Assembly: GCF_009901525.1 (NCBI RefSeq)
Contig: NZ_CP019288.1
Location: forward strand, 5,299,501 to 5,363,500
Origin: Kordia antarctica
GTDB lineage: Bacteria; Bacteroidota; Bacteroidia; Flavobacteriales; Flavobacteriaceae
Direction: 5' to 3'
Length of the DNA stretch: 64,000 nt
Made by a program: the position numbers and the translations under genes. Below, in pieces: positions 1 through 64,000 of the stretch (within the stretch, counting starts at the first letter, position 1; each line of letters starts with the position of its first letter). The notes beneath the pieces are model-generated. The model was not told the DNA's origin, did no database searches, and worked only from the letters and a program-made list of their open reading frames with translations.

Positions 1-370
1 TTCCTTGTCCTAATGAACCAGAAGCAATACGAATTCCAGGTAAACCTTCATGCGTAGTTGGATGTCCTTGCAAGCGCGAATTTAGCAAACGAAACGTGTT
101 TAATTCTTTCACAGGAAAATAACCACGATGAGCCAAAACGCTATAAATTACTGGCGAAATATGACCATTAGACAAAAAGAAAACATCTTCTTCTTTTCCG
201 TCCATATCGAAACCGTCTTTCAGTTTCATGGTATCATTAAAGAGTGTAACTAAAAATTCAGCACATCCTAAAGAACCTCCTGGATGTCCAGAATTTACTT
301 TGTGTACCATTCTCAAGATATCTCTACGTACTTGAGTGACTATGTTTTCTAATGATTTGTTATCAGACAT
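1..370 (-). CDS. Transketolase, N-terminal subunit (5' part only; runs off window start)
   Basis: The minus-strand frame from the ATG at 370 translates to MSDNKSLENIVTQVRRD and continues to the window edge with no stop. SGHPGGS, SNGHISP, LQGHPT and ASGSLGQ are recognisable thiamine-diphosphate-domain motifs of transketolase. Many Bacteroidota encode transketolase as two adjacent proteins, N- and C-terminal subunits. The about 123 residues seen fit the start of the N-terminal one, but a full-length enzyme cannot be excluded because the rest lies outside. The enzyme moves two-carbon ketol units in the non-oxidative pentose phosphate pathway in the cytoplasm. Nothing in the visible part looks damaged. 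Confidence 0.9.
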   Translation of the reverse strand, partial: MSDNKSLENIVTQVRRDILRMVHKVNSGHPGGSLGCAEFLVTLFNDTMKLKDGFDMDGKEEDVFFLSNGHISPVIYSVLAHRGYFPVKELNTFRLLNSRLQGHPTTHEGLPGIRIASGSLGQG

Positions 371-726
371 TGTGTATTTGTTAGTAGTTTTTGAAAGCAT
401 CAAAAGTAAGTTATAAAACGACGTTAACAAAACAAGTTTGCGGGCATTTATTAACGAACTACTGTGAATAAGTTAAAAAGTGAATTATTGAATGTAAATA
501 ATTGATACTGAATTGATAATCCTTTGTGTTAAAGATGAAAAAAGAAGTTTATTAAAACTTTTGTATGTAGCATAGCTTTGGCTATCTGTATTGTTCTGAA
601 ATCAAGCAAGAGGTTGTATTATTTTTCAGATTAATTAAAAATCGGTTAAATTTGTGAAAAGTATGTATTGTGTGATGAACATATGCTCTATGTAATTTCA
701 AAACAGAAAACATAAACAAGAAAAAA
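371..726. other. Intergenic region with a possible promoter
   Basis: No convincing gene is seen. A TAAATTTG box at 647-654 matches the Bacteroidota -7 consensus TAnnTTTG in the orientation of the next gene, but no clear -33 element lies at the usual distance. A small hairpin, ATAGC-tttg-GCTAT, lies at 572-585. Confidence 0.4.
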
Positions 727-1170
727 TTGATAAACGAATTTAGATATCGACCACCTTTTAAATACCTATTTCTTGGAATTGGAGGAATACTTGCGGCTTC
801 GATATTTGGCGGAGTAACTCTAGAAAAAGGCGAAATATGGTTTCGGATAATTACATTCATATTTTTCGTTTTGAATTTAGCATTGGGAATAGGATTTCTT
901 GCATTATTCATAAATAAGTTCAATGTTGGAAAATTGAAAATTGGAGATGATTTTATAGAAATTTCAGGTCGTTGGAAGAATCGGACTAAACTGAATTTTA
1001 CTGAAATTAAAAGTATCGGAGAAATAGATACTTATGACCAAGTTATTGAAATTAAAAGCGAGAATGGCTTTAATCTGATTGAAAAACAGTGGATGAAAAG
1101 TAAAGAATTTGACATTGTTAGGGAGAAATTAATTGAATGGGCAAATAAAAATACGTTTAGCACCAAATAA
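727..1170 (+). CDS. Small hypothetical membrane protein
   Basis: The 147-residue protein is not recognised. Two hydrophobic segments, about residues 12-32 and 38-60, should span the membrane. The remaining C-terminal part, about 85 residues, is hydrophilic and rich in Lys, Glu and Ile, with a beta-strand-like pattern such as PH-like membrane-associated domains often show. The start is uncertain: no in-frame ATG lies between the double stop at 673-678 and the first hydrophobic stretch, so TTG at 727 is chosen. It is a single gene with no functional neighbours. Confidence 0.55.
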   Translation: MINEFRYRPPFKYLFLGIGGILAASIFGGVTLEKGEIWFRIITFIFFVLNLALGIGFLALFINKFNVGKLKIGDDFIEISGRWKNRTKLNFTEIKSIGEIDTYDQVIEIKSENGFNLIEKQWMKSKEFDIVREKLIEWANKNTFSTK

Positions 1171-1322
1171 AATGAACGGCAAATTCAAAGCCTATTTACG
1201 AAAAGTACGCTTGAATTTTCTATTCGGTTTGTAATTATTAATTCTGTAAAAATTTCACACTTTTTTTACAATTGAAAACACTCAAATTGAAAACCATCTC
1301 GTAGTTTCGAAGAAAACATAAA

Positions 1323-2402
1323 ATGAACAAAACGTATTTCTACTTACAAACTTTGCTATTGGTAACTATTTTGATTTTTGCATCTTCTTGCAATGGACAA
1401 GGAAAAATTTCCAAAGAAAATAAAAGTATAAGTGAACCTATCAAATATGACGCAGGAGATGTGACTACAAATGGCTTGTTAGACAAAGCTGGAAATATGT
1501 GGTTTACAACAACAAAGGAAGGCGTTTTTCGATATGATGGAACCAATTTCACAAATTTCACGGAGAAAGATGGACTTTGTTCTAACTCAGTCAATTCGGT
1601 AATTCAGGACAACAAAGGCATTTTGTGGTTTGCAACTGCCAAAGGATTGTGTAGTTATGATGGAATTAATTTTGTTAACATTCCACTTCCCAAAGGAACT
1701 TCCCAAGATGTATCGCCTGAAACTGGATTTCCAAGTTCGGAAACGGAAACTATTCTATCTATAATTAAAGACAGAAAAGACGATTTTTGGTTAGGCACCG
1801 ATGCAAGCGGAGCATATCATTTTGATGGGAAAACATTTACATCATATCTAAAATTTAAAGGACGATTGCAACCGCCAACTAATGAAATTTATAACAATTG
1901 TATTCAAAGCATCGTTGAAGATGATGACGGAAATATCTGGTTTACGTCACAAACACACGGAGGAATCAGTAAATATGATGGAAAAGTGTTCACGCATTTC
2001 ACAAAAGACGATGGACTTCCAGATGATATGATTTTTTCAAGTTTCAAAGATAAAGATGGCAACTTATGGTTTGGAACGTTGGATAATGGTTTGATTTCTT
2101 ACAAAAATGGTTCGTTCAATTACTTCAATGAAACTGACGGACTCAATAATAACATGGTTTCTTGTTTCTATCAAGACAAAACAGGAAAACTTTGGATCGG
2201 TAGTTTCAGAGAAAGTACGGTTTCGTGGTTTGATGGAGAAAATTTCACTTCAATTCCTTTTGATAAAAAACAAAAACTTGTCGAAATACGGTTTATTACC
2301 GAAGACAAAGATGGAAATATTTGGTTCGGCGGCAGATATGGTATTTTGTGGAAATATGATGGAAAGCTCTTAACTGATTTCACGCAACAAAAGAGGTTTT
2401 GA
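1323..2402 (+). CDS. Lipoprotein with two-component-regulator-type beta-propeller repeats
   Basis: The 359-residue protein begins with a lipoprotein signal whose lipobox ends ASSC (Cys about residue 23), so it is probably anchored in the cell envelope. The rest consists of repeated units of about 45 residues with patterns such as GNMWFTT, GILWFAT, GNIWFTS, GNLWFGT and GKLWIGS, each followed by a YDG or FDG segment. These are Reg_prop repeats, which form the sensor propellers of hybrid two-component systems. No transmembrane helix, kinase or Y_Y_Y domain follows, so this is a free-standing propeller. It may bind a ligand or glycan. The function is unknown. Confidence 0.75.
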   Translation: MNKTYFYLQTLLLVTILIFASSCNGQGKISKENKSISEPIKYDAGDVTTNGLLDKAGNMWFTTTKEGVFRYDGTNFTNFTEKDGLCSNSVNSVIQDNKGILWFATAKGLCSYDGINFVNIPLPKGTSQDVSPETGFPSSETETILSIIKDRKDDFWLGTDASGAYHFDGKTFTSYLKFKGRLQPPTNEIYNNCIQSIVEDDDGNIWFTSQTHGGISKYDGKVFTHFTKDDGLPDDMIFSSFKDKDGNLWFGTLDNGLISYKNGSFNYFNETDGLNNNMVSCFYQDKTGKLWIGSFRESTVSWFDGENFTSIPFDKKQKLVEIRFITEDKDGNIWFGGRYGILWKYDGKLLTDFTQQKRF

Positions 2403-2646
2403 TTTTGAACTGGTTGAATATTAGTTGAATAAATTTGGGATATGATTTCTGTAGATATTGATTGAGTTTTTATTGGTTGTTTTTATTGTTCTGAAAATAT
2501 ACAGTATTTTCTACTTTATATTCGTAGGTGTATTTTCTTTTATATTGATTTAAATTCTTTATTTTAGTGGAAAAACGTGTATTGTGTGTTGGAGGTATAT
2601 TCATTACACAATACCTAATTGGCAAGAAAAAATAAAACACTATTAA

Positions 2647-4287
2647 ATGAGTAAAAATACAAAAGTAAATGAAATCGCTGTTTTTCCACATAGAAGAGAT
2701 AAAGAGTACCTTGCTTTTTTAAAAGAAAGAATGTCAATTCATGGTGAAAACGGACTAATAAATCGTGCAATAGATGTACCGAAAGAATGGCAGGAAAGAA
2801 CTGAGCATAAAAAGATGTGTCAAATATCTTATTTAGGAGTATCTGCTGATATCTTTTTCGATCAAGGACGTAATTTTATTACTGATGGAAATGAAGTATT
2901 AGTAAAAGAAATGGAAAACATTATTAAGAATCATAAAATCTTTGAAGATAAAGGCGTCTGGCTCAGAATAAGATTTTTGTTTATATATCCTTTCTCTAAT
3001 CATGCTATGTCGATAATTAATGCCGAAATGACTCATCAGAGGTGCGAGATAAATGGAGATTGGAGGCACCCTTCTGATCAAACAGAATTTCAAGTTGACT
3101 GGAGAAAATTCTATGCATCAACATTTATGAGAGCACAAAGGTTAACTCTAAATCATATCCAAAACTGGATAAATCAATATTCATTTTTTAATGAAAGAGG
3201 AAATAGATCTATAATAGTCAGGTTTACCCCAATAAGCCCTAATGTATGTTCTCTAATCATAAACGATACTATTGTTTCTGATTCATATTTATTTGCAAAA
3301 TTAAATAGACACTCTGAAAGTCTAATTTATAAGCATCCAATTGTAAAAGTAGAAAGAAGTAGAAAAAACTCTCCTGCTTACAATGCATTTCAATATTTGA
3401 TGGACCATTTTCAATATTTATGGCAACTCAATATAACAATGGATTGTGGTGATGCAACTAAGTACATAAAAGGAAAAAAGGAGTCTTTAAGTGAAATCAA
3501 TTTACCTTCAGATGTTTCTTTTAGATTAAAAGCTACTAGGTTAGTAAATCAAGATTGTATTGGTAAGGAAGAGAAACAAAGTTGGATTTTAAAAACAAAA
3601 AATCAATTTAAAAGGTATAGCTCTATTCCAGAAAAGACTAATGAAGAAGAGAAAATTTTTATCTCTTGTAGTTGGGTAGAGAATAATCCACATTATATTC
3701 CAAAGAAAATTCATTTCTGGATAGAAGAAGACTTCACAAATAATTCAATTACAAGCTTAAAGCCAGTTCTTATTGATGGTCGTCCCAGTGAATTAATAAG
3801 TCAAAAAATCTATGAAGGTTTGAATGTGTGTAAACTAGCTATAGTTTTTCTTACTAATGATATACCACTTAAAGTTGAAAATGATAAAAACATAGAATAT
3901 ATTTCAAGACCCAATATATATCATGAATTAGGCTTTTTGATGAACAAATTTGATGTTTTAACTGAAAAAGGAAAACTTTTTATCGCATCCGAACGAAGAG
4001 AATTGAAACATCTAAGCAATGTGAAAAACTTTATTCATGTTCCAATGATTGAAGAAAATATTGAATTAAAAACTCATTCAATTTATACACAAATTTTAAT
4101 CTGGCTATATGAAAATTCAATTTTACTCGAGCAGAACTTAAATGTACTCCAAGAGGTTGTACGTAATCATAAGGATAGAATAGTTCAACTCACATCTAAA
4201 ATTGAAGGAGGAAATAAAGTATTGGATTCAATTGTTAAATTTGAGAAAATAGTTGATGCACGCAAGGATGATGAAAACCTGCTTTAA
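2647..4287 (+). CDS. Putative TIR-like (PF10137-type) NADase effector with a novel N-terminal domain
   Basis: The protein has 546 residues. Residues about 336-470 follow the layout of the TIR-like nucleotide-binding family: a first strand KIFISCS, a helix, PVLIDGRPS, an AIVFLTND strand, then RPNIYHELGFLM and a GKLFIASERR strand. The family's usual xRxNVxFELGxF motif corresponds to RPNIYHELGF, whose Glu (about residue 427) would be catalytic if this domain cleaves NAD+. The N-terminal 300 or so residues are not recognised and could sense a trigger. No transmembrane segment is evident. It stands alone close to toxin-antitoxin genes, which suggests a single-gene abortive-infection defence. That role is inferred from the domain and context only. 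Confidence 0.55.
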   Translation: MSKNTKVNEIAVFPHRRDKEYLAFLKERMSIHGENGLINRAIDVPKEWQERTEHKKMCQISYLGVSADIFFDQGRNFITDGNEVLVKEMENIIKNHKIFEDKGVWLRIRFLFIYPFSNHAMSIINAEMTHQRCEINGDWRHPSDQTEFQVDWRKFYASTFMRAQRLTLNHIQNWINQYSFFNERGNRSIIVRFTPISPNVCSLIINDTIVSDSYLFAKLNRHSESLIYKHPIVKVERSRKNSPAYNAFQYLMDHFQYLWQLNITMDCGDATKYIKGKKESLSEINLPSDVSFRLKATRLVNQDCIGKEEKQSWILKTKNQFKRYSSIPEKTNEEEKIFISCSWVENNPHYIPKKIHFWIEEDFTNNSITSLKPVLIDGRPSELISQKIYEGLNVCKLAIVFLTNDIPLKVENDKNIEYISRPNIYHELGFLMNKFDVLTEKGKLFIASERRELKHLSNVKNFIHVPMIEENIELKTHSIYTQILIWLYENSILLEQNLNVLQEVVRNHKDRIVQLTSKIEGGNKVLDSIVKFEKIVDARKDDENLL

Positions 4288-4467
4288 AAAAACATAATTC
4301 AACAATTGTAACTGTAGTACAACCCTATAAAAAAACAAAATCAATATATAAAAAAACCTTTTAATGGCTTTTCTATGTTTTTAGTATGTGTGCATTTGAA
4401 TAATTTACTTGGCTAAAATGGTTGCTATAAAGTTTTGAATTGCTTTTATTTCATAAAAAATACCAGC

Positions 4468-4486
4468 ATGTGCTTTGGCAGCACAT
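4468..4486. repeat. Perfect 7-bp hairpin in an intergenic region
   Basis: ATGTGCT and AGCACAT flank a 5-nt loop (4475-4479). No U-tract follows, so it is not a standard terminator. The surrounding 4288-4538 stretch has no gene and may hold a degenerate intergenic repeat. Confidence 0.4.
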
Positions 4487-4538
4487 CAAAACAACCAAAC
4501 CCATTTTTTAGTATCTCTAATTTCAAGAATTAAACATT

Positions 4539-4757
4539 ATGGACATTCAGTCAACAAAAATCGAATTAGTAAAAACAATATTAGCAATTGAAAATAGTGA
4601 ATTTATTCAAAAAGTTGCTGATTTTGTAAATAAGGAAAAAGTTGATTTCTGGAATGAATTAAATGCTTCTCAACAAAATGAAATCAAAAAAGGAATCAAT
4701 GAGCTTGACCAAGGAAAAAGGGTTTCTTACGATTCATTTTTGAATAAAATCTCTTAA
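4539..4757 (+). CDS. Orphan antitoxin-like small protein
   Basis: This 72-residue acidic and helical protein has the layout of type II addiction-module antitoxins of Bacteroidota. An N-terminal helix (IELVKTILAIENSEFIQKV) is followed by a linker and a short tail, ELDQGKRVSYDSFL, that resembles the toxin-binding end of ParD-like proteins. Its N-terminus parallels the antitoxin at 4855 (KIEFVQEFLKLQSE). No toxin follows: only 97 nt separate it from the next antitoxin and no frame there encodes one. It is probably a solitary antitoxin left after loss of its partner, or one that acts on another toxin. Confidence 0.55.
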   Translation: MDIQSTKIELVKTILAIENSEFIQKVADFVNKEKVDFWNELNASQQNEIKKGINELDQGKRVSYDSFLNKIS

Positions 4758-4829
4758 TGTAAGTATTCTAAATCTGAACTAGCGGAATACTCACTTCCGA
4801 ATAAAACAATGACTACATCGATAATTTTG

Positions 4830-4837
4830 TATCTTTG
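4830..4837 (+). promoter_or_regulatory. Candidate -7 box of the toxin-antitoxin pair
   Basis: TATCTTTG matches the Bacteroidota TAnnTTTG consensus and lies 17 nt before the antitoxin ATG. The -33 element is not clear. Confidence 0.45.
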
Positions 4838-4854
4838 GTAAAAACCTTAGCAAA

Positions 4855-5088
4855 ATGAATTTAGAAGCTCGAAAAATAGAATTTGTACAGGAATTTTTAA
4901 AACTTCAAAGCGAAGCATCGGTTTCACGTCTCGAAAAAATATTGAGAAAAGAAAAAAATGCTTCAGATGAGCGAATATTAAAACCGATGAGTCAAGATGA
5001 ACTAAACAAACGTATTGATCAATCGGAAGCTGACTTCAAAAATAACCGATTCAAAAGTAGTGCTGAACTCCTAGTTAAATACAAATAA
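4855..5088 (+). CDS. Antitoxin of a ParE/RelE-type toxin-antitoxin module
   Basis: The 77-residue protein is charged and helix-rich. Its C-terminal stretch, DELNKRIDQSEADF followed by KSSAELLVKY, is typical of antitoxins that wrap around RelE/ParE toxins. The stop overlaps the toxin start by one base (TAATG), so the two are translationally coupled. It should neutralise the partner toxin and probably represses its own promoter. The family is assigned from gene order and general features, because no strong DNA-binding signature is visible. Confidence 0.7.
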   Translation: MNLEARKIEFVQEFLKLQSEASVSRLEKILRKEKNASDERILKPMSQDELNKRIDQSEADFKNNRFKSSAELLVKYK

Positions 5089-5405
5089 TGACATTTAAAA
5101 TTATTTGGTCTGCATTCGCTGAAACTCAACTTGATGAAATCTATAAGTATTACGAAAAGAAAGCGAGTCCAAGGATTGCTAAAAAACTTCTCAATGAAAT
5201 TATCAATGAGCCAGATAAGTTAAAAGAAGCTCCACATATTGGACAAGAAGAAGAATTACTTAAACAAAGAAAAATTCAGTATCGCTATTTAGTTTACAAA
5301 AACTACAAACTGATTTACACTGTAGATATAGAATATAGATTTATACGAATTGCAGATGTTTTTGATACGCGTCAAAATCCACCAAAATTGAAGCGAACAA
5401 AATAA
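5088..5405 (+). CDS. ParE/RelE superfamily toxin
   Basis: This 105-residue protein has the classic fold pattern: an opening strand FKIIWSAFAETQLDEIYKYY, a helix pair through AKKLLNEI, then YRYLVYKNYKLIYTV and a final strand IRIADVFDTRQNP. That last segment, with the YRxLVYKxYKLIY core, is typical of ParE/RelE toxins in Bacteroidota. Such toxins inhibit either gyrase (ParE) or ribosome-bound mRNA (RelE), and the sequence alone does not settle which. It overlaps its antitoxin by one base and looks intact. Confidence 0.85.
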   Translation: MTFKIIWSAFAETQLDEIYKYYEKKASPRIAKKLLNEIINEPDKLKEAPHIGQEEELLKQRKIQYRYLVYKNYKLIYTVDIEYRFIRIADVFDTRQNPPKLKRTK

Positions 5406-5508
5406 AAATCCATTGCTTCACAAGAAACTCTACTCTAAAACCAAATCAAATTCCTCAGTTTCCCAAAATTTTAATTTTTTATTAGGAAAATCATCTCGCA
5501 ATCTTACT

Positions 5509-5516
5509 TATATTTG
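5509..5516 (+). promoter_or_regulatory. Candidate -7 box for tgt
   Basis: TATATTTG fits the TAnnTTTG consensus and implies a 5' leader of about 95 nt before the tgt ATG. The leader contains a short hairpin, TGGC-tttc-GCCA. No good -33 element is seen. Confidence 0.4.
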
Positions 5517-5614
5517 CCAACTTATGATGTCGCCGTTTTGTATATTTTTTGGCTTTCGCCAGAAATAACTCGCGGTAACATTCAAATGATGATAAAGGCA
5601 ATAGCGACGCAACA

Positions 5615-6745
5615 ATGAAATTTGACTTATTAGCAAAAGACCCCGGAAGTAAAGCAAGAGCAGCAACACTAACCACCGATCATGGAACGATAGAAACACC
5701 TATTTTCATGCCAGTTGGAACCATTGGAACTGTAAAAGGAGTGCATCAACGGGAACTAAAAGAAGATATCAATCCCGATATTATTCTCTCAAATACCTAT
5801 CATTTATACTTAAGACCACACACAGAAATTCTTGAAAAAGCTGGCGGATTGCACAAATTCATGAATTGGGACAGAAACATTCTAACCGATTCTGGCGGAT
5901 ATCAAGTCTATTCACTCTCTGAAAACAGAAAAATAAAAGAAGCTGGTGTAAAATTCAAATCGCACATTGATGGTTCATTTCATTTCTTTACGCCTGAAAA
6001 TGTAATGGAAATTCAACGTACCATCGGAGCAGATATTATCATGGCTTTTGACGAATGTACACCTTATCCATGTGATTACAAATACGCAAAACGTTCCATG
6101 CACATGACGCATCGTTGGTTGGACAGATGTATCAGTCACTTAGAAAAATTACCTTTCAAATACGGACATAGTCAAGCGTTTTTCCCAATAGTTCAAGGAA
6201 GTACGTATAAAGACTTACGTAAACAATCAGCAGAATTTATTGCTTCGCGCGATGCTGTCGGAAATGCAATTGGCGGATTATCAGTTGGAGAACCTGCAGA
6301 AGAAATGTACGCAATGACAGATGTTGTATGTTCCATTCTTCCAGAAGACAAACCTCGATATCTAATGGGCGTTGGTACGCCAATAAATATCTTAGAAAAC
6401 ATCGCTTTAGGAGTTGACATGTTCGATTGTGTCATGCCAACACGTAACGCCAGAAACGGAATGTTATTCACGGCGCATGGAAGTATCAACATCAAAAACA
6501 AAAAGTGGGAAGATGATTTTTCTCCCATTGACGAAATGGCAATTACGTATGTAGATACGGAATATTCAAAAGCATATTTACGTCACTTATTTACGGTAAA
6601 TGAATTGCTGGGAAAACAAATTGCAACAATTCACAACCTTGGATTCTATTTGTGGTTGACACGTGAAGCTAGAAAACATATCTTAGCGGGAGATTTTAAC
6701 ACGTGGAAGAATATGATGGTAAAACAAATGGATAAACGTCTATAG
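5615..6745 (+). CDS. tgt: Queuine/preQ1 tRNA-ribosyltransferase
   Basis: The 376-residue enzyme exchanges guanine 34 of GUN-anticodon tRNAs for a queuine precursor in the cytoplasm. The catalytic and substrate loops are clear: DSGGYQVYS, MAFDECTPYP, GGLSVGEP, MGVGTP and FDCVMPTRNARNG. The usual zinc-binding segment with CxCxxC ahead of YSRAYLxHL is not present. The corresponding stretch reads PIDEMAITYVDTEYSKAYLRHL and has no cysteine, so the structural zinc site appears lost. From memory, this is shared by other Bacteroidota homologues. The permease gene follows 6 nt downstream. Confidence 0.95.
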   Translation: MKFDLLAKDPGSKARAATLTTDHGTIETPIFMPVGTIGTVKGVHQRELKEDINPDIILSNTYHLYLRPHTEILEKAGGLHKFMNWDRNILTDSGGYQVYSLSENRKIKEAGVKFKSHIDGSFHFFTPENVMEIQRTIGADIIMAFDECTPYPCDYKYAKRSMHMTHRWLDRCISHLEKLPFKYGHSQAFFPIVQGSTYKDLRKQSAEFIASRDAVGNAIGGLSVGEPAEEMYAMTDVVCSILPEDKPRYLMGVGTPINILENIALGVDMFDCVMPTRNARNGMLFTAHGSINIKNKKWEDDFSPIDEMAITYVDTEYSKAYLRHLFTVNELLGKQIATIHNLGFYLWLTREARKHILAGDFNTWKNMMVKQMDKRL

Positions 6746-6751
6746 TAGAAT

Positions 6752-7831
6752 ATGAAAATATTAGATTGGTATATCATTAAAAAATATCTAACGACATTCT
6801 TCGTAATGTTATTACTATTTATCCCAATTGGGATTATGGTTGATATTTCTGAAAACATTGATAAAATGTTATCTTCAGAAGCGCCAACAGACGAAATTAT
6901 ATATTACTATTTCAATTTTGTCATCTACTTTGCGAATCTATTATTTCCAATATTCTTATTCCTTTCGGTAATTTGGTTTACCTCAAAACTAGCCAATGAC
7001 ACTGAAATTATTGCCATACTAAGTTCGGGAGTTTCGTATGTACGTTTCTTGCGTCCATTTATAGTTGCAGCTTCTGTAGTGGCTATATTTGCTTTTATCA
7101 TGGGAATGTACATCGTTCCAAATGCAAGTAGAGGGTTCAACGAGTTCCGATTTGAATACATAAAAAAAGGTAAAACAAAATTACGAGACAACGCAGAAAT
7201 TTATAAACAGGTTACTACAAATGATTTTATCTATCTAAAAAGCTTCAGTTTTGAAAGTAAACGTGGCGACAACTTTACCTTAGAGCATTTTGAAGACAAT
7301 GTATTGAAATATAAAATGGAAGCACGTTCTATCAAATATAATGAAGAAGATAGTACATATACATTACGTGGCTACAAAAAACGAATTATTGGTGCGCTAA
7401 ATGATAGTTTGGTCAACGTACGAAAATTTGATACCATATTTCCGTTTGAAATAGAAGATTTAACGCCTGTAACCTACATGGCGGAAACGTTGAACTATCA
7501 AGAATTAGACAAATTCATTGAAAAAGAAAGACAATCAGGTTCGCCAAATGTGAACATACACTTATTAGTAAAATACAAACGTTGGAGTTTACCAATTACC
7601 GCCTTTATCCTTACCATTATTGCGGTTGCGGTTTCTTCAATGAAACGTAGAGGCGGAATGGGCGTAAACCTAGCTTTCGGAATTTCAATTGCGTTTATAT
7701 ACATTTTCTTTGATAAAATATTCGGAACAATGGCAGAGAAATCAGGTTTCTCTCCAATGATGGCAGTTTGGGTTCCTAATCTTGTCTTTGGTGTATTAGC
7801 ACTATATTTACTCTACAATGCTAGGCGATAA
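6752..7831 (+). CDS. LptF/LptG-family permease (YjgP/YjgQ)
   Basis: The 359-residue protein has the family layout: an N-terminal DWYIIKKYL segment, three membrane helices in about residues 15-120, a soluble jellyroll-like region (about 130-270) and three closing helices. It forms the membrane part of the ABC machine that lifts lipopolysaccharide from the inner membrane for transport to the outer membrane. Which of LptF or LptG it is cannot be decided by eye. It starts 6 nt after tgt and overlaps the next gene by 14 nt, so the three genes are probably cotranscribed. Confidence 0.9.
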   Translation: MKILDWYIIKKYLTTFFVMLLLFIPIGIMVDISENIDKMLSSEAPTDEIIYYYFNFVIYFANLLFPIFLFLSVIWFTSKLANDTEIIAILSSGVSYVRFLRPFIVAASVVAIFAFIMGMYIVPNASRGFNEFRFEYIKKGKTKLRDNAEIYKQVTTNDFIYLKSFSFESKRGDNFTLEHFEDNVLKYKMEARSIKYNEEDSTYTLRGYKKRIIGALNDSLVNVRKFDTIFPFEIEDLTPVTYMAETLNYQELDKFIEKERQSGSPNVNIHLLVKYKRWSLPITAFILTIIAVAVSSMKRRGGMGVNLAFGISIAFIYIFFDKIFGTMAEKSGFSPMMAVWVPNLVFGVLALYLLYNARR

Positions 7832-8729
7832 ACTCAAAAACTACGCACATCTTCATCTTTTGGTTTTCATTGCTGGTTTTACAGCAATATTAGGAAAACT
7901 CATTACCATAAAAGCAATTCCGCTCGTTTGGTTTCGGATGTTAATTGCAGGTTTATTAATGTTTGGATTTATTAAAATATATAAGATCAAACTAAAAATA
8001 CCACTCAAAACATTTATCAAATTTGGAATTGCAGGAATTGTAGTCGCTTTACATTGGATTACGTTTTTTGGCGCCATTGATGTTTCTAATGTGTCCATTA
8101 CGTTGGTTATGTTTTCCACAGGAGCATTTTTTGCATCGTTCATAGAACCAATTGTATACCGACGAAAAATTATTTGGTATGAAATCATCTTTGGAATCAT
8201 CGTAATCATTGGTGTTTCTATCATTATCAACACAGAATTTCAATACATTAATGGAATCATACTTGGCGTAATTTCAGCATTTCTCTCCTCATTATTTGCA
8301 GTAATAAACGGGAAATTTGTAGAAAATCACAATGCATCCACCATTTCATTCTATGAATTTATTTGCGGCGTTGTATTTATATCTATCTATTTAGCCTTTG
8401 CGGCAGATGGTTTTCTGCAAGAAGACTTCTTCTTTTTAAGCACAAACGATTGGATCTACATTTCTATATTGGCTTCTGTTTGTACGGCATATGCATTTAT
8501 TGGATCTGTTCATATCATGCGCTACATCAGTCCATATACAGTTGTATTAACTTATAATTTAGAAATTGTATACGGAATTGTATTAGCAATCATATTATTC
8601 CCAATAGACGAAAAAATGAGCCCAGGATTTTACTACGGAAGCGTACTCGTTGTAGCAACTGTAGTAGCAAATGGAATCCTAAAAAACAAACGAAAAAGAA
8701 AATCCGCTAAAGGCATTGAAGTTTCCTAA
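7818..8729 (+). CDS. EamA (DMT) family exporter
   Basis: The 303-residue, highly hydrophobic protein has about ten membrane helices in two similar halves, as in drug/metabolite transporters with two EamA domains. The RMLIAGLLM and ALHWITFFGAIDVSNVSI segments are characteristic of the first repeat. It likely exports small metabolites or amino acids, with unknown substrate. The ATG lies inside the end of the permease gene (14-nt overlap), so translation is coupled. A basic tail (KNKRKRKSAK) closes the protein on the cytoplasmic side. Confidence 0.85.
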   Translation: MLGDKLKNYAHLHLLVFIAGFTAILGKLITIKAIPLVWFRMLIAGLLMFGFIKIYKIKLKIPLKTFIKFGIAGIVVALHWITFFGAIDVSNVSITLVMFSTGAFFASFIEPIVYRRKIIWYEIIFGIIVIIGVSIIINTEFQYINGIILGVISAFLSSLFAVINGKFVENHNASTISFYEFICGVVFISIYLAFAADGFLQEDFFFLSTNDWIYISILASVCTAYAFIGSVHIMRYISPYTVVLTYNLEIVYGIVLAIILFPIDEKMSPGFYYGSVLVVATVVANGILKNKRKRKSAKGIEVS

Positions 8730-8747
8730 ATTAAAGTTTTATATTTG
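8716..8747 (+). promoter_or_regulatory. Promoter of accA
   Basis: TTG at 8716-8718 and TATATTTG at 8740-8747 are separated by 21 nt, within the usual Bacteroidota range. The box overlaps the end region of the EamA gene and sits 33 nt before the accA ATG. Confidence 0.6.
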
Positions 8748-8780
8748 TACACTAAAACAACTAAAAATATCCTCAAAAAC

Positions 8781-9734
8781 ATGGAATATTTAGATTTTGA
8801 GCTACCTATAAAAGAATTAGAAGAACAACTGACAAAGTGTGTTGCTATTGGTCATGAAAGTGATATTGATGTAACAGAAACATGTCAGCAAATCCAGAAA
8901 AAATTAGCAGTTACTAAGAAAGATATCTACAAAAACCTATCTGCTTGGCAACGTGTGCAACTATCGCGTCATCCAAACAGACCATATACATTAGATTACA
9001 TCAATGCGTTATGCGGCGAGACGTTCTTAGAAATGCATGGCGATCGGAATGTAAAAGACGACAAAGCTATGATTGGTGGACTTGGTAAAATCGGCGATCA
9101 ATCATATATGTTTATTGGTCAACAAAAAGGATACAATACTAAAACACGACAATACCGTAACTTCGGAATGGCAAATCCAGAAGGATATCGCAAAGCATTG
9201 CGCTTAATGAAATCTGCTGAAAAATTTGGAATTCCTGTGGTAACGTTAATTGACACTCCAGGAGCATATCCTGGATTGGAAGCGGAAGAACGCGGACAAG
9301 GAGAAGCAATTGCTAGAAACATTCTTGAAATGACACGTTTAAAAGTGCCAATTATCGCCGTAATTATTGGTGAAGGCGCTTCTGGTGGAGCTTTAGGAAT
9401 TGGTGTTGGAGACAGAGTTTTAATGCTCGAAAACGCTTGGTATTCTGTAATATCTCCTGAAAACTGTTCGTCTATCTTATGGCGTAGTTGGGAACACAAG
9501 GAAAAAGCAGCAGACGCACTAAAATTAACGGCTACGGACGCAATGAAACTTAAAGTAATTGACGAAATAGTCAAAGAACCTCTTGGCGGCGCACATACTG
9601 ACAGAGAAGGAGCTTTTATAGCTGTCAGAGATGCCATTGTTGCAAATTATGACAAATTAAAAAACTTATCACAAGTAGATTTAGTGAGTTCGCGTATGGA
9701 CAAGTATTCTAAAATGGGCGAATTCAAAGGATAA
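8781..9734 (+). CDS. accA: Acetyl-CoA carboxylase carboxyltransferase subunit alpha
   Basis: From the ATG at 8781 the protein has 317 residues, the usual length. An upstream in-frame TTG at 8745 lies inside the -7 box and is rejected as the start. The protein begins [14 protein letters not shown] and carries the alpha-subunit motifs [23 protein letters not shown] and [12 protein letters not shown]. These form the carboxyl-transferase site that, with AccD, moves CO2 from biotin to acetyl-CoA in fatty acid synthesis. It has its own promoter and a strong terminator, so it is probably a single-gene unit. Confidence 0.96.
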
Positions 9735-9760
9735 ACCTATACTACATAAGGAAATATAAA

Positions 9761-9790
9761 AATCCGAAGCACACGCTTCGGATTTTTTTT
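9761..9790 (+). terminator. Rho-independent terminator of accA
   Basis: An 11-bp perfect stem (AAATCCGAAGC with GCTTCGGATTT, 9761-9771 and 9776-9786) has an ACAC loop and is followed by a run of T. Confidence 0.9.
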
Positions 9791-9892
9791 CTGCTTATCA
9801 ACAAAAAATCGTAACTTATTAACAATCGTACGTTAACGCTTCAAACGTTAATTTAACTCTTAAAAGTAAAAGTAATACCTACTTTCGCACTC

Positions 9893-11437
9893 ATGGAAAA
9901 TGTCAACCCTAAGCAATCATATAAAACCGATAAAAGTAACCTAATAAGTCTTGAGAAAGGTAAATTACCGCCACAAGCCGTCGATTTAGAAGAAGTTGTA
10001 CTTGGTGCAATGATGATTGATAAAAAAGGTGTGGATGAGGTTATTGATATTTTAAGTCCAGAAGCATTCTACAAACAAGCCAATAAACTCGTTTTTGAAG
10101 CGATCTTTCAATTATTCGAAAACTCAGAACCAATTGACTTATTAACAGTATCATCACAACTCCGTAAAAACGCAAATTTAGATAAAGTTGGTGGCGATTT
10201 TTATTTAATTTCGCTTACGCAGAAAGTGTCATCTTCGGCGCACATTGAATTTCACGCACGTATCATCTTGCAGAAATTCATTCAGCGTAGCTTAATTAAA
10301 ATCTCCAATGAAATTATTGAAGATGCTTATGATGAAACTACTGATGTTTTCTCACTATTAGACAAAGCAGAATCACGTTTATACGAAGTAACGCAAGGAA
10401 ACATTAAAAAATCTTCTGAAACGGCACAAAGTTTAGTAATTCAAGCAAAGAAAAAAATTGAAGAAATTTCCAATAAAGATGGTTTAAGTGGTGTTCCTAC
10501 TGGTTTTCATAAATTAGATAAATTAACTTCTGGATGGCAACCGAGTGATTTAATTATCATCGCAGCTCGTCCAGGTATGGGAAAAACGGCATTAACCTTG
10601 TCGATGGCAAGAAATATTGCCGTTGATCAAAATATTCCTGTTGCTTTCTTCTCTCTGGAGATGGCTTCTGTTCAGTTAATAACACGTTTAATTTCCTCAG
10701 AAACAGGATTGTCTTCTGAAAAATTACGTACAGGGAAATTAGCAAAACACGAATGGGAACAATTAAACGTAAAAGTAAAAGGACTTGAAAAAGCACCTTT
10801 ATTTATTGATGATACACCTTCGCTTTCCATCTTTGATTTACGTGCAAAAGCGCGTCGTTTGGCATCGCAACACGGAATCAAAATGATTATGATTGATTAT
10901 TTACAGTTAATGACGGCTGGAGGAAGTCAAAAAGGAGGAAACCGTGAACAGGAAATCTCAACCATTTCGCGAAACCTTAAAGCATTAGCAAAAGAATTAG
11001 CGATTCCTGTAATTGCATTATCGCAGTTATCACGTGCGGTAGAAACGCGTGGAGGAAGCAAAAGACCGTTACTTTCAGATTTACGTGAATCGGGAGCAAT
11101 TGAGCAAGATGCGGATATTGTATCCTTTATTTATCGTCCAGAATATTATAAAATTGACGAATGGGATGATGATGAACGTTCGCCAACTGATGGACAAGCA
11201 GAATTAATTGTGGCAAAACACAGAAATGGTGGTTTGGATAATATTCGATTAAAATTTATTGGACATTTAGGGAAGTTTGACAACTTAGAAACTTTTGATT
11301 CACCATTTGAATTTCAATCAAAATTAAATGATGCTGCAAATGATGACACCTTACGAACCGATAATTTGCCAAGTGCGGACGAAGCGTTCGGAAGTTCTAT
11401 GAATGACGATTTTGATGATAATGAAGTTCCGTTTTAA
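9893..11437 (+). CDS. dnaB: Replicative DNA helicase
   Basis: The 514-residue protein has the DnaB layout. An N-terminal helical domain (PPQAVDLEEVVLGAMM) binds primase. A linker follows, then a RecA-like motor with Walker A ARPGMGKTA (about residue 227), Walker B MIMIDYLQLM, and the DnaB signature around SQLSRAVETR and LSDLRESGAIEQDAD. It unwinds DNA at the chromosomal fork. The acidic C-terminus (DDFDDNEVPF) resembles the SSB-type tails common in flavobacterial replication proteins. It stands alone between a terminator and a long intergenic region. No intein is present. Confidence 0.97.
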   Translation: MENVNPKQSYKTDKSNLISLEKGKLPPQAVDLEEVVLGAMMIDKKGVDEVIDILSPEAFYKQANKLVFEAIFQLFENSEPIDLLTVSSQLRKNANLDKVGGDFYLISLTQKVSSSAHIEFHARIILQKFIQRSLIKISNEIIEDAYDETTDVFSLLDKAESRLYEVTQGNIKKSSETAQSLVIQAKKKIEEISNKDGLSGVPTGFHKLDKLTSGWQPSDLIIIAARPGMGKTALTLSMARNIAVDQNIPVAFFSLEMASVQLITRLISSETGLSSEKLRTGKLAKHEWEQLNVKVKGLEKAPLFIDDTPSLSIFDLRAKARRLASQHGIKMIMIDYLQLMTAGGSQKGGNREQEISTISRNLKALAKELAIPVIALSQLSRAVETRGGSKRPLLSDLRESGAIEQDADIVSFIYRPEYYKIDEWDDDERSPTDGQAELIVAKHRNGGLDNIRLKFIGHLGKFDNLETFDSPFEFQSKLNDAANDDTLRTDNLPSADEAFGSSMNDDFDDNEVPF

Positions 11438-11745
11438 ATCGTAAAAATTACAATAAGCTTTTTTTGTATATCCGTTTTCTATCATTTAAACGCTCGTCAC
11501 CTTGAACTTGATTCAAGGTCTCATTATTGTATTTTTGATTTATAACCATATGTGATTCTGAATCAAGTTCAGAATGACGGACTTATTACCTTTATGACCT
11601 TTGCGGATATGCAAAAACTTCTTGAATCAAAAGGGAATTTCAAAAAAATACTTAATTATTCTTAACAAATTTTTATAGCAAGCGAACTTCAATTAGGTAC
11701 AATTTTTGTGTATCTTTCGATAGTTATTCATAAAAATAAATTCCT
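11438..11745. other. Intergenic region holding a paired-hairpin repeat
   Basis: No gene is seen. The stretch contains the inverted repeat pair at 11495-11579. Beyond it is an AT-rich segment leading to the next gene, with a weak box TATCTTTC near 11711. Confidence 0.5.
11495..11579. repeat. REP/MITE-like element: two inverted 30-nt arms, each a hairpin
   Basis: The arms 11495-11524 and 11550-11579 are inverted copies matching at 23 of 30 positions. Each arm folds alone: CCTTGAA-cttga-TTCAAGG (11500-11518) and TTCTGAA-tcaag-TTCAGAA (11556-11574). Six of the seven differences fall as pairs inside these stems and keep them base-paired. Confidence 0.65.
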
Positions 11746-13008
11746 TTGAAACTGAAAAGCATACTTACACTATTCATACTCTTTATTTCCATCAGCGTTC
11801 ACGCGTCTTATATTTTAATTCCGATGGATTCAGACTCACAAAAAGATCACTTAAAAGCCTACGGAATTACCTATTGGTCGCTTGAAAAAAAGATCAAAGT
11901 AAAATGGTTGCTCAATTATCGTGGCGGTTCTTTTTTATTGCCAGCAATTGATGCCATTGAAAAAGAATGTAAAATTCGTGGTGTTTCTTATGAAATCATG
12001 TCAGATGCAAAAACCAACGCCATGTTGGAAGAAATTGCGAGTCCAAGTAAAAATCAAGAAGCTGTAATCTTAGAAAGAGCGCCAAAAGTTGCTGTATATT
12101 CTCCGAAAGGAAATGTGCCTTGGGACGATGCGGTTACAATGGTTTTGACGTATGCGGAAATTCCGTATGAAGTTGTGTATGACGAAGAAGTATTAGCAGA
12201 TGATTTAATTAAATACGATTGGTTGCACTTGCATCATGAAGATTTTACAGGACAATATGGTAAATTTTACGGAATGTATCGTTCGGCACCTTGGTACATT
12301 CGCGAGAAGCAAGACGCAGAAGCATTGGCAAAAAAGTTGGGCTACAGTAAAGTTTCAGAAGAAAAACGCGATGTTGCATTAAAAATTCGTGATTATGTAA
12401 TTGGTGGCGGATTTATCTTTGCAATGTGCAGTGCTACGGATAGTTTTGATATTGCGCTTGCCGCAGAAGGTGTAGATATTTGCGAGCCAATGTTTGATGG
12501 CGATGTTTCGGATAGAAATTATCAAAGTAAAATTGATTATTCTAAAACATTTGCGTTTACAGATTTCGAATTAGAAAGAAGTCCAACAAAATATGAGTTT
12601 TCTTCCATTGATATGACAGCCAAAAGAAGAATTGCGAAAGAAGCAGATTATTTTACATTAATGGACTTTTCGGCAAAATGGGATCCAATTCCAACGATGT
12701 TATGTCAAAATCACACTGCTTTGGTAAAAGCATTCATGGGACAAACCACCAGTTTTGATCGTTCTCAAATAAAACCATCAGTTTTAATATTAGGAGAAAA
12801 CAGAACAAACGGCGAAGGTCGATATATTCACGGAATCAAAGGAAAAGGATTTTTTACTTTTTACGGCGGACACGATCCTGAAGATTATCAACACAGAGTT
12901 GGCGATCCAAAAACGGAATTGGAATTACATCCAAATTCTCCTGGGTATCGATTAATTCTGAACAATATTTTATTTCCAGCAGCTAAAAAGAAGAAGCAAA
13001 AAACTTGA
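11746..13008 (+). CDS. Secreted protein of a Bacteroidota family often labelled 'asparagine synthetase B'
   Basis: The 420-residue protein begins with a signal peptide (SILTLFILFISISVHA, then SYILIPMDSDSQ). From memory, close relatives are widely labelled asparagine synthetase B, but no N-terminal Cys nucleophile or ATP-pyrophosphatase motif is visible. It does show a glutamine-amidotransferase-like stretch, GGGFIFAMCSATDSFD (about residues 220-235), with a Cys in a nucleophile-elbow-like position and the sequence LHLHHEDF earlier. The true function is unknown, perhaps a periplasmic hydrolase or binding protein. The start is a TTG at 11746, because no ATG precedes the signal peptide. The basic tail ends KKKKQKT. 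Confidence 0.6.
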   Translation: MKLKSILTLFILFISISVHASYILIPMDSDSQKDHLKAYGITYWSLEKKIKVKWLLNYRGGSFLLPAIDAIEKECKIRGVSYEIMSDAKTNAMLEEIASPSKNQEAVILERAPKVAVYSPKGNVPWDDAVTMVLTYAEIPYEVVYDEEVLADDLIKYDWLHLHHEDFTGQYGKFYGMYRSAPWYIREKQDAEALAKKLGYSKVSEEKRDVALKIRDYVIGGGFIFAMCSATDSFDIALAAEGVDICEPMFDGDVSDRNYQSKIDYSKTFAFTDFELERSPTKYEFSSIDMTAKRRIAKEADYFTLMDFSAKWDPIPTMLCQNHTALVKAFMGQTTSFDRSQIKPSVLILGENRTNGEGRYIHGIKGKGFFTFYGGHDPEDYQHRVGDPKTELELHPNSPGYRLILNNILFPAAKKKKQKT

Positions 13009-13184
13009 TTTTTTTTTGGTTTATATGTTTAATAGTTTCACAAATTGTTACATTGAGTGAATTTCTGCTAAAGAAATTACTATATAGAAGTAATCATGGC
13101 TCAATATTCATGAATTTCTACGGCATCATGAGTCTATATTTATTTCGTTATCTTGTATCATTACTAATTTTAAAATCATTTATT

Positions 13185-13280
13185 ATGTTAGAAAAATTTA
13201 AACAATTTGAAATTCAAAAGCCAACTTCTATTAATGGAGGCACTGCTACGGATGATTTATGGAAATGGCGAACTAACTAA
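13185..13280 (+). CDS. Double-glycine leader peptide, type A copy 1
   Basis: The 31-residue peptide starts MLEKFKQFEI, reaches a GG at residues 18-19 (SINGG) and ends in a 12-residue core, TATDDLWKWRTN. A hydrophobic helical leader ending in GG is the pattern cut by C39 peptidase-containing ABC exporters. A longer upstream in-frame extension exists, but the ATG at 13185 is chosen because the same start, leader and upstream stretch (ACTAATTT...TTTATT) recur at 14623. The core has no Cys and only two Thr, so it is an unlikely lanthipeptide and may be a signal. First gene of the peptide array. Confidence 0.7.
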   Translation: MLEKFKQFEIQKPTSINGGTATDDLWKWRTN

Positions 13281-13365
13281 CTATTTTACTAGCAAAATTA
13301 AGTCGATGTTGGTAGCTTCGCTTTTCTTTTGCACTTTATTTCCATAACTACTGTTTAAATGTTAA

Positions 13366-13410
13366 TTACGGTGTTACCGTAAGTGGTTAATTGGTTGTTT
13401 TTATAATTTG
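13366..13410 (+). promoter_or_regulatory. Palindrome and promoter of peptide gene 2 (copy 1)
   Basis: The 17-bp palindrome TTACGGT-gtt-ACCGTAA occupies 13366-13382. A -7-like TATAATTTG ends at 13410, 24 nt before the ATG. The palindrome centre falls near -42 relative to the inferred start of transcription, where an activator would sit. Confidence 0.65.
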
Positions 13411-13433
13411 GTTTCTAATCAAAACTTTATACC

Positions 13434-13610
13434 ATGAAAAAAAAGAATCTTAAATCTTTGAGACTTAAAAAATGTACTATTACTAAACTTGATAAAAGTT
13501 ATATAAATGGAGGAGGCTCTTGGGTTTGCTCATGGATTTGCACATTTGTCTGTTCCGATGGATGTGAACCTACTAATCCCAATCCCAATCCTAATAATAC
13601 AGAGAAGTAG
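13434..13610 (+). CDS. Lanthipeptide-type precursor with GG leader (type C)
   Basis: The 58-residue peptide has a basic leader, MKKKNLKSLRLKKCTITKL, of the kind found on class I lanthipeptide or 'natural product precursor' families of Bacteroidota. GGG at residues 26-28 is followed by a core with four Cys and several Ser/Thr (SWVCSWICTFVCSDGCEPT) and an Asn-Pro tail. The Cys and Ser/Thr are suited to thioether or disulfide crosslinks. No LanB/LanC, radical-SAM or C39 exporter gene is nearby, so the modifying enzymes must lie elsewhere or do not exist. It has its own palindrome, promoter and terminator. The final product is unknown. Confidence 0.75.
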   Translation: MKKKNLKSLRLKKCTITKLDKSYINGGGSWVCSWICTFVCSDGCEPTNPNPNPNNTEK

Positions 13611-13621
13611 GTTTAATTTAT

Positions 13622-13647
13622 AAGCGAACTTCGCTTCGCTTTTTTTT
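13622..13647 (+). terminator. Terminator of peptide gene 2
   Basis: AAGCGAA (13622-13628) pairs with TTCGCTT (13635-13641) and a T-run follows. Closely related stems end other genes of the array. Confidence 0.8.
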
Positions 13648-13682
13648 GCACTTTATTTCCATAACTACTGTTTTAATGTTAA

Positions 13683-13728
13683 TTAAGGTAAAACCGTAAT
13701 TGGTTCATAATTCGTTGTGCTATATTTT
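13683..13728 (+). promoter_or_regulatory. Palindrome and promoter of peptide gene 3 (copy 2)
   Basis: TTAAGGT-aaa-ACCGTAA (13683-13699) has one mismatch from the perfect palindrome. The -7-like TATATTTT (13721-13728) ends 24 nt before the ATG, exactly as in copies 1 and 4. Confidence 0.6.
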
Positions 13729-13751
13729 CTTCCTAATTAAAAATTCATATC

Positions 13752-13904
13752 ATGTTAAAAAACATTCTAAAACTCGAAGGAGTTCAATTATTGAGTAAAA
13801 AGGAGCAAATAGCATTGAAAGGTGGACACGATTGTCAATGTGATGGTCCTGACAATGAGTATCTATGGGAGACTCCTTGTAATGACACCTTAATTGGATG
13901 TTAA
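13752..13904 (+). CDS. Cys-containing GG-leader peptide (type B, copy 1)
   Basis: This 50-residue peptide has the leader MLKNILKLEGVQLLSKKEQI and GG at residues 24-25, then a 25-residue core (HDCQCDGPDNEYLWETPC and on to a terminal Cys) with four Cys. The leader matches the peptide at 15055 (MLKNILNIEGLKELNKKTQ) while the cores differ. Conserved leader with variable core is typical of bacteriocin or RiPP precursor families. The even number of Cys allows two disulfides or thioethers. It has its own palindrome, promoter and hairpin terminator. Confidence 0.72.
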   Translation: MLKNILKLEGVQLLSKKEQIALKGGHDCQCDGPDNEYLWETPCNDTLIGC

Positions 13905-13908
13905 CTTT

Positions 13909-13936
13909 AAAGCGAACTTCGGTTCGCTTTTCTTTT
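13909..13936 (+). terminator. Terminator of peptide gene 3
   Basis: AAAGCGAA (13909-13916) pairs with TTCGCTTT (13923-13930), followed by a T-rich stretch. Confidence 0.8.
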
Positions 13937-14014
13937 CCCCTTCTTTTTCATAACTACTGTTTAAATGTTTTCCCGCTTTTTTTATTGTTAGTAGGCTTAT
14001 CAATAAATTCGAAT

Positions 14015-14149
14015 ATGTCCGTACTGTTTTTTATTATTGGTGGCTCTATATTATTAATAGCTAAAGTGAATAGAAAAGATAAAGTCTTTATGGGTATACT
14101 TGGTATGCTTATAGTTATATTTTCTATCATTTCAATCTTTAAACCTTAA
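14015..14149 (+). CDS. Small membrane protein inside the peptide array
   Basis: From the ATG at 14015 this encodes 44 residues with two membrane helices, SVLFFIIGGSILLIA and GILGMLIVIFSIISI, joined by a basic turn, KVNRKDK. The frame is open further upstream; a TTG at 13985 would add part of a third hydrophobic segment. The region before about 13940 is the terminator of peptide gene 3, so a start there is unlikely. Small hydrophobic proteins next to bacteriocin-type genes often give immunity or assist export. That is a guess from position alone. Confidence 0.45.
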   Translation: MSVLFFIIGGSILLIAKVNRKDKVFMGILGMLIVIFSIISIFKP

Positions 14150-14216
14150 CTACAGTTTTATATTGGGTGTTTTCCCTCTTGTATTATATTCTTTTTTTTA
14201 ATCTCTTTGTACTATC

Positions 14217-14351
14217 ATGAGCAGATATAGAAAGAAATTATCAGATAGAGTTCTCAATGGGTATAGTCGCAAAACTTTGTTTTGGACATATTTCTTTATC
14301 ATAGGATTCATTGTTGCAATTATATTGACAGCTTATCTTTACAATTCATAA
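14217..14351 (+). CDS. Single-helix small membrane protein
   Basis: This 44-residue frame begins MSRYRKKLSDRVLNGYSRK, strongly basic, followed by one membrane helix (TLFWTYFFIIGFIVAIILTA) and a short tail, YLYNS. The positive-inside rule puts the basic end in the cytoplasm. It follows the 14015 gene by 67 nt. Together they are the only non-precursor candidates between the peptide genes, so an immunity or helper role is possible but unproven. The protein is not recognised. Confidence 0.45.
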   Translation: MSRYRKKLSDRVLNGYSRKTLFWTYFFIIGFIVAIILTAYLYNS

Positions 14352-14371
14352 TTCAATTGTCTAAACGTCAC

Positions 14372-14388
14372 TTACGGTCTTACCTAAG
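14372..14388 (+). promoter_or_regulatory. Orphan palindrome (copy 3)
   Basis: TTACGGT-ctt-ACCTAAG keeps the palindrome with one mismatch, and a TTATTTTTC box follows. At the place where other copies have an ATG the sequence reads TTTTAGAA, and no GG-peptide frame follows up to 14622. It looks like the remains of a further cassette. Confidence 0.5.
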
Positions 14389-14622
14389 GAGTACATACAT
14401 TATTTTTCTTAGTTAAAAAACACATTTTAGAATTTAAGCATTTTTAAAAATTTTTTTTGAATTTTGAATAAGATTTAGCGGATCACTTTTAGAGAAACAC
14501 ATCTGTCTAGAAATCAACAATCATTTTACTAGCATAAATCAGCCAATTTGGGGCAACTTCTGTTTTAAGTTAGTTGATTTATTGGTAGTTTTATTTTATT
14601 ACTAATTTAAAAATCATTTATT

Positions 14623-14718
14623 ATGTTAGAAAAATTTAAACAGTTTGAAATCTCAATACCAAATTCTATTAATGGAGGCACAGCCACGGATGATTTAGCG
14701 AAATGGCGAAAGAACTAA
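14623..14718 (+). CDS. Double-glycine leader peptide, type A copy 2
   Basis: The 31-residue peptide is nearly the same as the one at 13185: leader MLEKFKQFEI, SINGG at 15-19 and core TATDDLAKWRKN (TATDDLWKWRTN in copy 1). Two Trp/Ala and Thr/Lys exchanges lie in the core and several changes in the leader centre. Keeping TATDDL-KWR while the middle of the leader drifts suggests selection on the core. No palindrome precedes the type A genes; the shared upstream stretch ATTACTAATTT-AAAATCATTTATT takes its place. A UUCG hairpin follows. Confidence 0.7.
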   Translation: MLEKFKQFEISIPNSINGGTATDDLAKWRKN

Positions 14719-14733
14719 TTATTGTACTACTTC

Positions 14734-14757
14734 AAGAGGCTTCGGTCTCTTTTTTTA
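14734..14757 (+). terminator. UUCG-loop terminator after the second type A peptide
   Basis: AAGAGGC (14734-14740), loop TTCG, GTCTCTT (14745-14751) with one G-T pair, then T-rich sequence to 14757. Confidence 0.75.
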
Positions 14758-14828
14758 TAACTACTGTTTTGTTGGTGTATACTTATTTTACCAACGTGTT
14801 TCATTATTAATTTAAAAATCAATTTATT

Positions 14829-14930
14829 AAGTTAGAAAAATTAGAGAAATTTCAAATCGAGAATCCACAAGTTATTTATGGCGGAAGTGGAATTAGAAGA
14901 ATTGAACTTATAGGAGCTATATATCCCTAA
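14829..14930 (+). pseudogene. GG-leader peptide gene with lost start codon
   Basis: The frame reads LEKLEKFQIENPQVIYGG and then SGIRRIELIGAIYP, clearly a type A-like leader ending in GG. Where the two type A genes have TTTATTATG, this one has TTTATTAAG, so the ATG has become AAG. The only nearby substitute is an ATT at 14826, a poor start codon. The terminator is intact. The gene is either newly silenced or translated weakly from ATT. The core is hydrophobic and unlike the others. Confidence 0.55.
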
Positions 14931-14934
14931 GTTC

Positions 14935-14959
14935 AAGCGAACTTCTGTTCGCTTTTCTT
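14935..14959 (+). terminator. Terminator after the start-less peptide gene
   Basis: AAGCGAA (14935-14941) pairs with TTCGCTT (14948-14954), then a T-rich stretch. It has the same stem as the terminator at 13622. Confidence 0.75.
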
Positions 14960-14985
14960 CATAATTTCTAAAGTTTAAGTGTTAA

Positions 14986-15031
14986 TTACGGTAATACCGT
15001 AAGTATATTTCATCATTTTATAGTAAGTTTA
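14986..15031 (+). promoter_or_regulatory. Palindrome and promoter of peptide gene 15055 (copy 4)
   Basis: The perfect palindrome TTACGGT-aat-ACCGTAA lies at 14986-15002. The -7-like TAAGTTTA (15024-15031) ends 24 nt before the ATG, as in copies 1 and 2. Confidence 0.65.
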
Positions 15032-15054
15032 TTCTTTAACCAAAACTTTATATC

Positions 15055-15213
15055 ATGTTAAAAAACATTTTAAACATCGAAGGATTAAAAGAGTTAAACA
15101 AAAAAACTCAAACAACTATTGTTGGAGGTGTATGGCATTGCGGTCCTGATTGTGCTTGTCCAGAAGATTATACTTGTGTGGGTAGCTATTGTAGACTCTT
15201 TGTTCCAGAATGA
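15055..15213 (+). CDS. Cys-rich GG-leader peptide (type B, copy 2)
   Basis: This 52-residue peptide has the leader MLKNILNIEGLKELNKKTQ and GG at residues 24-25, then a 27-residue core with five Cys (VWHCGPDCACPEDYTCVGSY, then C and RLFVPE). The leader is shared with the peptide at 13752 but the core is not, apart from a similar C-GPD-C arrangement. An odd Cys number may mean one free thiol, dimerisation or a modified residue. A strong UUCG-loop terminator ends the unit and the array. The function is unknown; antimicrobial, signalling or redox roles are all possible. Confidence 0.72.
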   Translation: MLKNILNIEGLKELNKKTQTTIVGGVWHCGPDCACPEDYTCVGSYCRLFVPE

Positions 15214-15220
15214 ATTTAAT

Positions 15221-15246
15221 AAGCGATCTTCGGATCGCTTTTTTTG
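15221..15246 (+). terminator. UUCG-loop terminator ending the peptide array
   Basis: AAGCGATC (15221-15228), loop TTCG, GATCGCTT (15233-15240), then T-run. It is a perfect 8-bp stem. Confidence 0.9.
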
Positions 15247-15364
15247 GTATTGAATAAGCTTTTTAATTTTGGAAAGACCAAAATCTAAAAATATCTAATA
15301 TAGAACAAGGAATACTGAATGTAAAAGTTTATTTTCCTAATTCCTAATTCCTAACACCCAAAAC

Positions 15365-17710
15365 CTAGCTATTCCCCGTAGTCAATAAATACAAAATTTC
15401 ATTAATAGATTTCGCGCTAATAGGTTTTGTGACGTAATAATTAACGCCAGCTTCTTCTGCTTTTTGACGTGATTCTGGAAAAACATCTGCTGAACAAGCG
15501 ACAATAGGAATATTTTTTTTAACATCGGAGTCCAATGCCCTAATTGCCGAAGTTGCTTCCAATCCGTCTAAAACAGGCATTTGAATGTCCATCAAAATCA
15601 AATCGAAATCTTGTGTTTTTACAATTTCAACAGCTTCTTGACCATTTTCCACAATTGTAGTTTCAGCGTCCCACTTTTTTAATAATTGCTTGATAAATAG
15701 TTGATTCAGTTTATTATCTTCTGCAACTAAAATCTTCTTATTTCGAAGATTATGATTGACATCTTGTGTGTTTTGAAGTTCCAAATCGCTCAAATTACTA
15801 ACTGTGTAGTTGACGTCAAAACTGAACACAGTTCCAACATTTAATTCACTTTTCACCATTAATTCTCCACCTAAAAGTGTCACCAATTCTTTTGTAATGC
15901 TCAATCCTAAACCAGTTCCTTCAGGTTTTTCATCACTGTGATGCGATTGATAGAAACTTTCAAAAATTGTCTGTAAGTTATCTTTTGAAATTCCATTGCC
16001 AGAATCTTCAATAGTAAAGTATACTTGTATAGTTTTATTGGCTAATTCTTTGGCAGTAATATGAACATTAATGAAGCCTTTTTGGGTGAATTTAATTGCG
16101 TTTCCGATCAAATTATTCAAAATCTGACTCAATCTATATTGATCACCAACGACATATTTTGGAATTGAATTCATGATATTCATTGAAAAATCCAGTCCTT
16201 TTTCTTCTGCTTTTAATTTGAATCCTTTATTTAAGTTGTAAATAAGCTCTGTAAAATTAAAATCGACCTTTTGTACATTCAATTTTCCAGCTTCAATCTT
16301 AGAAAAATCGAGAATATCGTTGACAATCATCAGCAAATTTTCCGTTGAAAAACGAATCGCTTCAATATTTTCATATTCTGATTCGCTTCCTGTAAAGTCT
16401 TTATTGTTGAATAATTCCGACAAACCAAGAATGACATTCAACGGCGTTCGAATTTCGTGACTCATATTTGATAAAAAAGTAGTCTTCGCTTTTGCCGATT
16501 TCTCTGCAATAATACGCGCTTCTTCAATCCGAATCATGTTTCGAATATCTTTTGTAATGTCTCGAATTACGGAGAAAAACAACATTTTATTGTTGATATA
16601 AACTGGACTAATTTTTAAATTGTAATAATTGAGTTCGCCATTTTTATAAATTTCAAACTCAAATAATTCTTTTTCTAAGCTCGAAATCGTTTTTAAAGAG
16701 AAATTATTAATAATTGTTCTTAGTCTTTTGGAGAATTGTTCTGGTAAAAGTTTATAAAAATTGAGCTGTTTTTCGTTTGCATTGATGAATTCTGCTGCTT
16801 TTTTATTAGATCGAATAATGATTCCTTCAATATTAAAAATCACATTTGCGTCTAGTGAATTGTGAATTACGGCAGAATATAGCTTTTCATTATTTTCCAG
16901 CTCTTCTTGAATTTGTGACTTTTGAAAAACCTCTTTACTAAGTTTTGAGTTGATATCTTCCAAACTCGAAATTTGCGTTTTTAGTAAACGATGCAATTGT
17001 CCTTTACTTGGGAGATTTGCATTTTCTGTAACCAATAATTGTTCAGGCACTAAATTTACCGTAATTGTGAAGTTTTCGAGTAAGTTATAATTACTGAAAT
17101 GTGTGTTGTAAGCGTTATTATAAATGCTTAACATTGCGTTTAGACCTAAGCTTTCTTGAATCTTTTTCTGAATCAAGTTTGAATATTCAAAGAGTTCTTT
17201 TAAAGTAGAAGCCGCTTGTTGCTGTGTAATGGTTTCAAATGAGATAGGCGTATTTACTAATAAATTTTCTGCTTCTATCAAAAAAGGATTGCTAAAGTTG
17301 CCCAGTAAATCTTTGGATTTTATTAAAACATCTTTTAAAAATAGTTCAGAAAGAATTATTTTTTGCGTGTTATTGTCTTCAATAAAGATGGTTCGTAACT
17401 CATCTTTTTCATCAAGTAATGGATACGATTCTTTTATGTTCTGTCTGAAGAGTAATGTATCAAAATTTGCATTCGGTTGAAGCGATAAAAAATCTTCTAC
17501 CTCTAAATACAAACTTGGAAAACTATCGCGTTTGTGTGCATCTGACATTGTGTCAAATGTTTTCAATTTAGCACTCAATTCGTAATGCACATAATAGTTC
17601 TTTAGTTGAACTTTTAAATTTTCAATCACGATTAAAATAGTTGCGTCTAAAGATGTGTTCGGACTTATAAAGTCTTCTTTTACAGTGTTTTTTTTGTTGA
17701 AAGAGGACAT
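15365..17710 (-). CDS. Soluble hybrid histidine kinase/response regulator
   Basis: The 781-residue protein has no membrane segment or signal peptide. About 250 N-terminal residues are a helical region of unknown type. A coiled coil and a PAS domain (about 275-395, NSLDANVIFNIEGIIIRSNKKAAEF) follow. The kinase core shows the H-box FLSNMSHEIRTPLNVILG, N-box NNLIGNAIKFT, and G-boxes EDSGNGIS and GTGLGLSI. A C-terminal receiver domain (ILVAEDNKLNQLF, phospho-Asp in LILMDIQMPVLDG, CSADVF, YVTKPIS) completes it. It probably senses a cytoplasmic signal and passes phosphate to an HPt or separate regulator, none of which is nearby. It faces the end of the peptide array, so the two are not cotranscribed. 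Confidence 0.9.
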   Translation of the reverse strand: MSSFNKKNTVKEDFISPNTSLDATILIVIENLKVQLKNYYVHYELSAKLKTFDTMSDAHKRDSFPSLYLEVEDFLSLQPNANFDTLLFRQNIKESYPLLDEKDELRTIFIEDNNTQKIILSELFLKDVLIKSKDLLGNFSNPFLIEAENLLVNTPISFETITQQQAASTLKELFEYSNLIQKKIQESLGLNAMLSIYNNAYNTHFSNYNLLENFTITVNLVPEQLLVTENANLPSKGQLHRLLKTQISSLEDINSKLSKEVFQKSQIQEELENNEKLYSAVIHNSLDANVIFNIEGIIIRSNKKAAEFINANEKQLNFYKLLPEQFSKRLRTIINNFSLKTISSLEKELFEFEIYKNGELNYYNLKISPVYINNKMLFFSVIRDITKDIRNMIRIEEARIIAEKSAKAKTTFLSNMSHEIRTPLNVILGLSELFNNKDFTGSESEYENIEAIRFSTENLLMIVNDILDFSKIEAGKLNVQKVDFNFTELIYNLNKGFKLKAEEKGLDFSMNIMNSIPKYVVGDQYRLSQILNNLIGNAIKFTQKGFINVHITAKELANKTIQVYFTIEDSGNGISKDNLQTIFESFYQSHHSDEKPEGTGLGLSITKELVTLLGGELMVKSELNVGTVFSFDVNYTVSNLSDLELQNTQDVNHNLRNKKILVAEDNKLNQLFIKQLLKKWDAETTIVENGQEAVEIVKTQDFDLILMDIQMPVLDGLEATSAIRALDSDVKKNIPIVACSADVFPESRQKAEEAGVNYYVTKPISAKSINEILYLLTTGNS

Positions 17711-18020
17711 GTGTTAGATCTTATTTTCTGTATATTTTTTATAAAATTGTGTATTGTCATTTTTGATAGCAAAACACGAATAAAAGAGCGGTTTATCTAG
17801 CAATAAAATTGGTGTAAACATATAAAGGAGATTTATGGTCTAAATGTATAGTAAATTGAATATAAATCAAAATTTTATACGAATAATTACATATTTCATT
17901 CTTTTTTTAGGTTTTACCATTGAAATGTTAAATTATGTGCAAAAATAAAGTAAAGCAAACTTCAGTTATTTTCTATATAATAGGAGTGAAGCACAGTTTT
18001 AGGAAGATTGGAAACAAAAA
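17711..18020. other. Intergenic region upstream of the kinase gene
   Basis: AT-rich and without a supportable gene. Any kinase promoter would read leftward from here, but no clear TAnnTTTG pair is found. A short rightward frame (17935-18126) runs through a terminator and is not a gene. Confidence 0.4.
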
Positions 18021-18048
18021 AAATCCGACTCTTTTCAGAATCGGATTT
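18021..18048 (-). terminator. Terminator after the 18080 gene
   Basis: AAATCCGA and TCGGATTT flank a 12-nt loop with A/T-runs on both sides, so it can work in both directions. The same sequence recurs at 18645-18672. Confidence 0.75.
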
Positions 18049-18079
18049 TTTACTTATAAATCTGTTATAAAGAGTTCGT

Positions 18080-18352
18080 TTAGTAAGGAAGTATTTCTTG
18101 ATTTGCCGCAGAAGGGAAAACATTAATCCCTTGTGTCGTAAATACTAATGTTGACCAAGAATTAACACCTTCATGCAAACTTAATTTCACAAGGTTTCCA
18201 TTAATTGTTGTTGTGATTTCTTCACCTTTTTTAAAAGTATGACCGGTAGATTGATCTCCTTCTACAGGAACTTTGATTGTTTTTCCATCAACTGTTGTTG
18301 TTAAAGCTCCGCCTGAAATGTTTACTACATTAAAAAAATTGTTTGATGCCAT
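18080..18352 (-). CDS. Small hypothetical soluble protein
   Basis: The 90-residue protein starts MASNNFFNVVNISGG and is rich in Thr, Val and Gly with alternating beta-strand character (ALTTTVDGKTIKVPVEG, EEITTTINGNLVKLSL). It has no signal peptide and no Cys. It is not recognised. The compact all-beta look suggests a small barrel. It has its own terminator, identical to that of the ribosomal protein operon next to it, but there is no functional link with its neighbours. Confidence 0.65.
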   Translation of the reverse strand: MASNNFFNVVNISGGALTTTVDGKTIKVPVEGDQSTGHTFKKGEEITTTINGNLVKLSLHEGVNSWSTLVFTTQGINVFPSAANQEILPY

Positions 18353-18644
18353 AATGTTGTGTATTTAATAAAATTGAACCTACTCTGTTTTAGGATTTTC
18401 AGTTTACTCCTTTGCATTAAAAACAAGATATAGTACTCTATTTTGCTTTTGATTACATGACAAATATCATCAGAATTCTGCGTCATCTTTAGCGTATAAT
18501 TACTTAACTTTTAAAAATACGTAATTTTGTTGCTTTGTAGGTGTAAGTACTTGAATTGCTAAATTAAGTGTATAGAAAAGTCATCGTATCACCTTTGAGG
18601 AAAGTGTTCATTTATAATTATACTTGCGTACATATAGAACAAAA
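18353..18644. other. Intergenic region between the small hypothetical gene and the rplT terminator
   Basis: No gene is seen in this AT-rich stretch. It would hold the promoter of the 18080-18352 gene, but no TAnnTTTG box with a proper -33 partner is clear. Confidence 0.35.
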
Positions 18645-18672
18645 AAATCCGACTCTTTTCAGAATCGGATTT
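18645..18672 (-). terminator. Terminator of the thrS-infC-rpmI-rplT operon
   Basis: AAATCCGA pairs with TCGGATTT across a 12-nt loop, 35 nt after rplT ends, with A/T-runs on both sides. Confidence 0.8.
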
Positions 18673-18706
18673 TTATAAGCGAAATACTATATTATTATTT
18701 GACGAT

Positions 18707-19051
18707 TTATTTTACTTTTTCAACAATTGCTTTGAAAGTATCAGGATGATTCATTGCTAAATCGGCTAAAACCTTACGGTTTAATTCGATATCATTAGCT
18801 TTGACTTTCCCCATGAATTGAGAATAAGACAATCCGTTTAAACGAGCACCCGCATTAATACGAGTAATCCATAAAGCACGGAATGTTCTTTTCTTATTTC
18901 TACGGTCTCTATAGGAATATCCCATAGCTTTGTCAACCGCGTTCTTTGCAACTGTCCAAACGTTTTTACGTCTTCCAAAGTAACCTTTGGCTTGTTTTAA
19001 TACCTTTTTTCTTCGGGCTCTACGAGCTACCGCGTTTACTGATCTTGGCAT
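18707..19051 (-). CDS. rplT: 50S ribosomal protein L20
   Basis: The 114-residue basic protein begins [24 protein letters not shown] and carries [14 protein letters not shown] and [19 protein letters not shown], the conserved L20 segments that bind 23S rRNA early in assembly. Length and sequence are standard. It follows rpmI in the usual order. In other bacteria L20 represses this operon by binding its mRNA; no such site was identified here. Confidence 0.98.
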
Positions 19052-19189
19052 AATTTTAAATGTGTTTTGTAGTAGGCGGTCGATACTCGACTCTTTATCT
19101 TTTCTTACTATAGATTTTAATTCAAAAATCTACATTAATAATTGGCCTAACTCCAGGGTTTATAATTTGTTTTTAACCGAAAGAACGAA

Positions 19190-19387
19190 TTACTTTAATC
19201 GTAATTGAACTTTAATACTATCAACATCATTTTTATGTACTAATGTACTATGAGTTAATGCAAGCTTACGCTTTTTAGACTTCTTTGTTAAGATGTGACT
19301 TTTGTAGGCGTGCTTTCTTTTAATTTTACCAGAACCTGTAAGCTTAAAACGCTTCTTTGCACTGGATTTAGTTTTCATTTTAGGCAT
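19190..19387 (-). CDS. rpmI: 50S ribosomal protein L35
   Basis: This 65-residue, strongly basic protein starts [20 protein letters not shown] and contains [19 protein letters not shown], as expected for L35 of the large subunit. It sits between infC and rplT in the conserved operon, 138 nt before rplT and 37 nt after infC. Confidence 0.98.
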
Positions 19388-19424
19388 AATTCCTAAGTTG
19401 TTTTAAATACTTCGCTTATTATTT

Positions 19425-19979
19425 TTATTTCTTTTTTGGTGCGATGAACATAATCATTCGCTTACCTTCTAATTTTGGCATCTGTTCCACTTTTCCAAAC
19501 TCTTCAAGTTCTTGGGCTAACCTTAATAATAAGATTTGACCTTGATCTTTATAGATGATAGAACGTCCTTTAAAGAAAACGTATGCTTTAAGTTTTGATC
19601 CTTCTTTTAGGAACTTTTCAGCGTGTTTCTTTTTAAACTCATAATCGTGATCATCAGTTTGCGGACCAAAACGAATCTCCTTAACAGTTACTTTCGTTGC
19701 CTTTGCTTTTAATGATTTATCACGTTTCTTTTGCTCGTAAAGGAATTTTTTATAATCCATTACTTTACAAACTGGTGGACTAGCTTTTGGCGAAATTTCA
19801 ACCAAGTCTAGTTCTTGTTCTTCTGCTACGGCAAGCGCTTTCCTTGTTGGGTAAACACCAATCTCAACATTATCTCCCACAAGACGCACTTCGGGAGCAA
19901 TGATTTTTCTGTTAATTCTGTGTAGATCTACTTTCTCCTCTCGTCTGGGAGCTCTACTTCTTTTTCTTCGTATTGCTAT
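19425..19979 (-). CDS. infC: Translation initiation factor IF-3, with a probable AUA start
   Basis: IF-3 binds the 30S subunit and checks start codon pairing. The conserved body ([21 protein letters not shown], then [33 protein letters not shown] and GKRMIMF) is complete. The first in-frame GTG (19889) would cut off the basic N-terminus. Upstream the frame continues as [18 protein letters not shown] and [12 protein letters not shown], matching the usual MAIRRR start of Bacteroidota IF-3, and the codon there is ATA at 19979. This gives 184 residues, 17 nt after the thrS stop. In Escherichia coli infC uses AUU, which lets IF-3 limit its own synthesis. AUA would serve the same purpose. Confidence 0.85.
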
Positions 19980-19996
19980 GGTTCTATAATTTTGAG

Positions 19997-21940
19997 TTAA
20001 ACATTAAATGGTTTCAAGCTATTATTTACTTCTGTCTTAACTAATTCGGCGAAAGCCTCCATAGTTAAAGTTCCAATATCTCCAACACCATGTCTTCGTA
20101 CAGAAACTGTGCCATCTTTCTCTTCTTGTTCTCCAATGATTAGCATGAACGGTGTTTTGCTCATTTCTGCTTCACGGATTTTCTTACCGACAGTTTCATT
20201 TCTGTTGTCGATTTGGGCGCGAATTTCGTGATTTTCTAACAAACTTAAAACTTTTTTACCGTAATTCTCATATTTTTCACTCACAGGTAACAAAATTGCT
20301 TGTTCTGTGGTGAGCCATAATGGGAAATTTCCGCCTGTATGTTCTAATAAAATTGCGATGAAACGTTCCATACTTCCAAATGGCGCACGGTGAATCATTA
20401 CAGGTCTATGTAGCTCATTATCACTTCCTTTATATGTCAAATCGAAACGCTCAGGCAAGTTGTAATCTACCTGAATAGTTCCTAGTTGCCAGCTTCTCCC
20501 AAGAGCATCTTTCACCATGAAATCTAATTTTGGACCGTAAAAGGCAGCTTCACCATATTCGATGACATAATTAAGTTCTTTCTCTTTTGCAGCATTAATG
20601 ATCGCATTTTCTGCTTTTTCCCAGTTTTCATCAGAACCAATGTATTTTTCTGGCTTCTGAGGATCGCGTAATGAAACTTGCGCTGTAAAGTTTTCAAATC
20701 CTAACGAACCAAAAACATACATCACTAAGTCAATCACATTTTTAAACTCTTGATCCAACTGATCTGGCATGCAGAAAATATGTGCATCATCTTGCGTAAA
20801 TCCACGAACACGCGTTAATCCGTGCAATTCGCCACTTTGCTCATATCGATAAACCGTTCCAAATTCTGCGAAACGTTTTGGTAAATCTTTATAACTAAAT
20901 GGTTTTGCATTGTAAATTTCGCAGTGATGCGGACAATTCATTGGTTTCAATAAAAACTCTTCATCTTCTTTCGGAGTTTTAATAGCTTGAAAACTATCGG
21001 CTCCATACTTTTCATAATGTCCAGAAGTTACATATAGTTCTTTCTGTCCAATATGCGGAGTAATTACCATTTCGTAACCAGCTTTCTGTTGTGCTTTCTT
21101 CAGGAAATCTTCCAATAGTGAACGCAGTGCAGTTCCTTTTGGCAACCACAAAGGCAAACCTTGACCAACTTTCTGTGAAAACGTAAACAACTCTAGTTCT
21201 TTACCAAGTTTTCTATGATCTCGTTTCTTCGCTTCTTCCAATAACTCTAAATACTCTTTAAGGTCTTTTTGTTTTGGAAAAGAAGTTCCGTAAATACGTG
21301 TTAACTGTTTATTATTCTCGTCTCCTTTATAATAGGCTCCGGCAACACTCATGATTTTTACAGCTTTCACAATTCCTGTATTCGGAATATGTCCGCCGAG
21401 GCATAAATCTGTAAACGTATCGTGATCACAAAAAGTAATCGTTCCGTCTTCTAAGCCTTCAACAAGTTCTACTTTATAATCGTTTCTATCTTTATAATAA
21501 TCTAATGCTTCATTTTTAGTGGCAGCGCGCATCTTAAAATCGTGCTTTCCTCTGGCAATCGTGAGCATTTTGTCTTCAATCGTCTTAAAATCCTTGTCAG
21601 AGATGGTGATTTCGCCCATATCAACATCATAATAAAAACCATTATCTACCGCTGGACCAACCCATAACTTAGCATTTGGATACAATTCCAAAATAGCTTG
21701 CGCTAAAATGTGCGCAGAAGAATGCCAAAAAGCTTTCTTTCCTTCGTCGTCTTTCCAGGTGTATAAAACAAGTGCTCCATCTTCCGTAAGTGGAGTTGTG
21801 GTTTCTAGGGTTGTACCATTAAACTTTGCCGAAATAACATTTCGCGCAAAACCTTCACTAATATTCTTAGCAACTTCCATGGGAGTTACGCTCGAATCAA
21901 ATTCTCTAACTGAGCCGTCTGGCAATGTAATTTTTATCAT
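19997..21940 (-). CDS. thrS: Threonine-tRNA ligase
   Basis: The 647-residue class II synthetase has all domains in order: a TGS domain (about 1-60, [12 protein letters not shown]), the editing domain with [11 protein letters not shown], the catalytic core with [12 protein letters not shown] and [15 protein letters not shown], and a C-terminal anticodon-binding domain. It charges tRNA-Thr and clears mischarged Ser-tRNA. First gene of the thrS-infC-rpmI-rplT operon, with a good promoter just upstream. Confidence 0.98.
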
Positions 21941-21962
21941 ACAAAAATAAATAGTAAGCGGG

Positions 21963-21993
21963 CAAATATAACACGAACCAAAAACCTGTACAA
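21963..21993 (-). promoter_or_regulatory. Promoter of the thrS operon
   Basis: On the minus strand, TTG (21993-21991) and TATATTTG (21970-21963) are 20 nt apart. The box ends 22 nt before the thrS ATG. Confidence 0.65.
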
Positions 21994-22676
21994 TATATAT
22001 AGGTATAATATCTAAAAAATATAAAACTCAATGCTAAAACAACCAACCGCAATCAAGCTAACAAATAAACAAATCCACGTATATACGAATAACCAAAAGC
22101 GCAGCGTCCTAACACTAAACAACCTAATACCAAGAATAATGGGGTTCCCGCAAAAAAGCGGTCACGCTCTCGCCTGTGCATCTAAAAATTCAAAAAATAT
22201 AAGTAACTGAAAATCATCTTCTTAATTTTATTTTGTAGACTAAAAATGACCTGATCGTATTCGTTTGTGTATTCTTATTTTAGTTCAGTATATATTTCAA
22301 AAATAGGGATAAAACTTTAATTTTTAGTCATCAGATAAAAATAGTATTATTTAAATAATTATCTTTTAGAAGAAATAATCAATTCCATCCTTTCAGGTTG
22401 TCACTAGAGACTAAATAAAAAGATAAGATTTTCAGATCTTTAGACAATTATAACCATGTAGTTTTTTTTAAATCAATTTTTGGGTTTAATTCCCAGACGC
22501 TCTGCGTCGAAATTAAAAATAAAACTCTTTATTTCATACCTCGCACCAACATGTATATTATTATTTGTTTAGAGCTAATGAAAATACCGATACAAGCATC
22601 ATTCCAGATACAAAAAAATGATTATATATAAGGTAATTTTGCCTAACTGTAACTTGGTAGTTGAGCGAAGTCGAAA
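21994..22676. other. Long gene-free, relic-like region with several hairpins
   Basis: No intact gene is found. Around 22100-22185 base composition rises above the surroundings, and a CCGC-aaaaaa-GCGG hairpin lies at 22148-22161. A second structured spot at 22485-22517 has outer arms TTTAATT/AATTAAA and inner stem GACGC-tct-GCGTC. Near 22654-22678 is a TTGAGCGAAGTCGAA element, which from memory recurs in flavobacterial genomes. Together these suggest decayed inserted DNA. Confidence 0.4.
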
Positions 22677-23297
22677 CTAAGCTTTGTCAATCTCACGTTT
22701 ATTAAGTCCCGTAGCTTTCTTAATATAGTCAACATCTGCACCAAGTGCTTTTAAACGCCTTGCAATATCTACACGTGCAGTTTTGTCTGCTTTATCTTTT
22801 TCAATCTGTAATTTAAAAGCTTTCATTTGTTCCGATTCCTGTTCTATCAGTTCATAAAAACCACTTTTGCGGAGTTCATCAATGATGCCTTTATCTTTAA
22901 AACTTGTAAAACCAGTTTCCGTAATAATCAAATGATCTATAACATCAATATTAATTATTTTTCCAACCTTTAAGAGTCTATCCGTAATATTTTTGTCAGC
23001 TTGTGAGGGTTTCAAATTTCCGCTTGGATGGTTATGTACTATAATCATGCGTACGGCTAATTTATAAATAGCCATACGGAAAACATCGGGCGGCGACACA
23101 TTCACTCTATTTTGTGCGCCAATGGCAACGAGTTCAATAAAAAGTATCGTATTATCGGCTTTCAACCCAACAACCCAAAAATGTTCCTGCGCTCTACGAA
23201 TCTTATTTTGACGCAGTAAAATTTGTTGCATTACGCTATATATGTCGTACGCATTAAGAATCGTTTTCTTTTGTGCTTCGGTAAGTCTTACATTCAT
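22677..23297 (-). CDS. RadC-like JAB-domain protein
   Basis: The 206-residue protein has the JAB/MPN metal site: a Glu in LFIELVAIG and the zinc motif HNHPSGNLKPSQAD (about residues 95-108). The helix-hairpin-helix part of classic RadC is missing, as in the shorter versions common on mobile elements. An unusual C-terminal tail of about 60 charged residues ends in DIARRLKALGADVDYIKKATGLNKREI, a pattern like the tails of PD-(D/E)XK transposase-family proteins. The role of RadC-like proteins is unsettled. Beside the tRNA-like scar at 23439 this gene looks like cargo of a vanished element. Confidence 0.85.
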   Translation of the reverse strand: MNVRLTEAQKKTILNAYDIYSVMQQILLRQNKIRRAQEHFWVVGLKADNTILFIELVAIGAQNRVNVSPPDVFRMAIYKLAVRMIIVHNHPSGNLKPSQADKNITDRLLKVGKIINIDVIDHLIITETGFTSFKDKGIIDELRKSGFYELIEQESEQMKAFKLQIEKDKADKTARVDIARRLKALGADVDYIKKATGLNKREIDKA

Positions 23298-23438
23298 GTA
23301 GTAAATATAAAATATATAATTAAAATGTAAGTTAGTAAATTAAGAATAAAAATGATTGACATAAAGGCTACTACTTACACCTATTATGACACCTAAAAAA
23401 ATAAAATCCTGTAAATCAATGAATTACAGGGTTATTTG

Positions 23439-23464
23439 TGGAGTCGGAGAGAAGGAATTCGAAC
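23439..23464 (-). other. tRNA 3'-end-like fragment, probable attachment-site scar
   Basis: On the minus strand the sequence reads GTTCGAATTCC and then TTCTCTCCGACTCCA, like the T-loop, acceptor strand and CCA-type end of a tRNA. The rest of a tRNA is missing and the T-stem does not pair well. A perfect CCTGTAA/TTACAGG hairpin (23408-23430) lies beside it. Tyrosine integrases often insert at tRNA 3' ends and leave such copies. Confidence 0.45.
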
Positions 23465-23540
23465 TTTTTGGAGGAGGATGTTGATGTGATTGTTTATCTT
23501 TCTAAAGATAATATTCTTAATAATCAACAAGCTTCAATGT

Positions 23541-24536
23541 CTAAACAAGTTGTACGTTCACCGTTTCTGTTACAAAAGGTTCCTTGTTTTGAACTTTAAT
23601 CCTATTAAGTAATAATTTAGCAGATTCTTTACCAATACTTAATGCATTCTGATTGATTGTAATAAGCGAATTGTCATTGCTTTTTTGCGTATCATCACTG
23701 AAACCTGCAATTTTTATTGTTCGTTGTTGTTCTTTTTCAATCTGTTGTTTGATAAGCAGTGCTTGTTTTACCGCTTTTTGATTAATGGCAAAAACACCAT
23801 CTATACTTGGATCTTCTTTAATAGAAGCGTTTAAAGTATCGGCAAGCAATTTTATAGAATCTACACTTATAACAGTACCTTTTACGGTATGTTTGTGATT
23901 TTCAATAGCAGCTAAAAAACCTTGTTCTCTTAAATTGTGGTGCTTTAATTTTTTTGTTGGCGAAGTCATAATAATATGTTTGCAACCACTGTGAATAAGA
24001 CTTTCTACGGCTTCAAAAGCAGCTCCAAAATCATTAATAATAACTTTATCACAGATTACTTCATCACAAATTCTATCAAACATTGTTAATGGAATGCCAT
24101 TATTTACAATGCTATTGATGTGGTCGTAATCTTGTTTTAACACAGCTTCTTTTGAAATACAAATAATTACTCCATCAACAAATCCATTCGTCATTACAGA
24201 GATATTTTTCGTTTCTTTTTCAATAGAATCACCAGAAATAGAAGTAATCAATTTATAGCCATTTTCATCTAAATATTTTTCAATACCTATCAGTATTTTA
24301 GCGTAAAACGGATTCGAAATATTTGGTATAATGAGTCCAATAGTATTTGTAAAACCTCTGCGAAAACTTGCTGCCAAATTATTAGGTGTATACTTGCATT
24401 GCGCTGCAAACTCTTTTACACGTTTTTTGGTTATATCACTAATTTCAGGACTATCAGAAAGCGATTTAGAAATTGTAGATACCGATAAATTGAGTGCTTT
24501 AGAAATTTTCGAAAGTGTAATTCTATTTGTAGCCAT
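23541..24536 (-). CDS. LacI-family transcriptional regulator of the galactose locus
   Basis: The 331-residue protein has an N-terminal LacI helix-turn-helix (ITLSKISKALNLSVSTISKSL) with hinge helix NNLAASFRRG, then a periplasmic-binding-protein-like sensor beginning NTIGLIIPNISNPFYAKIL. It should bind an operator and respond to a sugar or sugar phosphate. It lies 6 nt after galE on the same strand and is probably cotranscribed with it, so it likely controls the gal genes. A second regulator with a similar sensor but a GntR head is encoded divergently at 25676. Confidence 0.92.
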   Translation of the reverse strand: MATNRITLSKISKALNLSVSTISKSLSDSPEISDITKKRVKEFAAQCKYTPNNLAASFRRGFTNTIGLIIPNISNPFYAKILIGIEKYLDENGYKLITSISGDSIEKETKNISVMTNGFVDGVIICISKEAVLKQDYDHINSIVNNGIPLTMFDRICDEVICDKVIINDFGAAFEAVESLIHSGCKHIIMTSPTKKLKHHNLREQGFLAAIENHKHTVKGTVISVDSIKLLADTLNASIKEDPSIDGVFAINQKAVKQALLIKQQIEKEQQRTIKIAGFSDDTQKSNDNSLITINQNALSIGKESAKLLLNRIKVQNKEPFVTETVNVQLV

Positions 24537-24542
24537 GATCTA

Positions 24543-25574
24543 TTATTTTTTATTTCTAAAATATTGTTCCCATTTCCATGAAGAATCAATCATTTCATCT
24601 AAGGATTTCTCAGCAACCCAATTTAGCTTTTCCTTTGCCAAATCTGTAGCAGCGTATAATTCAGGAACATCTCCGTCTCGACGCGTTGTGATTTCATAAT
24701 TTAATTTTACATTGGTCACTTTTTCAAAAGAATTGATCACATCCATTACAGAACTTCCATTACCTGTACCCAAATTAAAAATTTCAAAATTCTTCTCTTG
24801 TTCTTTATTAATAAGCCTTTGCACTGAAATTACATGCGCTTTCGCTAAATCAACCACATGAATATAATCTCTAATTGGTGTGCCATCTTTTGTTGGATAA
24901 TCGTTTCCATACACCATTAATTTTTCTCTAATTCCAACGGCAGTTTGCGTAATATACGGCATCAAGTTATTAGGAATTCCATTGGGTAATTCGCCAATCA
25001 ATCCAGATTCATGTGCGCCAATTGGGTTAAAATAACGTAAAGATATTGCTGAAAAATCAGGTTGTGATTTTGTATAATCATCTAAAATTTCTTCTGCTAC
25101 TTTTTTTGTATTTCCATACGGAGAAAATGGGCGTTGCGTCTCGTTTTCTTCGGTAATTGGAAAACTTTTAGGCAAACCGTAAACAGTTGCTGAAGAAGAA
25201 AAAATAATAGTATTAATTTTATGTTGTTCTTGCGCACTAAGTATATTCAATAATGAATAAAAATTATTTTTATAATACATCAATGGCTTTTGCACAGATT
25301 CTCCAACCGCTTTGTGCGCTGCAAAATGAATCACTGCAACAGCATCGGCATGTTCTGAAATAGCTTTATCAGTCGCTTCAGCATCTTTCAAATCTACATT
25401 TACGAAAATAGGCGTCACACTTGTAATGCTTTGAATACGTTCCAATGTTTCTTCACTAGAATTTGACAAATCATCAAAAATAACAACTTCAAAATTTTGA
25501 TCAATGAGTTCTATCACTGTGTGCGAACCTATATATCCACATCCGCCTGTAACGATGACTTTACATTTTTTCAT
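24543..25574 (-). CDS. galE: UDP-glucose 4-epimerase
   Basis: The 343-residue short-chain dehydrogenase-type enzyme has the NAD+ motif VTGGCGYIGSHT, the catalytic SSSATVYG and YGNTKK (Tyr-x-x-x-Lys) and the GalE segments NPIGAHESGLIGE and GTPIRDYIHVVDLA. It interconverts UDP-galactose and UDP-glucose in the Leloir pathway. It is divergent from the gntR-galM-symporter-galK-galT unit and shares a 101-bp control region with it. Complete length. Confidence 0.96.
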   Translation of the reverse strand: MKKCKVIVTGGCGYIGSHTVIELIDQNFEVVIFDDLSNSSEETLERIQSITSVTPIFVNVDLKDAEATDKAISEHADAVAVIHFAAHKAVGESVQKPLMYYKNNFYSLLNILSAQEQHKINTIIFSSSATVYGLPKSFPITEENETQRPFSPYGNTKKVAEEILDDYTKSQPDFSAISLRYFNPIGAHESGLIGELPNGIPNNLMPYITQTAVGIREKLMVYGNDYPTKDGTPIRDYIHVVDLAKAHVISVQRLINKEQEKNFEIFNLGTGNGSSVMDVINSFEKVTNVKLNYEITTRRDGDVPELYAATDLAKEKLNWVAEKSLDEMIDSSWKWEQYFRNKK

Positions 25575-25620
25575 TTCAAAACATTTATTTAAGTTGCTAA
25601 AGTAGTCATTTAATTTTAAA

Positions 25621-25637
25621 TACCTACTAGTACCTAC
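25621..25637. promoter_or_regulatory. Candidate operator between galE and the gntR unit
   Basis: Two direct copies of TACCTAC (25621-25627 and 25631-25637) are one helical turn (10 bp) apart, with the palindrome TACTAGTA (25625-25632) across the junction. The site ends 3 nt before the -33 element of gntR, as a repressor site would. Confidence 0.5.
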
Positions 25638-25640
25638 CAG

Positions 25641-25671
25641 TTTGTTTATTTAAATAATTATTCTATATTTG
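25641..25671 (+). promoter_or_regulatory. Promoter of the gntR-galM-symporter-galK-galT unit
   Basis: TTTG (25641-25644) and TATATTTG (25664-25671) are 19 nt apart, a near-ideal Bacteroidota promoter. The ATG at 25676 lies only 4 nt further on, so the transcript may be leaderless. Confidence 0.7.
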
Positions 25672-25675
25672 TCCT

Positions 25676-26674
25676 ATGAGTTTAATTACGGTATCTAAAA
25701 AATCTAGTATTCCAAAATACAAACAAATTGTTGCTTCCATCGAGAAGGCAATTAGCAGTGGAGAACTTAGAAAAGGAGACAAACTTCCTTCATTAAATAG
25801 CGTAAAAGATAAATTTTCTCTATCACGAGATACGGTATTAATGGCGTTCAACGAATTGAAAACAAGAGGAATTGTACAATCAATTGTTGGCAAAGGATAT
25901 TATGTGCTAAACGAAGATATTGATGTTGTGAAAAAGGTTTTTTTGCTTTTTGATGAATTAAACTCATTTAAAGAAGACTTATATAACTCATTTTTAAATG
26001 CATTGGGAACAAATGTGCAGGTTGATATATTTTTCCATCATTTTAATTTTGAGGTGTTTAGTAAGCTCATTCATGACCATAACGGAAATTATAGTCATTA
26101 TATAATTATGCCTGCCAATTTGAATAGTACAAATTCGGTGATTTGTCATTTGCCTTCCGATAAAGTATATATTTTAGATCAACTTCACGAAGATTTAATA
26201 GGATATCCTTCAGTTGTTCAGAATTTTAAAAAGGACATGTTTAACGGACTTGAAGCTGGAAATAATTTGATTCAGAAGTATAAAAAAATAAACTTACTAT
26301 TTTCTTCAAAAAAGCAACCAAAAGGTATTTTAGATGGGTTTTCCGAGTTTTGCACACAGTATCAATATGCAAATGAAGTAATTTCAACACTAGAAAATCG
26401 CACACTAAATTCAAATGAAATCTTTGTCATTTTGGATGATAAAAATTTGATTCGAATCATAAAAAAAGCAAAAGAACAAGGACTCGTTATCGGGAAAGAT
26501 ATTGGCATTATTTGTTACAACGATACACTTTTAAAAGAAATTGTAGAAGGTGGAATCACAACGATTTCCACAGATTTTAATTTAATGGGAGAAAACTTAG
26601 CAAGTATGATGCTGGAGAATCAACAAGAACATATAGAAAATCCAAGTCGTTTAATCATCAGAAAATCAGTATAA
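25676..26674 (+). CDS. GntR-headed regulator with LacI-type sugar sensor
   Basis: The 332-residue protein begins with a GntR winged helix (KYKQIVASIEKAISSGELRKG, then DKLPSLNSVKDKFSLSRDTV and SIVGKGYYV) followed by a periplasmic-binding-protein-like domain ending in KDIGIICYNDTLLKEIVEGGITTIS. This head-and-sensor combination resembles AraR-type regulators. As first gene of the galM-symporter-galK-galT unit it likely senses galactose or a related sugar and acts on the operator at 25621. Its promoter box lies so close that the mRNA may start at or next to the ATG. Confidence 0.88.
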   Translation: MSLITVSKKSSIPKYKQIVASIEKAISSGELRKGDKLPSLNSVKDKFSLSRDTVLMAFNELKTRGIVQSIVGKGYYVLNEDIDVVKKVFLLFDELNSFKEDLYNSFLNALGTNVQVDIFFHHFNFEVFSKLIHDHNGNYSHYIIMPANLNSTNSVICHLPSDKVYILDQLHEDLIGYPSVVQNFKKDMFNGLEAGNNLIQKYKKINLLFSSKKQPKGILDGFSEFCTQYQYANEVISTLENRTLNSNEIFVILDDKNLIRIIKKAKEQGLVIGKDIGIICYNDTLLKEIVEGGITTISTDFNLMGENLASMMLENQQEHIENPSRLIIRKSV

Positions 26675-26678
26675 AAAG

Positions 26679-27623
26679 TTGTACACACTAAAAGAAACAG
26701 AAACACAAGGTTTACACTACTTAGAAATGGCAAGTTCTGATGGTGAATCAAAAGCGCAACTATGTCTTGATCAAGGAGGACGATTGAGCAATTTCGTATT
26801 TGAAAAGATTCAAATTCTTGCAGATTTAGATACTTCAACTTATAAAGACAATTATGCGTCTTCTATTTTATTTCCGTTTGCAAACAGAATTAAAGATGGA
26901 GAATACACTTTTAATGATTCAAAATATAAACTAGATTGCAACGAAGTTGATAAAAACAATGCATTGCACGGTTTGGTTTACAACAAGACATTTGTTTGTA
27001 TTCATAAAGTAACAACAGCTGATTATGCCTGTGTAACCTTGCAATATAAAGATGGCGGGAAACATAAAGGATTTCCATTTAAATTTAATATAGAACTGAC
27101 GTATACATTGAGTAAAAGTGGAATTATTTTATCAATTACTATTGTAAATAAAAGTAAAAAAACGTTCCCTTTTACGCTGGGTTGGCATCCTTATTTTAAT
27201 AGTGTGAATTTGGATAATAGCTCCATAAATTTTAAGAGTACTAAAAAATATGTATTGGATAGTCAGCAAATTATCTCAGGTGAAACGGATTTAGATTTTG
27301 AAATGCCTTTACAACTAAAAGGCACAAAATTAGACGATGGGTATCCTCTTGAAACCAATGAAATTGATTTCTCAACACCAGCATATTGTTTTAATATAAG
27401 GTCTTCAGCGAAAGAAAATTTTCTGCAACTTTACACGCCACCTCAACCCAATATTATAGCAATTGAGCCAATGACAGGTGCGGCAGATAATTTTAATAAT
27501 AAAATAGGCTTACAAACGCTACAACCAAACGAAACTTACACTGTGAAATGGAGTATGGCAATTCAAACTCTTGACACTAAACTAAAAACTAACCAACTAA
27601 TCAATAAACTATGCAGTTCTTAA
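26679..27623 (+). CDS. Galactose mutarotase (aldose 1-epimerase)
   Basis: This 314-residue protein has the GalM/aldose-epimerase features: FANRIKDGEY, the catalytic His segment LHGLVYNK, GWHPYF and DDGYPL. It converts beta- to alpha-galactose before phosphorylation. The start is a TTG 4 nt after the regulator stop; the next ATG would remove the first strands. It overlaps the symporter gene by 13 nt. No signal peptide is visible, so it acts in the cytoplasm. Confidence 0.88.
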   Translation: MYTLKETETQGLHYLEMASSDGESKAQLCLDQGGRLSNFVFEKIQILADLDTSTYKDNYASSILFPFANRIKDGEYTFNDSKYKLDCNEVDKNNALHGLVYNKTFVCIHKVTTADYACVTLQYKDGGKHKGFPFKFNIELTYTLSKSGIILSITIVNKSKKTFPFTLGWHPYFNSVNLDNSSINFKSTKKYVLDSQQIISGETDLDFEMPLQLKGTKLDDGYPLETNEIDFSTPAYCFNIRSSAKENFLQLYTPPQPNIIAIEPMTGAADNFNNKIGLQTLQPNETYTVKWSMAIQTLDTKLKTNQLINKLCSS

Positions 27624-29257
27624 CATTCATTGGATTTACAGCTCTGGTAGCTATCATATCCTATTACAAAACAAGAAATACGGAAGATTCATCCTCAGAC
27701 GGTTATTTTCTTGGAGGTCGTAGCTTAACGGCTGGAGTAATTGCCGGATCATTATTATTAACCAACCTTTCTACGGAACAAATTGTGGGACTAAATGGTT
27801 CTGCATACCAAAGTGGATTATCTGTAATGGTATGGGAAACGCTGGCTGCAATTGCGATGGTGGTTACCGCCATGTTTTTATTGCCTAGATATTTAAAAGG
27901 TGGTTTAACAACAGTTCCAGGGTTTTTAGCAAAACGTTTTGATGTGACTACAAAAACATTAACCTCAGTTTTATTTCTAACAGGTTATGTGGTGGTTTTA
28001 CTGCCAGTTATTTTATACTCAGGATCTTTAGCAATTAGCGGCATGTTTGATGTGCCAGAATTATTAGGAGTTACACATACACAATCTATTTGGATTTGTG
28101 TTTGGGGAATAGGAATTATTGGTTCTATATATGCTGTTTTTGGTGGATTGAAAGCGGTTGCCGTTTCAGATTCGATTAATGCAGTTGGTTTATTAATTGG
28201 AGGAATTTTAATTCCAATATTTGGTTTACTAATGATTGGCGATGGAAGCATTTTAGATGGACTTAATACACTTACAACAGAAAATCCAGAGAAGTTTAAA
28301 TCTATGGGCGGACCAGCAGATCCTGTACCATTTTACACCATTTTTACAGGTATGATGTTAGTTCAGTTATTTTATTGGGGAACAAACCAACAAATTATTC
28401 AAAGAGCACTTGGTGCAAAAGATTTGAAAGAAGGTCAAAAAGGATTATTACTGGCATCGTTTATAAAAATACTAGGACCAATAATTGTAGTATTACCTGG
28501 TTTAATAGCCTATCACATTTTTGAAGGAAATTTAGAAAGTGCAGATAGTGCGTATCCAGAATTAGTAAGGGAAGTATTGCCTACTGCTTGGGTTGGTTTC
28601 TTTGCAGCTGTATTATTTGGAGCTATTTTGAGTTCATTTAACAGTGTCTTAAATAGTTCTGTAACCTTATTTGGAATTGATGTTTACAAACAACACATCA
28701 ATAAAGATGCAGACGAAAAGACAGTAGTAAAATATGGTAAAACCTTTGGTGTTATCTTAGCGATTGCTGCGATGTTTATTGCACCACTTATTGCAAATGC
28801 AGGAAGTTTATTTGACTATTTACAAGAGATTAACGGTATTTATAGTATTCCTATTTTCTCTATTATCATTGTTGGTTATTTAACCAAACGTGTACCTGCT
28901 CTTGCAGCTAAAGTCGGATTGTTATCTGGATGTTTATTATATATCCTAAGCCAGTTTATTATGCAGCCTTACTTTGTAAATAAAGCATTGGAATCAGCAA
29001 AAACAGCAGGAGTTACAGATGAAGTTGCTTTGGCTTTGGTAGAAACACAAGCGTATCCTCATTTCTTAGACGTTATGGCAATTTTATTTGCATTAAACGT
29101 ACTGATAATGCTAATTATAGGAAAGCTAAAACCAAGAGAAGAAGCGTACGTTCAAGAATACACAAAACAGGTCGATATCACGCCATGGAAATACACGAAA
29201 CAAACTGGTATCGCGATCTGTGTAGTAGTAATAGGAGTCTATATATATTTTGCATAA
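27611..29257 (+). CDS. Sodium:solute symporter (SLC5 family), probable galactose importer
   Basis: This 548-residue protein has about 14 membrane helices and the SSS-family features GYFLGGRSLTAGVIAGSLL, NLSTEQIVGLNGSAY, YAVFGGLKAVAVSD and a FNSVLNSSVTLF segment near helix 8 that fits sodium binding. Its position between galM and galK makes galactose or glucose with Na+ the likely substrate. The gene overlaps galM and ends 5 nt before galK, so all are one unit. Confidence 0.9.
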   Translation: MQFLTFIGFTALVAIISYYKTRNTEDSSSDGYFLGGRSLTAGVIAGSLLLTNLSTEQIVGLNGSAYQSGLSVMVWETLAAIAMVVTAMFLLPRYLKGGLTTVPGFLAKRFDVTTKTLTSVLFLTGYVVVLLPVILYSGSLAISGMFDVPELLGVTHTQSIWICVWGIGIIGSIYAVFGGLKAVAVSDSINAVGLLIGGILIPIFGLLMIGDGSILDGLNTLTTENPEKFKSMGGPADPVPFYTIFTGMMLVQLFYWGTNQQIIQRALGAKDLKEGQKGLLLASFIKILGPIIVVLPGLIAYHIFEGNLESADSAYPELVREVLPTAWVGFFAAVLFGAILSSFNSVLNSSVTLFGIDVYKQHINKDADEKTVVKYGKTFGVILAIAAMFIAPLIANAGSLFDYLQEINGIYSIPIFSIIIVGYLTKRVPALAAKVGLLSGCLLYILSQFIMQPYFVNKALESAKTAGVTDEVALALVETQAYPHFLDVMAILFALNVLIMLIIGKLKPREEAYVQEYTKQVDITPWKYTKQTGIAICVVVIGVYIYFA

Positions 29258-29262
29258 GTATT

Positions 29263-30411
29263 ATGAATAAGAAATTAGTTAAAGAAATAAAGAGCAGTTT
29301 TACAGCGCATTATAAAACAAAGCCTCTTATCGTATTTTCTCCGGGTAGAATTAACCTTATTGGAGAGCATACCGATTATAATGATGGTTTTGCATTTCCT
29401 GCTGCCATTAATAAAGGTATTGCACTTGCTATAAGTAAGAGCGATTCTAATGTTAGTAGCACGTATGCTTTAAACAAGAATGAAATCTACGAATTTAACA
29501 CTGAAAACATAAAACCGTTAGAAGATGGAGGTTGGCGAAATTATGTTCTAGGAGTTGTTGCAGAATTGCAAATGCTTGGGAAAAACATTGGAAATTTCAA
29601 CAGTGTTTTTGCGGGTAATATTCCAGGCGGTGCAGGTATGTCATCTTCTGCTGCATTAGAAAATAGTTTTGTATTTGGATTGAATGAATTATTCGATTTA
29701 GGATTGACTAAACACGATATGATTTTAGTATCTCAAAAAGCCGAACATAATTATGCTGGTGTTAAATGTGGCATCATGGATCAATACGCAAGTATGTTTG
29801 GTGTAAAAAAGAGCGCGCTTTTATTAGACTGTAGAACTATAGAATCTGAGCCTTTTAAAATAAATTTTAAGGATTATAAATTGATGCTTATTAACAGTAA
29901 TGTAAAGCACGATTTATCTGAAAGTGCTTATAATGATAGACGTTCAGTTTGCGAAAAAGTATCTCAACTATTAGGGATTGATGCTTTAAGAGATGCTTCA
30001 AAAGAAGATTTAGATCGTATTAAAAGTGATATTTCCGATGAAGATTACCAAAAAGCTTTATATGTAATTAATGAGAATAATCGCGTGAAGCTGTTTTCAG
30101 AAGCTATAAAGAAAAATGATTTAATAGTTTTAGGGAATTTAATATATCAATCTCATGAAGGTTTAAGCACTAATTATAAAGTGAGTTGTGAAGAACTCGA
30201 TTTTTTAGTGGCTAGGGCAAAAGAAAATCCACATGTTTTAGGTGCTAGAATGATGGGCGGCGGTTTTGGCGGCTGTACCATTAACCTTATTAAAAAAGAC
30301 CAATTTAAGAAATTCAAAAAAGGTGTTTCTAAAAAATATAGAGCTGCATTTAAAAAAGACTGTTCTATTTACAGCGTAAAGTTATCAAGAGGAACACATT
30401 TAGTCGATTAA
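29263..30411 (+). CDS. galK: Galactokinase
   Basis: From the ATG at 29263 the protein has 382 residues. An upstream in-frame start at 29185 would overlap the symporter by over 70 nt and is rejected. The GHMP-kinase motifs are clear: the galactokinase signature GRINLIGEHTDYNDGFAFP, the phosphate loop PGGAGMSSSAALE and MMGGGFGGCTI. It phosphorylates alpha-galactose at C1 with ATP. Located between the symporter and galT. Confidence 0.97.
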   Translation: MNKKLVKEIKSSFTAHYKTKPLIVFSPGRINLIGEHTDYNDGFAFPAAINKGIALAISKSDSNVSSTYALNKNEIYEFNTENIKPLEDGGWRNYVLGVVAELQMLGKNIGNFNSVFAGNIPGGAGMSSSAALENSFVFGLNELFDLGLTKHDMILVSQKAEHNYAGVKCGIMDQYASMFGVKKSALLLDCRTIESEPFKINFKDYKLMLINSNVKHDLSESAYNDRRSVCEKVSQLLGIDALRDASKEDLDRIKSDISDEDYQKALYVINENNRVKLFSEAIKKNDLIVLGNLIYQSHEGLSTNYKVSCEELDFLVARAKENPHVLGARMMGGGFGGCTINLIKKDQFKKFKKGVSKKYRAAFKKDCSIYSVKLSRGTHLVD

Positions 30412-30431
30412 TACAATATATATTATAAAAA

Positions 30432-31451
30432 ATGAGTACAAATTTACAAGACTATTCACACAAACGATTCAACATACTCACGGGAGAATGGGTATTGGTA
30501 TCGCCACACAGAGCTAAAAGACCTTGGCAAGGACAGAATGAAGCTATTTCTAATGAGCAGCGTCCTGCACACGATCCGAGTTGTTATTTATGCGCAGGCA
30601 ATACCAGAATTAATGGAGAACAAAATCCAGTATACGAAGATGTATTTGTATTTACAAATGACTTTGCCGCTTTGCAATCGGATTCACCGGAATTTTCAGT
30701 AAACGATGGACTTTTCATCGCGAAAAGCGAACAAGGAATTTGCAAAGTAATTTGTTTTAGTCCAGATCATTCCAAAAGTTTGGCTGACATGAGTGTTTCA
30801 TCAATCCAAAAAGTAGTAGAAACTTGGCAACAAGAATATACGTCACTTGGTAAAGAATCAATGATTCAATATGTGCAAATTTTTGAAAATAAAGGTGCTG
30901 TAATGGGTTGTAGTAATCCGCATCCGCATGGGCAAATTTGGAGTCAATCCACACTTCCTAACGAAGTTGCTAAGAAAGATGTGCAACAAAAAATATATTA
31001 CAACGAAAACAAGACAAGTTTATTAGGAGATTATTTGTCGCAAGAATTAAAAGCGAAAGAACGTATCATTTATCAAAATGATGATTTTGTAGTATTGATA
31101 CCATTTTGGGCAGTTTGGCCATTTGAAGCGATGATTGTTCCGAAACAACAGTTTGAAAATATTTCACAACTCTCAGAATCAGAAAGCGCAAATTTTGCTG
31201 ACGCAATTTCGAAAATTACCAAAGTATATGACAAACTATTTCAATGTTCGTTTCCATATTCTAGCGGAATTCATCAGTCGCCAACAAATGGAAAATCTAA
31301 CAAACATTGGCATTGGCACATGAGTTTTTACCCGCCATTATTGAGAAGCGCAACGGTTAAGAAATTTATGGTTGGTTATGAAATGTTTGGCTCGCCACAG
31401 CGCGATATTACAGCAGAGCAAGCGGCATTTCGCCTTAGAGAATTGTTGTAA
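30432..31451 (+). CDS. galT: Galactose-1-phosphate uridylyltransferase
   Basis: The 339-residue enzyme carries the catalytic SNPHPHGQIW, with the uridylylated His, and the segments GEWVLVSPHRAKRPW and CYLCAGNTR. It swaps UMP between UDP-glucose and galactose-1-phosphate, linking GalK and GalE. A paired HWHWHMSFYPP near the C-terminus fits metal or phosphate binding. It is the last gene of the gal unit and is followed by a strong terminator. Confidence 0.97.
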   Translation: MSTNLQDYSHKRFNILTGEWVLVSPHRAKRPWQGQNEAISNEQRPAHDPSCYLCAGNTRINGEQNPVYEDVFVFTNDFAALQSDSPEFSVNDGLFIAKSEQGICKVICFSPDHSKSLADMSVSSIQKVVETWQQEYTSLGKESMIQYVQIFENKGAVMGCSNPHPHGQIWSQSTLPNEVAKKDVQQKIYYNENKTSLLGDYLSQELKAKERIIYQNDDFVVLIPFWAVWPFEAMIVPKQQFENISQLSESESANFADAISKITKVYDKLFQCSFPYSSGIHQSPTNGKSNKHWHWHMSFYPPLLRSATVKKFMVGYEMFGSPQRDITAEQAAFRLRELL

Positions 31452-31497
31452 AGTAAATTCTTAAAATTATATGCTTAGCGCGAAAAGTTATAGTAAT

Positions 31498-31544
31498 TGT
31501 TGACTTCTGTGAAAGACTATTTTTCAGAAGTCAACATTTTTTTT
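31498..31544 (+). terminator. Terminator of the gal unit, overlapping the end of the FGE gene
   Basis: A perfect 12-bp stem (TGTTGACTTCTG, 31498-31509, with CAGAAGTCAACA, 31525-31536) is followed by eight T. Its right half encodes the last codons of the opposite-strand FGE gene. Confidence 0.9.
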
Positions 31545-32608
31545 GTTACCACAGTTCGGAATCCCATGTGGTCAGAACCAGAATCATGACTCACGCCCAT
31601 TTTTGCAGAAATTCTAAAACTTGCACAATACGATTCGTGACATAGAAAAGAACCACCTTTCATCACATTTTCTACTTGGTATGGATTTTCTGGACTGTAT
31701 CCTTTTGAAGCTCCTTTTGGGTTTGTCAATGGCTGAGAAGTATCTATTTCTTTATAATAATTTACATTGAATAAATCGCTTGTCAATTCCCAAACATTTC
31801 CGAGCATATCATAGAGACCAATACTATTTGGTGCATACGATTTTACAGGCGATACATACGAGAAACCATCATCAGGATTGTTTGTTATTGGAAAATTACC
31901 TTGCCACGTATTTGAATTTTGGTTTAATATATTGGCGTCATTTCCCCATGTATAAACGTCATTTGTATTTTTTCCTTGCGCAGCAGCTTCCCATTCGGCT
32001 TCCGTTGGCAATCTTCTGTTAGCCCATTTGCAATACGCTAATGCATCTTCTAAGGCAACATGCACAACAGGAAGATTATCTTTGTCATCAATAGAACTAT
32101 CAGGACCGCTAGGATGTTTCCAATCGGCACCAATTTTCCATGTCCACCATTGTCCATAATTCGCCATATTGGCAACCGCATTTACATTTTTATTAAAAAC
32201 TAAGCTGCCGGGTTTTAGGATAGAATCGTGTGGTTTTTGGGTATTTGGCGGCAATTCTTTTTTCATTTGTTCCCAATCAATTGGTCTTTCGGCAATTGTT
32301 TTATAGCCTGTTGCTTTTACAAAAGCTTTAAATTGAGCATTGGTAACTTCTGTTTCATCTATATAAAAACCATCAACTTTTACCGTATGTGCAGGTTTTT
32401 CTCTTTGCATTGCAAAAGGATCATTTTCTTTTGCTCCTTGTAAAAATGTTTTGCTTTCTACCCAAACCATTCCGTTTGGAATTTTCAGATCTAAAAATTC
32501 ATCTAATGGTGTGTTTTTAGAACTATTTTGAGAAGGCTTTTTATTTTCACAAGCAATAAAAGTAATAGCAATGAATAGAAAGATATATTTGGTTAAGAAA
32601 TGATTCAT
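31517..32608 (-). CDS. Formylglycine-generating sulfatase-modifying enzyme (lipoprotein)
   Basis: The 363-residue protein has a lipobox FIAC (Cys about 20) and an FGE-sulfatase domain (GMVWVESKTFLQGA, WANRRLPTEAEWEAAAQG, LYDMLGNVWELTSD). The active site GGSFLCHESYCASFR keeps both Cys of the catalytic CHxSYC pair, which bind copper in aerobic FGEs. It oxidises the Cys of sulfatases to formylglycine. All three sulfatases in this window have the Cys-type signature, so this enzyme can mature them, probably in the periplasm. The last codons overlap the gal terminator. Confidence 0.9.
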   Translation of the reverse strand: MNHFLTKYIFLFIAITFIACENKKPSQNSSKNTPLDEFLDLKIPNGMVWVESKTFLQGAKENDPFAMQREKPAHTVKVDGFYIDETEVTNAQFKAFVKATGYKTIAERPIDWEQMKKELPPNTQKPHDSILKPGSLVFNKNVNAVANMANYGQWWTWKIGADWKHPSGPDSSIDDKDNLPVVHVALEDALAYCKWANRRLPTEAEWEAAAQGKNTNDVYTWGNDANILNQNSNTWQGNFPITNNPDDGFSYVSPVKSYAPNSIGLYDMLGNVWELTSDLFNVNYYKEIDTSQPLTNPKGASKGYSPENPYQVENVMKGGSFLCHESYCASFRISAKMGVSHDSGSDHMGFRTVVTKKMLTSEK

Positions 32609-32925
32609 TTTAGAAGAAATTTTTTAAGTTCTATTGAAATATAAAAGTATTAAAAAAAGCAATGAATAGTTCCTTTTAGTACGCCTATTTTTTAAATTTA
32701 TAGAATTGCAATACACGTTTTATAGAACGCTTACAACTAACATCTGCTAAAGGTATTTCAACAAAAAAATATAAAATAATAACATATTGTCCCTTAATTA
32801 TATTTGAACTAAACATAAACTAAAAAAAGACGATTCGTTTGGACAGTCTTTTTTATAAATATATATGTTTTGAATAATTTTAAATCTGCCTATATTTTTC
32901 TGAATTCGAATTTCTTTAATTGACA
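32609..32925. other. Intergenic region with the terminator of the minus-strand PUL operon
   Basis: No gene is seen. AAAAAAGAC (32823-32831) and GTCTTTTTT (32846-32854) form a 9-bp stem with a 14-nt loop and can stop transcription from the dehydrogenase gene. The remainder is AT-rich and should hold the FGE promoter, not recognised. Confidence 0.65.
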
Positions 32926-34383
32926 CTACATTTTCGCCGTAGAAACTCTCTTTTTGACTAAATAATCATCTAAAGCCAAATGAGAACAATCGTGACCAAT
33001 TCCACTATTTTTAATCCCACCATGTGGTAAATAGATTGCATATTTGACACCATTGATTTGTATTTCTCCGAATTCCAGCTCTTCTGTAAAGTGTTCTATT
33101 CGTTTGTGATTATTTGTGAATATGTAAGATGCTAATCCAAATTCGGTATCATTTGCTAATGCCAACACTTCTTCATCCGTATCGAAAGACATGATACCTG
33201 CAACAGGTCCGAATGTTTCTTGAGTGAATAGTTTCATTTCTGGTGTAATTCCGGAAACGACTGTAGGTTCTATCCAAAAGCCAGTTTCAGGCAAATAATC
33301 AGGTATTTTTCCACCATATTCAAGTGTTGCACCTTTACTTGTTGCATCTTCAATAAGATCAAACATACGATCTCTATCTTTTTTAGATACTACAGGACCC
33401 ATAAATACATCTTCGTTTTCTTTTGTACCAAAACCAACCTTTAGTTTTGAAACTTTTTCAACGTATGCTTTTATGAATTTATCATAGATTGATGTATGAA
33501 CTAAGATTCTATTGGCAGCGACGCAAACTTGACCTGAATTACCAAACCTTAGTGCAACAGCAAGGTTTAACGCTGTGTCAAAATCAGCATCTTCAAATAC
33601 GATAAAAGGTGCATTTCCACCCAATTCCATTCCTAGTTTTTTGATAGATGTTGTGCTTTCTGCAATTACTTTTTGTCCTGTTGTTGTAGATCCAATCATG
33701 GTAATAACAGCAGGAATTTTACTTGTAGTTAACGTTTGTGCTACTTCACTCACTGTACCAGCTAAGATGTTAATGACACCAGCGGGAAAATTTATGCTAT
33801 GTGCTATTTCACCAATCATATAGGCTGATAATGGTGACATTTCGGAAGGTTTTATGATAATAGAACAGCCTGAGGCTAGGGCAGGACCCAATTTGAAACC
33901 TACATTTAGTATTGGAAAATTCCAAGCGAGATACGCAACAGCGACTCCAGCAGGTTTCGAAATCATTTTGTGCGTATGTGTGCCTTCATAATCTGGAATT
34001 TGTTCTTCCCTCAAATTTTTCATGGCATCAGGATACCACGATAAAGCATTTGTAATAGCTTCAATATCTTCATATGCACCCGCGTAGGTTTTACCCATTT
34101 CATGAACCATTGCATTTCTTAGTTCATGTTCTTTTTCAAGAATAGCGGATCTAAGTTTTAGCATCCATTCAGTTCGCTCAGCTAATGATAGTTTTGACCA
34201 ATATTTGAATCCTTTTTGAGCAGCTTCAAGTGCTTTTAGGGCATCTGCTTTTCCAGCTTCAGCAATTTGTGCAATAGATTCTCCTGTTGCGGGACAAATG
34301 ACATCTTGCTTTTCTCCACTTGCAGCATCGATAAGTTGTCCGTCAATATATAATTTTTTATAACCGAAGTTCTGAGTTTTCAT
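32926..34383 (-). CDS. NAD(P)+-dependent aldehyde dehydrogenase, probable 3,6-anhydrogalactose dehydrogenase
   Basis: The 485-residue enzyme has the superfamily residues: NFPILNVGFKLGPALASGC, the Glu in KLGMELGGNAPFIV and the catalytic Cys in FGNSGQVCVAANRI. By sequence alone it resembles succinate-semialdehyde and lactaldehyde dehydrogenases. Its place, 13 nt after the cycloisomerase in an operon with SusC/SusD, and the KDGal kinase and aldolase nearby, suggest it oxidises 3,6-anhydrogalactose to anhydrogalactonate, the first step of the pathway known from agar- and carrageenan-degrading marine bacteria. Substrate is inferred from context. Confidence 0.8.
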   Translation of the reverse strand: MKTQNFGYKKLYIDGQLIDAASGEKQDVICPATGESIAQIAEAGKADALKALEAAQKGFKYWSKLSLAERTEWMLKLRSAILEKEHELRNAMVHEMGKTYAGAYEDIEAITNALSWYPDAMKNLREEQIPDYEGTHTHKMISKPAGVAVAYLAWNFPILNVGFKLGPALASGCSIIIKPSEMSPLSAYMIGEIAHSINFPAGVINILAGTVSEVAQTLTTSKIPAVITMIGSTTTGQKVIAESTTSIKKLGMELGGNAPFIVFEDADFDTALNLAVALRFGNSGQVCVAANRILVHTSIYDKFIKAYVEKVSKLKVGFGTKENEDVFMGPVVSKKDRDRMFDLIEDATSKGATLEYGGKIPDYLPETGFWIEPTVVSGITPEMKLFTQETFGPVAGIMSFDTDEEVLALANDTEFGLASYIFTNNHKRIEHFTEELEFGEIQINGVKYAIYLPHGGIKNSGIGHDCSHLALDDYLVKKRVSTAKM

Positions 34384-34396
34384 TGTTTTTATTAGC

Positions 34397-35554
34397 TTAA
34401 ATAAAAGTACCGTTAAATTTTTGTTTGACTATTGAATATTCCATCAGTACATCTTCATTCACTTCAATACCTAGTCCTGGTGTAGTTGGAACTTCAATCA
34501 TACCATCTTTCATTTTAATTTTAGGATAGGTAAGTCGTTCTCTTAAACCGTTTTCTGTTTGATCGTATTCTATTAAGAAATCAGGTGATTTCATACGACC
34601 TGGAATATTTTCTAAGTTCGCAATAAAATGCAAAGCTACATGAATTCCTATAGACGTTCCCCACGTATGTGGAACTGTTTCAATACCATATGTACTTGCC
34701 AAAGCGGCTATTCTTTTAGCTTCGGTTAATCCGCCACTGGCGCAAATGTCTGGTTGTATAATATCTACTGACTTCGTTCTTAGTAATTGATGAAAACCAA
34801 ATCGTAAGTATTCACATTCTCCACCAGCTATAGGTATGGAAGTTTTGCTTCGTAATTCGTTGTATTGTTGATAGTATTCAGGAGAAATGGGTTCTTCAAA
34901 CCAACTGATATCGAACTGTTCAATTTTTTTACAAAGTGAAACAGCTTCTCTTAATGTATATGCGTGGTTGGAATCGATCATAAGATCAATATCATCACCG
35001 AGCAATTCGCGCATGCGTTTTACATTTTCGTAATCTTCTTTTACGCCTAACCCAACTTTCATTTTGATAGCTTTGAAACCTTGCGATTTGTATTTGGCTA
35101 CTTCTTCTTCAAAATCTCTAGATGGGTTGTTATGATCTGTAAAATAAAGACCTGTTGCATACGGTTTTATTTTGGTTCTGTGCGCACCACCAAGTAAGGT
35201 AGATACAGGCAAGTTGAGAATTTTACCTTTTAAATCCCACAGGGCAATATCAATAGCACTCATGGAAGCTACAAGAACTCCTCTTCTAGCAAAATCAAGC
35301 GTTTTTCGATACATCGTACTCCAAATGACTTCATTTTCAAGTGGATTTTTTCCTATGATGTATGGCTCTAAAAATTTGATACCTTCATTTAAAATGTTTG
35401 CAGGTCCGTATCCTTCTCCCCACCCAAATTGACCATCTGAAGTAGTTATTTTAACTACACAAATACATCTTTCTGAATATTCCCATTGCGAAAAGAAAAA
35501 ACTTTTAGACAGTTTGTCTTTGAGTATGTATGTTTCTATTTTTTCTATAACCAT
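34397..35554 (-). CDS. Enolase-superfamily enzyme, probable 3,6-anhydrogalactonate cycloisomerase
   Basis: The 385-residue protein of the mandelate racemase/muconate-lactonizing type has the catalytic Lys pair in AIKMKVGLG, metal ligands in MIDSNHAYT, WFEEPISPE and GGECEY, an Asp in IIQPDICASGG and a His in PHTWGTSIG. Such enzymes remove a proton next to a carboxylate. In the anhydrogalactose pathway a member opens anhydrogalactonate to 2-keto-3-deoxygalactonate, the substrate of the kinase at 47671. Galactonate or fuconate dehydratase is the alternative; the coupled dehydrogenase favours the former. Confidence 0.8.
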   Translation of the reverse strand: MVIEKIETYILKDKLSKSFFFSQWEYSERCICVVKITTSDGQFGWGEGYGPANILNEGIKFLEPYIIGKNPLENEVIWSTMYRKTLDFARRGVLVASMSAIDIALWDLKGKILNLPVSTLLGGAHRTKIKPYATGLYFTDHNNPSRDFEEEVAKYKSQGFKAIKMKVGLGVKEDYENVKRMRELLGDDIDLMIDSNHAYTLREAVSLCKKIEQFDISWFEEPISPEYYQQYNELRSKTSIPIAGGECEYLRFGFHQLLRTKSVDIIQPDICASGGLTEAKRIAALASTYGIETVPHTWGTSIGIHVALHFIANLENIPGRMKSPDFLIEYDQTENGLRERLTYPKIKMKDGMIEVPTTPGLGIEVNEDVLMEYSIVKQKFNGTFI

Positions 35555-35595
35555 GTTTTACTAAATTTTGTTTGGTTAATTAATGATAACTTGAT

Positions 35596-35997
35596 TTAGT
35601 TATAAACTTGATCTTCAATAACAGTAATATTATATACTGTAGTGCCATCAATTGTTAGTGTACCATCACCAGTAACTCTATCGGCAGCAATAACATAGCT
35701 ATAACTTGTAGTGTCATCAGTTTTGGTTACTGAGATTTGATAATTTACATCATCAGAAGTATCAGAATAGTTGTTTGAAGTAAAACTTAATGGAGTTACA
35801 TCAGACACATATTCTATAATTAAATTTTTCTCTCTGTATATATTAATTTTTACAGGCGCATCTGTTACATCAATATCTGTTAATGTGTATACAGAAGTGA
35901 GTTGTATGTCTGGCTCTTGAAAGTTGTTTTCTTCTTCACAACTAAAAAAAGATGTCGTTATCAACAGTAAGAGTATATATTTTATTGAATTTTTCAT
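35596..35997 (-). CDS. Small PUL lipoprotein
   Basis: The 133-residue protein has a signal peptide ending in FFSCEEE, a lipobox followed by acidic residues. In Bacteroidota, acids after the lipid Cys help export to the outer surface. The rest is beta-rich and Thr/Asp-rich, without a known domain. It is the last of four SusC-led envelope genes, so it is probably part of the surface glycan-capture complex. It may only be a structural accessory. Confidence 0.65.
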   Translation of the reverse strand: MKNSIKYILLLLITTSFFSCEEENNFQEPDIQLTSVYTLTDIDVTDAPVKINIYREKNLIIEYVSDVTPLSFTSNNYSDTSDDVNYQISVTKTDDTTSYSYVIAADRVTGDGTLTIDGTTVYNITVIEDQVYN

Positions 35998-36010
35998 TAG
36001 TGTTATTTTA

Positions 36011-37705
36011 TTATGGTCTTGGTTCTAATTCTATCAATGATAAGTCGTCAAAATAAAGCAATTGTGCGCCAGTTACACCTGGATTGTCTCCGGCTATTAC
36101 TCGTAATGTCGTTCTGTAGTTTGTAGGTAAATCAGCTGTAAAAACTATGGTTTCCGAAACTTCTACCCATTGATTATTGTTGATGGTTGAAATGTCAAAT
36201 ACTTTGATATCTGTAACAGGATTTCCAAATTCCATTCTAAACGCATTTAGTGTAGAACTTTCTTTGAATACTTTGTATGAAACTTTATAGGTTCCCGCAG
36301 GAATACCATTAGGTTTTGCAAAACTGAAACCAAATAGATTCATGTTTGGAATAGGAGAGACGTTAGGTAAGTTGTATTGCATACTTGCAGCACCGTCAGC
36401 AGCATTTGTAGTGACTCTTTCCCAGACTAAATCTCCAAACTGACCATTTCCTTGACCACCTGGAATAAAGTATTGACTAGATGCATACGCATTGTTAACG
36501 CCACCGCCTGTGAGTTCAAAACTAGCCCAACCATTACCAGGAAGAATATTATCTCCAAAAAACATGGCTACCGTTTCTGGACCAAATGGTTGCAGTACTC
36601 TTGTATCCGACGATGTGATGTTAGTTCCGTTGTAAGAAACCGTAATAAGGTCAGAATTATATATTGGTTGCGATAATGTCAACTCAATGAAGGTTGCATC
36701 AGCTGCTTGTACGTTTGCTAATTGTACAGGAATGACTTGGTTAAATCCAGAAGCAGTATTCATTACATTTACCGTAAAACTTCCTTCTTCTCCTGAGAAA
36801 GGAGTCACTTCTCCGTTGACTTGAAATGATATTTTTTCGTTTTCGGCTTCTGTTAAGTTGTTACTAAACACAAATGGTTGCGATGAAGGAACTACATTAA
36901 CTTTTAGCGGAATTACTTTTGTTTCTTGTGCGTTTGGTTGTGGAGCAATTCTAAATGATCTTAGTTCTCCTGTAAACGTTCCAAGTTGAAAGAAACTCAC
37001 ATTCGCCGTTATTCCGCCAACTTGATTTGGTGTTCCTTCTGGGAATCTCCATGAGCGTCCGTTTGGTCTTCCAGTTTCTGTTAAATCCATAAACGTTAAC
37101 GAAGTTCCAGCCTCAACATCTACTGTTGGCCACGTATCTATATCGTCAATCGAAGTTATTTCATCTTCGGTAACGGTAAGGATTTCAACACCATCTTGCA
37201 ATACTTTAAATGCAGGCTTTATTTGTGCGTACACATCAAATGTAAATGTGGTATCTATTACATGTAAATTTCCTTCTTGCACTGAGTTAAATGGTCCAGC
37301 ACTAGAGTTGTAACTAACAGGTTCGCTGAACTTATTTAGTAAACGAACTGTATTCTCTCCACTATTTCTAAAAAACACATGTGCTTTTGGTCTTCCTATA
37401 ATTAAACCAGCAGCTTCATCTATGTAATTTGTAAGTGTATCGGTTGGATCTAAATCTTCTACTAAGAAATGATTTCCTTGTTGTATTTGCCATTCGTGAC
37501 TTACCGCTCCTTGTGATAAATCGAAAAATGAAATATGTGTATCATAATTGATGCTAAATGGTTCTTGTGAAGTTCGATTCAATCCAATAACCCATGACAC
37601 ATCAGAAAGTGTATCAGGTGCTTCATAGTCTTGATAATCATCTTTGCTACAATTCCATACTAACACTAATGCTAAAGCTAGTATCGTTATTTTTATTGCT
37701 TTCAT
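36011..37705 (-). CDS. Surface glycan-binding lipoprotein (SusE/F-position)
   Basis: The 564-residue protein starts with a lipoprotein signal (VLVWNCSKDD) and carries Ig/PKD-like beta-domains in its centre. A C-terminal jellyroll-like segment resembles carbohydrate-binding modules (GNGWASFELTGGG, TYKVSYKVFKESSTLNAFRMEFG, LLYFDDLSLIE). Encoded 7 nt after SusD, it takes the usual position of surface glycan-binding proteins that hold the polysaccharide at the transporter. No catalytic motif is visible. Ligand is inferred to be the target galactan. Confidence 0.7.
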   Translation of the reverse strand: MKAIKITILALALVLVWNCSKDDYQDYEAPDTLSDVSWVIGLNRTSQEPFSINYDTHISFFDLSQGAVSHEWQIQQGNHFLVEDLDPTDTLTNYIDEAAGLIIGRPKAHVFFRNSGENTVRLLNKFSEPVSYNSSAGPFNSVQEGNLHVIDTTFTFDVYAQIKPAFKVLQDGVEILTVTEDEITSIDDIDTWPTVDVEAGTSLTFMDLTETGRPNGRSWRFPEGTPNQVGGITANVSFFQLGTFTGELRSFRIAPQPNAQETKVIPLKVNVVPSSQPFVFSNNLTEAENEKISFQVNGEVTPFSGEEGSFTVNVMNTASGFNQVIPVQLANVQAADATFIELTLSQPIYNSDLITVSYNGTNITSSDTRVLQPFGPETVAMFFGDNILPGNGWASFELTGGGVNNAYASSQYFIPGGQGNGQFGDLVWERVTTNAADGAASMQYNLPNVSPIPNMNLFGFSFAKPNGIPAGTYKVSYKVFKESSTLNAFRMEFGNPVTDIKVFDISTINNNQWVEVSETIVFTADLPTNYRTTLRVIAGDNPGVTGAQLLYFDDLSLIELEPRP

Positions 37706-37712
37706 AGTAGAT

Positions 37713-39479
37713 TTAATTAATGTTTGGATTAGAATTTAGTTCTGAGAATGGAATTGGGTAATTTCCATGCAACGATTCGTTATAATTTAATGCTGAGGTA
37801 TTGTATTCATAATCAACTACAATATGTGCTCCACTAGGTTGTACGGCTTCTAAAGAAGGAAAATTACCTCTAGTGATTGTTTGTCCATTTGCATTTACAA
37901 ATTGATAGTTGACACCATAATACGTTTCGTTAGATAGTTCTTGTAAGCGATTGGTGAAACTATAGTTTTCTGAAATTTTCCATCGTTGGAAATCTTGCTG
38001 ACGAATAGCATGTCCTTCAATTGCCATTTCTAAAGGTTTTTCAACACGCATTAAGTGTTGCATTAAGCTTTCGGATGTATACATTACATCGTCATACGTA
38101 TGCGATAAATCAGCTCCTTGAATACCAAGTAATGCCAATCCCCATCTTTTTCTAACATTGTTGATTAAGTTTAATGCTTGATCTGTAGCACCCGTTTTTA
38201 TTTTACATTCTGCTTGCATCAATAAAACATCTGCTAATCTGTTTAGCGTTACATTTTTGCTTGAATATGGTGCGCCACCTGGTAAATCTCCTTCTCTTGC
38301 GAGAATGTCATGATTTGTGTATTTTTTCCACCAAGCAAATCCCCATGCTGTTCCATGAAAACGTTGGTATTCACTCACAGTACCATCTAAATAGTAGGTA
38401 GTTTGGTTATCTTCCACGATTGCAATCATTGCCGAAGCACGAAGCGGTACATTTCTAAGTGTTGTTCCTGTAATAGGATCATCGTAGTAATTTCTTGAAT
38501 CTAAAGGATCCATTGGTTCTGTTTTGTATGCATAGGCAATCCAAGCAGGTCCAACAGCTCCACGCGTGTTTGAAGTTTGTTGATTTAGCCAGTTTGTTCC
38601 AGACTCTCCATCCCATGGCGGTAAATCAATTCGAACATTATCATTTGTAAAGTTGATTTCAAATATGGATTCTTTGTTAAATTCGCCAGCATTTGTAAAA
38701 AGCTTGCTCATGTCATCTTCCAATTCGTACCCATGATTGTTAATTACATCTTCAAAATAAGGCATTGCATTTGTATAGTCTAACTCTTGTAAGTAGCTTG
38801 TTCCTAAGATAGTTCCAGCTGCTCCAGCGGTTACTCTACTTGCATCATTGCTAGGATATTCTCCTTTTTTATAGAGTTTTGCATATGCATATTCTAAATC
38901 TTCACGTATAAATTGTAATACTTCTTGTGCAGAAGATAATGGTTTTGAAAAGTCATCACTAGTTACAGGTACTGCATCACGAATGATAATGCTTCCTTCA
39001 TTAAAAGAAGAGTATAAATAGTAATGAAATAAACCTCTAAAATAGCGCGCTTGTGCCATTTGTGAAGTCCATTCAGCTTCATCATTTCCAAAATTTTCTA
39101 GTCTGTTTAAGGCTTCAATTACTTGATTTGCTCTAAATATACCTTGATAGTTGGCTGTCCATTTGTTACTGATCTCATTGGTGCTACCATTATAGGTATG
39201 TAAATAGAAATCTTCTGTGTTTTGTGGCACAGGACGACCATAACCAGGATATCCCATGTCTGATCTTAAAATCTCCGCAATTTTATTTATAATAGCAGGA
39301 TTTAGCAACGTTTGGTATACGGCATTTAGTCCTTGATTTGTTTCCGATAGGTTTCTCCAAAAATTAGTTTCAGAAATTTCATTCGGATTTTCCTCTATTA
39401 AGTATTCATCATCTACACATGAGTTTGTAACTGTAATGAGCAGCAACAACGAACACATTTTGATTATTATATCTTTCAT
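37713..39479 (-). CDS. SusD-like outer-membrane lipoprotein
   Basis: The 588-residue protein has the SusD/RagB layout: lipobox TNSCVDDE, the N-terminal ENPNEISETNFWRNLSETNQGLNAVYQ, helical TPR-like repeats (ARYFRGLFHYYLYSSF) and a C-terminal segment with LNRLADVLLMQAECKIKTG and YPIPFSELNSNPNI. It acts as the lid on the SusC channel and binds oligosaccharide at the cell surface. Adjacent to susC (18-nt gap), as expected. Confidence 0.95.
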   Translation of the reverse strand: MKDIIIKMCSLLLLITVTNSCVDDEYLIEENPNEISETNFWRNLSETNQGLNAVYQTLLNPAIINKIAEILRSDMGYPGYGRPVPQNTEDFYLHTYNGSTNEISNKWTANYQGIFRANQVIEALNRLENFGNDEAEWTSQMAQARYFRGLFHYYLYSSFNEGSIIIRDAVPVTSDDFSKPLSSAQEVLQFIREDLEYAYAKLYKKGEYPSNDASRVTAGAAGTILGTSYLQELDYTNAMPYFEDVINNHGYELEDDMSKLFTNAGEFNKESIFEINFTNDNVRIDLPPWDGESGTNWLNQQTSNTRGAVGPAWIAYAYKTEPMDPLDSRNYYDDPITGTTLRNVPLRASAMIAIVEDNQTTYYLDGTVSEYQRFHGTAWGFAWWKKYTNHDILAREGDLPGGAPYSSKNVTLNRLADVLLMQAECKIKTGATDQALNLINNVRKRWGLALLGIQGADLSHTYDDVMYTSESLMQHLMRVEKPLEMAIEGHAIRQQDFQRWKISENYSFTNRLQELSNETYYGVNYQFVNANGQTITRGNFPSLEAVQPSGAHIVVDYEYNTSALNYNESLHGNYPIPFSELNSNPNIN

Positions 39480-39497
39480 AACGTATAGTTTATTTTT

Positions 39498-42400
39498 TTA
39501 GAAATTTAAGTTTATTCCAAACATGTATTGAACAGCTATTGGTCCAGTATTTTTATCTAAACCTCTTCCTGCAATACCGCCACCAACTTCAGGGTTGTAT
39601 CCAGAGTATTTTGTAATTGTGATTGGATTTTGTGATCGAACATAAAAGCGAACTCTATTGAATCCCCATTTTTCTGCTTTTTTCCTAGGAATACTATATC
39701 CTAAAGATATTTGTCTTAATCGTAAATAGGATCCATCTTCTAACCAAAGATCACTATATCCTAAATAGTTTGGATGTCTTCGGATGTCGTTTCTATATGC
39801 AGGAATAGGTGTCACAGGATTGGCAGATGACCATTGGTACACTAAATCTTTGTGTCTACCAAAACCATAAGCCCAAGCATCAAAACCGTTCATAATTTCT
39901 TGCCCTAATGCTGCGTACCAGTTCATAGAGAAATCAAAGCTTTTGTAGGTAGCGTTGAACGTGTACCCAATTTCATATTTTGGCAAACCACTTCCGCTAT
40001 ATACACGATCATTATCATCTAAGATACCATCATTATTTTGATCAATGAAGCGAGTATCTCCCATACGTGCATTGTTATCTATTTGTTGATATGCTGCAAG
40101 TTTTTCTTCTGTATCAATGATTCCATCTGTTCTCCATAAGTAGAAAGCAGCAGCTTCATGCCCAACCGATAACGCAGTAACTCTTGATTGTTGCGGTGCT
40201 CTACCAACCAAACCAGAATCGTTAGTTAATAAGAAGTTTGTATCTCCATTTATTCGGGTAATTAGGTTTTTGTTGGTTGTAAACGTACCGTTCATACGCC
40301 AGTTTACTTTTCCAGTTTGTCCTCTTAATGCTGCTGTTAATTCTAAACCTTCATTGGTCATGTTACCAACGTTTAAAACTACTTGTGCATTGTTACCGCC
40401 ACCAGATGATGGAGGAACAAAGATAGGAAAAAGCATATCTTCGTTTTTGGTTTTGTAATAATCGGCAGATACTGTTAATTTATTTTTGAAGAATCCTAAA
40501 TCGATTCCAACATTATTTTCTTTCAACGTTTCCCAACCTAAACCTTCATTCGCAAATGCTTCTTGAATAGCTCCTAAGCTTAGTGTTTCGTTTCCAGTAT
40601 CTGGATTAAATCCATAGTAATTGATATCTTGCGAAATAACAGGAGAGAACGAATATGATCGTGTTCTATCTACTCCAGATTCACCACGTGATACTCTAAG
40701 CTTAAATGTATTTACAGTAGATTTTGTATTTGACCAAAATTTTTCTTCAGCAATATTCCAACCTACTGATACAGCAGGAAAAGTTGCCCATTGTTGTTCT
40801 CTAAATTTGGACGAACCATCTCTACGTATACTTGTGTTTACTAAGTATCGATCTTTGTAATTGTATTGTATTCTTCCTACCAATCCAATTCGTGTGTCAG
40901 TATAATCAAAACCAGATGTAGCACTTTGTGTTCCTGTTGATCCGTTTAGTACATCACTTCCAGGTGTAGTTAATCCTTGTCTTCTTGCCGCAAATGCTTC
41001 ACTTTGATCTTTAAGTGTAGAACCAAAAAATGTAAAGGTAAGTTTGTGATCTTCGGCAAATGTTTTTTCATAATTTACACCAAGTTCACCAGCAAAGTTG
41101 GTGGTTAATCTTGCTCTGTTTTCAACATAACTATTTTCAGGTTCTGATTGTAATTGTCCCTGAGTATTGAAAATTTCTTGATATGGTCTTACAGTTTTTC
41201 CAATATCATTGGTGGAAGTCAATCCTATATTGCTTCTAATCGAAAGTCCTTCTATAATTTCATAATTCACATTTGCTGTCGCGCTAACGCGTGTCCTTTT
41301 TAATTTGTTGGTTGTACGTAAACTTTCTAAAACCCAACCTAATCTATTTACATCGTCACCACCTTGTGCTAAATCGTCAAAAGTAGTTAAGTCTAAACCA
41401 TTTTGTGTAGGTCTGTAAACGATAGATTGTGATAATAGGTTTCCTTGCGGAATATCTCTCTCTTCTGTTTGATACGCTATGTTTGCCTGAATGTTTAATT
41501 TATTTTTTGTGTAAACAGTATTAGCACGCATATTAAAACGTTGAAAACCAGAATTGATTTGTAAACCTTCTTGATCAAAAAAGCCAAAACCAACATTATA
41601 CGTAATATCGTCACTACCTCCAGATATGTTTACATTATGATTTTGTGTTGTTGCTTTGTCATTAAATACCAAATCATTCAAGTCAGTTTCATTGACAAAT
41701 TGATTCGGTTGTTGCAATAATTGCAAATTTACTTGGTCATCTGCTGTACCATTTACATTTGCGGCAGAAACAACATCAAAATACGTTTGCTCTACGGAAT
41801 TCATTAGCGGTACGGCAGAATTTCTGTCTTGTACTGCATAACTAGAGTTGATACGAACACGTAATGTACCAGGCGTTCCTTTTTTTGTAGTGATTAATAT
41901 AACTCCTGCAGATCCACGAATACCATAAATAGCTTTCGAAGAAGCATCTCTTAAAATTGTTAATGATTCAATATCTGTTGGCGGAATTCTTGGATTGCCT
42001 TCTTGTGGTATTCCATCAACAACAAATAACGGATTGTTTTGTCCTTCATTTAATGTTGCTATTCCTCTAATTTGAATTTCAGAATCTTCACCAGGCAAAT
42101 CTGATGAGGTAACACTTACACCAGCAACTTGACCTTGCAAAGCAGTTCCAAGGTCAGGCGTTACGATAGATTCTAAGTCTTCCGATTTAATTTTAGTGAT
42201 AGCTCCAGTAACTTCTTTTTTCTTTGCACTACCATATCCAATCACAACAACTTCTTCCAAACTGTTCACATCTGTTTTCATGAAAACATCAATTCGTTTA
42301 TCAGAAGATACTTCTATTTCTTGTGTTTCTAAACCAGTATAGCTGAAAATTAAAAAATCACCAATTTCAGCTTCGATTTTGTAATTACCATCAAAATCAC

Positions 42401-42584
42401 TGATTTGCCCACCTTTTTTATTTTTTACGATAATGGTAGCGCCAGGAATTGGCAGACTATCTTCTTTACCTTTAATTGTTCCTTCTACCGTTACCGATTG
42501 TGCATTTGCTTCTAAATGAAAGAAAAATATCATAATTAGAATGGCAAAGGATCGTGCTGTTTTATTTAAACTCTTTTGTTTCAT
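39498..42584 (-). CDS. SusC/RagA-like TonB-dependent transporter
   Basis: The 1028-residue outer-membrane barrel follows the SusC scheme: signal peptide ending ANAQS, carboxypeptidase-regulatory-like domain (about 30-110), TonB-box region with EEVVVIGYGSAKKKEVTGAI, plug with NNPLFVVDGIPQEG and SIEVLRDASS-type segment (SLTILRDASSKAIYG), and a C-terminal barrel ending NLNF. It takes up oligosaccharides with energy from TonB. It is the central gene of the PUL, 55 nt after the sulfatase gene. Confidence 0.96.
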   Translation of the reverse strand: MKQKSLNKTARSFAILIMIFFFHLEANAQSVTVEGTIKGKEDSLPIPGATIIVKNKKGGQISDFDGNYKIEAEIGDFLIFSYTGLETQEIEVSSDKRIDVFMKTDVNSLEEVVVIGYGSAKKKEVTGAITKIKSEDLESIVTPDLGTALQGQVAGVSVTSSDLPGEDSEIQIRGIATLNEGQNNPLFVVDGIPQEGNPRIPPTDIESLTILRDASSKAIYGIRGSAGVILITTKKGTPGTLRVRINSSYAVQDRNSAVPLMNSVEQTYFDVVSAANVNGTADDQVNLQLLQQPNQFVNETDLNDLVFNDKATTQNHNVNISGGSDDITYNVGFGFFDQEGLQINSGFQRFNMRANTVYTKNKLNIQANIAYQTEERDIPQGNLLSQSIVYRPTQNGLDLTTFDDLAQGGDDVNRLGWVLESLRTTNKLKRTRVSATANVNYEIIEGLSIRSNIGLTSTNDIGKTVRPYQEIFNTQGQLQSEPENSYVENRARLTTNFAGELGVNYEKTFAEDHKLTFTFFGSTLKDQSEAFAARRQGLTTPGSDVLNGSTGTQSATSGFDYTDTRIGLVGRIQYNYKDRYLVNTSIRRDGSSKFREQQWATFPAVSVGWNIAEEKFWSNTKSTVNTFKLRVSRGESGVDRTRSYSFSPVISQDINYYGFNPDTGNETLSLGAIQEAFANEGLGWETLKENNVGIDLGFFKNKLTVSADYYKTKNEDMLFPIFVPPSSGGGNNAQVVLNVGNMTNEGLELTAALRGQTGKVNWRMNGTFTTNKNLITRINGDTNFLLTNDSGLVGRAPQQSRVTALSVGHEAAAFYLWRTDGIIDTEEKLAAYQQIDNNARMGDTRFIDQNNDGILDDNDRVYSGSGLPKYEIGYTFNATYKSFDFSMNWYAALGQEIMNGFDAWAYGFGRHKDLVYQWSSANPVTPIPAYRNDIRRHPNYLGYSDLWLEDGSYLRLRQISLGYSIPRKKAEKWGFNRVRFYVRSQNPITITKYSGYNPEVGGGIAGRGLDKNTGPIAVQYMFGINLNF

Positions 42585-42639
42585 TTACTTGATGTTTTTA
42601 TAATAGTTTCTTTCGGTTGTTGTTAATTTATTTATCAAA

Positions 42640-45618
42640 TTATAGTTTCATTACTTTTCTTGTTACAACGCCACTATCAGATTTTAGCCTTAAAATATAC
42701 AGACCTGAAGTAAGGTTTGAAAAATCTATTTTTTTACTTTTAATATTCGATTCTCTAAGTATTTGTACTTTTTTCCCTGTAATAGATGTAATTTCTATTT
42801 CTAAATTATTTACGGATTCCTTAAAATCTATGTGCAATATATCAGTCGTAGGATTTGGATAAATTGTTAAATTTTCCATTGCAAAGTCGTTGGTACTTAA
42901 AACCATATTACTTAACATAATATTCCCATTGTTTCCTCCAACTGTGTTGTCATTCCTCCATAAAAAATAAGCGTTACTTTCATTCACATTCCAATTGTTG
43001 TAATCATTTATGCTATTTCTAAGAGAATTGATATCTCCTGAATCATTCCCGATATACACTCCGAAGTTTTGATCGTAAGGATTCGCCACATTTCCTCCTG
43101 TAACATCAATATTGAATCCTACAAGAGCTAGTGGTAATTCGCAATATGCGTTTCCACCTCCTATAGCCCAACCTGCAGCTTGAATACTGGTGTTTTCGAC
43201 TCCATTCGTGTTTAGACCTGTTAGCCATGTATTACTAGTGTCATCTGGATGTGTCGCAGTATTTCCACTATAAATTAATATAGAGTCTCCTGCTGGTGAA
43301 AGATCAAAATCACCATCTGTTCCTACTAACTGATTGGTTGTTCCTACTAAAGTTTCAATTCCATTGATAACCGTAGTAACTGTTCCGTTACTTTCTAGTT
43401 TTAAAACAGTTCCAACAGCGTGAGAACTATCTGATGTCCATGAAAAAACATCATCTATCCCAAATGGACTTCCATCACCAGAAGTATTAAACGAACCATC
43501 GTCTTTCCAACTGCGGTTAGATATACAAATTGAAGTTCCTGGTTCTATATTTTTTAATAGAATAAAAGCAAGTTCTGCTATATTTCCAGCAGCTGCTTTA
43601 TAGCCTACTATTGCGATATCTCCTGCAACTAATGTACTTGGATTTACTACTACAGGAGCGTCAAGGATATTGATTTCTGCTGGATTAATATTTATGGTAC
43701 CAGCCGAAGATCCTGTTAATGTAATAATAACAGTTTCATTACTTTCAGCTGTACTATCATCAACCGCAACAATTATGATGTCCGTACTGTTTGTTCCTTC
43801 TAGTATGGTAAGTGTACCTGATAATGTATTATAGTCCGTACCTGAAGTTGCAACACCATCAACGTCATAAGTTACATTGATATCTGACGCTGCTTGAGTT
43901 CCTACGGGTAAACTAACTCTAAATACGCCATCAGTTCCGCCTTCAGTAGCATCTCCAATTGCTGTAACACTAATTTCATCAGAATTTGCTATAAGCGGCA
44001 TTCCAAAGAATCCATCATAATTTGGCAACGTACCATCATCCCACAAAAAACTATGCGGATGACCACTTCCATTACCGTCATTGTCAAACCAACATGGATT
44101 TACATTTTGAAATTCGGATACCCAAACTACGCCTTGCATAAGCATATCATCAATAATAACTTCCGCATTAGGCTCCGTACTTCTAATATCTGTTGTTTCT
44201 CCAGGATCTGTGGCAATATTATATAATTTGAAAGCTGCCGTTGTATTGTTGTTTCCTTTTTTTACCACTTTATAATCTCCTCTCATTACGGCTCCATTTT
44301 GAAACCCTAATTGTGGACGCATTACATATATATTTTCTCCTGAACGTGCATCTTGATTTGCGATTACATCGTCCATAATAGATTTCCCTTCTAAAAGCTT
44401 TCCGGCAGGAACTGGCGCACCAGCTAAATCAATAAATGTAGGATATAAATCTAATGAAGATACTAAATGATCGTATGTTTGATTGGCAGAAAGTTGATCT
44501 GGCCAGTGAAAAAACATAGGCACACGATGTCCGCCTTCATCCACACTACCTTTTCCATTCGTAAGCGGATAATTTACAGCTCCTGCTTGCCTTAATTTCC
44601 CTCCATTGTCACTCATAAAGATAATTAAGGTGTTATCTAATATACTATTGTTTTGTAAGGCATTTTTAACTAAACCAACACCTTCATCCACAATGCTTAC
44701 CATAGTAGCATATACAATTCTATCTTGCACTAATTCTTGTCTGTACTCTGCATCTGTTCCCGTCCAACTACTAGGAATATTAGCATTTAGGATATCTGGA
44801 CTTGACGCCACTAAGGTCTCAAAATTTGGATTGTCTATCAAAAATTGATCTATTTTAGCTTGCGGTGCTTGCAAAGGCGTATGTGGTGCATTGTATGCTA
44901 AATACAGAAAAAATGGATCTGGATCTGCTGCATTAGTGTTAATATAATTAACTGCTTCTTCTGTAAGAATGTCCGTTAAATATTCAGTATTACCAAACTC
45001 AGATGCAGTTACGTACGTATTATTTCGCAACAGCGGAACTCTATATTCATTAGTTACAGGATTTCCGTTAGTAACACTGTTGTAATATTGCGCTTCATAA
45101 TCAGATTCATAATACTGATGTCCACCTCCGAGCATTCCAAAAAAGTAATCAAATCCTCTGTTATTAGGTATAAATTCATTCGCAACACCTACATGCCATT
45201 TACCAATAGCTGCGGTATTATAAGAATTTTCTTGAAGCACTTTGCTAAAAAACTTTTCACTTGTTGTAACACCCAAAGGATTGTTAACACTGTTTTCTAA
45301 ATTGTATTGCGCACAAACCCTATGAGGATATACGCCAGTTAGCAAAGCAGCCCTACTAGGTCCACAAAATGGATGTGCAACGTGTGCATTTTCAGCAATG
45401 ACTCCATTTGCAGCTAACGCATCTAATTCTGGCGTAGGAATCACTCCGTATTCTGGAGGAAAGTTTGCAGGTCTATTAAACCCGACATCGGTATACCCTA
45501 AATCATCTGCAAATATTAGCACAATGTTTGGTCGCGTGCCTTGTGTTTGCGAAAATCCAATCAATGGAGTGACGACAATCAACAATTTGATAAAGGATAA
45601 AAGAAGACTATTTTTCAT
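42640..45618 (-). CDS. Modular S1 sulfatase with Calx-beta and T9SS sorting domains
   Basis: The 992-residue protein has a signal peptide, then an S1 sulfatase domain (about 27-520) with NIVLIFADDLGYTD and CGPSRAALLTG, the formylglycine Cys being about residue 85. A Calx-beta-like segment (about 535-640), an unassigned beta-rich segment (about 645-900) and a T9SS type A sorting domain (about 915-992, NLTIYPNPTTDILHIDF and GLYILRLKSD) follow. It removes sulfate from the galactan and should be carried to the cell surface or medium by type IX secretion, unlike the other two sulfatases. It heads the seven-gene minus-strand operon. Confidence 0.92.
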   Translation of the reverse strand: MKNSLLLSFIKLLIVVTPLIGFSQTQGTRPNIVLIFADDLGYTDVGFNRPANFPPEYGVIPTPELDALAANGVIAENAHVAHPFCGPSRAALLTGVYPHRVCAQYNLENSVNNPLGVTTSEKFFSKVLQENSYNTAAIGKWHVGVANEFIPNNRGFDYFFGMLGGGHQYYESDYEAQYYNSVTNGNPVTNEYRVPLLRNNTYVTASEFGNTEYLTDILTEEAVNYINTNAADPDPFFLYLAYNAPHTPLQAPQAKIDQFLIDNPNFETLVASSPDILNANIPSSWTGTDAEYRQELVQDRIVYATMVSIVDEGVGLVKNALQNNSILDNTLIIFMSDNGGKLRQAGAVNYPLTNGKGSVDEGGHRVPMFFHWPDQLSANQTYDHLVSSLDLYPTFIDLAGAPVPAGKLLEGKSIMDDVIANQDARSGENIYVMRPQLGFQNGAVMRGDYKVVKKGNNNTTAAFKLYNIATDPGETTDIRSTEPNAEVIIDDMLMQGVVWVSEFQNVNPCWFDNDGNGSGHPHSFLWDDGTLPNYDGFFGMPLIANSDEISVTAIGDATEGGTDGVFRVSLPVGTQAASDINVTYDVDGVATSGTDYNTLSGTLTILEGTNSTDIIIVAVDDSTAESNETVIITLTGSSAGTININPAEINILDAPVVVNPSTLVAGDIAIVGYKAAAGNIAELAFILLKNIEPGTSICISNRSWKDDGSFNTSGDGSPFGIDDVFSWTSDSSHAVGTVLKLESNGTVTTVINGIETLVGTTNQLVGTDGDFDLSPAGDSILIYSGNTATHPDDTSNTWLTGLNTNGVENTSIQAAGWAIGGGNAYCELPLALVGFNIDVTGGNVANPYDQNFGVYIGNDSGDINSLRNSINDYNNWNVNESNAYFLWRNDNTVGGNNGNIMLSNMVLSTNDFAMENLTIYPNPTTDILHIDFKESVNNLEIEITSITGKKVQILRESNIKSKKIDFSNLTSGLYILRLKSDSGVVTRKVMKL

Positions 45619-45884
45619 TATATGTTATCTTGGTATTTGATGATTTTTTTCAATTCAATTTCTACATGCTGTAAAACTAAATAGTATGAATTTGATAAAA
45701 TTTGAAATACGTTTTTAAATGAACTATATTTTAATACGATATCTATCTACATATTTTCAACTCAAAAATAGCTGACTTTAACGAAAATGATTGAGTTTAA
45801 ATTAACCTTAACTGACTCCATATTAACTCATCTTTACCTAAAAATTATCTTAAAGGTAATTTTTGACAGATATTAACTGAGGTC
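45619..45884 (-). promoter_or_regulatory. Upstream region of the sulfatase-SusC/D operon
   Basis: No gene is seen. A TTACCT-N14-AGGTAA inverted repeat (45834-45859) uses the same half-site, at the same 21-bp distance, as the GGTAA direct repeats of other PUL units. An overlapping 8-bp stem, AAAAATTA/TAATTTTT, occupies 45840-45864. No good -7 box is found at the matching distance. Confidence 0.4.
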
Positions 45885-45931
45885 AAAAAAAACTTGCGAT
45901 CAAAATTCTGATAAGAACTTCTAATCGCAAG
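45885..45931 (-). terminator. Terminator of the 45986 gene
   Basis: On the minus strand, CTTGCGAT (from 45931) and ATCGCAAG (to 45893) pair across 23 nt, followed by eight T (45892-45885). The gene it serves ends 55 nt upstream. Confidence 0.8.
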
Positions 45932-45985
45932 CTGTAATGATTGTTTATAGATAAGGCTTGCTAATTGTACAAACCTTAAAACACG

Positions 45986-46342
45986 TTATTTTACTTTCTT
46001 TAATTCTTCGCGCATTTTCTCTAAAAAAGGCTTCATATCTTTGTATGATTTCCCTGTGATTTTAGACATTTTATTGTGATACAATTTACTAGCTTCTCTA
46101 GTTAATTCTTGTTTCTTCTCTTTCGAGATTTCATCATTCTTAAAAGCTTTGTTGCTCGATACGTAAACAGCAACCATTTCCATGCGAGCTTCAGAAAGTT
46201 CTGCTTGTTGTTTATCATCCAAACTGTACTCTGCAGCAGCGGCTTCAATATAAACTTTGTTTTGTCTTTCGTGATACTTATTTTGTCCGTATGTTGATAC
46301 GAATGCCATAATTAATACAAGTGTAATAAGGATTTTTTTCAT
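45986..46342 (-). CDS. Small secreted helical protein of the PUL
   Basis: The 118-residue protein has a signal peptide (ILITLVLIMAFVSTYG) and a charged, fully helical remainder (DDKQQAELSEARMEMVAVY, then ISKEKKQELTREASKLYHNKM and FLEKMREELKKVK). The layout is like Spy/CpxP-type periplasmic chaperones, but the LTxxQ motif is not clear. It lies 36 nt after the GH16 gene on the same strand, so the two may be cotranscribed. The role in galactan use is unknown. Confidence 0.6.
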   Translation of the reverse strand: MKKILITLVLIMAFVSTYGQNKYHERQNKVYIEAAAAEYSLDDKQQAELSEARMEMVAVYVSSNKAFKNDEISKEKKQELTREASKLYHNKMSKITGKSYKDMKPFLEKMREELKKVK

Positions 46343-46378
46343 CGTAATATAAATTTTAAAGGGTTTATCAAATACTAA

Positions 46379-47407
46379 TTAATTTTTCTTTTGCCAAATG
46401 CGTACATAATCAATTTCAAAATCGACAACGCCATCATCTTTTTTGCCTTCAGGGCTATTTAATTCTAAATCTTCTTTACTATCTGGAACACCATGCCAAG
46501 GAAATGTTTCTTGGTCAAGCCAGATTCTAATTGGTTTTGTCAGTACATAATTTTCATTTGTTCCGTTTCCGCCTTTATTTTTAGCGACATCATCATAAGC
46601 ATTGATTTCTTCTTTCGTTACCGAAAAAAGTTTTATTCCATCAATATAATACGTAATTCCATTTTCATTCCATTCAATACCGTACACATGAAAATCGTCT
46701 GCAACTCTAAAACCAAGATCACGGTGTTCTGTATACGTTGTTTTTCCTTTTCCTAGTTTGCTCCAATCGTGAATAGACCACCATAACTCTCTGTCTTTTC
46801 CTCTTTCTTCTTTTTGTGGTTGTCTGTGATCTCCAAACATTTCAAACATATCAAACTCTGTACCGTTTCCTGTACCCCAAAAAGAACTCGTAACTTCGGC
46901 ATCAGCGGCTTTGCTTCTGATTTCCATATAACCATATTTGAATAGTTTACGGGTAATTAAGCAAGCTGTGGTAATGTTTTCATACTTATATTCTACGCCT
47001 TGATATTTCTGAGTAGTATTGCTAAAAGGAAAATCAGGTTCCCATCTTGTTTCTAAAATAAGCATCCCATTTTCTAGTCTAAAATTTTTACCAGAAAACT
47101 GAGAAGGCGCTCTACCAATCCATTCTGTCTTCCCAGGTTGATCTTCATTAACATACGTTGGAACGCCATTTTCAAACTCACCAACAATACGCCATTTATC
47201 AGTATCTAAGTCTTTAGCGTTAAACTCATCACTTACGTCTGTATTTAATGTCCAATTTCCAGTATTTGAAGGATCAGATTTTGGAAGAACAGAAATCGTT
47301 TTCTGAGTTGCATTTGAAGCACTTTGTTTTTGATTTCCACAACTAAGCATCATCAAGAAAGCAAAGACTATTACTATATATTTGTAATAAGAAAATTGGT
47401 GTGTCAT
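46379..47407 (-). CDS. GH16-family galactanase lipoprotein (first copy)
   Basis: The 342-residue protein has a lipobox LSCGN (Cys 23) and a GH16 domain with the catalytic E-x-D-x-x-E motif in TEFDMFEMFG (Glu184 nucleophile, Glu189 acid/base) and a DFHVYGIEWNENGITYYIDG segment. GH16 enzymes of this kind cut beta-linkages in agar, porphyran, carrageenan or furcellaran; the exact subfamily cannot be assigned by eye. The neighbourhood favours a carrageenan-type substrate. A second copy at 57458 shares the MFEMFG motif. It faces away from dgoK and has GGTAA repeats upstream. Confidence 0.88.
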   Translation of the reverse strand: MTHQFSYYKYIVIVFAFLMMLSCGNQKQSASNATQKTISVLPKSDPSNTGNWTLNTDVSDEFNAKDLDTDKWRIVGEFENGVPTYVNEDQPGKTEWIGRAPSQFSGKNFRLENGMLILETRWEPDFPFSNTTQKYQGVEYKYENITTACLITRKLFKYGYMEIRSKAADAEVTSSFWGTGNGTEFDMFEMFGDHRQPQKEERGKDRELWWSIHDWSKLGKGKTTYTEHRDLGFRVADDFHVYGIEWNENGITYYIDGIKLFSVTKEEINAYDDVAKNKGGNGTNENYVLTKPIRIWLDQETFPWHGVPDSKEDLELNSPEGKKDDGVVDFEIDYVRIWQKKN

Positions 47408-47442
47408 TTTATTATAATTATGATCTTGGATATTTTATGAAA

Positions 47443-47450
47443 CAAATTTA
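47443..47450 (-). promoter_or_regulatory. -7 box for the first GH16 gene
   Basis: TAAATTTG on the minus strand, 36 nt before the ATG and 33 nt from the proximal GGTAA half-site. The -33 element is weak, as expected for an activator-dependent promoter. Confidence 0.5.
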
Positions 47451-47482
47451 TGGATAAATCTAAAACGTTATTGTAGTGTAAA

Positions 47483-47509
47483 TTACCCACTTATAAATAG
47501 AAATTACCC
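47483..47509 (-). promoter_or_regulatory. GGTAA direct repeats upstream of the first GH16 gene
   Basis: GGGTAA occurs twice on the minus strand, at 47509-47504 and 47488-47483, exactly 21 bp apart, as is typical for the two half-sites of an AraC-type dimer. Confidence 0.55.
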
Positions 47510-47554
47510 TTAATAACTTTCTGAGGAATAAATTGATGAAGAAGTTGAAAATAG

Positions 47555-47580
47555 GGTAAAATAGGACTATGAAATGATAA
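47555..47580 (+). promoter_or_regulatory. GGTAA/GATAA direct repeats upstream of dgoK
   Basis: GGTAA (47555-47559) and GATAA (47576-47580) are 21 bp apart on the plus strand. A -7-like TACTTTG starts at 47613, 33 nt after the second half-site, the same distance as for the first GH16 gene. Confidence 0.5.
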
Positions 47581-47670
47581 TTGACACAATTTTTATAGAC
47601 TAATAATGAATGTACTTTGTAGTGTAACAAAACATTATTTTAGTATAACTAAGTTTTTGCTTGAAGCGAA

Positions 47671-48609
47671 ATGAAAAAAACACCAACACATTTTATAAGT
47701 TGCGATTGGGGAACGAGTAATTTTAGATTGCACGTTGTAGCACTTGATGCCTTAAAAATAATACACACATTAGCAACAACGAAAGGTGTCAAAGTAGTTT
47801 ATGGCGAATTTTTACAGCAAGAAAAATTAAGTCAAACAGATTTCTTTGCTGAATATCTGCAAAAACAAGTGCAGCAACTACCAAAAGAACATCAAAACCA
47901 TCTCATAATTGCTTCAGGAATGATTACCGCAAATATTGGTATGTCTGAAATGCCGTATGCGCAAATGCCTTTTCAAAAAGATGGAAGTTCGCTCTTATCA
48001 AAAAAAATAACACTCAATACTGGTTTAGAAATACTGTTAATCTCAGGTGTTTCAGATGCTTTTGGAATGATGCGTGGCGAAGAAACACAAGCCATTGGTC
48101 TTTCAGAAAATATGACGAATGAAGACAGTATCTTAATTCTACCAGGAACACACAGCAAACATCTAACGTATACAAACGGACAATTTACAGCGTTGAAAAG
48201 TTACATGACAGGCGAAGTTTTTGAATTATTAGCCACAAAAAGTATCTTATCAAATTCAATAAAAAAGACACCAATTAATTCATCATTAGAAGCACACTTT
48301 TTAAAAGGTGTACAACTTGGTGTAAAAGGTGAATTAAGCGCAAACTTATTTTCCATTCGTGCAAACGACTTAGCTAAAAAAGCAACACACGAAGAAAACT
48401 ACTATTTTTTAAGTGGTTTACTAATAGGCGATGAATTGGCGTACTTAAAAGAAACGTCTCAAAAAATATACATAGCTGCGCCAGCTTCACTCTCAAAATT
48501 ATATCAATTAGGTTTAGATTATATAATAGGTTCCGATAATTACATTTTATTTAATGAAGCAATCGTAGAAAAAGCAATCATTATTGGACAACAAAAAATA
48601 GGAATATAA
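47671..48609 (+). CDS. dgoK: 2-keto-3-deoxygalactonate kinase
   Basis: The 312-residue protein shows the DgoK family start FISCDWGTSNFRLHVV, SGMITANIGMSEMPYA, MMRGEETQ and LPGTHSKHL, all typical of 2-dehydro-3-deoxygalactonokinase. It phosphorylates KDGal at C6 with ATP. The next gene, the aldolase, starts one base after its stop, so the pair acts together on KDGal from anhydrogalactonate (or galactonate). Divergent from the GH16 gene with a shared 263-bp control region. Confidence 0.93.
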   Translation: MKKTPTHFISCDWGTSNFRLHVVALDALKIIHTLATTKGVKVVYGEFLQQEKLSQTDFFAEYLQKQVQQLPKEHQNHLIIASGMITANIGMSEMPYAQMPFQKDGSSLLSKKITLNTGLEILLISGVSDAFGMMRGEETQAIGLSENMTNEDSILILPGTHSKHLTYTNGQFTALKSYMTGEVFELLATKSILSNSIKKTPINSSLEAHFLKGVQLGVKGELSANLFSIRANDLAKKATHEENYYFLSGLLIGDELAYLKETSQKIYIAAPASLSKLYQLGLDYIIGSDNYILFNEAIVEKAIIIGQQKIGI

Positions 48610-48610
48610 C

Positions 48611-49246
48611 ATGACAACTACATCAAATTTTTCTTGGGAATTATTCAATAAAGTTCCAATTATAGGAATCGTGAGAAACATTCCTATGGAAACCGTAAAA
48701 AAAATTGCGCAAGCATACGTAAACGCAGGATTGACTACGATTGAAATCACGATGAATACCAAAGATGCTGATAAAATTATCTCATATTTAAGAACTAATT
48801 TCCCGGAATTAAATGTTGGCGCAGGAACGGTTTGCACAACGGAAGATTATGACAAAGCTGTAAAATCAGGCGCGCAATTCATTGTAACACCAATCATTGA
48901 TGAAATTGTCATAAAAAAGGCTGTTCAGCAAAACATTCCAATATTTCCTGGCGCATTCACGCCAACCGAAATCTACAAAGCTTGGTCTTTAGGTGCGTCG
49001 GCGGTCAAAGTTTTTCCAGCTACACAACTAGGAGCTACCTATATAAAAGATGTTCTTGGTCCTTTAAACATAATAAAATTAGTGCCAACCGGAGGCGTTT
49101 CAAAAGAAAATATAAAATCGTTTTTTCAAGCTGGCGCAACAGGTGTTGGTATGGGAAGTTCATTGCTCAATAAAAAAATAATTGCAAATAATGACTTTAG
49201 TGCATTAGAAACATACTTCAAAAGCATTGTTGCAGAAATTCAATAA
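48611..49246 (+). CDS. dgoA: KDPGal/KDPG aldolase
   Basis: The 211-residue class I aldolase has the catalytic Lys in ASAVKVFPA (about Lys133), the Glu in TTIEITM (about Glu45) and the phosphate-binding PTGGVS and GVGMGSSL. It splits 2-keto-3-deoxy-6-phosphogalactonate (or -gluconate) into pyruvate and glyceraldehyde-3-phosphate. Coupling to dgoK favours the galacto form. It completes the candidate anhydrogalactose route begun by the dehydrogenase and cycloisomerase in the other operon. Confidence 0.93.
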   Translation: MTTTSNFSWELFNKVPIIGIVRNIPMETVKKIAQAYVNAGLTTIEITMNTKDADKIISYLRTNFPELNVGAGTVCTTEDYDKAVKSGAQFIVTPIIDEIVIKKAVQQNIPIFPGAFTPTEIYKAWSLGASAVKVFPATQLGATYIKDVLGPLNIIKLVPTGGVSKENIKSFFQAGATGVGMGSSLLNKKIIANNDFSALETYFKSIVAEIQ

Positions 49247-49338
49247 ATTGTATCAGAAAAGCAGTTTAAATAAATAATTGTTAATATCATTATTAAATTA
49301 TCAAATAAAAGAGTTATAATTATCAAATTATTTTTATT

Positions 49339-49346
49339 TATATTTG
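49339..49346 (+). promoter_or_regulatory. -7 box of the AraC regulator gene
   Basis: TATATTTG ends 6 nt before the ATG at 49353, so the mRNA would be almost leaderless. A TTG at 49344 that might pass as a start lies inside this box. The -33 element is weak. Confidence 0.45.
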
Positions 49347-49352
49347 ATATAT

Positions 49353-50213
49353 ATGAAATTGGTAATAAAAAATAACGATACACTCCAAAATAAACGTCTC
49401 AGTATTACGACGAAAGAGAAGCCATGTCTGGATTCTGAGTGGCATTACCACGCGGAATATGAATTAATTTATATCTCTGAAAGTTTCGGAATTCGTTTTG
49501 TGGGTGATGATGTTTCACAATTTACACCAGAAGACTTAGTATTAGTAGGTCCATATTTACCACATTTATGGAGAAATGACGTTTCTTATTACAACCAAAC
49601 AGAAGATGAAATCTCTGTAAAAACGATTGTAACCAAATTTACAAGAGACTTTATAGGCGAAAACACTTTTAATAATCCTGAGTTTTCAGGAATTGACAAG
49701 CTTTTAAAAGAATCGAACTATGGTATATCTTTTGGTTCAGCACTAAGTAAAAATTTGCATGATGATTTAATGGTATTATCTACATTATCAAAAGCAGAAC
49801 AAAGTATTGAACTATTAAATATTCTATTTAAGCTGTCGCAAACTACAGATAAAAAAATACTATCATCTTCAGATATGCGTCAATATACAACTGAAAATTC
49901 TGAGCGTATTGATCAAGTATTAAAATATATATCCGATAATTATATTTCTAACATAAGTCTCACAGATGTTTCAGAAGTGGCTTGTATGACAACGAATTCT
50001 TTCTGTCGATTTTTTAAGAAAATGACCAATAAGTCGTTCACGCAATTTCTAAATGAGGTCAGAATCAGAAACGCTTCTCGCTTACTAGTTCAAAGACAAG
50101 CATCGGTTTCGTCGGTTTGTTATGCAGTTGGATACAATTCAATAACCAACTTTAACAAACAGTTCAAATACATCATGGGAGCAACTCCTAAAGATTACCG
50201 AGAATCTTTATAG
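49353..50213 (+). CDS. AraC-family regulator of the PUL
   Basis: From the ATG at 49353 the protein has 286 residues. An N-terminal cupin domain, with the metal or sugar site in SEWHYHAEYELIYI, is followed by a C-terminal AraC double helix-turn-helix (ISLTDVSEVACMTTNSFCRFFKK, then SVSSVCYAVGYNSITNFNKQFK and GATPKDYRESL). Such regulators activate transport or catabolic genes on binding a sugar. Its place between dgoA and the sulfatase operon makes it the best candidate for recognising the GGTAA repeats. In marine Flavobacteriia AraC regulators are known to control carrageenan genes. Confidence 0.9.
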   Translation: MKLVIKNNDTLQNKRLSITTKEKPCLDSEWHYHAEYELIYISESFGIRFVGDDVSQFTPEDLVLVGPYLPHLWRNDVSYYNQTEDEISVKTIVTKFTRDFIGENTFNNPEFSGIDKLLKESNYGISFGSALSKNLHDDLMVLSTLSKAEQSIELLNILFKLSQTTDKKILSSSDMRQYTTENSERIDQVLKYISDNYISNISLTDVSEVACMTTNSFCRFFKKMTNKSFTQFLNEVRIRNASRLLVQRQASVSSVCYAVGYNSITNFNKQFKYIMGATPKDYRESL

Positions 50214-50338
50214 AACTATTTGCAACGCTACTTTGAAAAATAGCACTATTAGTTCAAGACAAACTATGGATACCATATTTTCTAAATTCCATAAAAACGA
50301 TCAAAAAATAGCACAATTATCTTCCAAAAACCAATAAA

Positions 50339-50364
50339 GGTAAATAAGAGTTACTAAATGGTAA
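50339..50364 (+). promoter_or_regulatory. GGTAA direct repeats upstream of the sulfatase operon
   Basis: GGTAA at 50339-50343 and 50360-50364, 21 bp apart. A -7-like TAATTTAG starts at 50396, 32 nt after the second half-site, close to the 33 nt seen at the other sites. The ATG lies at 50458. Confidence 0.55.
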
Positions 50365-50457
50365 GTTATAATTAAAACTAATCCGATTTTGTATATAATT
50401 TAGTCGAAACATTTAAGCTGAGTAAAATCAGCTTGTAAACAAAAGATAGTTTTACAG

Positions 50458-51888
50458 ATGAAAAGCCTTTTTATTACCTTAATCGCGATAACGTTTTCAA
50501 CACAAATACTTGCGCAAGAAAAACCAAACATCGTTTTGTTATTTGCAGATGATGCAGGTTTTGCCGATTTTGGATTTCACGGTAGTGATGTCATGAAAAC
50601 ACCAAACTTAGACAAACTAGCCAAACAAGGTGTTCGATTTGAACAAGCGTATGTTTCCGATCCAACTTGTGGACCTTCACGCGCAGGATTAATCACTGGG
50701 AAATACCAACAACGTTTTGGCTTTGAAGAAAACAATGTGCCAGGCTATATGAGTAAAGTTTCTGCTGCAGATGGCGCACAAATGGGCGTTCCTACAGAAG
50801 AAGTTACTTTAGCTGATTACTTAAAAAAACAAGGATATCGTACTGCTTTTTATGGCAAATGGCATTTAGGTGGCGCAGACAAATTTCATCCAACCAAACG
50901 CGGTTTTGATGAATTCTATGGATTCAGAGGTGGCGCAAGGAGTTACTTTCCGTACTCAAAAGAACCTAAAAATAAACTGGATTTAATGGAACGCGGTTTA
51001 GGAAACTACCAAGAACCAAATGGCTATCTTACAGATGTATTAGCGGATGAAGCGATTACATTCATAGAAAAAAGTAACAAAGAAAACAATCCGTTTTTTG
51101 TCATGATTTCATTCAATGCAGTACATACACCAATGGATGCAACGCCAGAAGATTTAGCGCAATTTCCACAACTAACAGGGAAAAGAAAAACGGTGGCAGC
51201 TATGACATTAGCATTGGATAGAGCCGCAGGAAAAGTGCTTGACAGACTAAAAGCATTAGGATTAGATAAAAATACAATCGTTGTGTTCACAAACGATAAT
51301 GGTGGCCCAACTGACAAAAATGCGGCTTCAAACTTGCCACTAAGTGGAACAAAATCCAATCACTTAGAAGGTGGAATTCGTGTTCCTTTTTTAATGAAAT
51401 GGCCAGGAAAAATTAATCCAAATACTACGTATGAACATCCAATAAGTTTACTCGATATTTTACCAACGTTCTACGCGGCGGCAGGCGGAAACGCTGAAAA
51501 ATTAAAAGACATTGATGGAGTAGATTTACTACCGTATCTGCAAAATGTTAAAACAGACAAACCGCACAATGTGTTATTTTGGAAAAAAGATGGACGTGGT
51601 ACCATTCGTAAAGGAGATTGGAAACTCATTCGTTTTCCTGATCGTCCAGCCATGTTGTTTTACTTGCCAAATGATTTAAAAGAACTCAACGATCTTGCTG
51701 CTTCGGAACCTGAACGCGTCAAGGAAATGTATAAAGAATTATTTGAATGGGAATTAACGTTGGAAAGACCACGTTGGATGCTCAAAAAAAGCTTTGAAAA
51801 ACTAGATATTGACAGGATGGATGACTATTGGGACATAGAAAATCAGCCAAAAAGTATCATAAAAAAAGAAACAAAGATCAAACAATAA
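50458..51888 (+). CDS. S1 family sulfatase
   Basis: The 476-residue protein has a signal peptide ([15 protein letters not shown]-type, ending LAQE), the metal-binding start [16 protein letters not shown], the signature [11 protein letters not shown] with the formylglycine Cys about residue 71, and GKWHLGGA and NDNGGPT for the other ligands. It removes sulfate from galactan oligosaccharides in the periplasm. The S1 subfamily cannot be assigned by eye; S1_19 or S1_17 would fit known carrageenan loci. First gene of the plus-strand PUL operon. Confidence 0.93.
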
Positions 51889-52013
51889 CAAGGTGAAAAT
51901 ATACATCTGATTTTTACAATGTTAATCATAACAAAAGTGGCGAAAATCACTAAAAACTAAATTTATCACAGCGTACATTCTCGCGAAAGCGATAAAAAAG
52001 ATACATTAAAAAC

Positions 52014-53951
52014 ATGAGTACACATCATACATTAAAGCAAATACAGATAGGCGATTGTAATTGGACAGAAGGATTTTGGGCTGAAAAATTCAAAACCTGT
52101 GAAGAAGTAATGGTGCCTTATATGGGCAATTTATTATGTGGCGATATTGGACATGCCCTAAACAACTTTAAAATTGCCGCAGGTGAAAAAGAAGGTGAAC
52201 ACAAAGGTATGTTTTGGCATGATGGCGATTTCTATAAATTTATGGAAGCCAAAATGTACGTGTATGCGCATACCAAAAATGAGCAATTACTCCATGAATT
52301 AGATGGGTATATTGAGCTCATTGGAAAAGCACAAGAAGAAGATGGATACTTGCAAACGCAAATTCAATTACGAGCAGATGCCGATCGTTTTGAAAACAGA
52401 AAATACCATGAAATGTACAACAGCGGACATCTTTACATCAGCGCATGTGTACATCACAACATTACAGGAAAAACAAACTTTTTAGACATTGCCATCAAAC
52501 ATGCCGATTTGTTATACACGATCTTCATGCCAAATACAAAACACTATGCGCGTTTTGGATTCAACCAAACGCAAATTATGGGATTGGTGGAAATATACAG
52601 AGTAACAAAAAATAAAAAGTATCTAAAACTCGCTGAAAAATTCATCAACAATCGCGGTACATACGAAATAAAACATGATGCAACAACAGTCGGTTATCCT
52701 ATCGGAGATATGGTACAAGAACGCACGCCGTTTCGAGAAGCTGAAGAAGCTGTCGGGCATGCAGTTTTAGCACTATATTATTACGCTGGTGCAGCAGATG
52801 TTTATATAGAAACTGGCGAAAAAGCATTGCTAAACTCATTAGACAAACTATGGGCGAATGTAACAGACAAAAAAATGTACGTTACAGGCGCGGTTGGTCA
52901 AGCACATTATGGCGCATCGACCAATTTAGATATGATTGAAGAAGGTTTTATTGATGCGTATATGATGCCAAATATGACCGCTTACAATGAAACATGTGCC
53001 AACTTATGTAACGCAATGTTCAGTTATAGAATGTTACATATTCATGGCGATTCAAAATATGCAGACATCATAGAATTGGTATTATATAACAGTGGTTTAT
53101 CAGGAATAAGTGTAGAAGGAAAAGATTATTTCTATGCAAATCCGTTGCGAATGGTGAACAATACAAGAGATTATCATTCACATAAAGACATAACCGAAAC
53201 ACCAAACAGAGAACCATATTTAGAATGCTTTTGCTGTCCGCCAAACTTGGTGCGAACCATTGCAAAAGTATCTGGTTGGAGTTATAGTATTACGAAAAAT
53301 GGAGTTGCTGTAAACCTTTACGGAGGAAACAAATTAGACACAAAACTTACAGATGGATCTCCAATAAAATTAACGCAAGTCACTGAATATCCGTGGGATG
53401 GAAAAGTAACCATTACAATAGACGAATGCAAGAATGAAGCATTTGACATGCAATTAAGAATTCCAGTTTGGTGCGAAGGCGCAACGATTTCAGTAAATGG
53501 AGAAACTGCGGAAGCTGCACAATCGGGAACATTTGCAACGATCAATCGCGCGTGGAAAAAAGGAGATGTCATTACATTAAATCTTCCGATGGAAATAAAA
53601 CTTGTAGAAGGTCATCCAAGAATTGAAGAAGTACGAAATCAAGTCGCTATCAAACGCGGACCAATTGTATACTGTATAGAAACACCCGATTTACCAAAAG
53701 GAACAGAAATACTAGATGTGTATTTTAATGGAAATATTCCACTAAAAGCACAACACAAAAAAGACTTTTTAGGCGGAGTAACAACTATAGAAGGCGAATT
53801 ATTATTACGAAAAGACAAAAAAGAAGGTATGTACAGAACTGTAGAAAAACCAACGTGGGAAACATACAAAGCGCAATTTGTGCCTTATTTTGCTTGGAGT
53901 AATCGCGGTCAGGCCGAAATGACAGTATTCATGCCAATCGTTTGGAACTAA
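52014..53951 (+). CDS. GH127-type glycoside hydrolase, probable anhydro-galactosidase
   Basis: The 645-residue protein belongs to the DUF1680/GH127 family of (alpha/alpha)6-barrel enzymes. The Cys-zinc active site is seen as YNETCANLCN (Glu326, Cys328) and LECFCCPPNLVR (Cys407, Cys408), matching the layout known from GH127 beta-L-arabinofuranosidase. It has no signal peptide, so it acts in the cytoplasm. GH127 members in marine carrageenan loci release 3,6-anhydro-D-galactose from the non-reducing end of carrageenan oligosaccharides; with the anhydrogalactose genes here that is the preferred function. It overlaps the next gene region closely (5-nt gap). Confidence 0.85.
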   Translation: MSTHHTLKQIQIGDCNWTEGFWAEKFKTCEEVMVPYMGNLLCGDIGHALNNFKIAAGEKEGEHKGMFWHDGDFYKFMEAKMYVYAHTKNEQLLHELDGYIELIGKAQEEDGYLQTQIQLRADADRFENRKYHEMYNSGHLYISACVHHNITGKTNFLDIAIKHADLLYTIFMPNTKHYARFGFNQTQIMGLVEIYRVTKNKKYLKLAEKFINNRGTYEIKHDATTVGYPIGDMVQERTPFREAEEAVGHAVLALYYYAGAADVYIETGEKALLNSLDKLWANVTDKKMYVTGAVGQAHYGASTNLDMIEEGFIDAYMMPNMTAYNETCANLCNAMFSYRMLHIHGDSKYADIIELVLYNSGLSGISVEGKDYFYANPLRMVNNTRDYHSHKDITETPNREPYLECFCCPPNLVRTIAKVSGWSYSITKNGVAVNLYGGNKLDTKLTDGSPIKLTQVTEYPWDGKVTITIDECKNEAFDMQLRIPVWCEGATISVNGETAEAAQSGTFATINRAWKKGDVITLNLPMEIKLVEGHPRIEEVRNQVAIKRGPIVYCIETPDLPKGTEILDVYFNGNIPLKAQHKKDFLGGVTTIEGELLLRKDKKEGMYRTVEKPTWETYKAQFVPYFAWSNRGQAEMTVFMPIVWN

Positions 53952-53956
53952 ATAAT

Positions 53957-55849
53957 ATGCATTATAAAAAATTACATACACTATATCTAAAACTGTTTTT
54001 AACGGCATGCATTGTTATTGCTATAACTACGCAAAGCTTTGCTCAGAAAACAGGAGAAAACGGATCTTTTAAAGAAGTGTTCAAGGAATTTCCTAGACAA
54101 GACAAAAATCTTCGAAAATGGGATTCGCCCGTAATTGCTGACTTAGATCAAGATGGATATCCTGATCTGTTAATTAACGATCATGGTTTTGGGATACAAG
54201 TACAATGGAACAATAAAGGTAAATTTTCCAAACCGTATGATATTATTATGGGAGATTTACACGGTATTTCGGTTGGAGATTTTGACAAAGACGGGAATTT
54301 AGAAGTCATTATGTCACGTGGTGGCGGCTCGGGAAGTAATGCTCGAAACTCTAAAATATTTCGAGTAACTAAAAATCGTGAATTCATTCCGTTGCCAGAT
54401 TTCAAAGAACCGTTGGCATTAATGCGAGGTCGTACGGTTGCGTTCATTGATGGCGATAATGATGGCGATTTAGATTTGCTAAACTTTGCATTTCCAGATG
54501 CTTCTAAAAAAGGACAAAGCGAAAATTACATCTATGAAAACAATGGAAAAGAAGAATTAATTCTCAACAATACGCTTCCTGCAATCAAAGTAGATGGACA
54601 AAAAACAATGGTAACTGATTTTAATAACGATCAAATACTAGATATTATTCTCTACGGAAATGGCGCGCTAAAAGCATATCAAGGAAATGGCGGTTTAACG
54701 TATAAAGATGTCTCAAAAAAAATATTACCAAAAAATATAACCGAAGTTACAGGCATTGCAGAAATAGATTTTGACAACGATGGCGATTTTGATTTATATA
54801 TTACTAGAGGAGAAGATTTCAAAAAAGGAGAAACATTCTACGACAAAGAAACAAAAACGCTAGGTTTCTTCACAAAACGCGGACTCTTTCAATTAGAAGA
54901 TTTGCCTGTTGGCGATTTGTTAACGTTGGAAAACTTTCAGTCGCAATGGCCAAATAATGATACATATTTCATTGGCGAATCGTCTTATGATTATGAATTT
55001 CCAGGCGAAACGCATTCAGGAAAAAACATTCGACTTGTAAATAGTGACGCTTTAGGTTTTCCCGACAATGCCAATTACAAAGAAAAAAAAGGTTGGTATA
55101 TTGGCTATGTCGGAAATGAAAAATGGCGTATTGCAGGGTTTTTGTGGGCACCAGCAACAGGAATCATTCGCAATGTAAAGAACTATCCAATAAGTAAACA
55201 TTCAGAAGGATTGCATGATATCTTATTAGAAAATACAGGTAAAAAATTCAAAGATGTAACCAAAGAGAATAATTTATACTTCAAAGAACATACAACAGCA
55301 GTTACTGTAGCAGATTTTGACAATAATGGTTATCAAGATATTTTAGTTGTTAAAAGAGGGAATTTAATTCACGCGAACGCATCGATCATTTATCTAAACA
55401 AAAAAGGAAAAGGATTTGAAAAACTTCAAAAGCACGGAGTTATTTCTTCAGAACAAGGTGCAATTGGCATGGCGGTCGAAACAATCGATTATGACAAGAA
55501 CGGAATAATTGATGTAATTATTGGCAACGAAAGAGGAAAATGGCATCTATTCAAAAATGAATTAGCTACTGCAAAAAATAACAATTACATCACGATTGAA
55601 GTTGGAACATCAAAAGAAAATAAGGTTTCACCATTAGGTGCATTTGTTGAAATTTCTTCATGTGAAAATACGCAAACAAAACGTGTTGGTGCAACTGGCG
55701 CAATGTATTCCTTAAGCTATGATACATTTGTACACTTTGGAAGAAACACATGTGATGAATCCGTAGAAATCAAAGTAACATGGTCAAACGGAGAAACAAT
55801 CACACAAAAAGCAACAGGAGACACACAGAATATAAAAATTGGGAATTAA
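53957..55849 (+). CDS. Secreted FG-GAP/VCBS propeller protein with ASPIC/UnbV domain
   Basis: From the ATG at 53957 (an in-frame TTG at 53942 overlaps the previous gene) the protein has 630 residues. After a signal peptide ending SFAQK come calcium-loop repeats, VIADLDQDGYPDLLI, VGDFDKDGNLEVI, FIDGDNDGDLDLL, VTDFNNDQILDIILY, IDFDNDGDFDLYI and VADFDNNGYQDILV. The C-terminal segment with GATGAMYSLSYDTFVHFGRN fits ASPIC/UnbV. It probably binds the glycan or other proteins in the envelope. No catalytic site is seen. Confidence 0.85.
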   Translation: MHYKKLHTLYLKLFLTACIVIAITTQSFAQKTGENGSFKEVFKEFPRQDKNLRKWDSPVIADLDQDGYPDLLINDHGFGIQVQWNNKGKFSKPYDIIMGDLHGISVGDFDKDGNLEVIMSRGGGSGSNARNSKIFRVTKNREFIPLPDFKEPLALMRGRTVAFIDGDNDGDLDLLNFAFPDASKKGQSENYIYENNGKEELILNNTLPAIKVDGQKTMVTDFNNDQILDIILYGNGALKAYQGNGGLTYKDVSKKILPKNITEVTGIAEIDFDNDGDFDLYITRGEDFKKGETFYDKETKTLGFFTKRGLFQLEDLPVGDLLTLENFQSQWPNNDTYFIGESSYDYEFPGETHSGKNIRLVNSDALGFPDNANYKEKKGWYIGYVGNEKWRIAGFLWAPATGIIRNVKNYPISKHSEGLHDILLENTGKKFKDVTKENNLYFKEHTTAVTVADFDNNGYQDILVVKRGNLIHANASIIYLNKKGKGFEKLQKHGVISSEQGAIGMAVETIDYDKNGIIDVIIGNERGKWHLFKNELATAKNNNYITIEVGTSKENKVSPLGAFVEISSCENTQTKRVGATGAMYSLSYDTFVHFGRNTCDESVEIKVTWSNGETITQKATGDTQNIKIGN

Positions 55850-55870
55850 CCCAAAAATAAACAATACCCT

Positions 55871-57436
55871 ATGAGTTCATTCAAAAAAAATGCCTTTACA
55901 TATGCAACTATAGTTGCCTTAGGTGGTTTTGTATTTGGTTTAGATGCCGCCCTAATTTCGGGAGCTTTCAAATTCATTACAGCAGAATTTAATCTTAATG
56001 AATGGCAAGTAGGCGCACTTGGTTTCGGACCAGGAATTGGCGTATTGGTAGCATTGCCACTAGCCGCTTGGGGAAGTAACAAATATGGACGAAAAGCCAC
56101 ACTAAAAGTCATTGCGGCATTATATCTAATCTCCGCATTAGGCTCTGCATTTGCACCTTCGTATGTAACCTTACTTGCAGCACGTTTCTTAGGAGGTTTG
56201 GCATTTAGCTCAATCACGTTGGCAGCGATGTATATTGGCGAAATTTCACCTGCAAAATGGCGCGGAAAGTTGGTTTCAATGACGCAAATAAACATCGTTA
56301 TAGGACTTACAGCGGCTTACTTTATCAATTATTGGATATTGCAAGCTACTAGTTCTGATGCAGAATGGGTAACTTCTATAGGTTTAAAAGAATACACTTG
56401 GCGATGGATGTTAGGAATAGAAATCATTCCTGCATTAATATGGTTTGGATTACTTTATACAGTGCCAAGAAGTCCAGCTTGGTTAGTTTACAAAGGTAAG
56501 CATGAAGAAGCAAAACAAACACTAAAAAAAGTAATTCCTGAAAATGAAATAGAAATTCAAGTTGCAGAAATGCAGCAAAGTGTTTCAGAAGGAAATCAAG
56601 ACAGGTCGGTTGGTTCGCAACTAAAAGAAATTTTTAGCTCCAAAATGAGCATCATTGCTGTTGTGGCATTAACGATGGCACTTGTGCAACAATTTACAGG
56701 AATCAACGCAGTGTTAACATATGCGCCAACTGTAATGGAACAACTTGGCTTAGGAGAACAAGCAGCATTTCAACAAGCCATTTGGATAGGTTTGGTAAGT
56801 GTGATTTTTACAGTCTTATCACTCGTTTTAATTGACAAAGTAGGAAGGCGACCAATGATGATTTGGGGATTAGTTTGGGTAGTTTTAAGCTTAGGAATTT
56901 GCGCGTATGGTTTTGGAACTGCAAAATATGAAGTAACTGAAAAAGCAATTTCTGAAATGCAAGACATTCCCGAAATAAACAAACTCACAACTTTAGTTGG
57001 AAAACAATATGCAACAGATATTGAATTTAAAGAAGCAGTAAAAGGTGTTATGGGAGAAATCTCTGCAAGAGATAATTCGAGTACTTTTTTGCAAAAATCA
57101 GCCGTATTAAATGCAGCATTAATTCTATTTGGTATTTTGAGTTTTATTGCCGCTTTTCACTTTTCAGTAGGACCAATAATGTGGGTTTTACTTTCTGAAA
57201 TTTTCCCGATTTCTTTGAGAGGAATTGCAATTCCATTCTTTGCATTAATATCAAGTGTAATTAGCGCGTTGACGCAATTTTTCTTTCCATGGCAACTCGC
57301 TAATATGGGCGCAAGTTCAATCTTTCTTTTCTATGGAGGAATTGTATTTGTTGGATTAATCATTCTATATAAATACTTACCAGAAACGAAAAATTTAACG
57401 ATAGAAGAAATTCAGGCAAAACTTGAAAAGAAGTAA
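55871..57436 (+). CDS. MFS sugar porter
   Basis: The 521-residue protein has 12 predicted helices and the sugar-porter marks: KYGRKATLK after helix 2, PRSPAWLVYKGKHEEA after helix 6, LIDKVGRRPMM after helix 8 and PETKNLTIEEI at the end. The loop between helices 9 and 10 is longer than usual, about 90 hydrophilic residues. It should bring a monosaccharide or small oligosaccharide from the galactan into the cytoplasm. Between the VCBS and GH16 genes with 21-nt gaps on each side. Confidence 0.9.
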   Translation: MSSFKKNAFTYATIVALGGFVFGLDAALISGAFKFITAEFNLNEWQVGALGFGPGIGVLVALPLAAWGSNKYGRKATLKVIAALYLISALGSAFAPSYVTLLAARFLGGLAFSSITLAAMYIGEISPAKWRGKLVSMTQINIVIGLTAAYFINYWILQATSSDAEWVTSIGLKEYTWRWMLGIEIIPALIWFGLLYTVPRSPAWLVYKGKHEEAKQTLKKVIPENEIEIQVAEMQQSVSEGNQDRSVGSQLKEIFSSKMSIIAVVALTMALVQQFTGINAVLTYAPTVMEQLGLGEQAAFQQAIWIGLVSVIFTVLSLVLIDKVGRRPMMIWGLVWVVLSLGICAYGFGTAKYEVTEKAISEMQDIPEINKLTTLVGKQYATDIEFKEAVKGVMGEISARDNSSTFLQKSAVLNAALILFGILSFIAAFHFSVGPIMWVLLSEIFPISLRGIAIPFFALISSVISALTQFFFPWQLANMGASSIFLFYGGIVFVGLIILYKYLPETKNLTIEEIQAKLEKK

Positions 57437-57457
57437 AACTATAAAAAAGAAAAAACG

Positions 57458-58474
57458 ATGAAAATGAATAGAAAAAACACGGCATTTCTTTTTCTGATAA
57501 CGATATTTTTAATGGTTGGAAACATCTCTTGTTCTGATGGGAATGATCCTGAGCCAGAGCCAATTGCTACTGTTGATCCAGAACCAGATCCAGCTCCGAA
57601 TCCCGATCCTGAACCAGATCCAACTCCGAATGCAAACTTTCCATTATCAGATCAAGATAATGCAGGTAATTGGGTTTTAAACACTCAAGTTAGTGACGAG
57701 TTTAATGGTGCAGTTTTAGATGAGACTAAATGGCAAATTCAAGGGAAAGACGGTATTTATAAATCCAATTTTATTGGAAGAGCACCTTCGCAGTTTAGCA
57801 CAGAAAATGCTATCGTAGAAGATAATAAACTTAAAATACTTACAAAATGGGAGCCTAATTTTGCTTTTTCTACAACACCTCAAAATGGCGTTGCTTACGA
57901 AAACATTACGACAGCAGCAGTTATTAGTAAAACACTATTTCTATATGGTTATATGGAAATTAGAAGTAAAGCGGCTAATGCAGAAATAACGAGTTCTTTT
58001 TGGACTACTGGACCTGGAGCAGGATCATCAATTCCGAATAAATCTGAATTAGATATGTTTGAAATGTTTGGAGGACACAAAACGAATCAAGATTGGAAAA
58101 AAAGATTAAAAGTCAACATGATAAGTTGGGAGCCAAATAATGATTACTATTCGCCTAGTGGCAATGGACCTGCGTATACTAGAAACGTTCAGGCAGAGAA
58201 TAATACTGCAGACGATTTTCATGTTTATGGATTTGAATGGACAGCAGAATATATTAAAGTATATATAGATGGAGAATTGCACCCAAACGGAACTTTTTTA
58301 AAGTCGGAAGTAACAAATAATGGAGCAGATCCAGACAGATGGGTTACTGATGTTGCGTATTGGATTTGGTTTGACTCAGAAACATTTCCTTGGCTAGGCT
58401 TACCAGAAGCTTCAGACTTAGCTTCACCTGCAGAATACCAAATAGATTACATAAGAGTTTGGCAACAAAACTAA
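57458..58474 (+). CDS. GH16-family galactanase lipoprotein (second copy)
   Basis: The 338-residue protein has a lipobox NISCSDG (Cys about 25) and an Asp/Glu-Pro linker (about 31-58) that would hold the enzyme away from the membrane. The GH16 domain has the catalytic SELDMFEMFGGH (Glu197, Glu202) and DFHVYGFEWTAEYIKVYIDGE. It shares WVLNTQVSDEFNG, FIGRAPSQFS and YGYMEIRSKAA with the copy at 46379, so the two are paralogues within one PUL. They may differ in tolerance of sulfation. Confidence 0.88.
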   Translation: MKMNRKNTAFLFLITIFLMVGNISCSDGNDPEPEPIATVDPEPDPAPNPDPEPDPTPNANFPLSDQDNAGNWVLNTQVSDEFNGAVLDETKWQIQGKDGIYKSNFIGRAPSQFSTENAIVEDNKLKILTKWEPNFAFSTTPQNGVAYENITTAAVISKTLFLYGYMEIRSKAANAEITSSFWTTGPGAGSSIPNKSELDMFEMFGGHKTNQDWKKRLKVNMISWEPNNDYYSPSGNGPAYTRNVQAENNTADDFHVYGFEWTAEYIKVYIDGELHPNGTFLKSEVTNNGADPDRWVTDVAYWIWFDSETFPWLGLPEASDLASPAEYQIDYIRVWQQN

Positions 58475-58529
58475 GCTATTGAAAAAGTTTAAACAAGCTC
58501 AATACTAAAATAGATAACCTATTATACAC

Positions 58530-60905
58530 ATGAAAAAACAGGCGTTATTACTTGGTCTTATATGTATTATACTTCTCAACGGATGTGGTACAAAATCTGT
58601 ATTTAAAACACCAAAAGAAGAAGCTCTTGCCAAGATAGAAACCCTTGAGGGTCTAATGAGCAAAGCTAAAACAAACTCTATTGATGTCACTAGAGAAGAA
58701 ACCACACTTTGGTTCTCAAAAGAATTTATAAAATTTGCTGATTGGGATGAAGCGAATAAAACTGCCATAGCAAAATTATTTAGCTATGAACGTTATTACA
58801 AAGACAAAAAAGATTCACTTGCTGAAATGTTACCCGATTTTGAACGTAAAAAAGTCATTCAAATATTAGATAAAAGTATTGATGATTTACACAAAGAACT
58901 TAACGGTGAAATTAAACGTAGACCTGTTGCTAAAGTCGATTGGAAAAACGCTAAAGCTGCGGACAATATGTTTATAAGTAACGGAAAACCTTCTTTTCCT
59001 TATGATTACTTCTCAAAAACTGTAGGACAGCCGCTAACAAACGAAGCCGTATATAATGATCACTTAGGCGCAATTTATCATGGAGGTGAAAATTTATATC
59101 CTGTAGATCATGATCGTGCTATCAATTCGTTCCTACTCAAAGAAGATGGCACGTTTGATGAAGAATTAATGAAAGAACTTACGAGCATTCCAGATACCAA
59201 TATTGGTTTCTTAATTTATTGGTCAATGGGTATTCCAGAATGGGCAGAAGCTAAAGAACCAGAAATCAGAAAAGGACGTTCCTTATTTACAGGTTTTGAT
59301 ATTGACAATCCTTTGGCGAGAGAAATATGGGGGAAAATTATACGTCGTACCGGAGAACTCACTAAAGATAAAAAGGTAACTGAACTAGGATATATTTTCG
59401 CAAACGAACCACATTGGTATTCAGAAAAAGGACATTGGACAGGTAGATATAAGGAAATGAATGACATATCTTCATACACCTTAAATAAATTCAAAACTTG
59501 GTTAAAAAACAAATACGATGGCAATATCAATGCGTTAAATAAAAACTGGGAAAGTACATATAAAGATTTTAACGCTGTTGAAATAGAAATACCGATTGAT
59601 ATAGCATTGACAGGAAAACCAATGTGGTATGATTGGAATAGATATCACATGGATAGAACTACGGAATGGTTCAAATTCAATCAAGATGAATTACATGCCG
59701 TAAATCCAAATGCTGATACTCATATTAAACTTTTTCCACGTACTTTTTATGAAGATTCACGCTCACACGGAATGGATTTTGAAGCACTTACAGAATTAAC
59801 CACCATGATCGGACACGATGCAAAAGCGTTGGGTAGTAAAAGTATTAGACCGCATATCAATTCCGATTTTATAGAAAAATATACTTACAAATGGGGCGGA
59901 ATGGCAATCCTACACGATTTCTTAGAATCTGTAAGTCCAAACAAAATTAATGTCAATTCTGAATCACATTTTTTATCGTCTGGTCAATGGAGAGACTTAG
60001 ATGCGCGTACCAGTTATGTGCGTAATGTATATTGGTTATCTACCTTAATGGGGATGGATGCAAATATGGGATGGTTTTGGGCACGTGATCCAGATGGTTC
60101 GCCTGAAGATCGTTTAGAAGGTGAACTCAATTTCTTTGATCCAGGCTTAGGTGGCGCATACGCAGGTTCTAACAATATGCAACCACATATCGCTAATGAA
60201 GTCACTCAAGTAATGCTTGATTTAAACACCTACTCAGAAGAAATAATAAAACTTCGTGAACAACCGCGTCCACTACGTTTTTTCTATTCAGAAACTTCCG
60301 CCATCAATACGCCTAAGTACATGACAAAAACGAACAAACTATACAAATCTTTATTTTTTGAAGGTTTGCCATTAGGATTCGTCACAAAAAACATCATTGA
60401 AAAACAAGACAACAGTACTTGGAACACAGTTGTAGTTTACAATACCGAATATGTAACCGATGCTGAATTTACAACGTTACAATCGTATTTAGACAATGGA
60501 GGAACCGTAATTTTAGATTCTTCTAAGAGTTTATCCATGAATGAATATGGTGAAAAACGTACTCAAAAATTAACTTCAGGCAACGGAAAATTGATTGCTT
60601 TAAAAAATGCTGATATTGTTGAAATCAAAAAAACTGCCTTAGCAGAAGTAGCAGATCAAATGCCAGATGTAATCATTGAATCTGATAATGGGAACGAATT
60701 CAAAACAACAATAAGTAGAGTTGTCAAGCAAAAAGATGGTTCTTATTTGGTTAACTTATTAAACATTGGTCATAATACGACCAAAATAAAATTGTCTTTA
60801 AAATCAGGTGCGCCAATAACAATCAAAAACATCATGACTTCTAATGCTGTTGATGCTCAATTTAATTTGGCATCAGAAGAAGTACTATTACTAGAAATTA
60901 AATAA
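58530..60905 (+). CDS. GH-A clan lipoprotein, GH42/GH50/GH167-like galactosidase
   Basis: The 791-residue protein begins with a lipoprotein signal (LLNGCGTKSV). The catalytic region shows YIFANEPHWYSEKG (Asn-Glu-Pro, acid/base) and KINVNSESHFLSSGQW (probable nucleophile Glu), the pair used by clan A enzymes such as GH42, GH50 and GH167. A C-terminal domain (LRFFYSETSAINTP, VVYNTEYVTDAEF, GGTVILDSSKSL) is like the trimerisation-type domain of GH42. It probably releases beta-linked galactose or neocarrabiose-type units from oligosaccharides. The exact family is not settled by eye. Confidence 0.7.
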   Translation: MKKQALLLGLICIILLNGCGTKSVFKTPKEEALAKIETLEGLMSKAKTNSIDVTREETTLWFSKEFIKFADWDEANKTAIAKLFSYERYYKDKKDSLAEMLPDFERKKVIQILDKSIDDLHKELNGEIKRRPVAKVDWKNAKAADNMFISNGKPSFPYDYFSKTVGQPLTNEAVYNDHLGAIYHGGENLYPVDHDRAINSFLLKEDGTFDEELMKELTSIPDTNIGFLIYWSMGIPEWAEAKEPEIRKGRSLFTGFDIDNPLAREIWGKIIRRTGELTKDKKVTELGYIFANEPHWYSEKGHWTGRYKEMNDISSYTLNKFKTWLKNKYDGNINALNKNWESTYKDFNAVEIEIPIDIALTGKPMWYDWNRYHMDRTTEWFKFNQDELHAVNPNADTHIKLFPRTFYEDSRSHGMDFEALTELTTMIGHDAKALGSKSIRPHINSDFIEKYTYKWGGMAILHDFLESVSPNKINVNSESHFLSSGQWRDLDARTSYVRNVYWLSTLMGMDANMGWFWARDPDGSPEDRLEGELNFFDPGLGGAYAGSNNMQPHIANEVTQVMLDLNTYSEEIIKLREQPRPLRFFYSETSAINTPKYMTKTNKLYKSLFFEGLPLGFVTKNIIEKQDNSTWNTVVVYNTEYVTDAEFTTLQSYLDNGGTVILDSSKSLSMNEYGEKRTQKLTSGNGKLIALKNADIVEIKKTALAEVADQMPDVIIESDNGNEFKTTISRVVKQKDGSYLVNLLNIGHNTTKIKLSLKSGAPITIKNIMTSNAVDAQFNLASEEVLLLEIK

Positions 60906-61004
60906 AAAACACTGTTGATAACAGATAATTTTGGCGATTGAAACTGGTCTTAATTTTCTGAAATTGTCATGTTTGAAAAAAACTAAAACATTAATATCAT
61001 TTGT

Positions 61005-62654
61005 ATGAGAATCCGTTTTATGTCACTCATGCTTTTATTCCTTGTATTTAGTTGTAAGTCGAAACAAGAAATAAAAGTTCACACACCAAAACAAAAGCCA
61101 AATATCTTGTTCATTGCCATTGATGATCTACGTCCAGAAATTGGCGCATATGGTTCAAAAATAGCAATTACACCAAACTTGGATAAATTTGCGAGCCAAG
61201 GATTACAATTCAATAATGCATACTGTCAGCAAGCCATTTGCGGTCCATCACGTGCAAGCGTTCTAACGGGAATTCGACCAGAAACGAGTGGCGTTTTTCA
61301 CAATTACATTAAATTTCGAGAAGTCAATCCCAAGGTCATCACATTGCCACAACACTTTATGCAGCATGGATATGAAACAGTATACACAGGAAAAATTTTC
61401 CATCATGGAGATTTAGACGAACAATCATGGAGCAGATTAGCAGCAATTGATAGTATGACGTCAAAAGGAATCAAAAATCCAGTTGGTTTTGCATTGAAAA
61501 AAAATAACCAAGAAAGAGCTGAAACAAGAAAAGAAATGGTTGCTAAATATGGAAAAGTAGCCAAATATGGTTTGGCTTCTGGCATTGCCTATGAAGCTGC
61601 CGATGTATCCGATGACACCTACAAAGATGGCTACAATACTACTTTGGCAATTGCAACGATGAATGACTTGTTAGCAAAAAACAATCAAAAACCATTCTTT
61701 CTAGGAGTTGGCTATAACAAACCACACTTAAATTGGGTAGCACCAAAAAAATATTGGGACTTATACGACAGAAACGATATTGCTCTTGCATTACAAAAAG
61801 AAGCACCACAAAATGGCGCGACAATGGGTTTGCATCCATCATTTGAACTTCGAGTAAGAAGCGGAATTCCCAAAAAAGGAGACATCGATGAAGAATTGGC
61901 AATCACTCTAAAACACGCGTATTTAGCGTGCGTAAGTTACGTAGATGCACAAGTTGGGAAAATGATACGTGGATTGGAAGAAGCTGGAATTCGCGATAAT
62001 ACCATCATCATCATTTGGAGCGATCATGGATTTCACTTAGGCGAAATGGGTATTTGGGGAAAAGCCACCAACTATGAAATTGCCACAAGAGTTCCGCTAC
62101 TAATTTGGACACCAAACATGCCAAAAGGAAGTCGTGGAAAAACAACAGACGCATTAGTAGAATTAGTAGACATATACCCAACACTTTCAGATTTTGCAGG
62201 TATTGAAACGCCGGCACATGTAGAAGGTACAAGTTTTAAACCTCTAATAGACAATCCTAAAGTAACATGGAAAACAGCGGCTTTTAGTCAATTTCCAACA
62301 CCTGCATTGCGAGAATGGGGCGCATTTCCGTTACGACCAGCCATGCGGGAAACTTATTTTGGTCCATTATTAAAAGATGTAGAAAAACGAATAAAAAAAC
62401 AACTAGGTGAAAAATGGGATAGAGAACTCTTTGAAAATAACTTAATGGGCTATGCCATGCGAACCGAACAATACAGACTCATTGTTTGGAAAGACAGAGC
62501 CAACCCCGAAAAAGAACCAGTTTTTATAGAAGTATACGATCACAAAAATGATGCTTTAGAATCGATTAATATTGCCGAAAATTCTCCCGAATTAGTAGCG
62601 CAACTCATGAAACAATTTAACAAAGGTTGGAAAGGAAACCTTCCAAGTAAATAA
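61005..62654 (+). CDS. S1 family sulfatase, iduronate-sulfatase-like (lipoprotein)
   Basis: The 549-residue protein has a lipobox LVFSC (Cys 17), NILFIAIDDLRPEIGAYG, and the signature CGPSRASVLTGIRPETSG with the formylglycine Cys about residue 79. TGKIFHHG, IIIWSDHGFHLGEMGIWGK and FLGVGYNKPHLNW place it near the iduronate-2-sulfatase-like S1_7 group, members of which act in carrageenan breakdown. It would act in the envelope on a specific sulfate position different from the other two sulfatases. 99 nt after the preceding gene. Confidence 0.92.
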   Translation: MRIRFMSLMLLFLVFSCKSKQEIKVHTPKQKPNILFIAIDDLRPEIGAYGSKIAITPNLDKFASQGLQFNNAYCQQAICGPSRASVLTGIRPETSGVFHNYIKFREVNPKVITLPQHFMQHGYETVYTGKIFHHGDLDEQSWSRLAAIDSMTSKGIKNPVGFALKKNNQERAETRKEMVAKYGKVAKYGLASGIAYEAADVSDDTYKDGYNTTLAIATMNDLLAKNNQKPFFLGVGYNKPHLNWVAPKKYWDLYDRNDIALALQKEAPQNGATMGLHPSFELRVRSGIPKKGDIDEELAITLKHAYLACVSYVDAQVGKMIRGLEEAGIRDNTIIIIWSDHGFHLGEMGIWGKATNYEIATRVPLLIWTPNMPKGSRGKTTDALVELVDIYPTLSDFAGIETPAHVEGTSFKPLIDNPKVTWKTAAFSQFPTPALREWGAFPLRPAMRETYFGPLLKDVEKRIKKQLGEKWDRELFENNLMGYAMRTEQYRLIVWKDRANPEKEPVFIEVYDHKNDALESINIAENSPELVAQLMKQFNKGWKGNLPSK

Positions 62655-62664
62655 CAATACACAC

Positions 62665-64000
62665 ATGAAACGTAGAGATTTTTTCAAAAAAGGAACCAAA
62701 GCCGTCATTGCAGCAGGAATCGTGCCGATGGTAGTTACGTCATGCGCGAGTTCTAAAGATATGATTTATGATGAAGCGAAAGACAAATGGTATCATTTAG
62801 GAACAGGAAAAACAGGGACACCAAACCGAAAACCAGTAGTAAATTATGAAGTTGCTGTTATTGGTGGCGGCGCGGCAGGAATCTGTGCCGCAGTTGCATC
62901 TGCGAGAAATGGTGCAAAAACAGTGCTCATTCAAGACAGATCAGTTTTGGGTGGAAATGCATCTAGCGAAATACGCGTACATCTAAATGGAGTTAATAAT
63001 ATAAAAGGAAAAGCTGAACGCGAAACAGGAATTATTGAAGAAATACTACTGCACAATCGCTTCGAAAATGAACAAGAATCTTTCCCTGTATTTGATCATG
63101 TATTGTATGATTTTGTGGTACGTGAGCCAAATTTGACATTGATGTTAAACACGCAAGCTGTTGAAGCAGTTATGGGCGGAAACAAGATAAAATCTGCACG
63201 TTGTTGGCAATCAACCACAGAAAAAATGTTTACCATCAATGCGCCTGTATTTATAGATTGCTCTGGTGATGGATTGCTAGCAGCAACTGCTGGTGCGGAA
63301 TATAGAACTGGGCGAGAAGGAAAAGCAGAATTTAACGAAAAATACGCACCCGACGAGCCAGACGGTTGGCAAATGGGCGCAACACTCTTAATGTCTTCCA
63401 AAGACATGGGTAAACCAATGAAGTATTCGCCGCCATCATACGCTGTAAAATACACACATGAAGGCGGACACAAAAGGAGAAAATTTGCAGGATTTCAAGA
63501 TGGAATTTGGTGGATTGAAGTTGGAAGTAATGACGATATCATCGCAGATGCTGAAACAAACAGGTATAAATTGATGGCATATTTACACGGTGTTTGGGAC
63601 TTTATCAAAAACTCTGGAAAATTTCCAGAAGCTGAAAACTTAGCCTTGGATTGGGTTGGTTCGTTGCCTGGCAGGAGAGAATCGCGTCGTTTTATGGGAG
63701 ATTATATCGTTTCAGAAAAAGACATGACACATCATAAAAATTTTGAAGATGCGGTTGCTTTTGGAGGTTGGTCTTTAGACGAACACAATCCTGGTGGCAT
63801 AGAAAACATAACGGAGCCTCCAAGCTATTTTCATTACCATTTCAAAGAAGTATATCAATTTCCGTTCAGAAGTTTATACTCAAAAAATATTTCAAACTTA
63901 TTATTTGCGGGACGAAACGTAAGTCAAACACACATTGCACTATCATCTAGTAGAATTATGGCAACCTGTGCATTACAAGGACAAGCCGTAGGTACTGCCG
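62665..64000 (+). CDS. FAD-dependent oxidoreductase, Tat-type lipoprotein (3' end outside window)
   Basis: The frame from the ATG at 62665, 10 nt after the sulfatase, stays open to the window end (445 residues). The N-terminus MKRRDFFKKGTKAV is a twin-arginine signal and TSCASS a lipobox. The FAD site follows: VAVIGGGAAGICAAVASARNGA, then LGGNASSEIRVHLNG and FIDCSGDGLLA. LFAGRNVSQTHIALSSSRIM near the end fits the FAD_oxidored (PF12831) family. Members are common in PULs, with substrates mostly unknown; oxidation of a sugar or intermediate is possible. Confidence 0.85.
   Translation, partial: MKRRDFFKKGTKAVIAAGIVPMVVTSCASSKDMIYDEAKDKWYHLGTGKTGTPNRKPVVNYEVAVIGGGAAGICAAVASARNGAKTVLIQDRSVLGGNASSEIRVHLNGVNNIKGKAERETGIIEEILLHNRFENEQESFPVFDHVLYDFVVREPNLTLMLNTQAVEAVMGGNKIKSARCWQSTTEKMFTINAPVFIDCSGDGLLAATAGAEYRTGREGKAEFNEKYAPDEPDGWQMGATLLMSSKDMGKPMKYSPPSYAVKYTHEGGHKRRKFAGFQDGIWWIEVGSNDDIIADAETNRYKLMAYLHGVWDFIKNSGKFPEAENLALDWVGSLPGRRESRRFMGDYIVSEKDMTHHKNFEDAVAFGGWSLDEHNPGGIENITEPPSYFHYHFKEVYQFPFRSLYSKNISNLLFAGRNVSQTHIALSSSRIMATCALQGQAVGTA

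Follow-up and report, generated by a model that had tools for sequence, protein, structure and literature searches.

The stretch from 13185 to 15246 of the window (the whole 64-kb piece of the chromosome of the marine bacterium Kordia antarctica analyzed here) is a real array of peptide cassettes with double-glycine (GG) leaders. We consider it probable that this array belongs to a repertoire of secreted peptides spread over the whole chromosome, which is served in trans and switched by an operator, and in which peptides of one type (T2) mature into lanthipeptides and those of another (T3) acquire disulfides.

Structure of the cassette array

The array contains five intact genes with GG leaders and one copy that lacks a start codon, together with an orphan promoter and four hairpins with an AAGCGA stem. 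Three types of peptide are distinguished, T1 being short and devoid of Cys. The features are, in order:

13185..13280, + strand: T1 gene, 31 aa, GG leader, 12-aa Cys-free core TATDDLWKWRTN, without operator
13367..13381, + strand: operator 1, TACGGTGTTACCGTA, perfect, centre 60 bp 5' of the ATG at 13434, leave-one-out score 45.6
13404-13409, + strand: -7 box TAATTT of the operator 1 promoter
13434..13610, + strand: T2 gene, lanthipeptide-like precursor, 58 aa, LxLxKx5L leader, GG, Cys/Ser/Thr core
13622..13641, + strand: terminator-like hairpin AAGCGA...TCGCTT with T-run
13684..13698, + strand: operator 2, TAAGGTAAAACCGTA, centre 61 bp 5' of the ATG at 13752, score 38.0
13752..13904, + strand: T3 gene, 50 aa, leader MLKNILKLEGVQLLSKKEQIALKGG, core with Cys
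13910..13929, + strand: terminator-like hairpin AAGCGA...TCGCTT
14373..14387, + strand: orphan degenerate operator TACGGTCTTACCTAA, score 9.9 (composite, full matrix), no cassette directly 3'
14623..14718, + strand: T1 gene, second copy, 31 aa, core TATDDLAKWRKN, without operator
14829..14930, + strand: T1 pseudogene-like frame without start codon, 77% over 31 columns to L252
14935..14954, + strand: terminator-like hairpin AAGCGA...TCGCTT, 3' of the start-less frame
14987..15001, + strand: operator 3, TACGGTAATACCGTA, perfect, centre 61 bp 5' of the ATG at 15055, score 36.3
15055..15213, + strand: T3 gene, 52 aa, leader MLKNILNIEGLKELNKKTQTTIVGG, Cys-rich core
15221..15240, + strand: terminator-like hairpin AAGCGA...TCGCTT

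The initial annotation had described short GG-leader genes, and reading frames of 58, 50 and 52 aa are indeed present at 13434, 13752 and 15055, together with a 31-aa frame at 14623 that is the near copy of the first gene it had noticed. The first gene itself, at 13185, has its own ATG when read from the sequence; the list of reading frames shows it only within a longer TTG-started frame (13005-13280). The gene described as start-less corresponds to a frame that runs from an AAG codon, and in another Kordia (G001) the corresponding position holds an intact homologue. All leaders in the array end in GG, as claimed, and the proposed orphan promoter contains a sequence with 2 mismatches from the operator, probably a remnant. 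The related terminator stems were also recovered: when the 64-kb window was scanned, AAGCGA...TCGCTT occurred four times (13622, 13910, 14935 and 15221), always inside the array. Direct repeats connect the units, as the two T1 genes match at 84% over a common 148 nt, and copies of a 69-nt block match at 88%, 61% and 64%.

Between 13008 and 15365 there is no reading frame of 120 aa or more, and hence no gene for an exporter or oxidoreductase. Two membrane-like 44-aa frames (14015 and 14217) lie in the array and have no relatives among the loci compared. A search for known RNA elements (12900-15400) yielded two Rfam matches far under the gathering score, which were taken as chance.

A genome-wide repertoire

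A genome search for further copies of the leaders, as the initial annotation had proposed, found them far outside the window. The single 5.5-Mb genome contains at least 171 GG-leader cassette genes (132 T2, 34 T3 and 5 T1), counted after four matches had been dropped by eye (2483242, 3340666, 4340417 and 4516967); the T2 count is a minimum, with 150 of 249 candidates scored. With a linkage distance of 3 kb, the 171 cassettes are distributed among 104 loci, one of which is the window array. An ATG start in 169/171 kept relatives, an in-register GG, GS, GA or GR junction in 167/171 and operator scores far over those of shuffles indicate that the cassettes exceed chance. Identity between paralogues is 0.49 (T2) and 0.52 (T3) in the leader, and 0.23 and 0.25 in the core (shuffled cores, 0.21 and 0.24). 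The genes probably encode secreted peptides.

The idea of an array for diversifying secreted peptides is upheld in part. GG peptides with distant enzymes are found; however, the three leader types do not form one diversifying system: T2 is lanthipeptide-like, T3 probably disulfide-rich, and the T1 core at this site is conserved between species.

A palindrome at fixed spacing from the -7 box

A palindrome, TACGGTnnTACCGTA, precedes start codons by about 60 bp, and a -7 box follows at a spacing of 30 bp. At a score of 6 or more, this operator is present in 48/171 cassettes (21/34 T3, 27/132 T2 and 0/5 T1) vs 0.8 in shuffles; 48 is a leave-one-out count, while the full matrix (50 cassettes) was used for the orphan score and for the Lan-gene and -33/-7 tests. 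The window operators precede three intact T2/T3 genes and score 45.6, 38.0 and 36.3 when left out of their own matrix; in shuffled upstream regions the 99.9th percentile is 12.3 and the maximum 19.7.

The spacing to the promoter is fixed. Among 44 sites selected for having up to 3 mismatches and lying 50-80 bp upstream, T +30, A +31, T +34 and T +35 are each present in 95-98%; without selection for distance, 44 of the 50 matches with up to 3 mismatches in the 200 bp upstream fall at 50-79 bp. The -7 box of operator promoters is TAnnTT in 48/50 and the full TAnnTTTG in 1/50, and the -33 region contains TTG in 11/50 and TTTG in 0/50. A weak -7 box at fixed phase and lack of a TTTG -33 element are typical of activator-dependent promoters, and we read the palindrome as a putative activator site. 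It does not match an SOS box.

The operator also has predictive value: 6 of 16 regions of the same genome fetched solely because they carried the site held a previously unmatched GG peptide 59-67 bp away. In the other 10, several with a perfect site, a GG peptide was lacking where one was expected. Of the 171 cassettes, 123 have no operator; before operator-less cassettes, a search for Bacteroidetes -33/-7 promoters was not decisive (loose definition, 16/121 vs 9.5 shuffled; stricter, 4 vs 1.1).

T2 peptides and the Lan locus

The motif LxLxKx5L, in relaxed form, is present in 130/132 T2, 1/34 T3 and 0/5 T1; the strict form is found in 70/132 T2, and by eye the window T2 leader fits it. Parts of PMC7268733 describe LxLxKx5L as the leader motif of Bacteroidetes LanA, the precursors of class I lanthipeptides. 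Core Ser+Thr equals or exceeds Cys in 125/128 T2 (those of the 132 with a junction that the script could place) vs 4/34 T3 (P = 6e-25), so T2 cores hold enough Ser/Thr for lanthionines to be feasible. Since the window T2, the one scanned of the 132, matches the NF038153 leader model at 17.6 bits, under the cut-off of 22, we call T2 lanthipeptide-like and do not file it as a member of the class.

Enzymes located elsewhere, as the initial annotation had anticipated, do exist: LanB, LanC and a LanB C-terminal domain lie together, 1.57 Mb away from the window cassettes. The genome has one match to PF04738 (LanB), and LanC, LanB-C and a C39 exporter fall within the same 20 kb; the Lan locus also holds a T2-like frame (3740114) for which an ATG was not found. 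T2-like genes were detected near LanB in 20/21 loci, compared with 0 in a 61.5 kb control, and three Aquimarina loci (L108, L111 and L114) have both T2-like and T3-like genes near LanB. The initial annotation had made its proposal depend on a C39 exporter in the genome, and C39 domains are present: PF03412 has two strong matches and a weak one (27.6 bits vs a cut-off of 22). The second strong exporter sits in a radical-SAM locus, and the weak C39-like protein adjoins a T3 gene. In the Lan locus, the genes for LanB/LanC, the exporter and the AraC-type and sigma proteins have no operator within 300 bp upstream (best score, -4.0); hence, the machinery is not visibly co-regulated with the cassettes.

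T3 peptides

The number of Cys in the core is even in 28/34 T3 vs 62/128 T2 (P = 4e-4), and T3 cores, being mostly Cys-even and poor in Ser/Thr, are probably disulfide-rich. T3 leaders span 25 alignment columns. In one gene pair, an operator-bearing T3 gene is located directly 5' of a gene for a VKOR/C39-like/thioredoxin-like protein. Comparison of one T3 peptide with solved structures gave no useful match (best E 0.17).

When the two window T3 were scanned against NCBIfam (a scan that covered these two and not the other 32), TIGR04149 was the only match of the peptide at 13752 (19.8 bits; cut-off, 25), and the peptide at 15055 had none. TIGR04148, the partner maturase of TIGR04149, has 7 matches in the genome, all under the 300-bit cut-off (best, 76). 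Three SPASM-type radical-SAM proteins examined had YhhB/FxsB-type cyclophane maturases as best match, below curated cut-offs. Given that all these matches are sub-threshold, modification of T3 by radical-SAM enzymes was not our first choice.

T1 peptides

In each of the genome's four T1 loci, T1 lies next to T2/T3 cassettes. At the window site, a TATDDL core is retained in 7/11 Kordia. In T1 peptides of this group (9 copies from 7 genomes, selected by their TATDDL core) core identity is 0.84 vs 0.62 in the leader. For all 15 T1 found, the values are 0.54 (leader) and 0.37 (core); six of these have a different core and give 0.48 and 0.22. T2 cores, in turn, do not vary in every case: among four T2 orthologues from the window site of other Kordia, identity is 0.69 in the leader and 0.71 in the core. 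The six non-TATDDL T1 and the T2 orthologues indicate that T1 is not generally the reverse of T2. At the window site, T1 is probably a separate and older occupant that has only the export signal in common with its neighbors.

A hybrid kinase with HisKA, HATPase_c and receiver domains is encoded at 15365-17710. We do not favour it as a T1 receptor: G007 has the kinase but no room for T1, and no kinase match was found in G002, G005, G006, G008 and G010 (4.3-4.5 kb searched behind the upstream gene), four of which carry T1.

Conservation of the operator

The operator is enriched in all 10 other Kordia. A GG peptide was found 60-67 bp from the site in 16/26 cases in G005 (13/23 without L211, a locus chosen for its three tandem sites), 7/13 in K. 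algicida and 3/10 in other Kordia, which leaves 23/49 sites of other Kordia without such a peptide at this spacing. Controls gave 1.6% for random window positions and 3.5% for positions away from sites. Outside Kordia, none of 23 distinct sites had a GG peptide at 60-67 bp, and hits vs the reversed control were 6 vs 1 (G013), 28 vs 12 (G021) and 13 vs 6 (G024). The set of 77 sites contains four sites twice (L167/L226, L170/L229, L171/L193 and L172/L213) and L173, which comes from G000 itself. At the syntenic position in the 10 other Kordia, operator and T3 are both absent; there, T1 carries an in-frame stop in G002, and G007 lacks room for the array.

Discussion

We propose that a T2 or T3 cassette consists of a promoter (with operator in some cases), a conserved GG leader, a variable core and often a hairpin terminator. 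At about 48 dispersed promoters, a putative activator would bind a dyad close to GTTAAnTACGGTnnnACCGTAnTTAAC with its centre near -42, and would thus switch on a mixed T2 and T3 set together. The single LanB/LanC set would bind T2 precursors by their LxLxKx5L motif and cyclize them to lanthipeptides, while T3 peptides, poor lanthionine substrates, would form disulfides between their Cys residues with aid from the VKOR/thioredoxin protein. C39 exporters are predicted to cleave after GG and then secrete the cores. Cassettes would multiply by duplication, paralogue leaders staying alike and cores diverging, and failed copies would persist as orphan operators and start-less genes. The most likely role of the peptides would be competition between bacteria.

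Other explanations must be weighed against this proposal. Instead of one activator site for peptides, the palindrome might serve a repressor, or two unrelated TACGGTTTTACCGTA families might be mixed in it. Perfect sites away from GG peptides, TTG in the -33 region of 11/50 promoters, at least a twofold excess over the reversed control in G013, G021 and G024, and the lack of a GG peptide behind any inspected site outside Kordia point in that direction; however, the palindrome keeps a constant phase of 30 bp relative to a weak -7 box and the TTTG element is absent, and we see this explanation as a minority possibility. About equally doubtful is that T2 and T3 are handled by different exporters or by unrecognized enzymes and not by a single Lan locus. 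The C39 exporter of the radical-SAM locus and the C39-like protein beside a T3 gene are consistent with separate handling, but the genome has one LanB only, and in three Aquimarina loci genes of both the T2-like and the T3-like kind lie near LanB. Somewhat less probable still is that T3 are radical-SAM-modified peptides of the TIGR04149/TIGR04148 kind. This would agree with the TIGR04149 match at 13752, with the resemblance of the SPASM-type proteins to cyclophane maturases, and with the abundance of predicted radical-SAM-modified peptides in Kordia reported in parts of PMC11118758; against it stand the cut-offs that neither TIGR04149 nor TIGR04148 reaches, the even-Cys cores, which fit disulfides, and the T3 gene directly 5' of the VKOR/C39-like/thioredoxin-like gene.

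Two further readings seem improbable to us. The window array could be a decaying relic without present function, as the start-less copy, the orphan operator, the missing operator and T3 at the syntenic site of 10 other Kordia, the G002 stop and the lack of room in G007 might suggest; yet it contains five intact genes and three high-scoring operators, and the TATDDL core, albeit in copies selected by it, is better conserved than the leader. With similarly low likelihood, the repertoire would be a genus-wide arsenal regulon of one activator, some 50 promoters and two variable chemistries, with the short Cys-free T1 peptides as secreted signals that couple release to cell density. Against the signal reading, only the TATDDL group of T1 has a conserved core, and T2 orthologues at the site are nearly as conserved.

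Contrary to the initial annotation, which knew of no described system with this layout, precedents exist in scattered procA genes with ProcM and in RiPP-rich Kordia. According to parts of PMC10783134, procA genes are scattered in picocyanobacteria and one ProcM serves them, and parts of PMC12328550 report 79 precursors for one enzyme, SyncM. Prochlorosins and synechococsins, as portrayed there, resemble the Kordia repertoire in having many conserved-leader precursors scattered in the genome for one lanthionine synthetase. Prochlorosins, however, use one class II LanM, whereas Kordia has class I LanB/LanC, Ser/Thr-poor T3 and a common operator; there is one LanB for 132 T2, in 104 loci for all cassettes, if the LanB set does serve T2. 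The word 'promoter' is absent from PMC10783134, and no Nif11 model appeared among the matches of six window peptides.

Bacteroidetes class I lanthipeptides, which in the account of PMC7268733, seen in part, often have a C39 protease in the cluster, share the LxLxKx5L-GG leader with T2. Unlike them, most T2 lie away from the one LanB, which would be common to at least 132 T2. Bacteroidetocins, described in sections of PMC6671954 as Cys-containing Bacteroidetes peptides whose GG leaders are accompanied by a C39 exporter and a thiol oxidoreductase, have leaders of 15-16 residues and four-gene loci, in contrast with the leaders of about 25 residues and the dispersed genes of Kordia T3. In Streptococcus pneumoniae, several GG peptides with common exporters are co-induced by ComDE and BlpHR (PMC7595303, in part); there the regulators are known, and the portion considered names fewer peptides than are found in Kordia.

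Kordia is named among RiPP-rich Flavobacteriaceae in PMC11118758, parts of which give up to 176 precursors per Bacteroidota genome; section 7 and further passages of its main text mention no operator, split into two chemistries or T1. Among the papers listed in literature searches, none was relevant to a TACGGT palindrome in Flavobacteri-, a lanthipeptide operator or regulon, Kordia RiPP promoters, or VKOR with bacteriocin. Dispersed precursors for one enzyme and the RiPP richness of Kordia are hence already known, and the operator palindrome is new.

The repertoire provides an unusually large natural library of leader-core pairs, possibly for one class I LanB/LanC, while the large published cases found are class II. 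The operator located precursors that single-sequence leader searches had missed, links two different peptide chemistries to one switch, and defines a testable regulon, with predictions as to which peptides are made together. If our proposal is true, Kordia may switch on many very different peptides together and finish them with common enzymes and exporters.

The peptide cassette array and its relatives in the genome

All the elements named in the initial annotation were found in the complete, single-contig 5.50-Mb genome of K. antarctica (G000; window, 5299501-5363500), and its observation of an array of short genes with double-glycine (GG) leaders is confirmed. Its interpretation as a cassette array for diversifying secreted peptides, served by enzymes elsewhere, is supported in part, with function, expression and chemistry inferred. 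Four AAGCGA...TCGCTT hairpins are found in the array, and no others in the whole 64 kb. Growth of the array by duplication is probable, judging from its sequence, because a 148-nt repeat (84% identical) contains both genes of the first leader type (T1) and the block that precedes genes of the other two types (T2 and T3) recurs at 61–88% identity. In the window, a palindrome, TACGGTnnTACCGTA, hereafter called the operator as it is a predicted activator site, precedes each intact T2 or T3 gene (three in all), while both T1 genes are devoid of it. Two membrane-like ORFs of 44 aa are also present within the array:
Window 14015-14149, membrane-like ORF, 44 aa
Window 14217-14351, membrane-like ORF, 44 aa
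No relatives of these ORFs were detected among the loci compared; they are possibly immunity genes or chance ORFs.

Single-sequence searches of the genome yielded 83 distinct ORFs, every one started by ATG, and nearly all matches carried a GG-type leader even where E was near 10. Profile searches raised the total to at least 171 genes (at least 132 T2, a lower bound, 34 T3 and 5 T1) after removal of four matches. An ATG start is found in 169/171 and a GG-type junction in 167/171. The genes are distributed over 104 loci, 67 of which hold a single gene; the five T1 genes lie at four loci, each with T2 or T3 cassettes within ~1 kb. In profile searches, T3 leaders were detected in 11/11 Kordia genomes (12–36 per genome) and in 1/29 non-Kordia genomes at E ≤ 0.01, the profile having been built from G000 so that remote forms may escape it. 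Dispersed precursors served by one synthetase are already known from prochlorosins (PMC10783134 and PMC12328550, available text), and Kordia has been published as RiPP-rich (PMC11118758, available text).

Leader motifs and core composition

T2 leaders follow the consensus MKKxNLKxLxLNKxxISxL...GG, i.e. LxLxKx5L, a motif that, together with GG and C39, is reported for class I LanA of Bacteroidetes in the available text of PMC7268733. A relaxed form of the motif is present in 130/132 T2, 1/34 T3 and 0/5 T1 leaders. Ser plus Thr equal or outnumber Cys in 125/128 T2 cores vs 4/34 T3 cores (P = 6e-25), and the number of Cys is even in 62/128 vs 28/34 (P = 4e-4). On the basis of leader motif, Ser/Thr content and Cys counts, T2 peptides look like lanthipeptide precursors and T3 peptides like disulfide-rich peptides. 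Paralogues share leader identities of 0.49 (T2) and 0.52 (T3), and their core identity is near that of shuffled sequences (0.23 vs 0.21 for T2; 0.25 vs 0.24 for T3). Cores are kept, however, among T2 orthologues at the window site in other Kordia (identity 0.71, n = 4).

Candidate enzymes and exporters

A single protein with a Lant_dehydr_N domain (LanB) was found in G000. The same 20-kb stretch, located 1.57 Mb from the window and named here the Lan locus, also encodes the C-terminal domain of LanB separately, together with a LanC-like protein, an HlyD protein and a C39 exporter. LanB is 95% identical to its counterpart in Kordia aestuariivivens and 87–91% identical to the LanBs of other Kordia found; NisB structures match it across most of its length, and PCAT and ComA structures match the exporter. 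LanC contains WCYG and CHG, which we take to be Zn-ligand motifs, and the exporter contains QxxxxDCG, presumably the C39 active-site motif.

A second C39 exporter is located in a radical-SAM locus. The third C39 match is weak and begins at profile position 27; it involves a 519-aa protein with VKOR and thioredoxin-like domains (the latter below the Pfam cut-off), whose gene directly follows an operator-bearing T3 gene. Radical-SAM loci and enzymes observed are:
L028 5483-10629, YhhB/FxsB-like radical-SAM locus that also holds the second C39 exporter and, upstream, a small ORF of its own
G000:C1:1648032, YhhB/FxsB-like radical-SAM enzyme
G000:C1:1539972, YhhB/FxsB-like radical-SAM enzyme

When peptides near LanB were classified by regular expressions, T2-like peptides were detected in 20/21 fetched loci, the exception being an Aminicenantes contig. 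T3-like peptides were also detected in Aquimarina (three loci), and a single T1-like peptide in Lacinutrix; two assignments of this kind, L109 6278 (T3) and L113 15708 (T2), appear wrong by eye. As a control, the same expressions match nothing in the 61.5 kb of the window outside the array.

A palindrome upstream of T2 and T3 genes

The operator or near variants of it precede T2 and T3 genes. Of 50 matches with up to 3 mismatches in the 200-bp regions that precede the 171 genes, 44 are 50–79 bp away from the ATG; the control, made of the genes themselves plus 150 bp downstream, gave 13 matches in 54,972 positions. Matches with at most one mismatch in the genome number 31+21, vs 4+5 for the reversed pattern. 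In 44 sites chosen for a distance of 50–80 and aligned by the palindrome, T is found at +30 in 95% and A +31, T +34 and T +35 in 98% each, with no gaps. These conserved bases constitute a predicted −7 element at fixed spacing from the palindrome, whose centre would fall near −42, a putative class-II activator position. Among 50 cassettes detected with the full matrix, the −7 box reads TAnnTT in 48 and the full TAnnTTTG in one, and the −33 region has TTG in 11 and TTTG in none. With a leave-one-out composite matrix, 48/171 cassettes were recovered vs 0.8 expected (21/34 T3, 27/132 T2, 0/5 T1).

Sixteen regions were fetched solely because they had a perfect or one-mismatch site: six contained a previously unmatched GG peptide at 59–67 bp, and ten contained no new one. 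Four further new GG peptides lay outside these 16 regions, in other loci of the comparison. The operator is enriched in all 10 other Kordia (26–72 matches vs 3–14 in the control), and 3/29 other genomes (G013, G021, G024) have at least five matches and at least twice as many as the control. A GG peptide lies 60–67 bp behind 16/26 sites in G005, 7/13 in K. algicida (G009), 3/10 in other Kordia and 0/23 distinct sites outside Kordia. The same test is passed by 78/5000 random window positions (1.6%) and by 45/1303 positions (3.5%) at least 150 bp from sites in G005 and G009 loci. It counts against the operator reading that several perfect sites in G000 have no GG peptide at the expected distance and that no operator was found in the Lan locus. 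In the literature covered, with subscription journals mostly outside its scope, the accessible text mentioned neither the operator nor T1, nor two chemistries placed under a single site.

Other ORFs near operator-like sites

Small lipoprotein-like ORFs of the MKKVFLTAV...C...DEEDNRDYDD type lie ~150–180 bp from operator-like sites and may form a further family within this regulon; in some, the orientation does not fit the −7 box. Three Kordia share a short ORF, MQYSFRDLGESTIL..., placed 64 bp from a perfect palindrome; it may not be a gene.

ORFs near operator-like sites
Lipoprotein-like: G000:C1:4709737 (L097 1714-1878); K. algicida L218, L219, L220; 30–52% identity, weak for L218 and L219
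MQYSFRDLGESTIL...: G000:C1:1483125; L202 (G005); L213 (G009); composite scores −4.9, 6.9, −3.1, poor in that orientation

A different type of GG-leader peptide, MKKLEDFNCEKVEIDSIFGG..., with an acidic, Cys-free core, is found 213 bp downstream of a high-scoring operator (31.8) in L021 368-526 (G000:C1 near 788220, minus strand). In L196 (G005) and L177 (G010), a gene (MKKVTLIFTLLITAICFAQN... / MKKTIFLLALFIAGMTFAQN...) starts 65–68 bp behind the palindrome; its product is probably secreted, and it is a possible non-peptide member of the regulon.

T1 peptides and the history of the site

T1 peptides, among them the TATDDLWKWRTN-type peptide, include a group with the TATDDL core of the window site. 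In this group (9 copies from 7 genomes, selected by their core), core identity is 0.84 and leader identity 0.62. One T1 core is thus kept at the window site, and core conservation is not general to T1, since all 15 T1 found give 0.37 for the core and 0.54 for the leader.

The gene upstream of the array has a single match per genome in 11 Kordia, and an intact TATDDL T1 ORF lies downstream of it in 7/11. At the same site, the TATDDL T1 of G002 is interrupted by an in-frame stop, G004 has a different T1, no T1 was found in G003, and just 12 bp separate the matches to the two flanking genes in G007. The kinase gene is followed here by one for a protein that has no Pfam match, and in K. algicida a similar one is placed between T1 and kinase:
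Window 18080-18352, minus strand, 90-aa protein
K. algicida L250 near 639, similar protein
This differing place points to a local rearrangement of the site.

T2 genes are present at the corresponding site in four other Kordia genomes. Because T3 genes and operators are found there in G000 only, and in none of the other Kordia, while T1 is widespread, the operator-bearing T2/T3 cassettes appear to have joined an older T1 at a later time.
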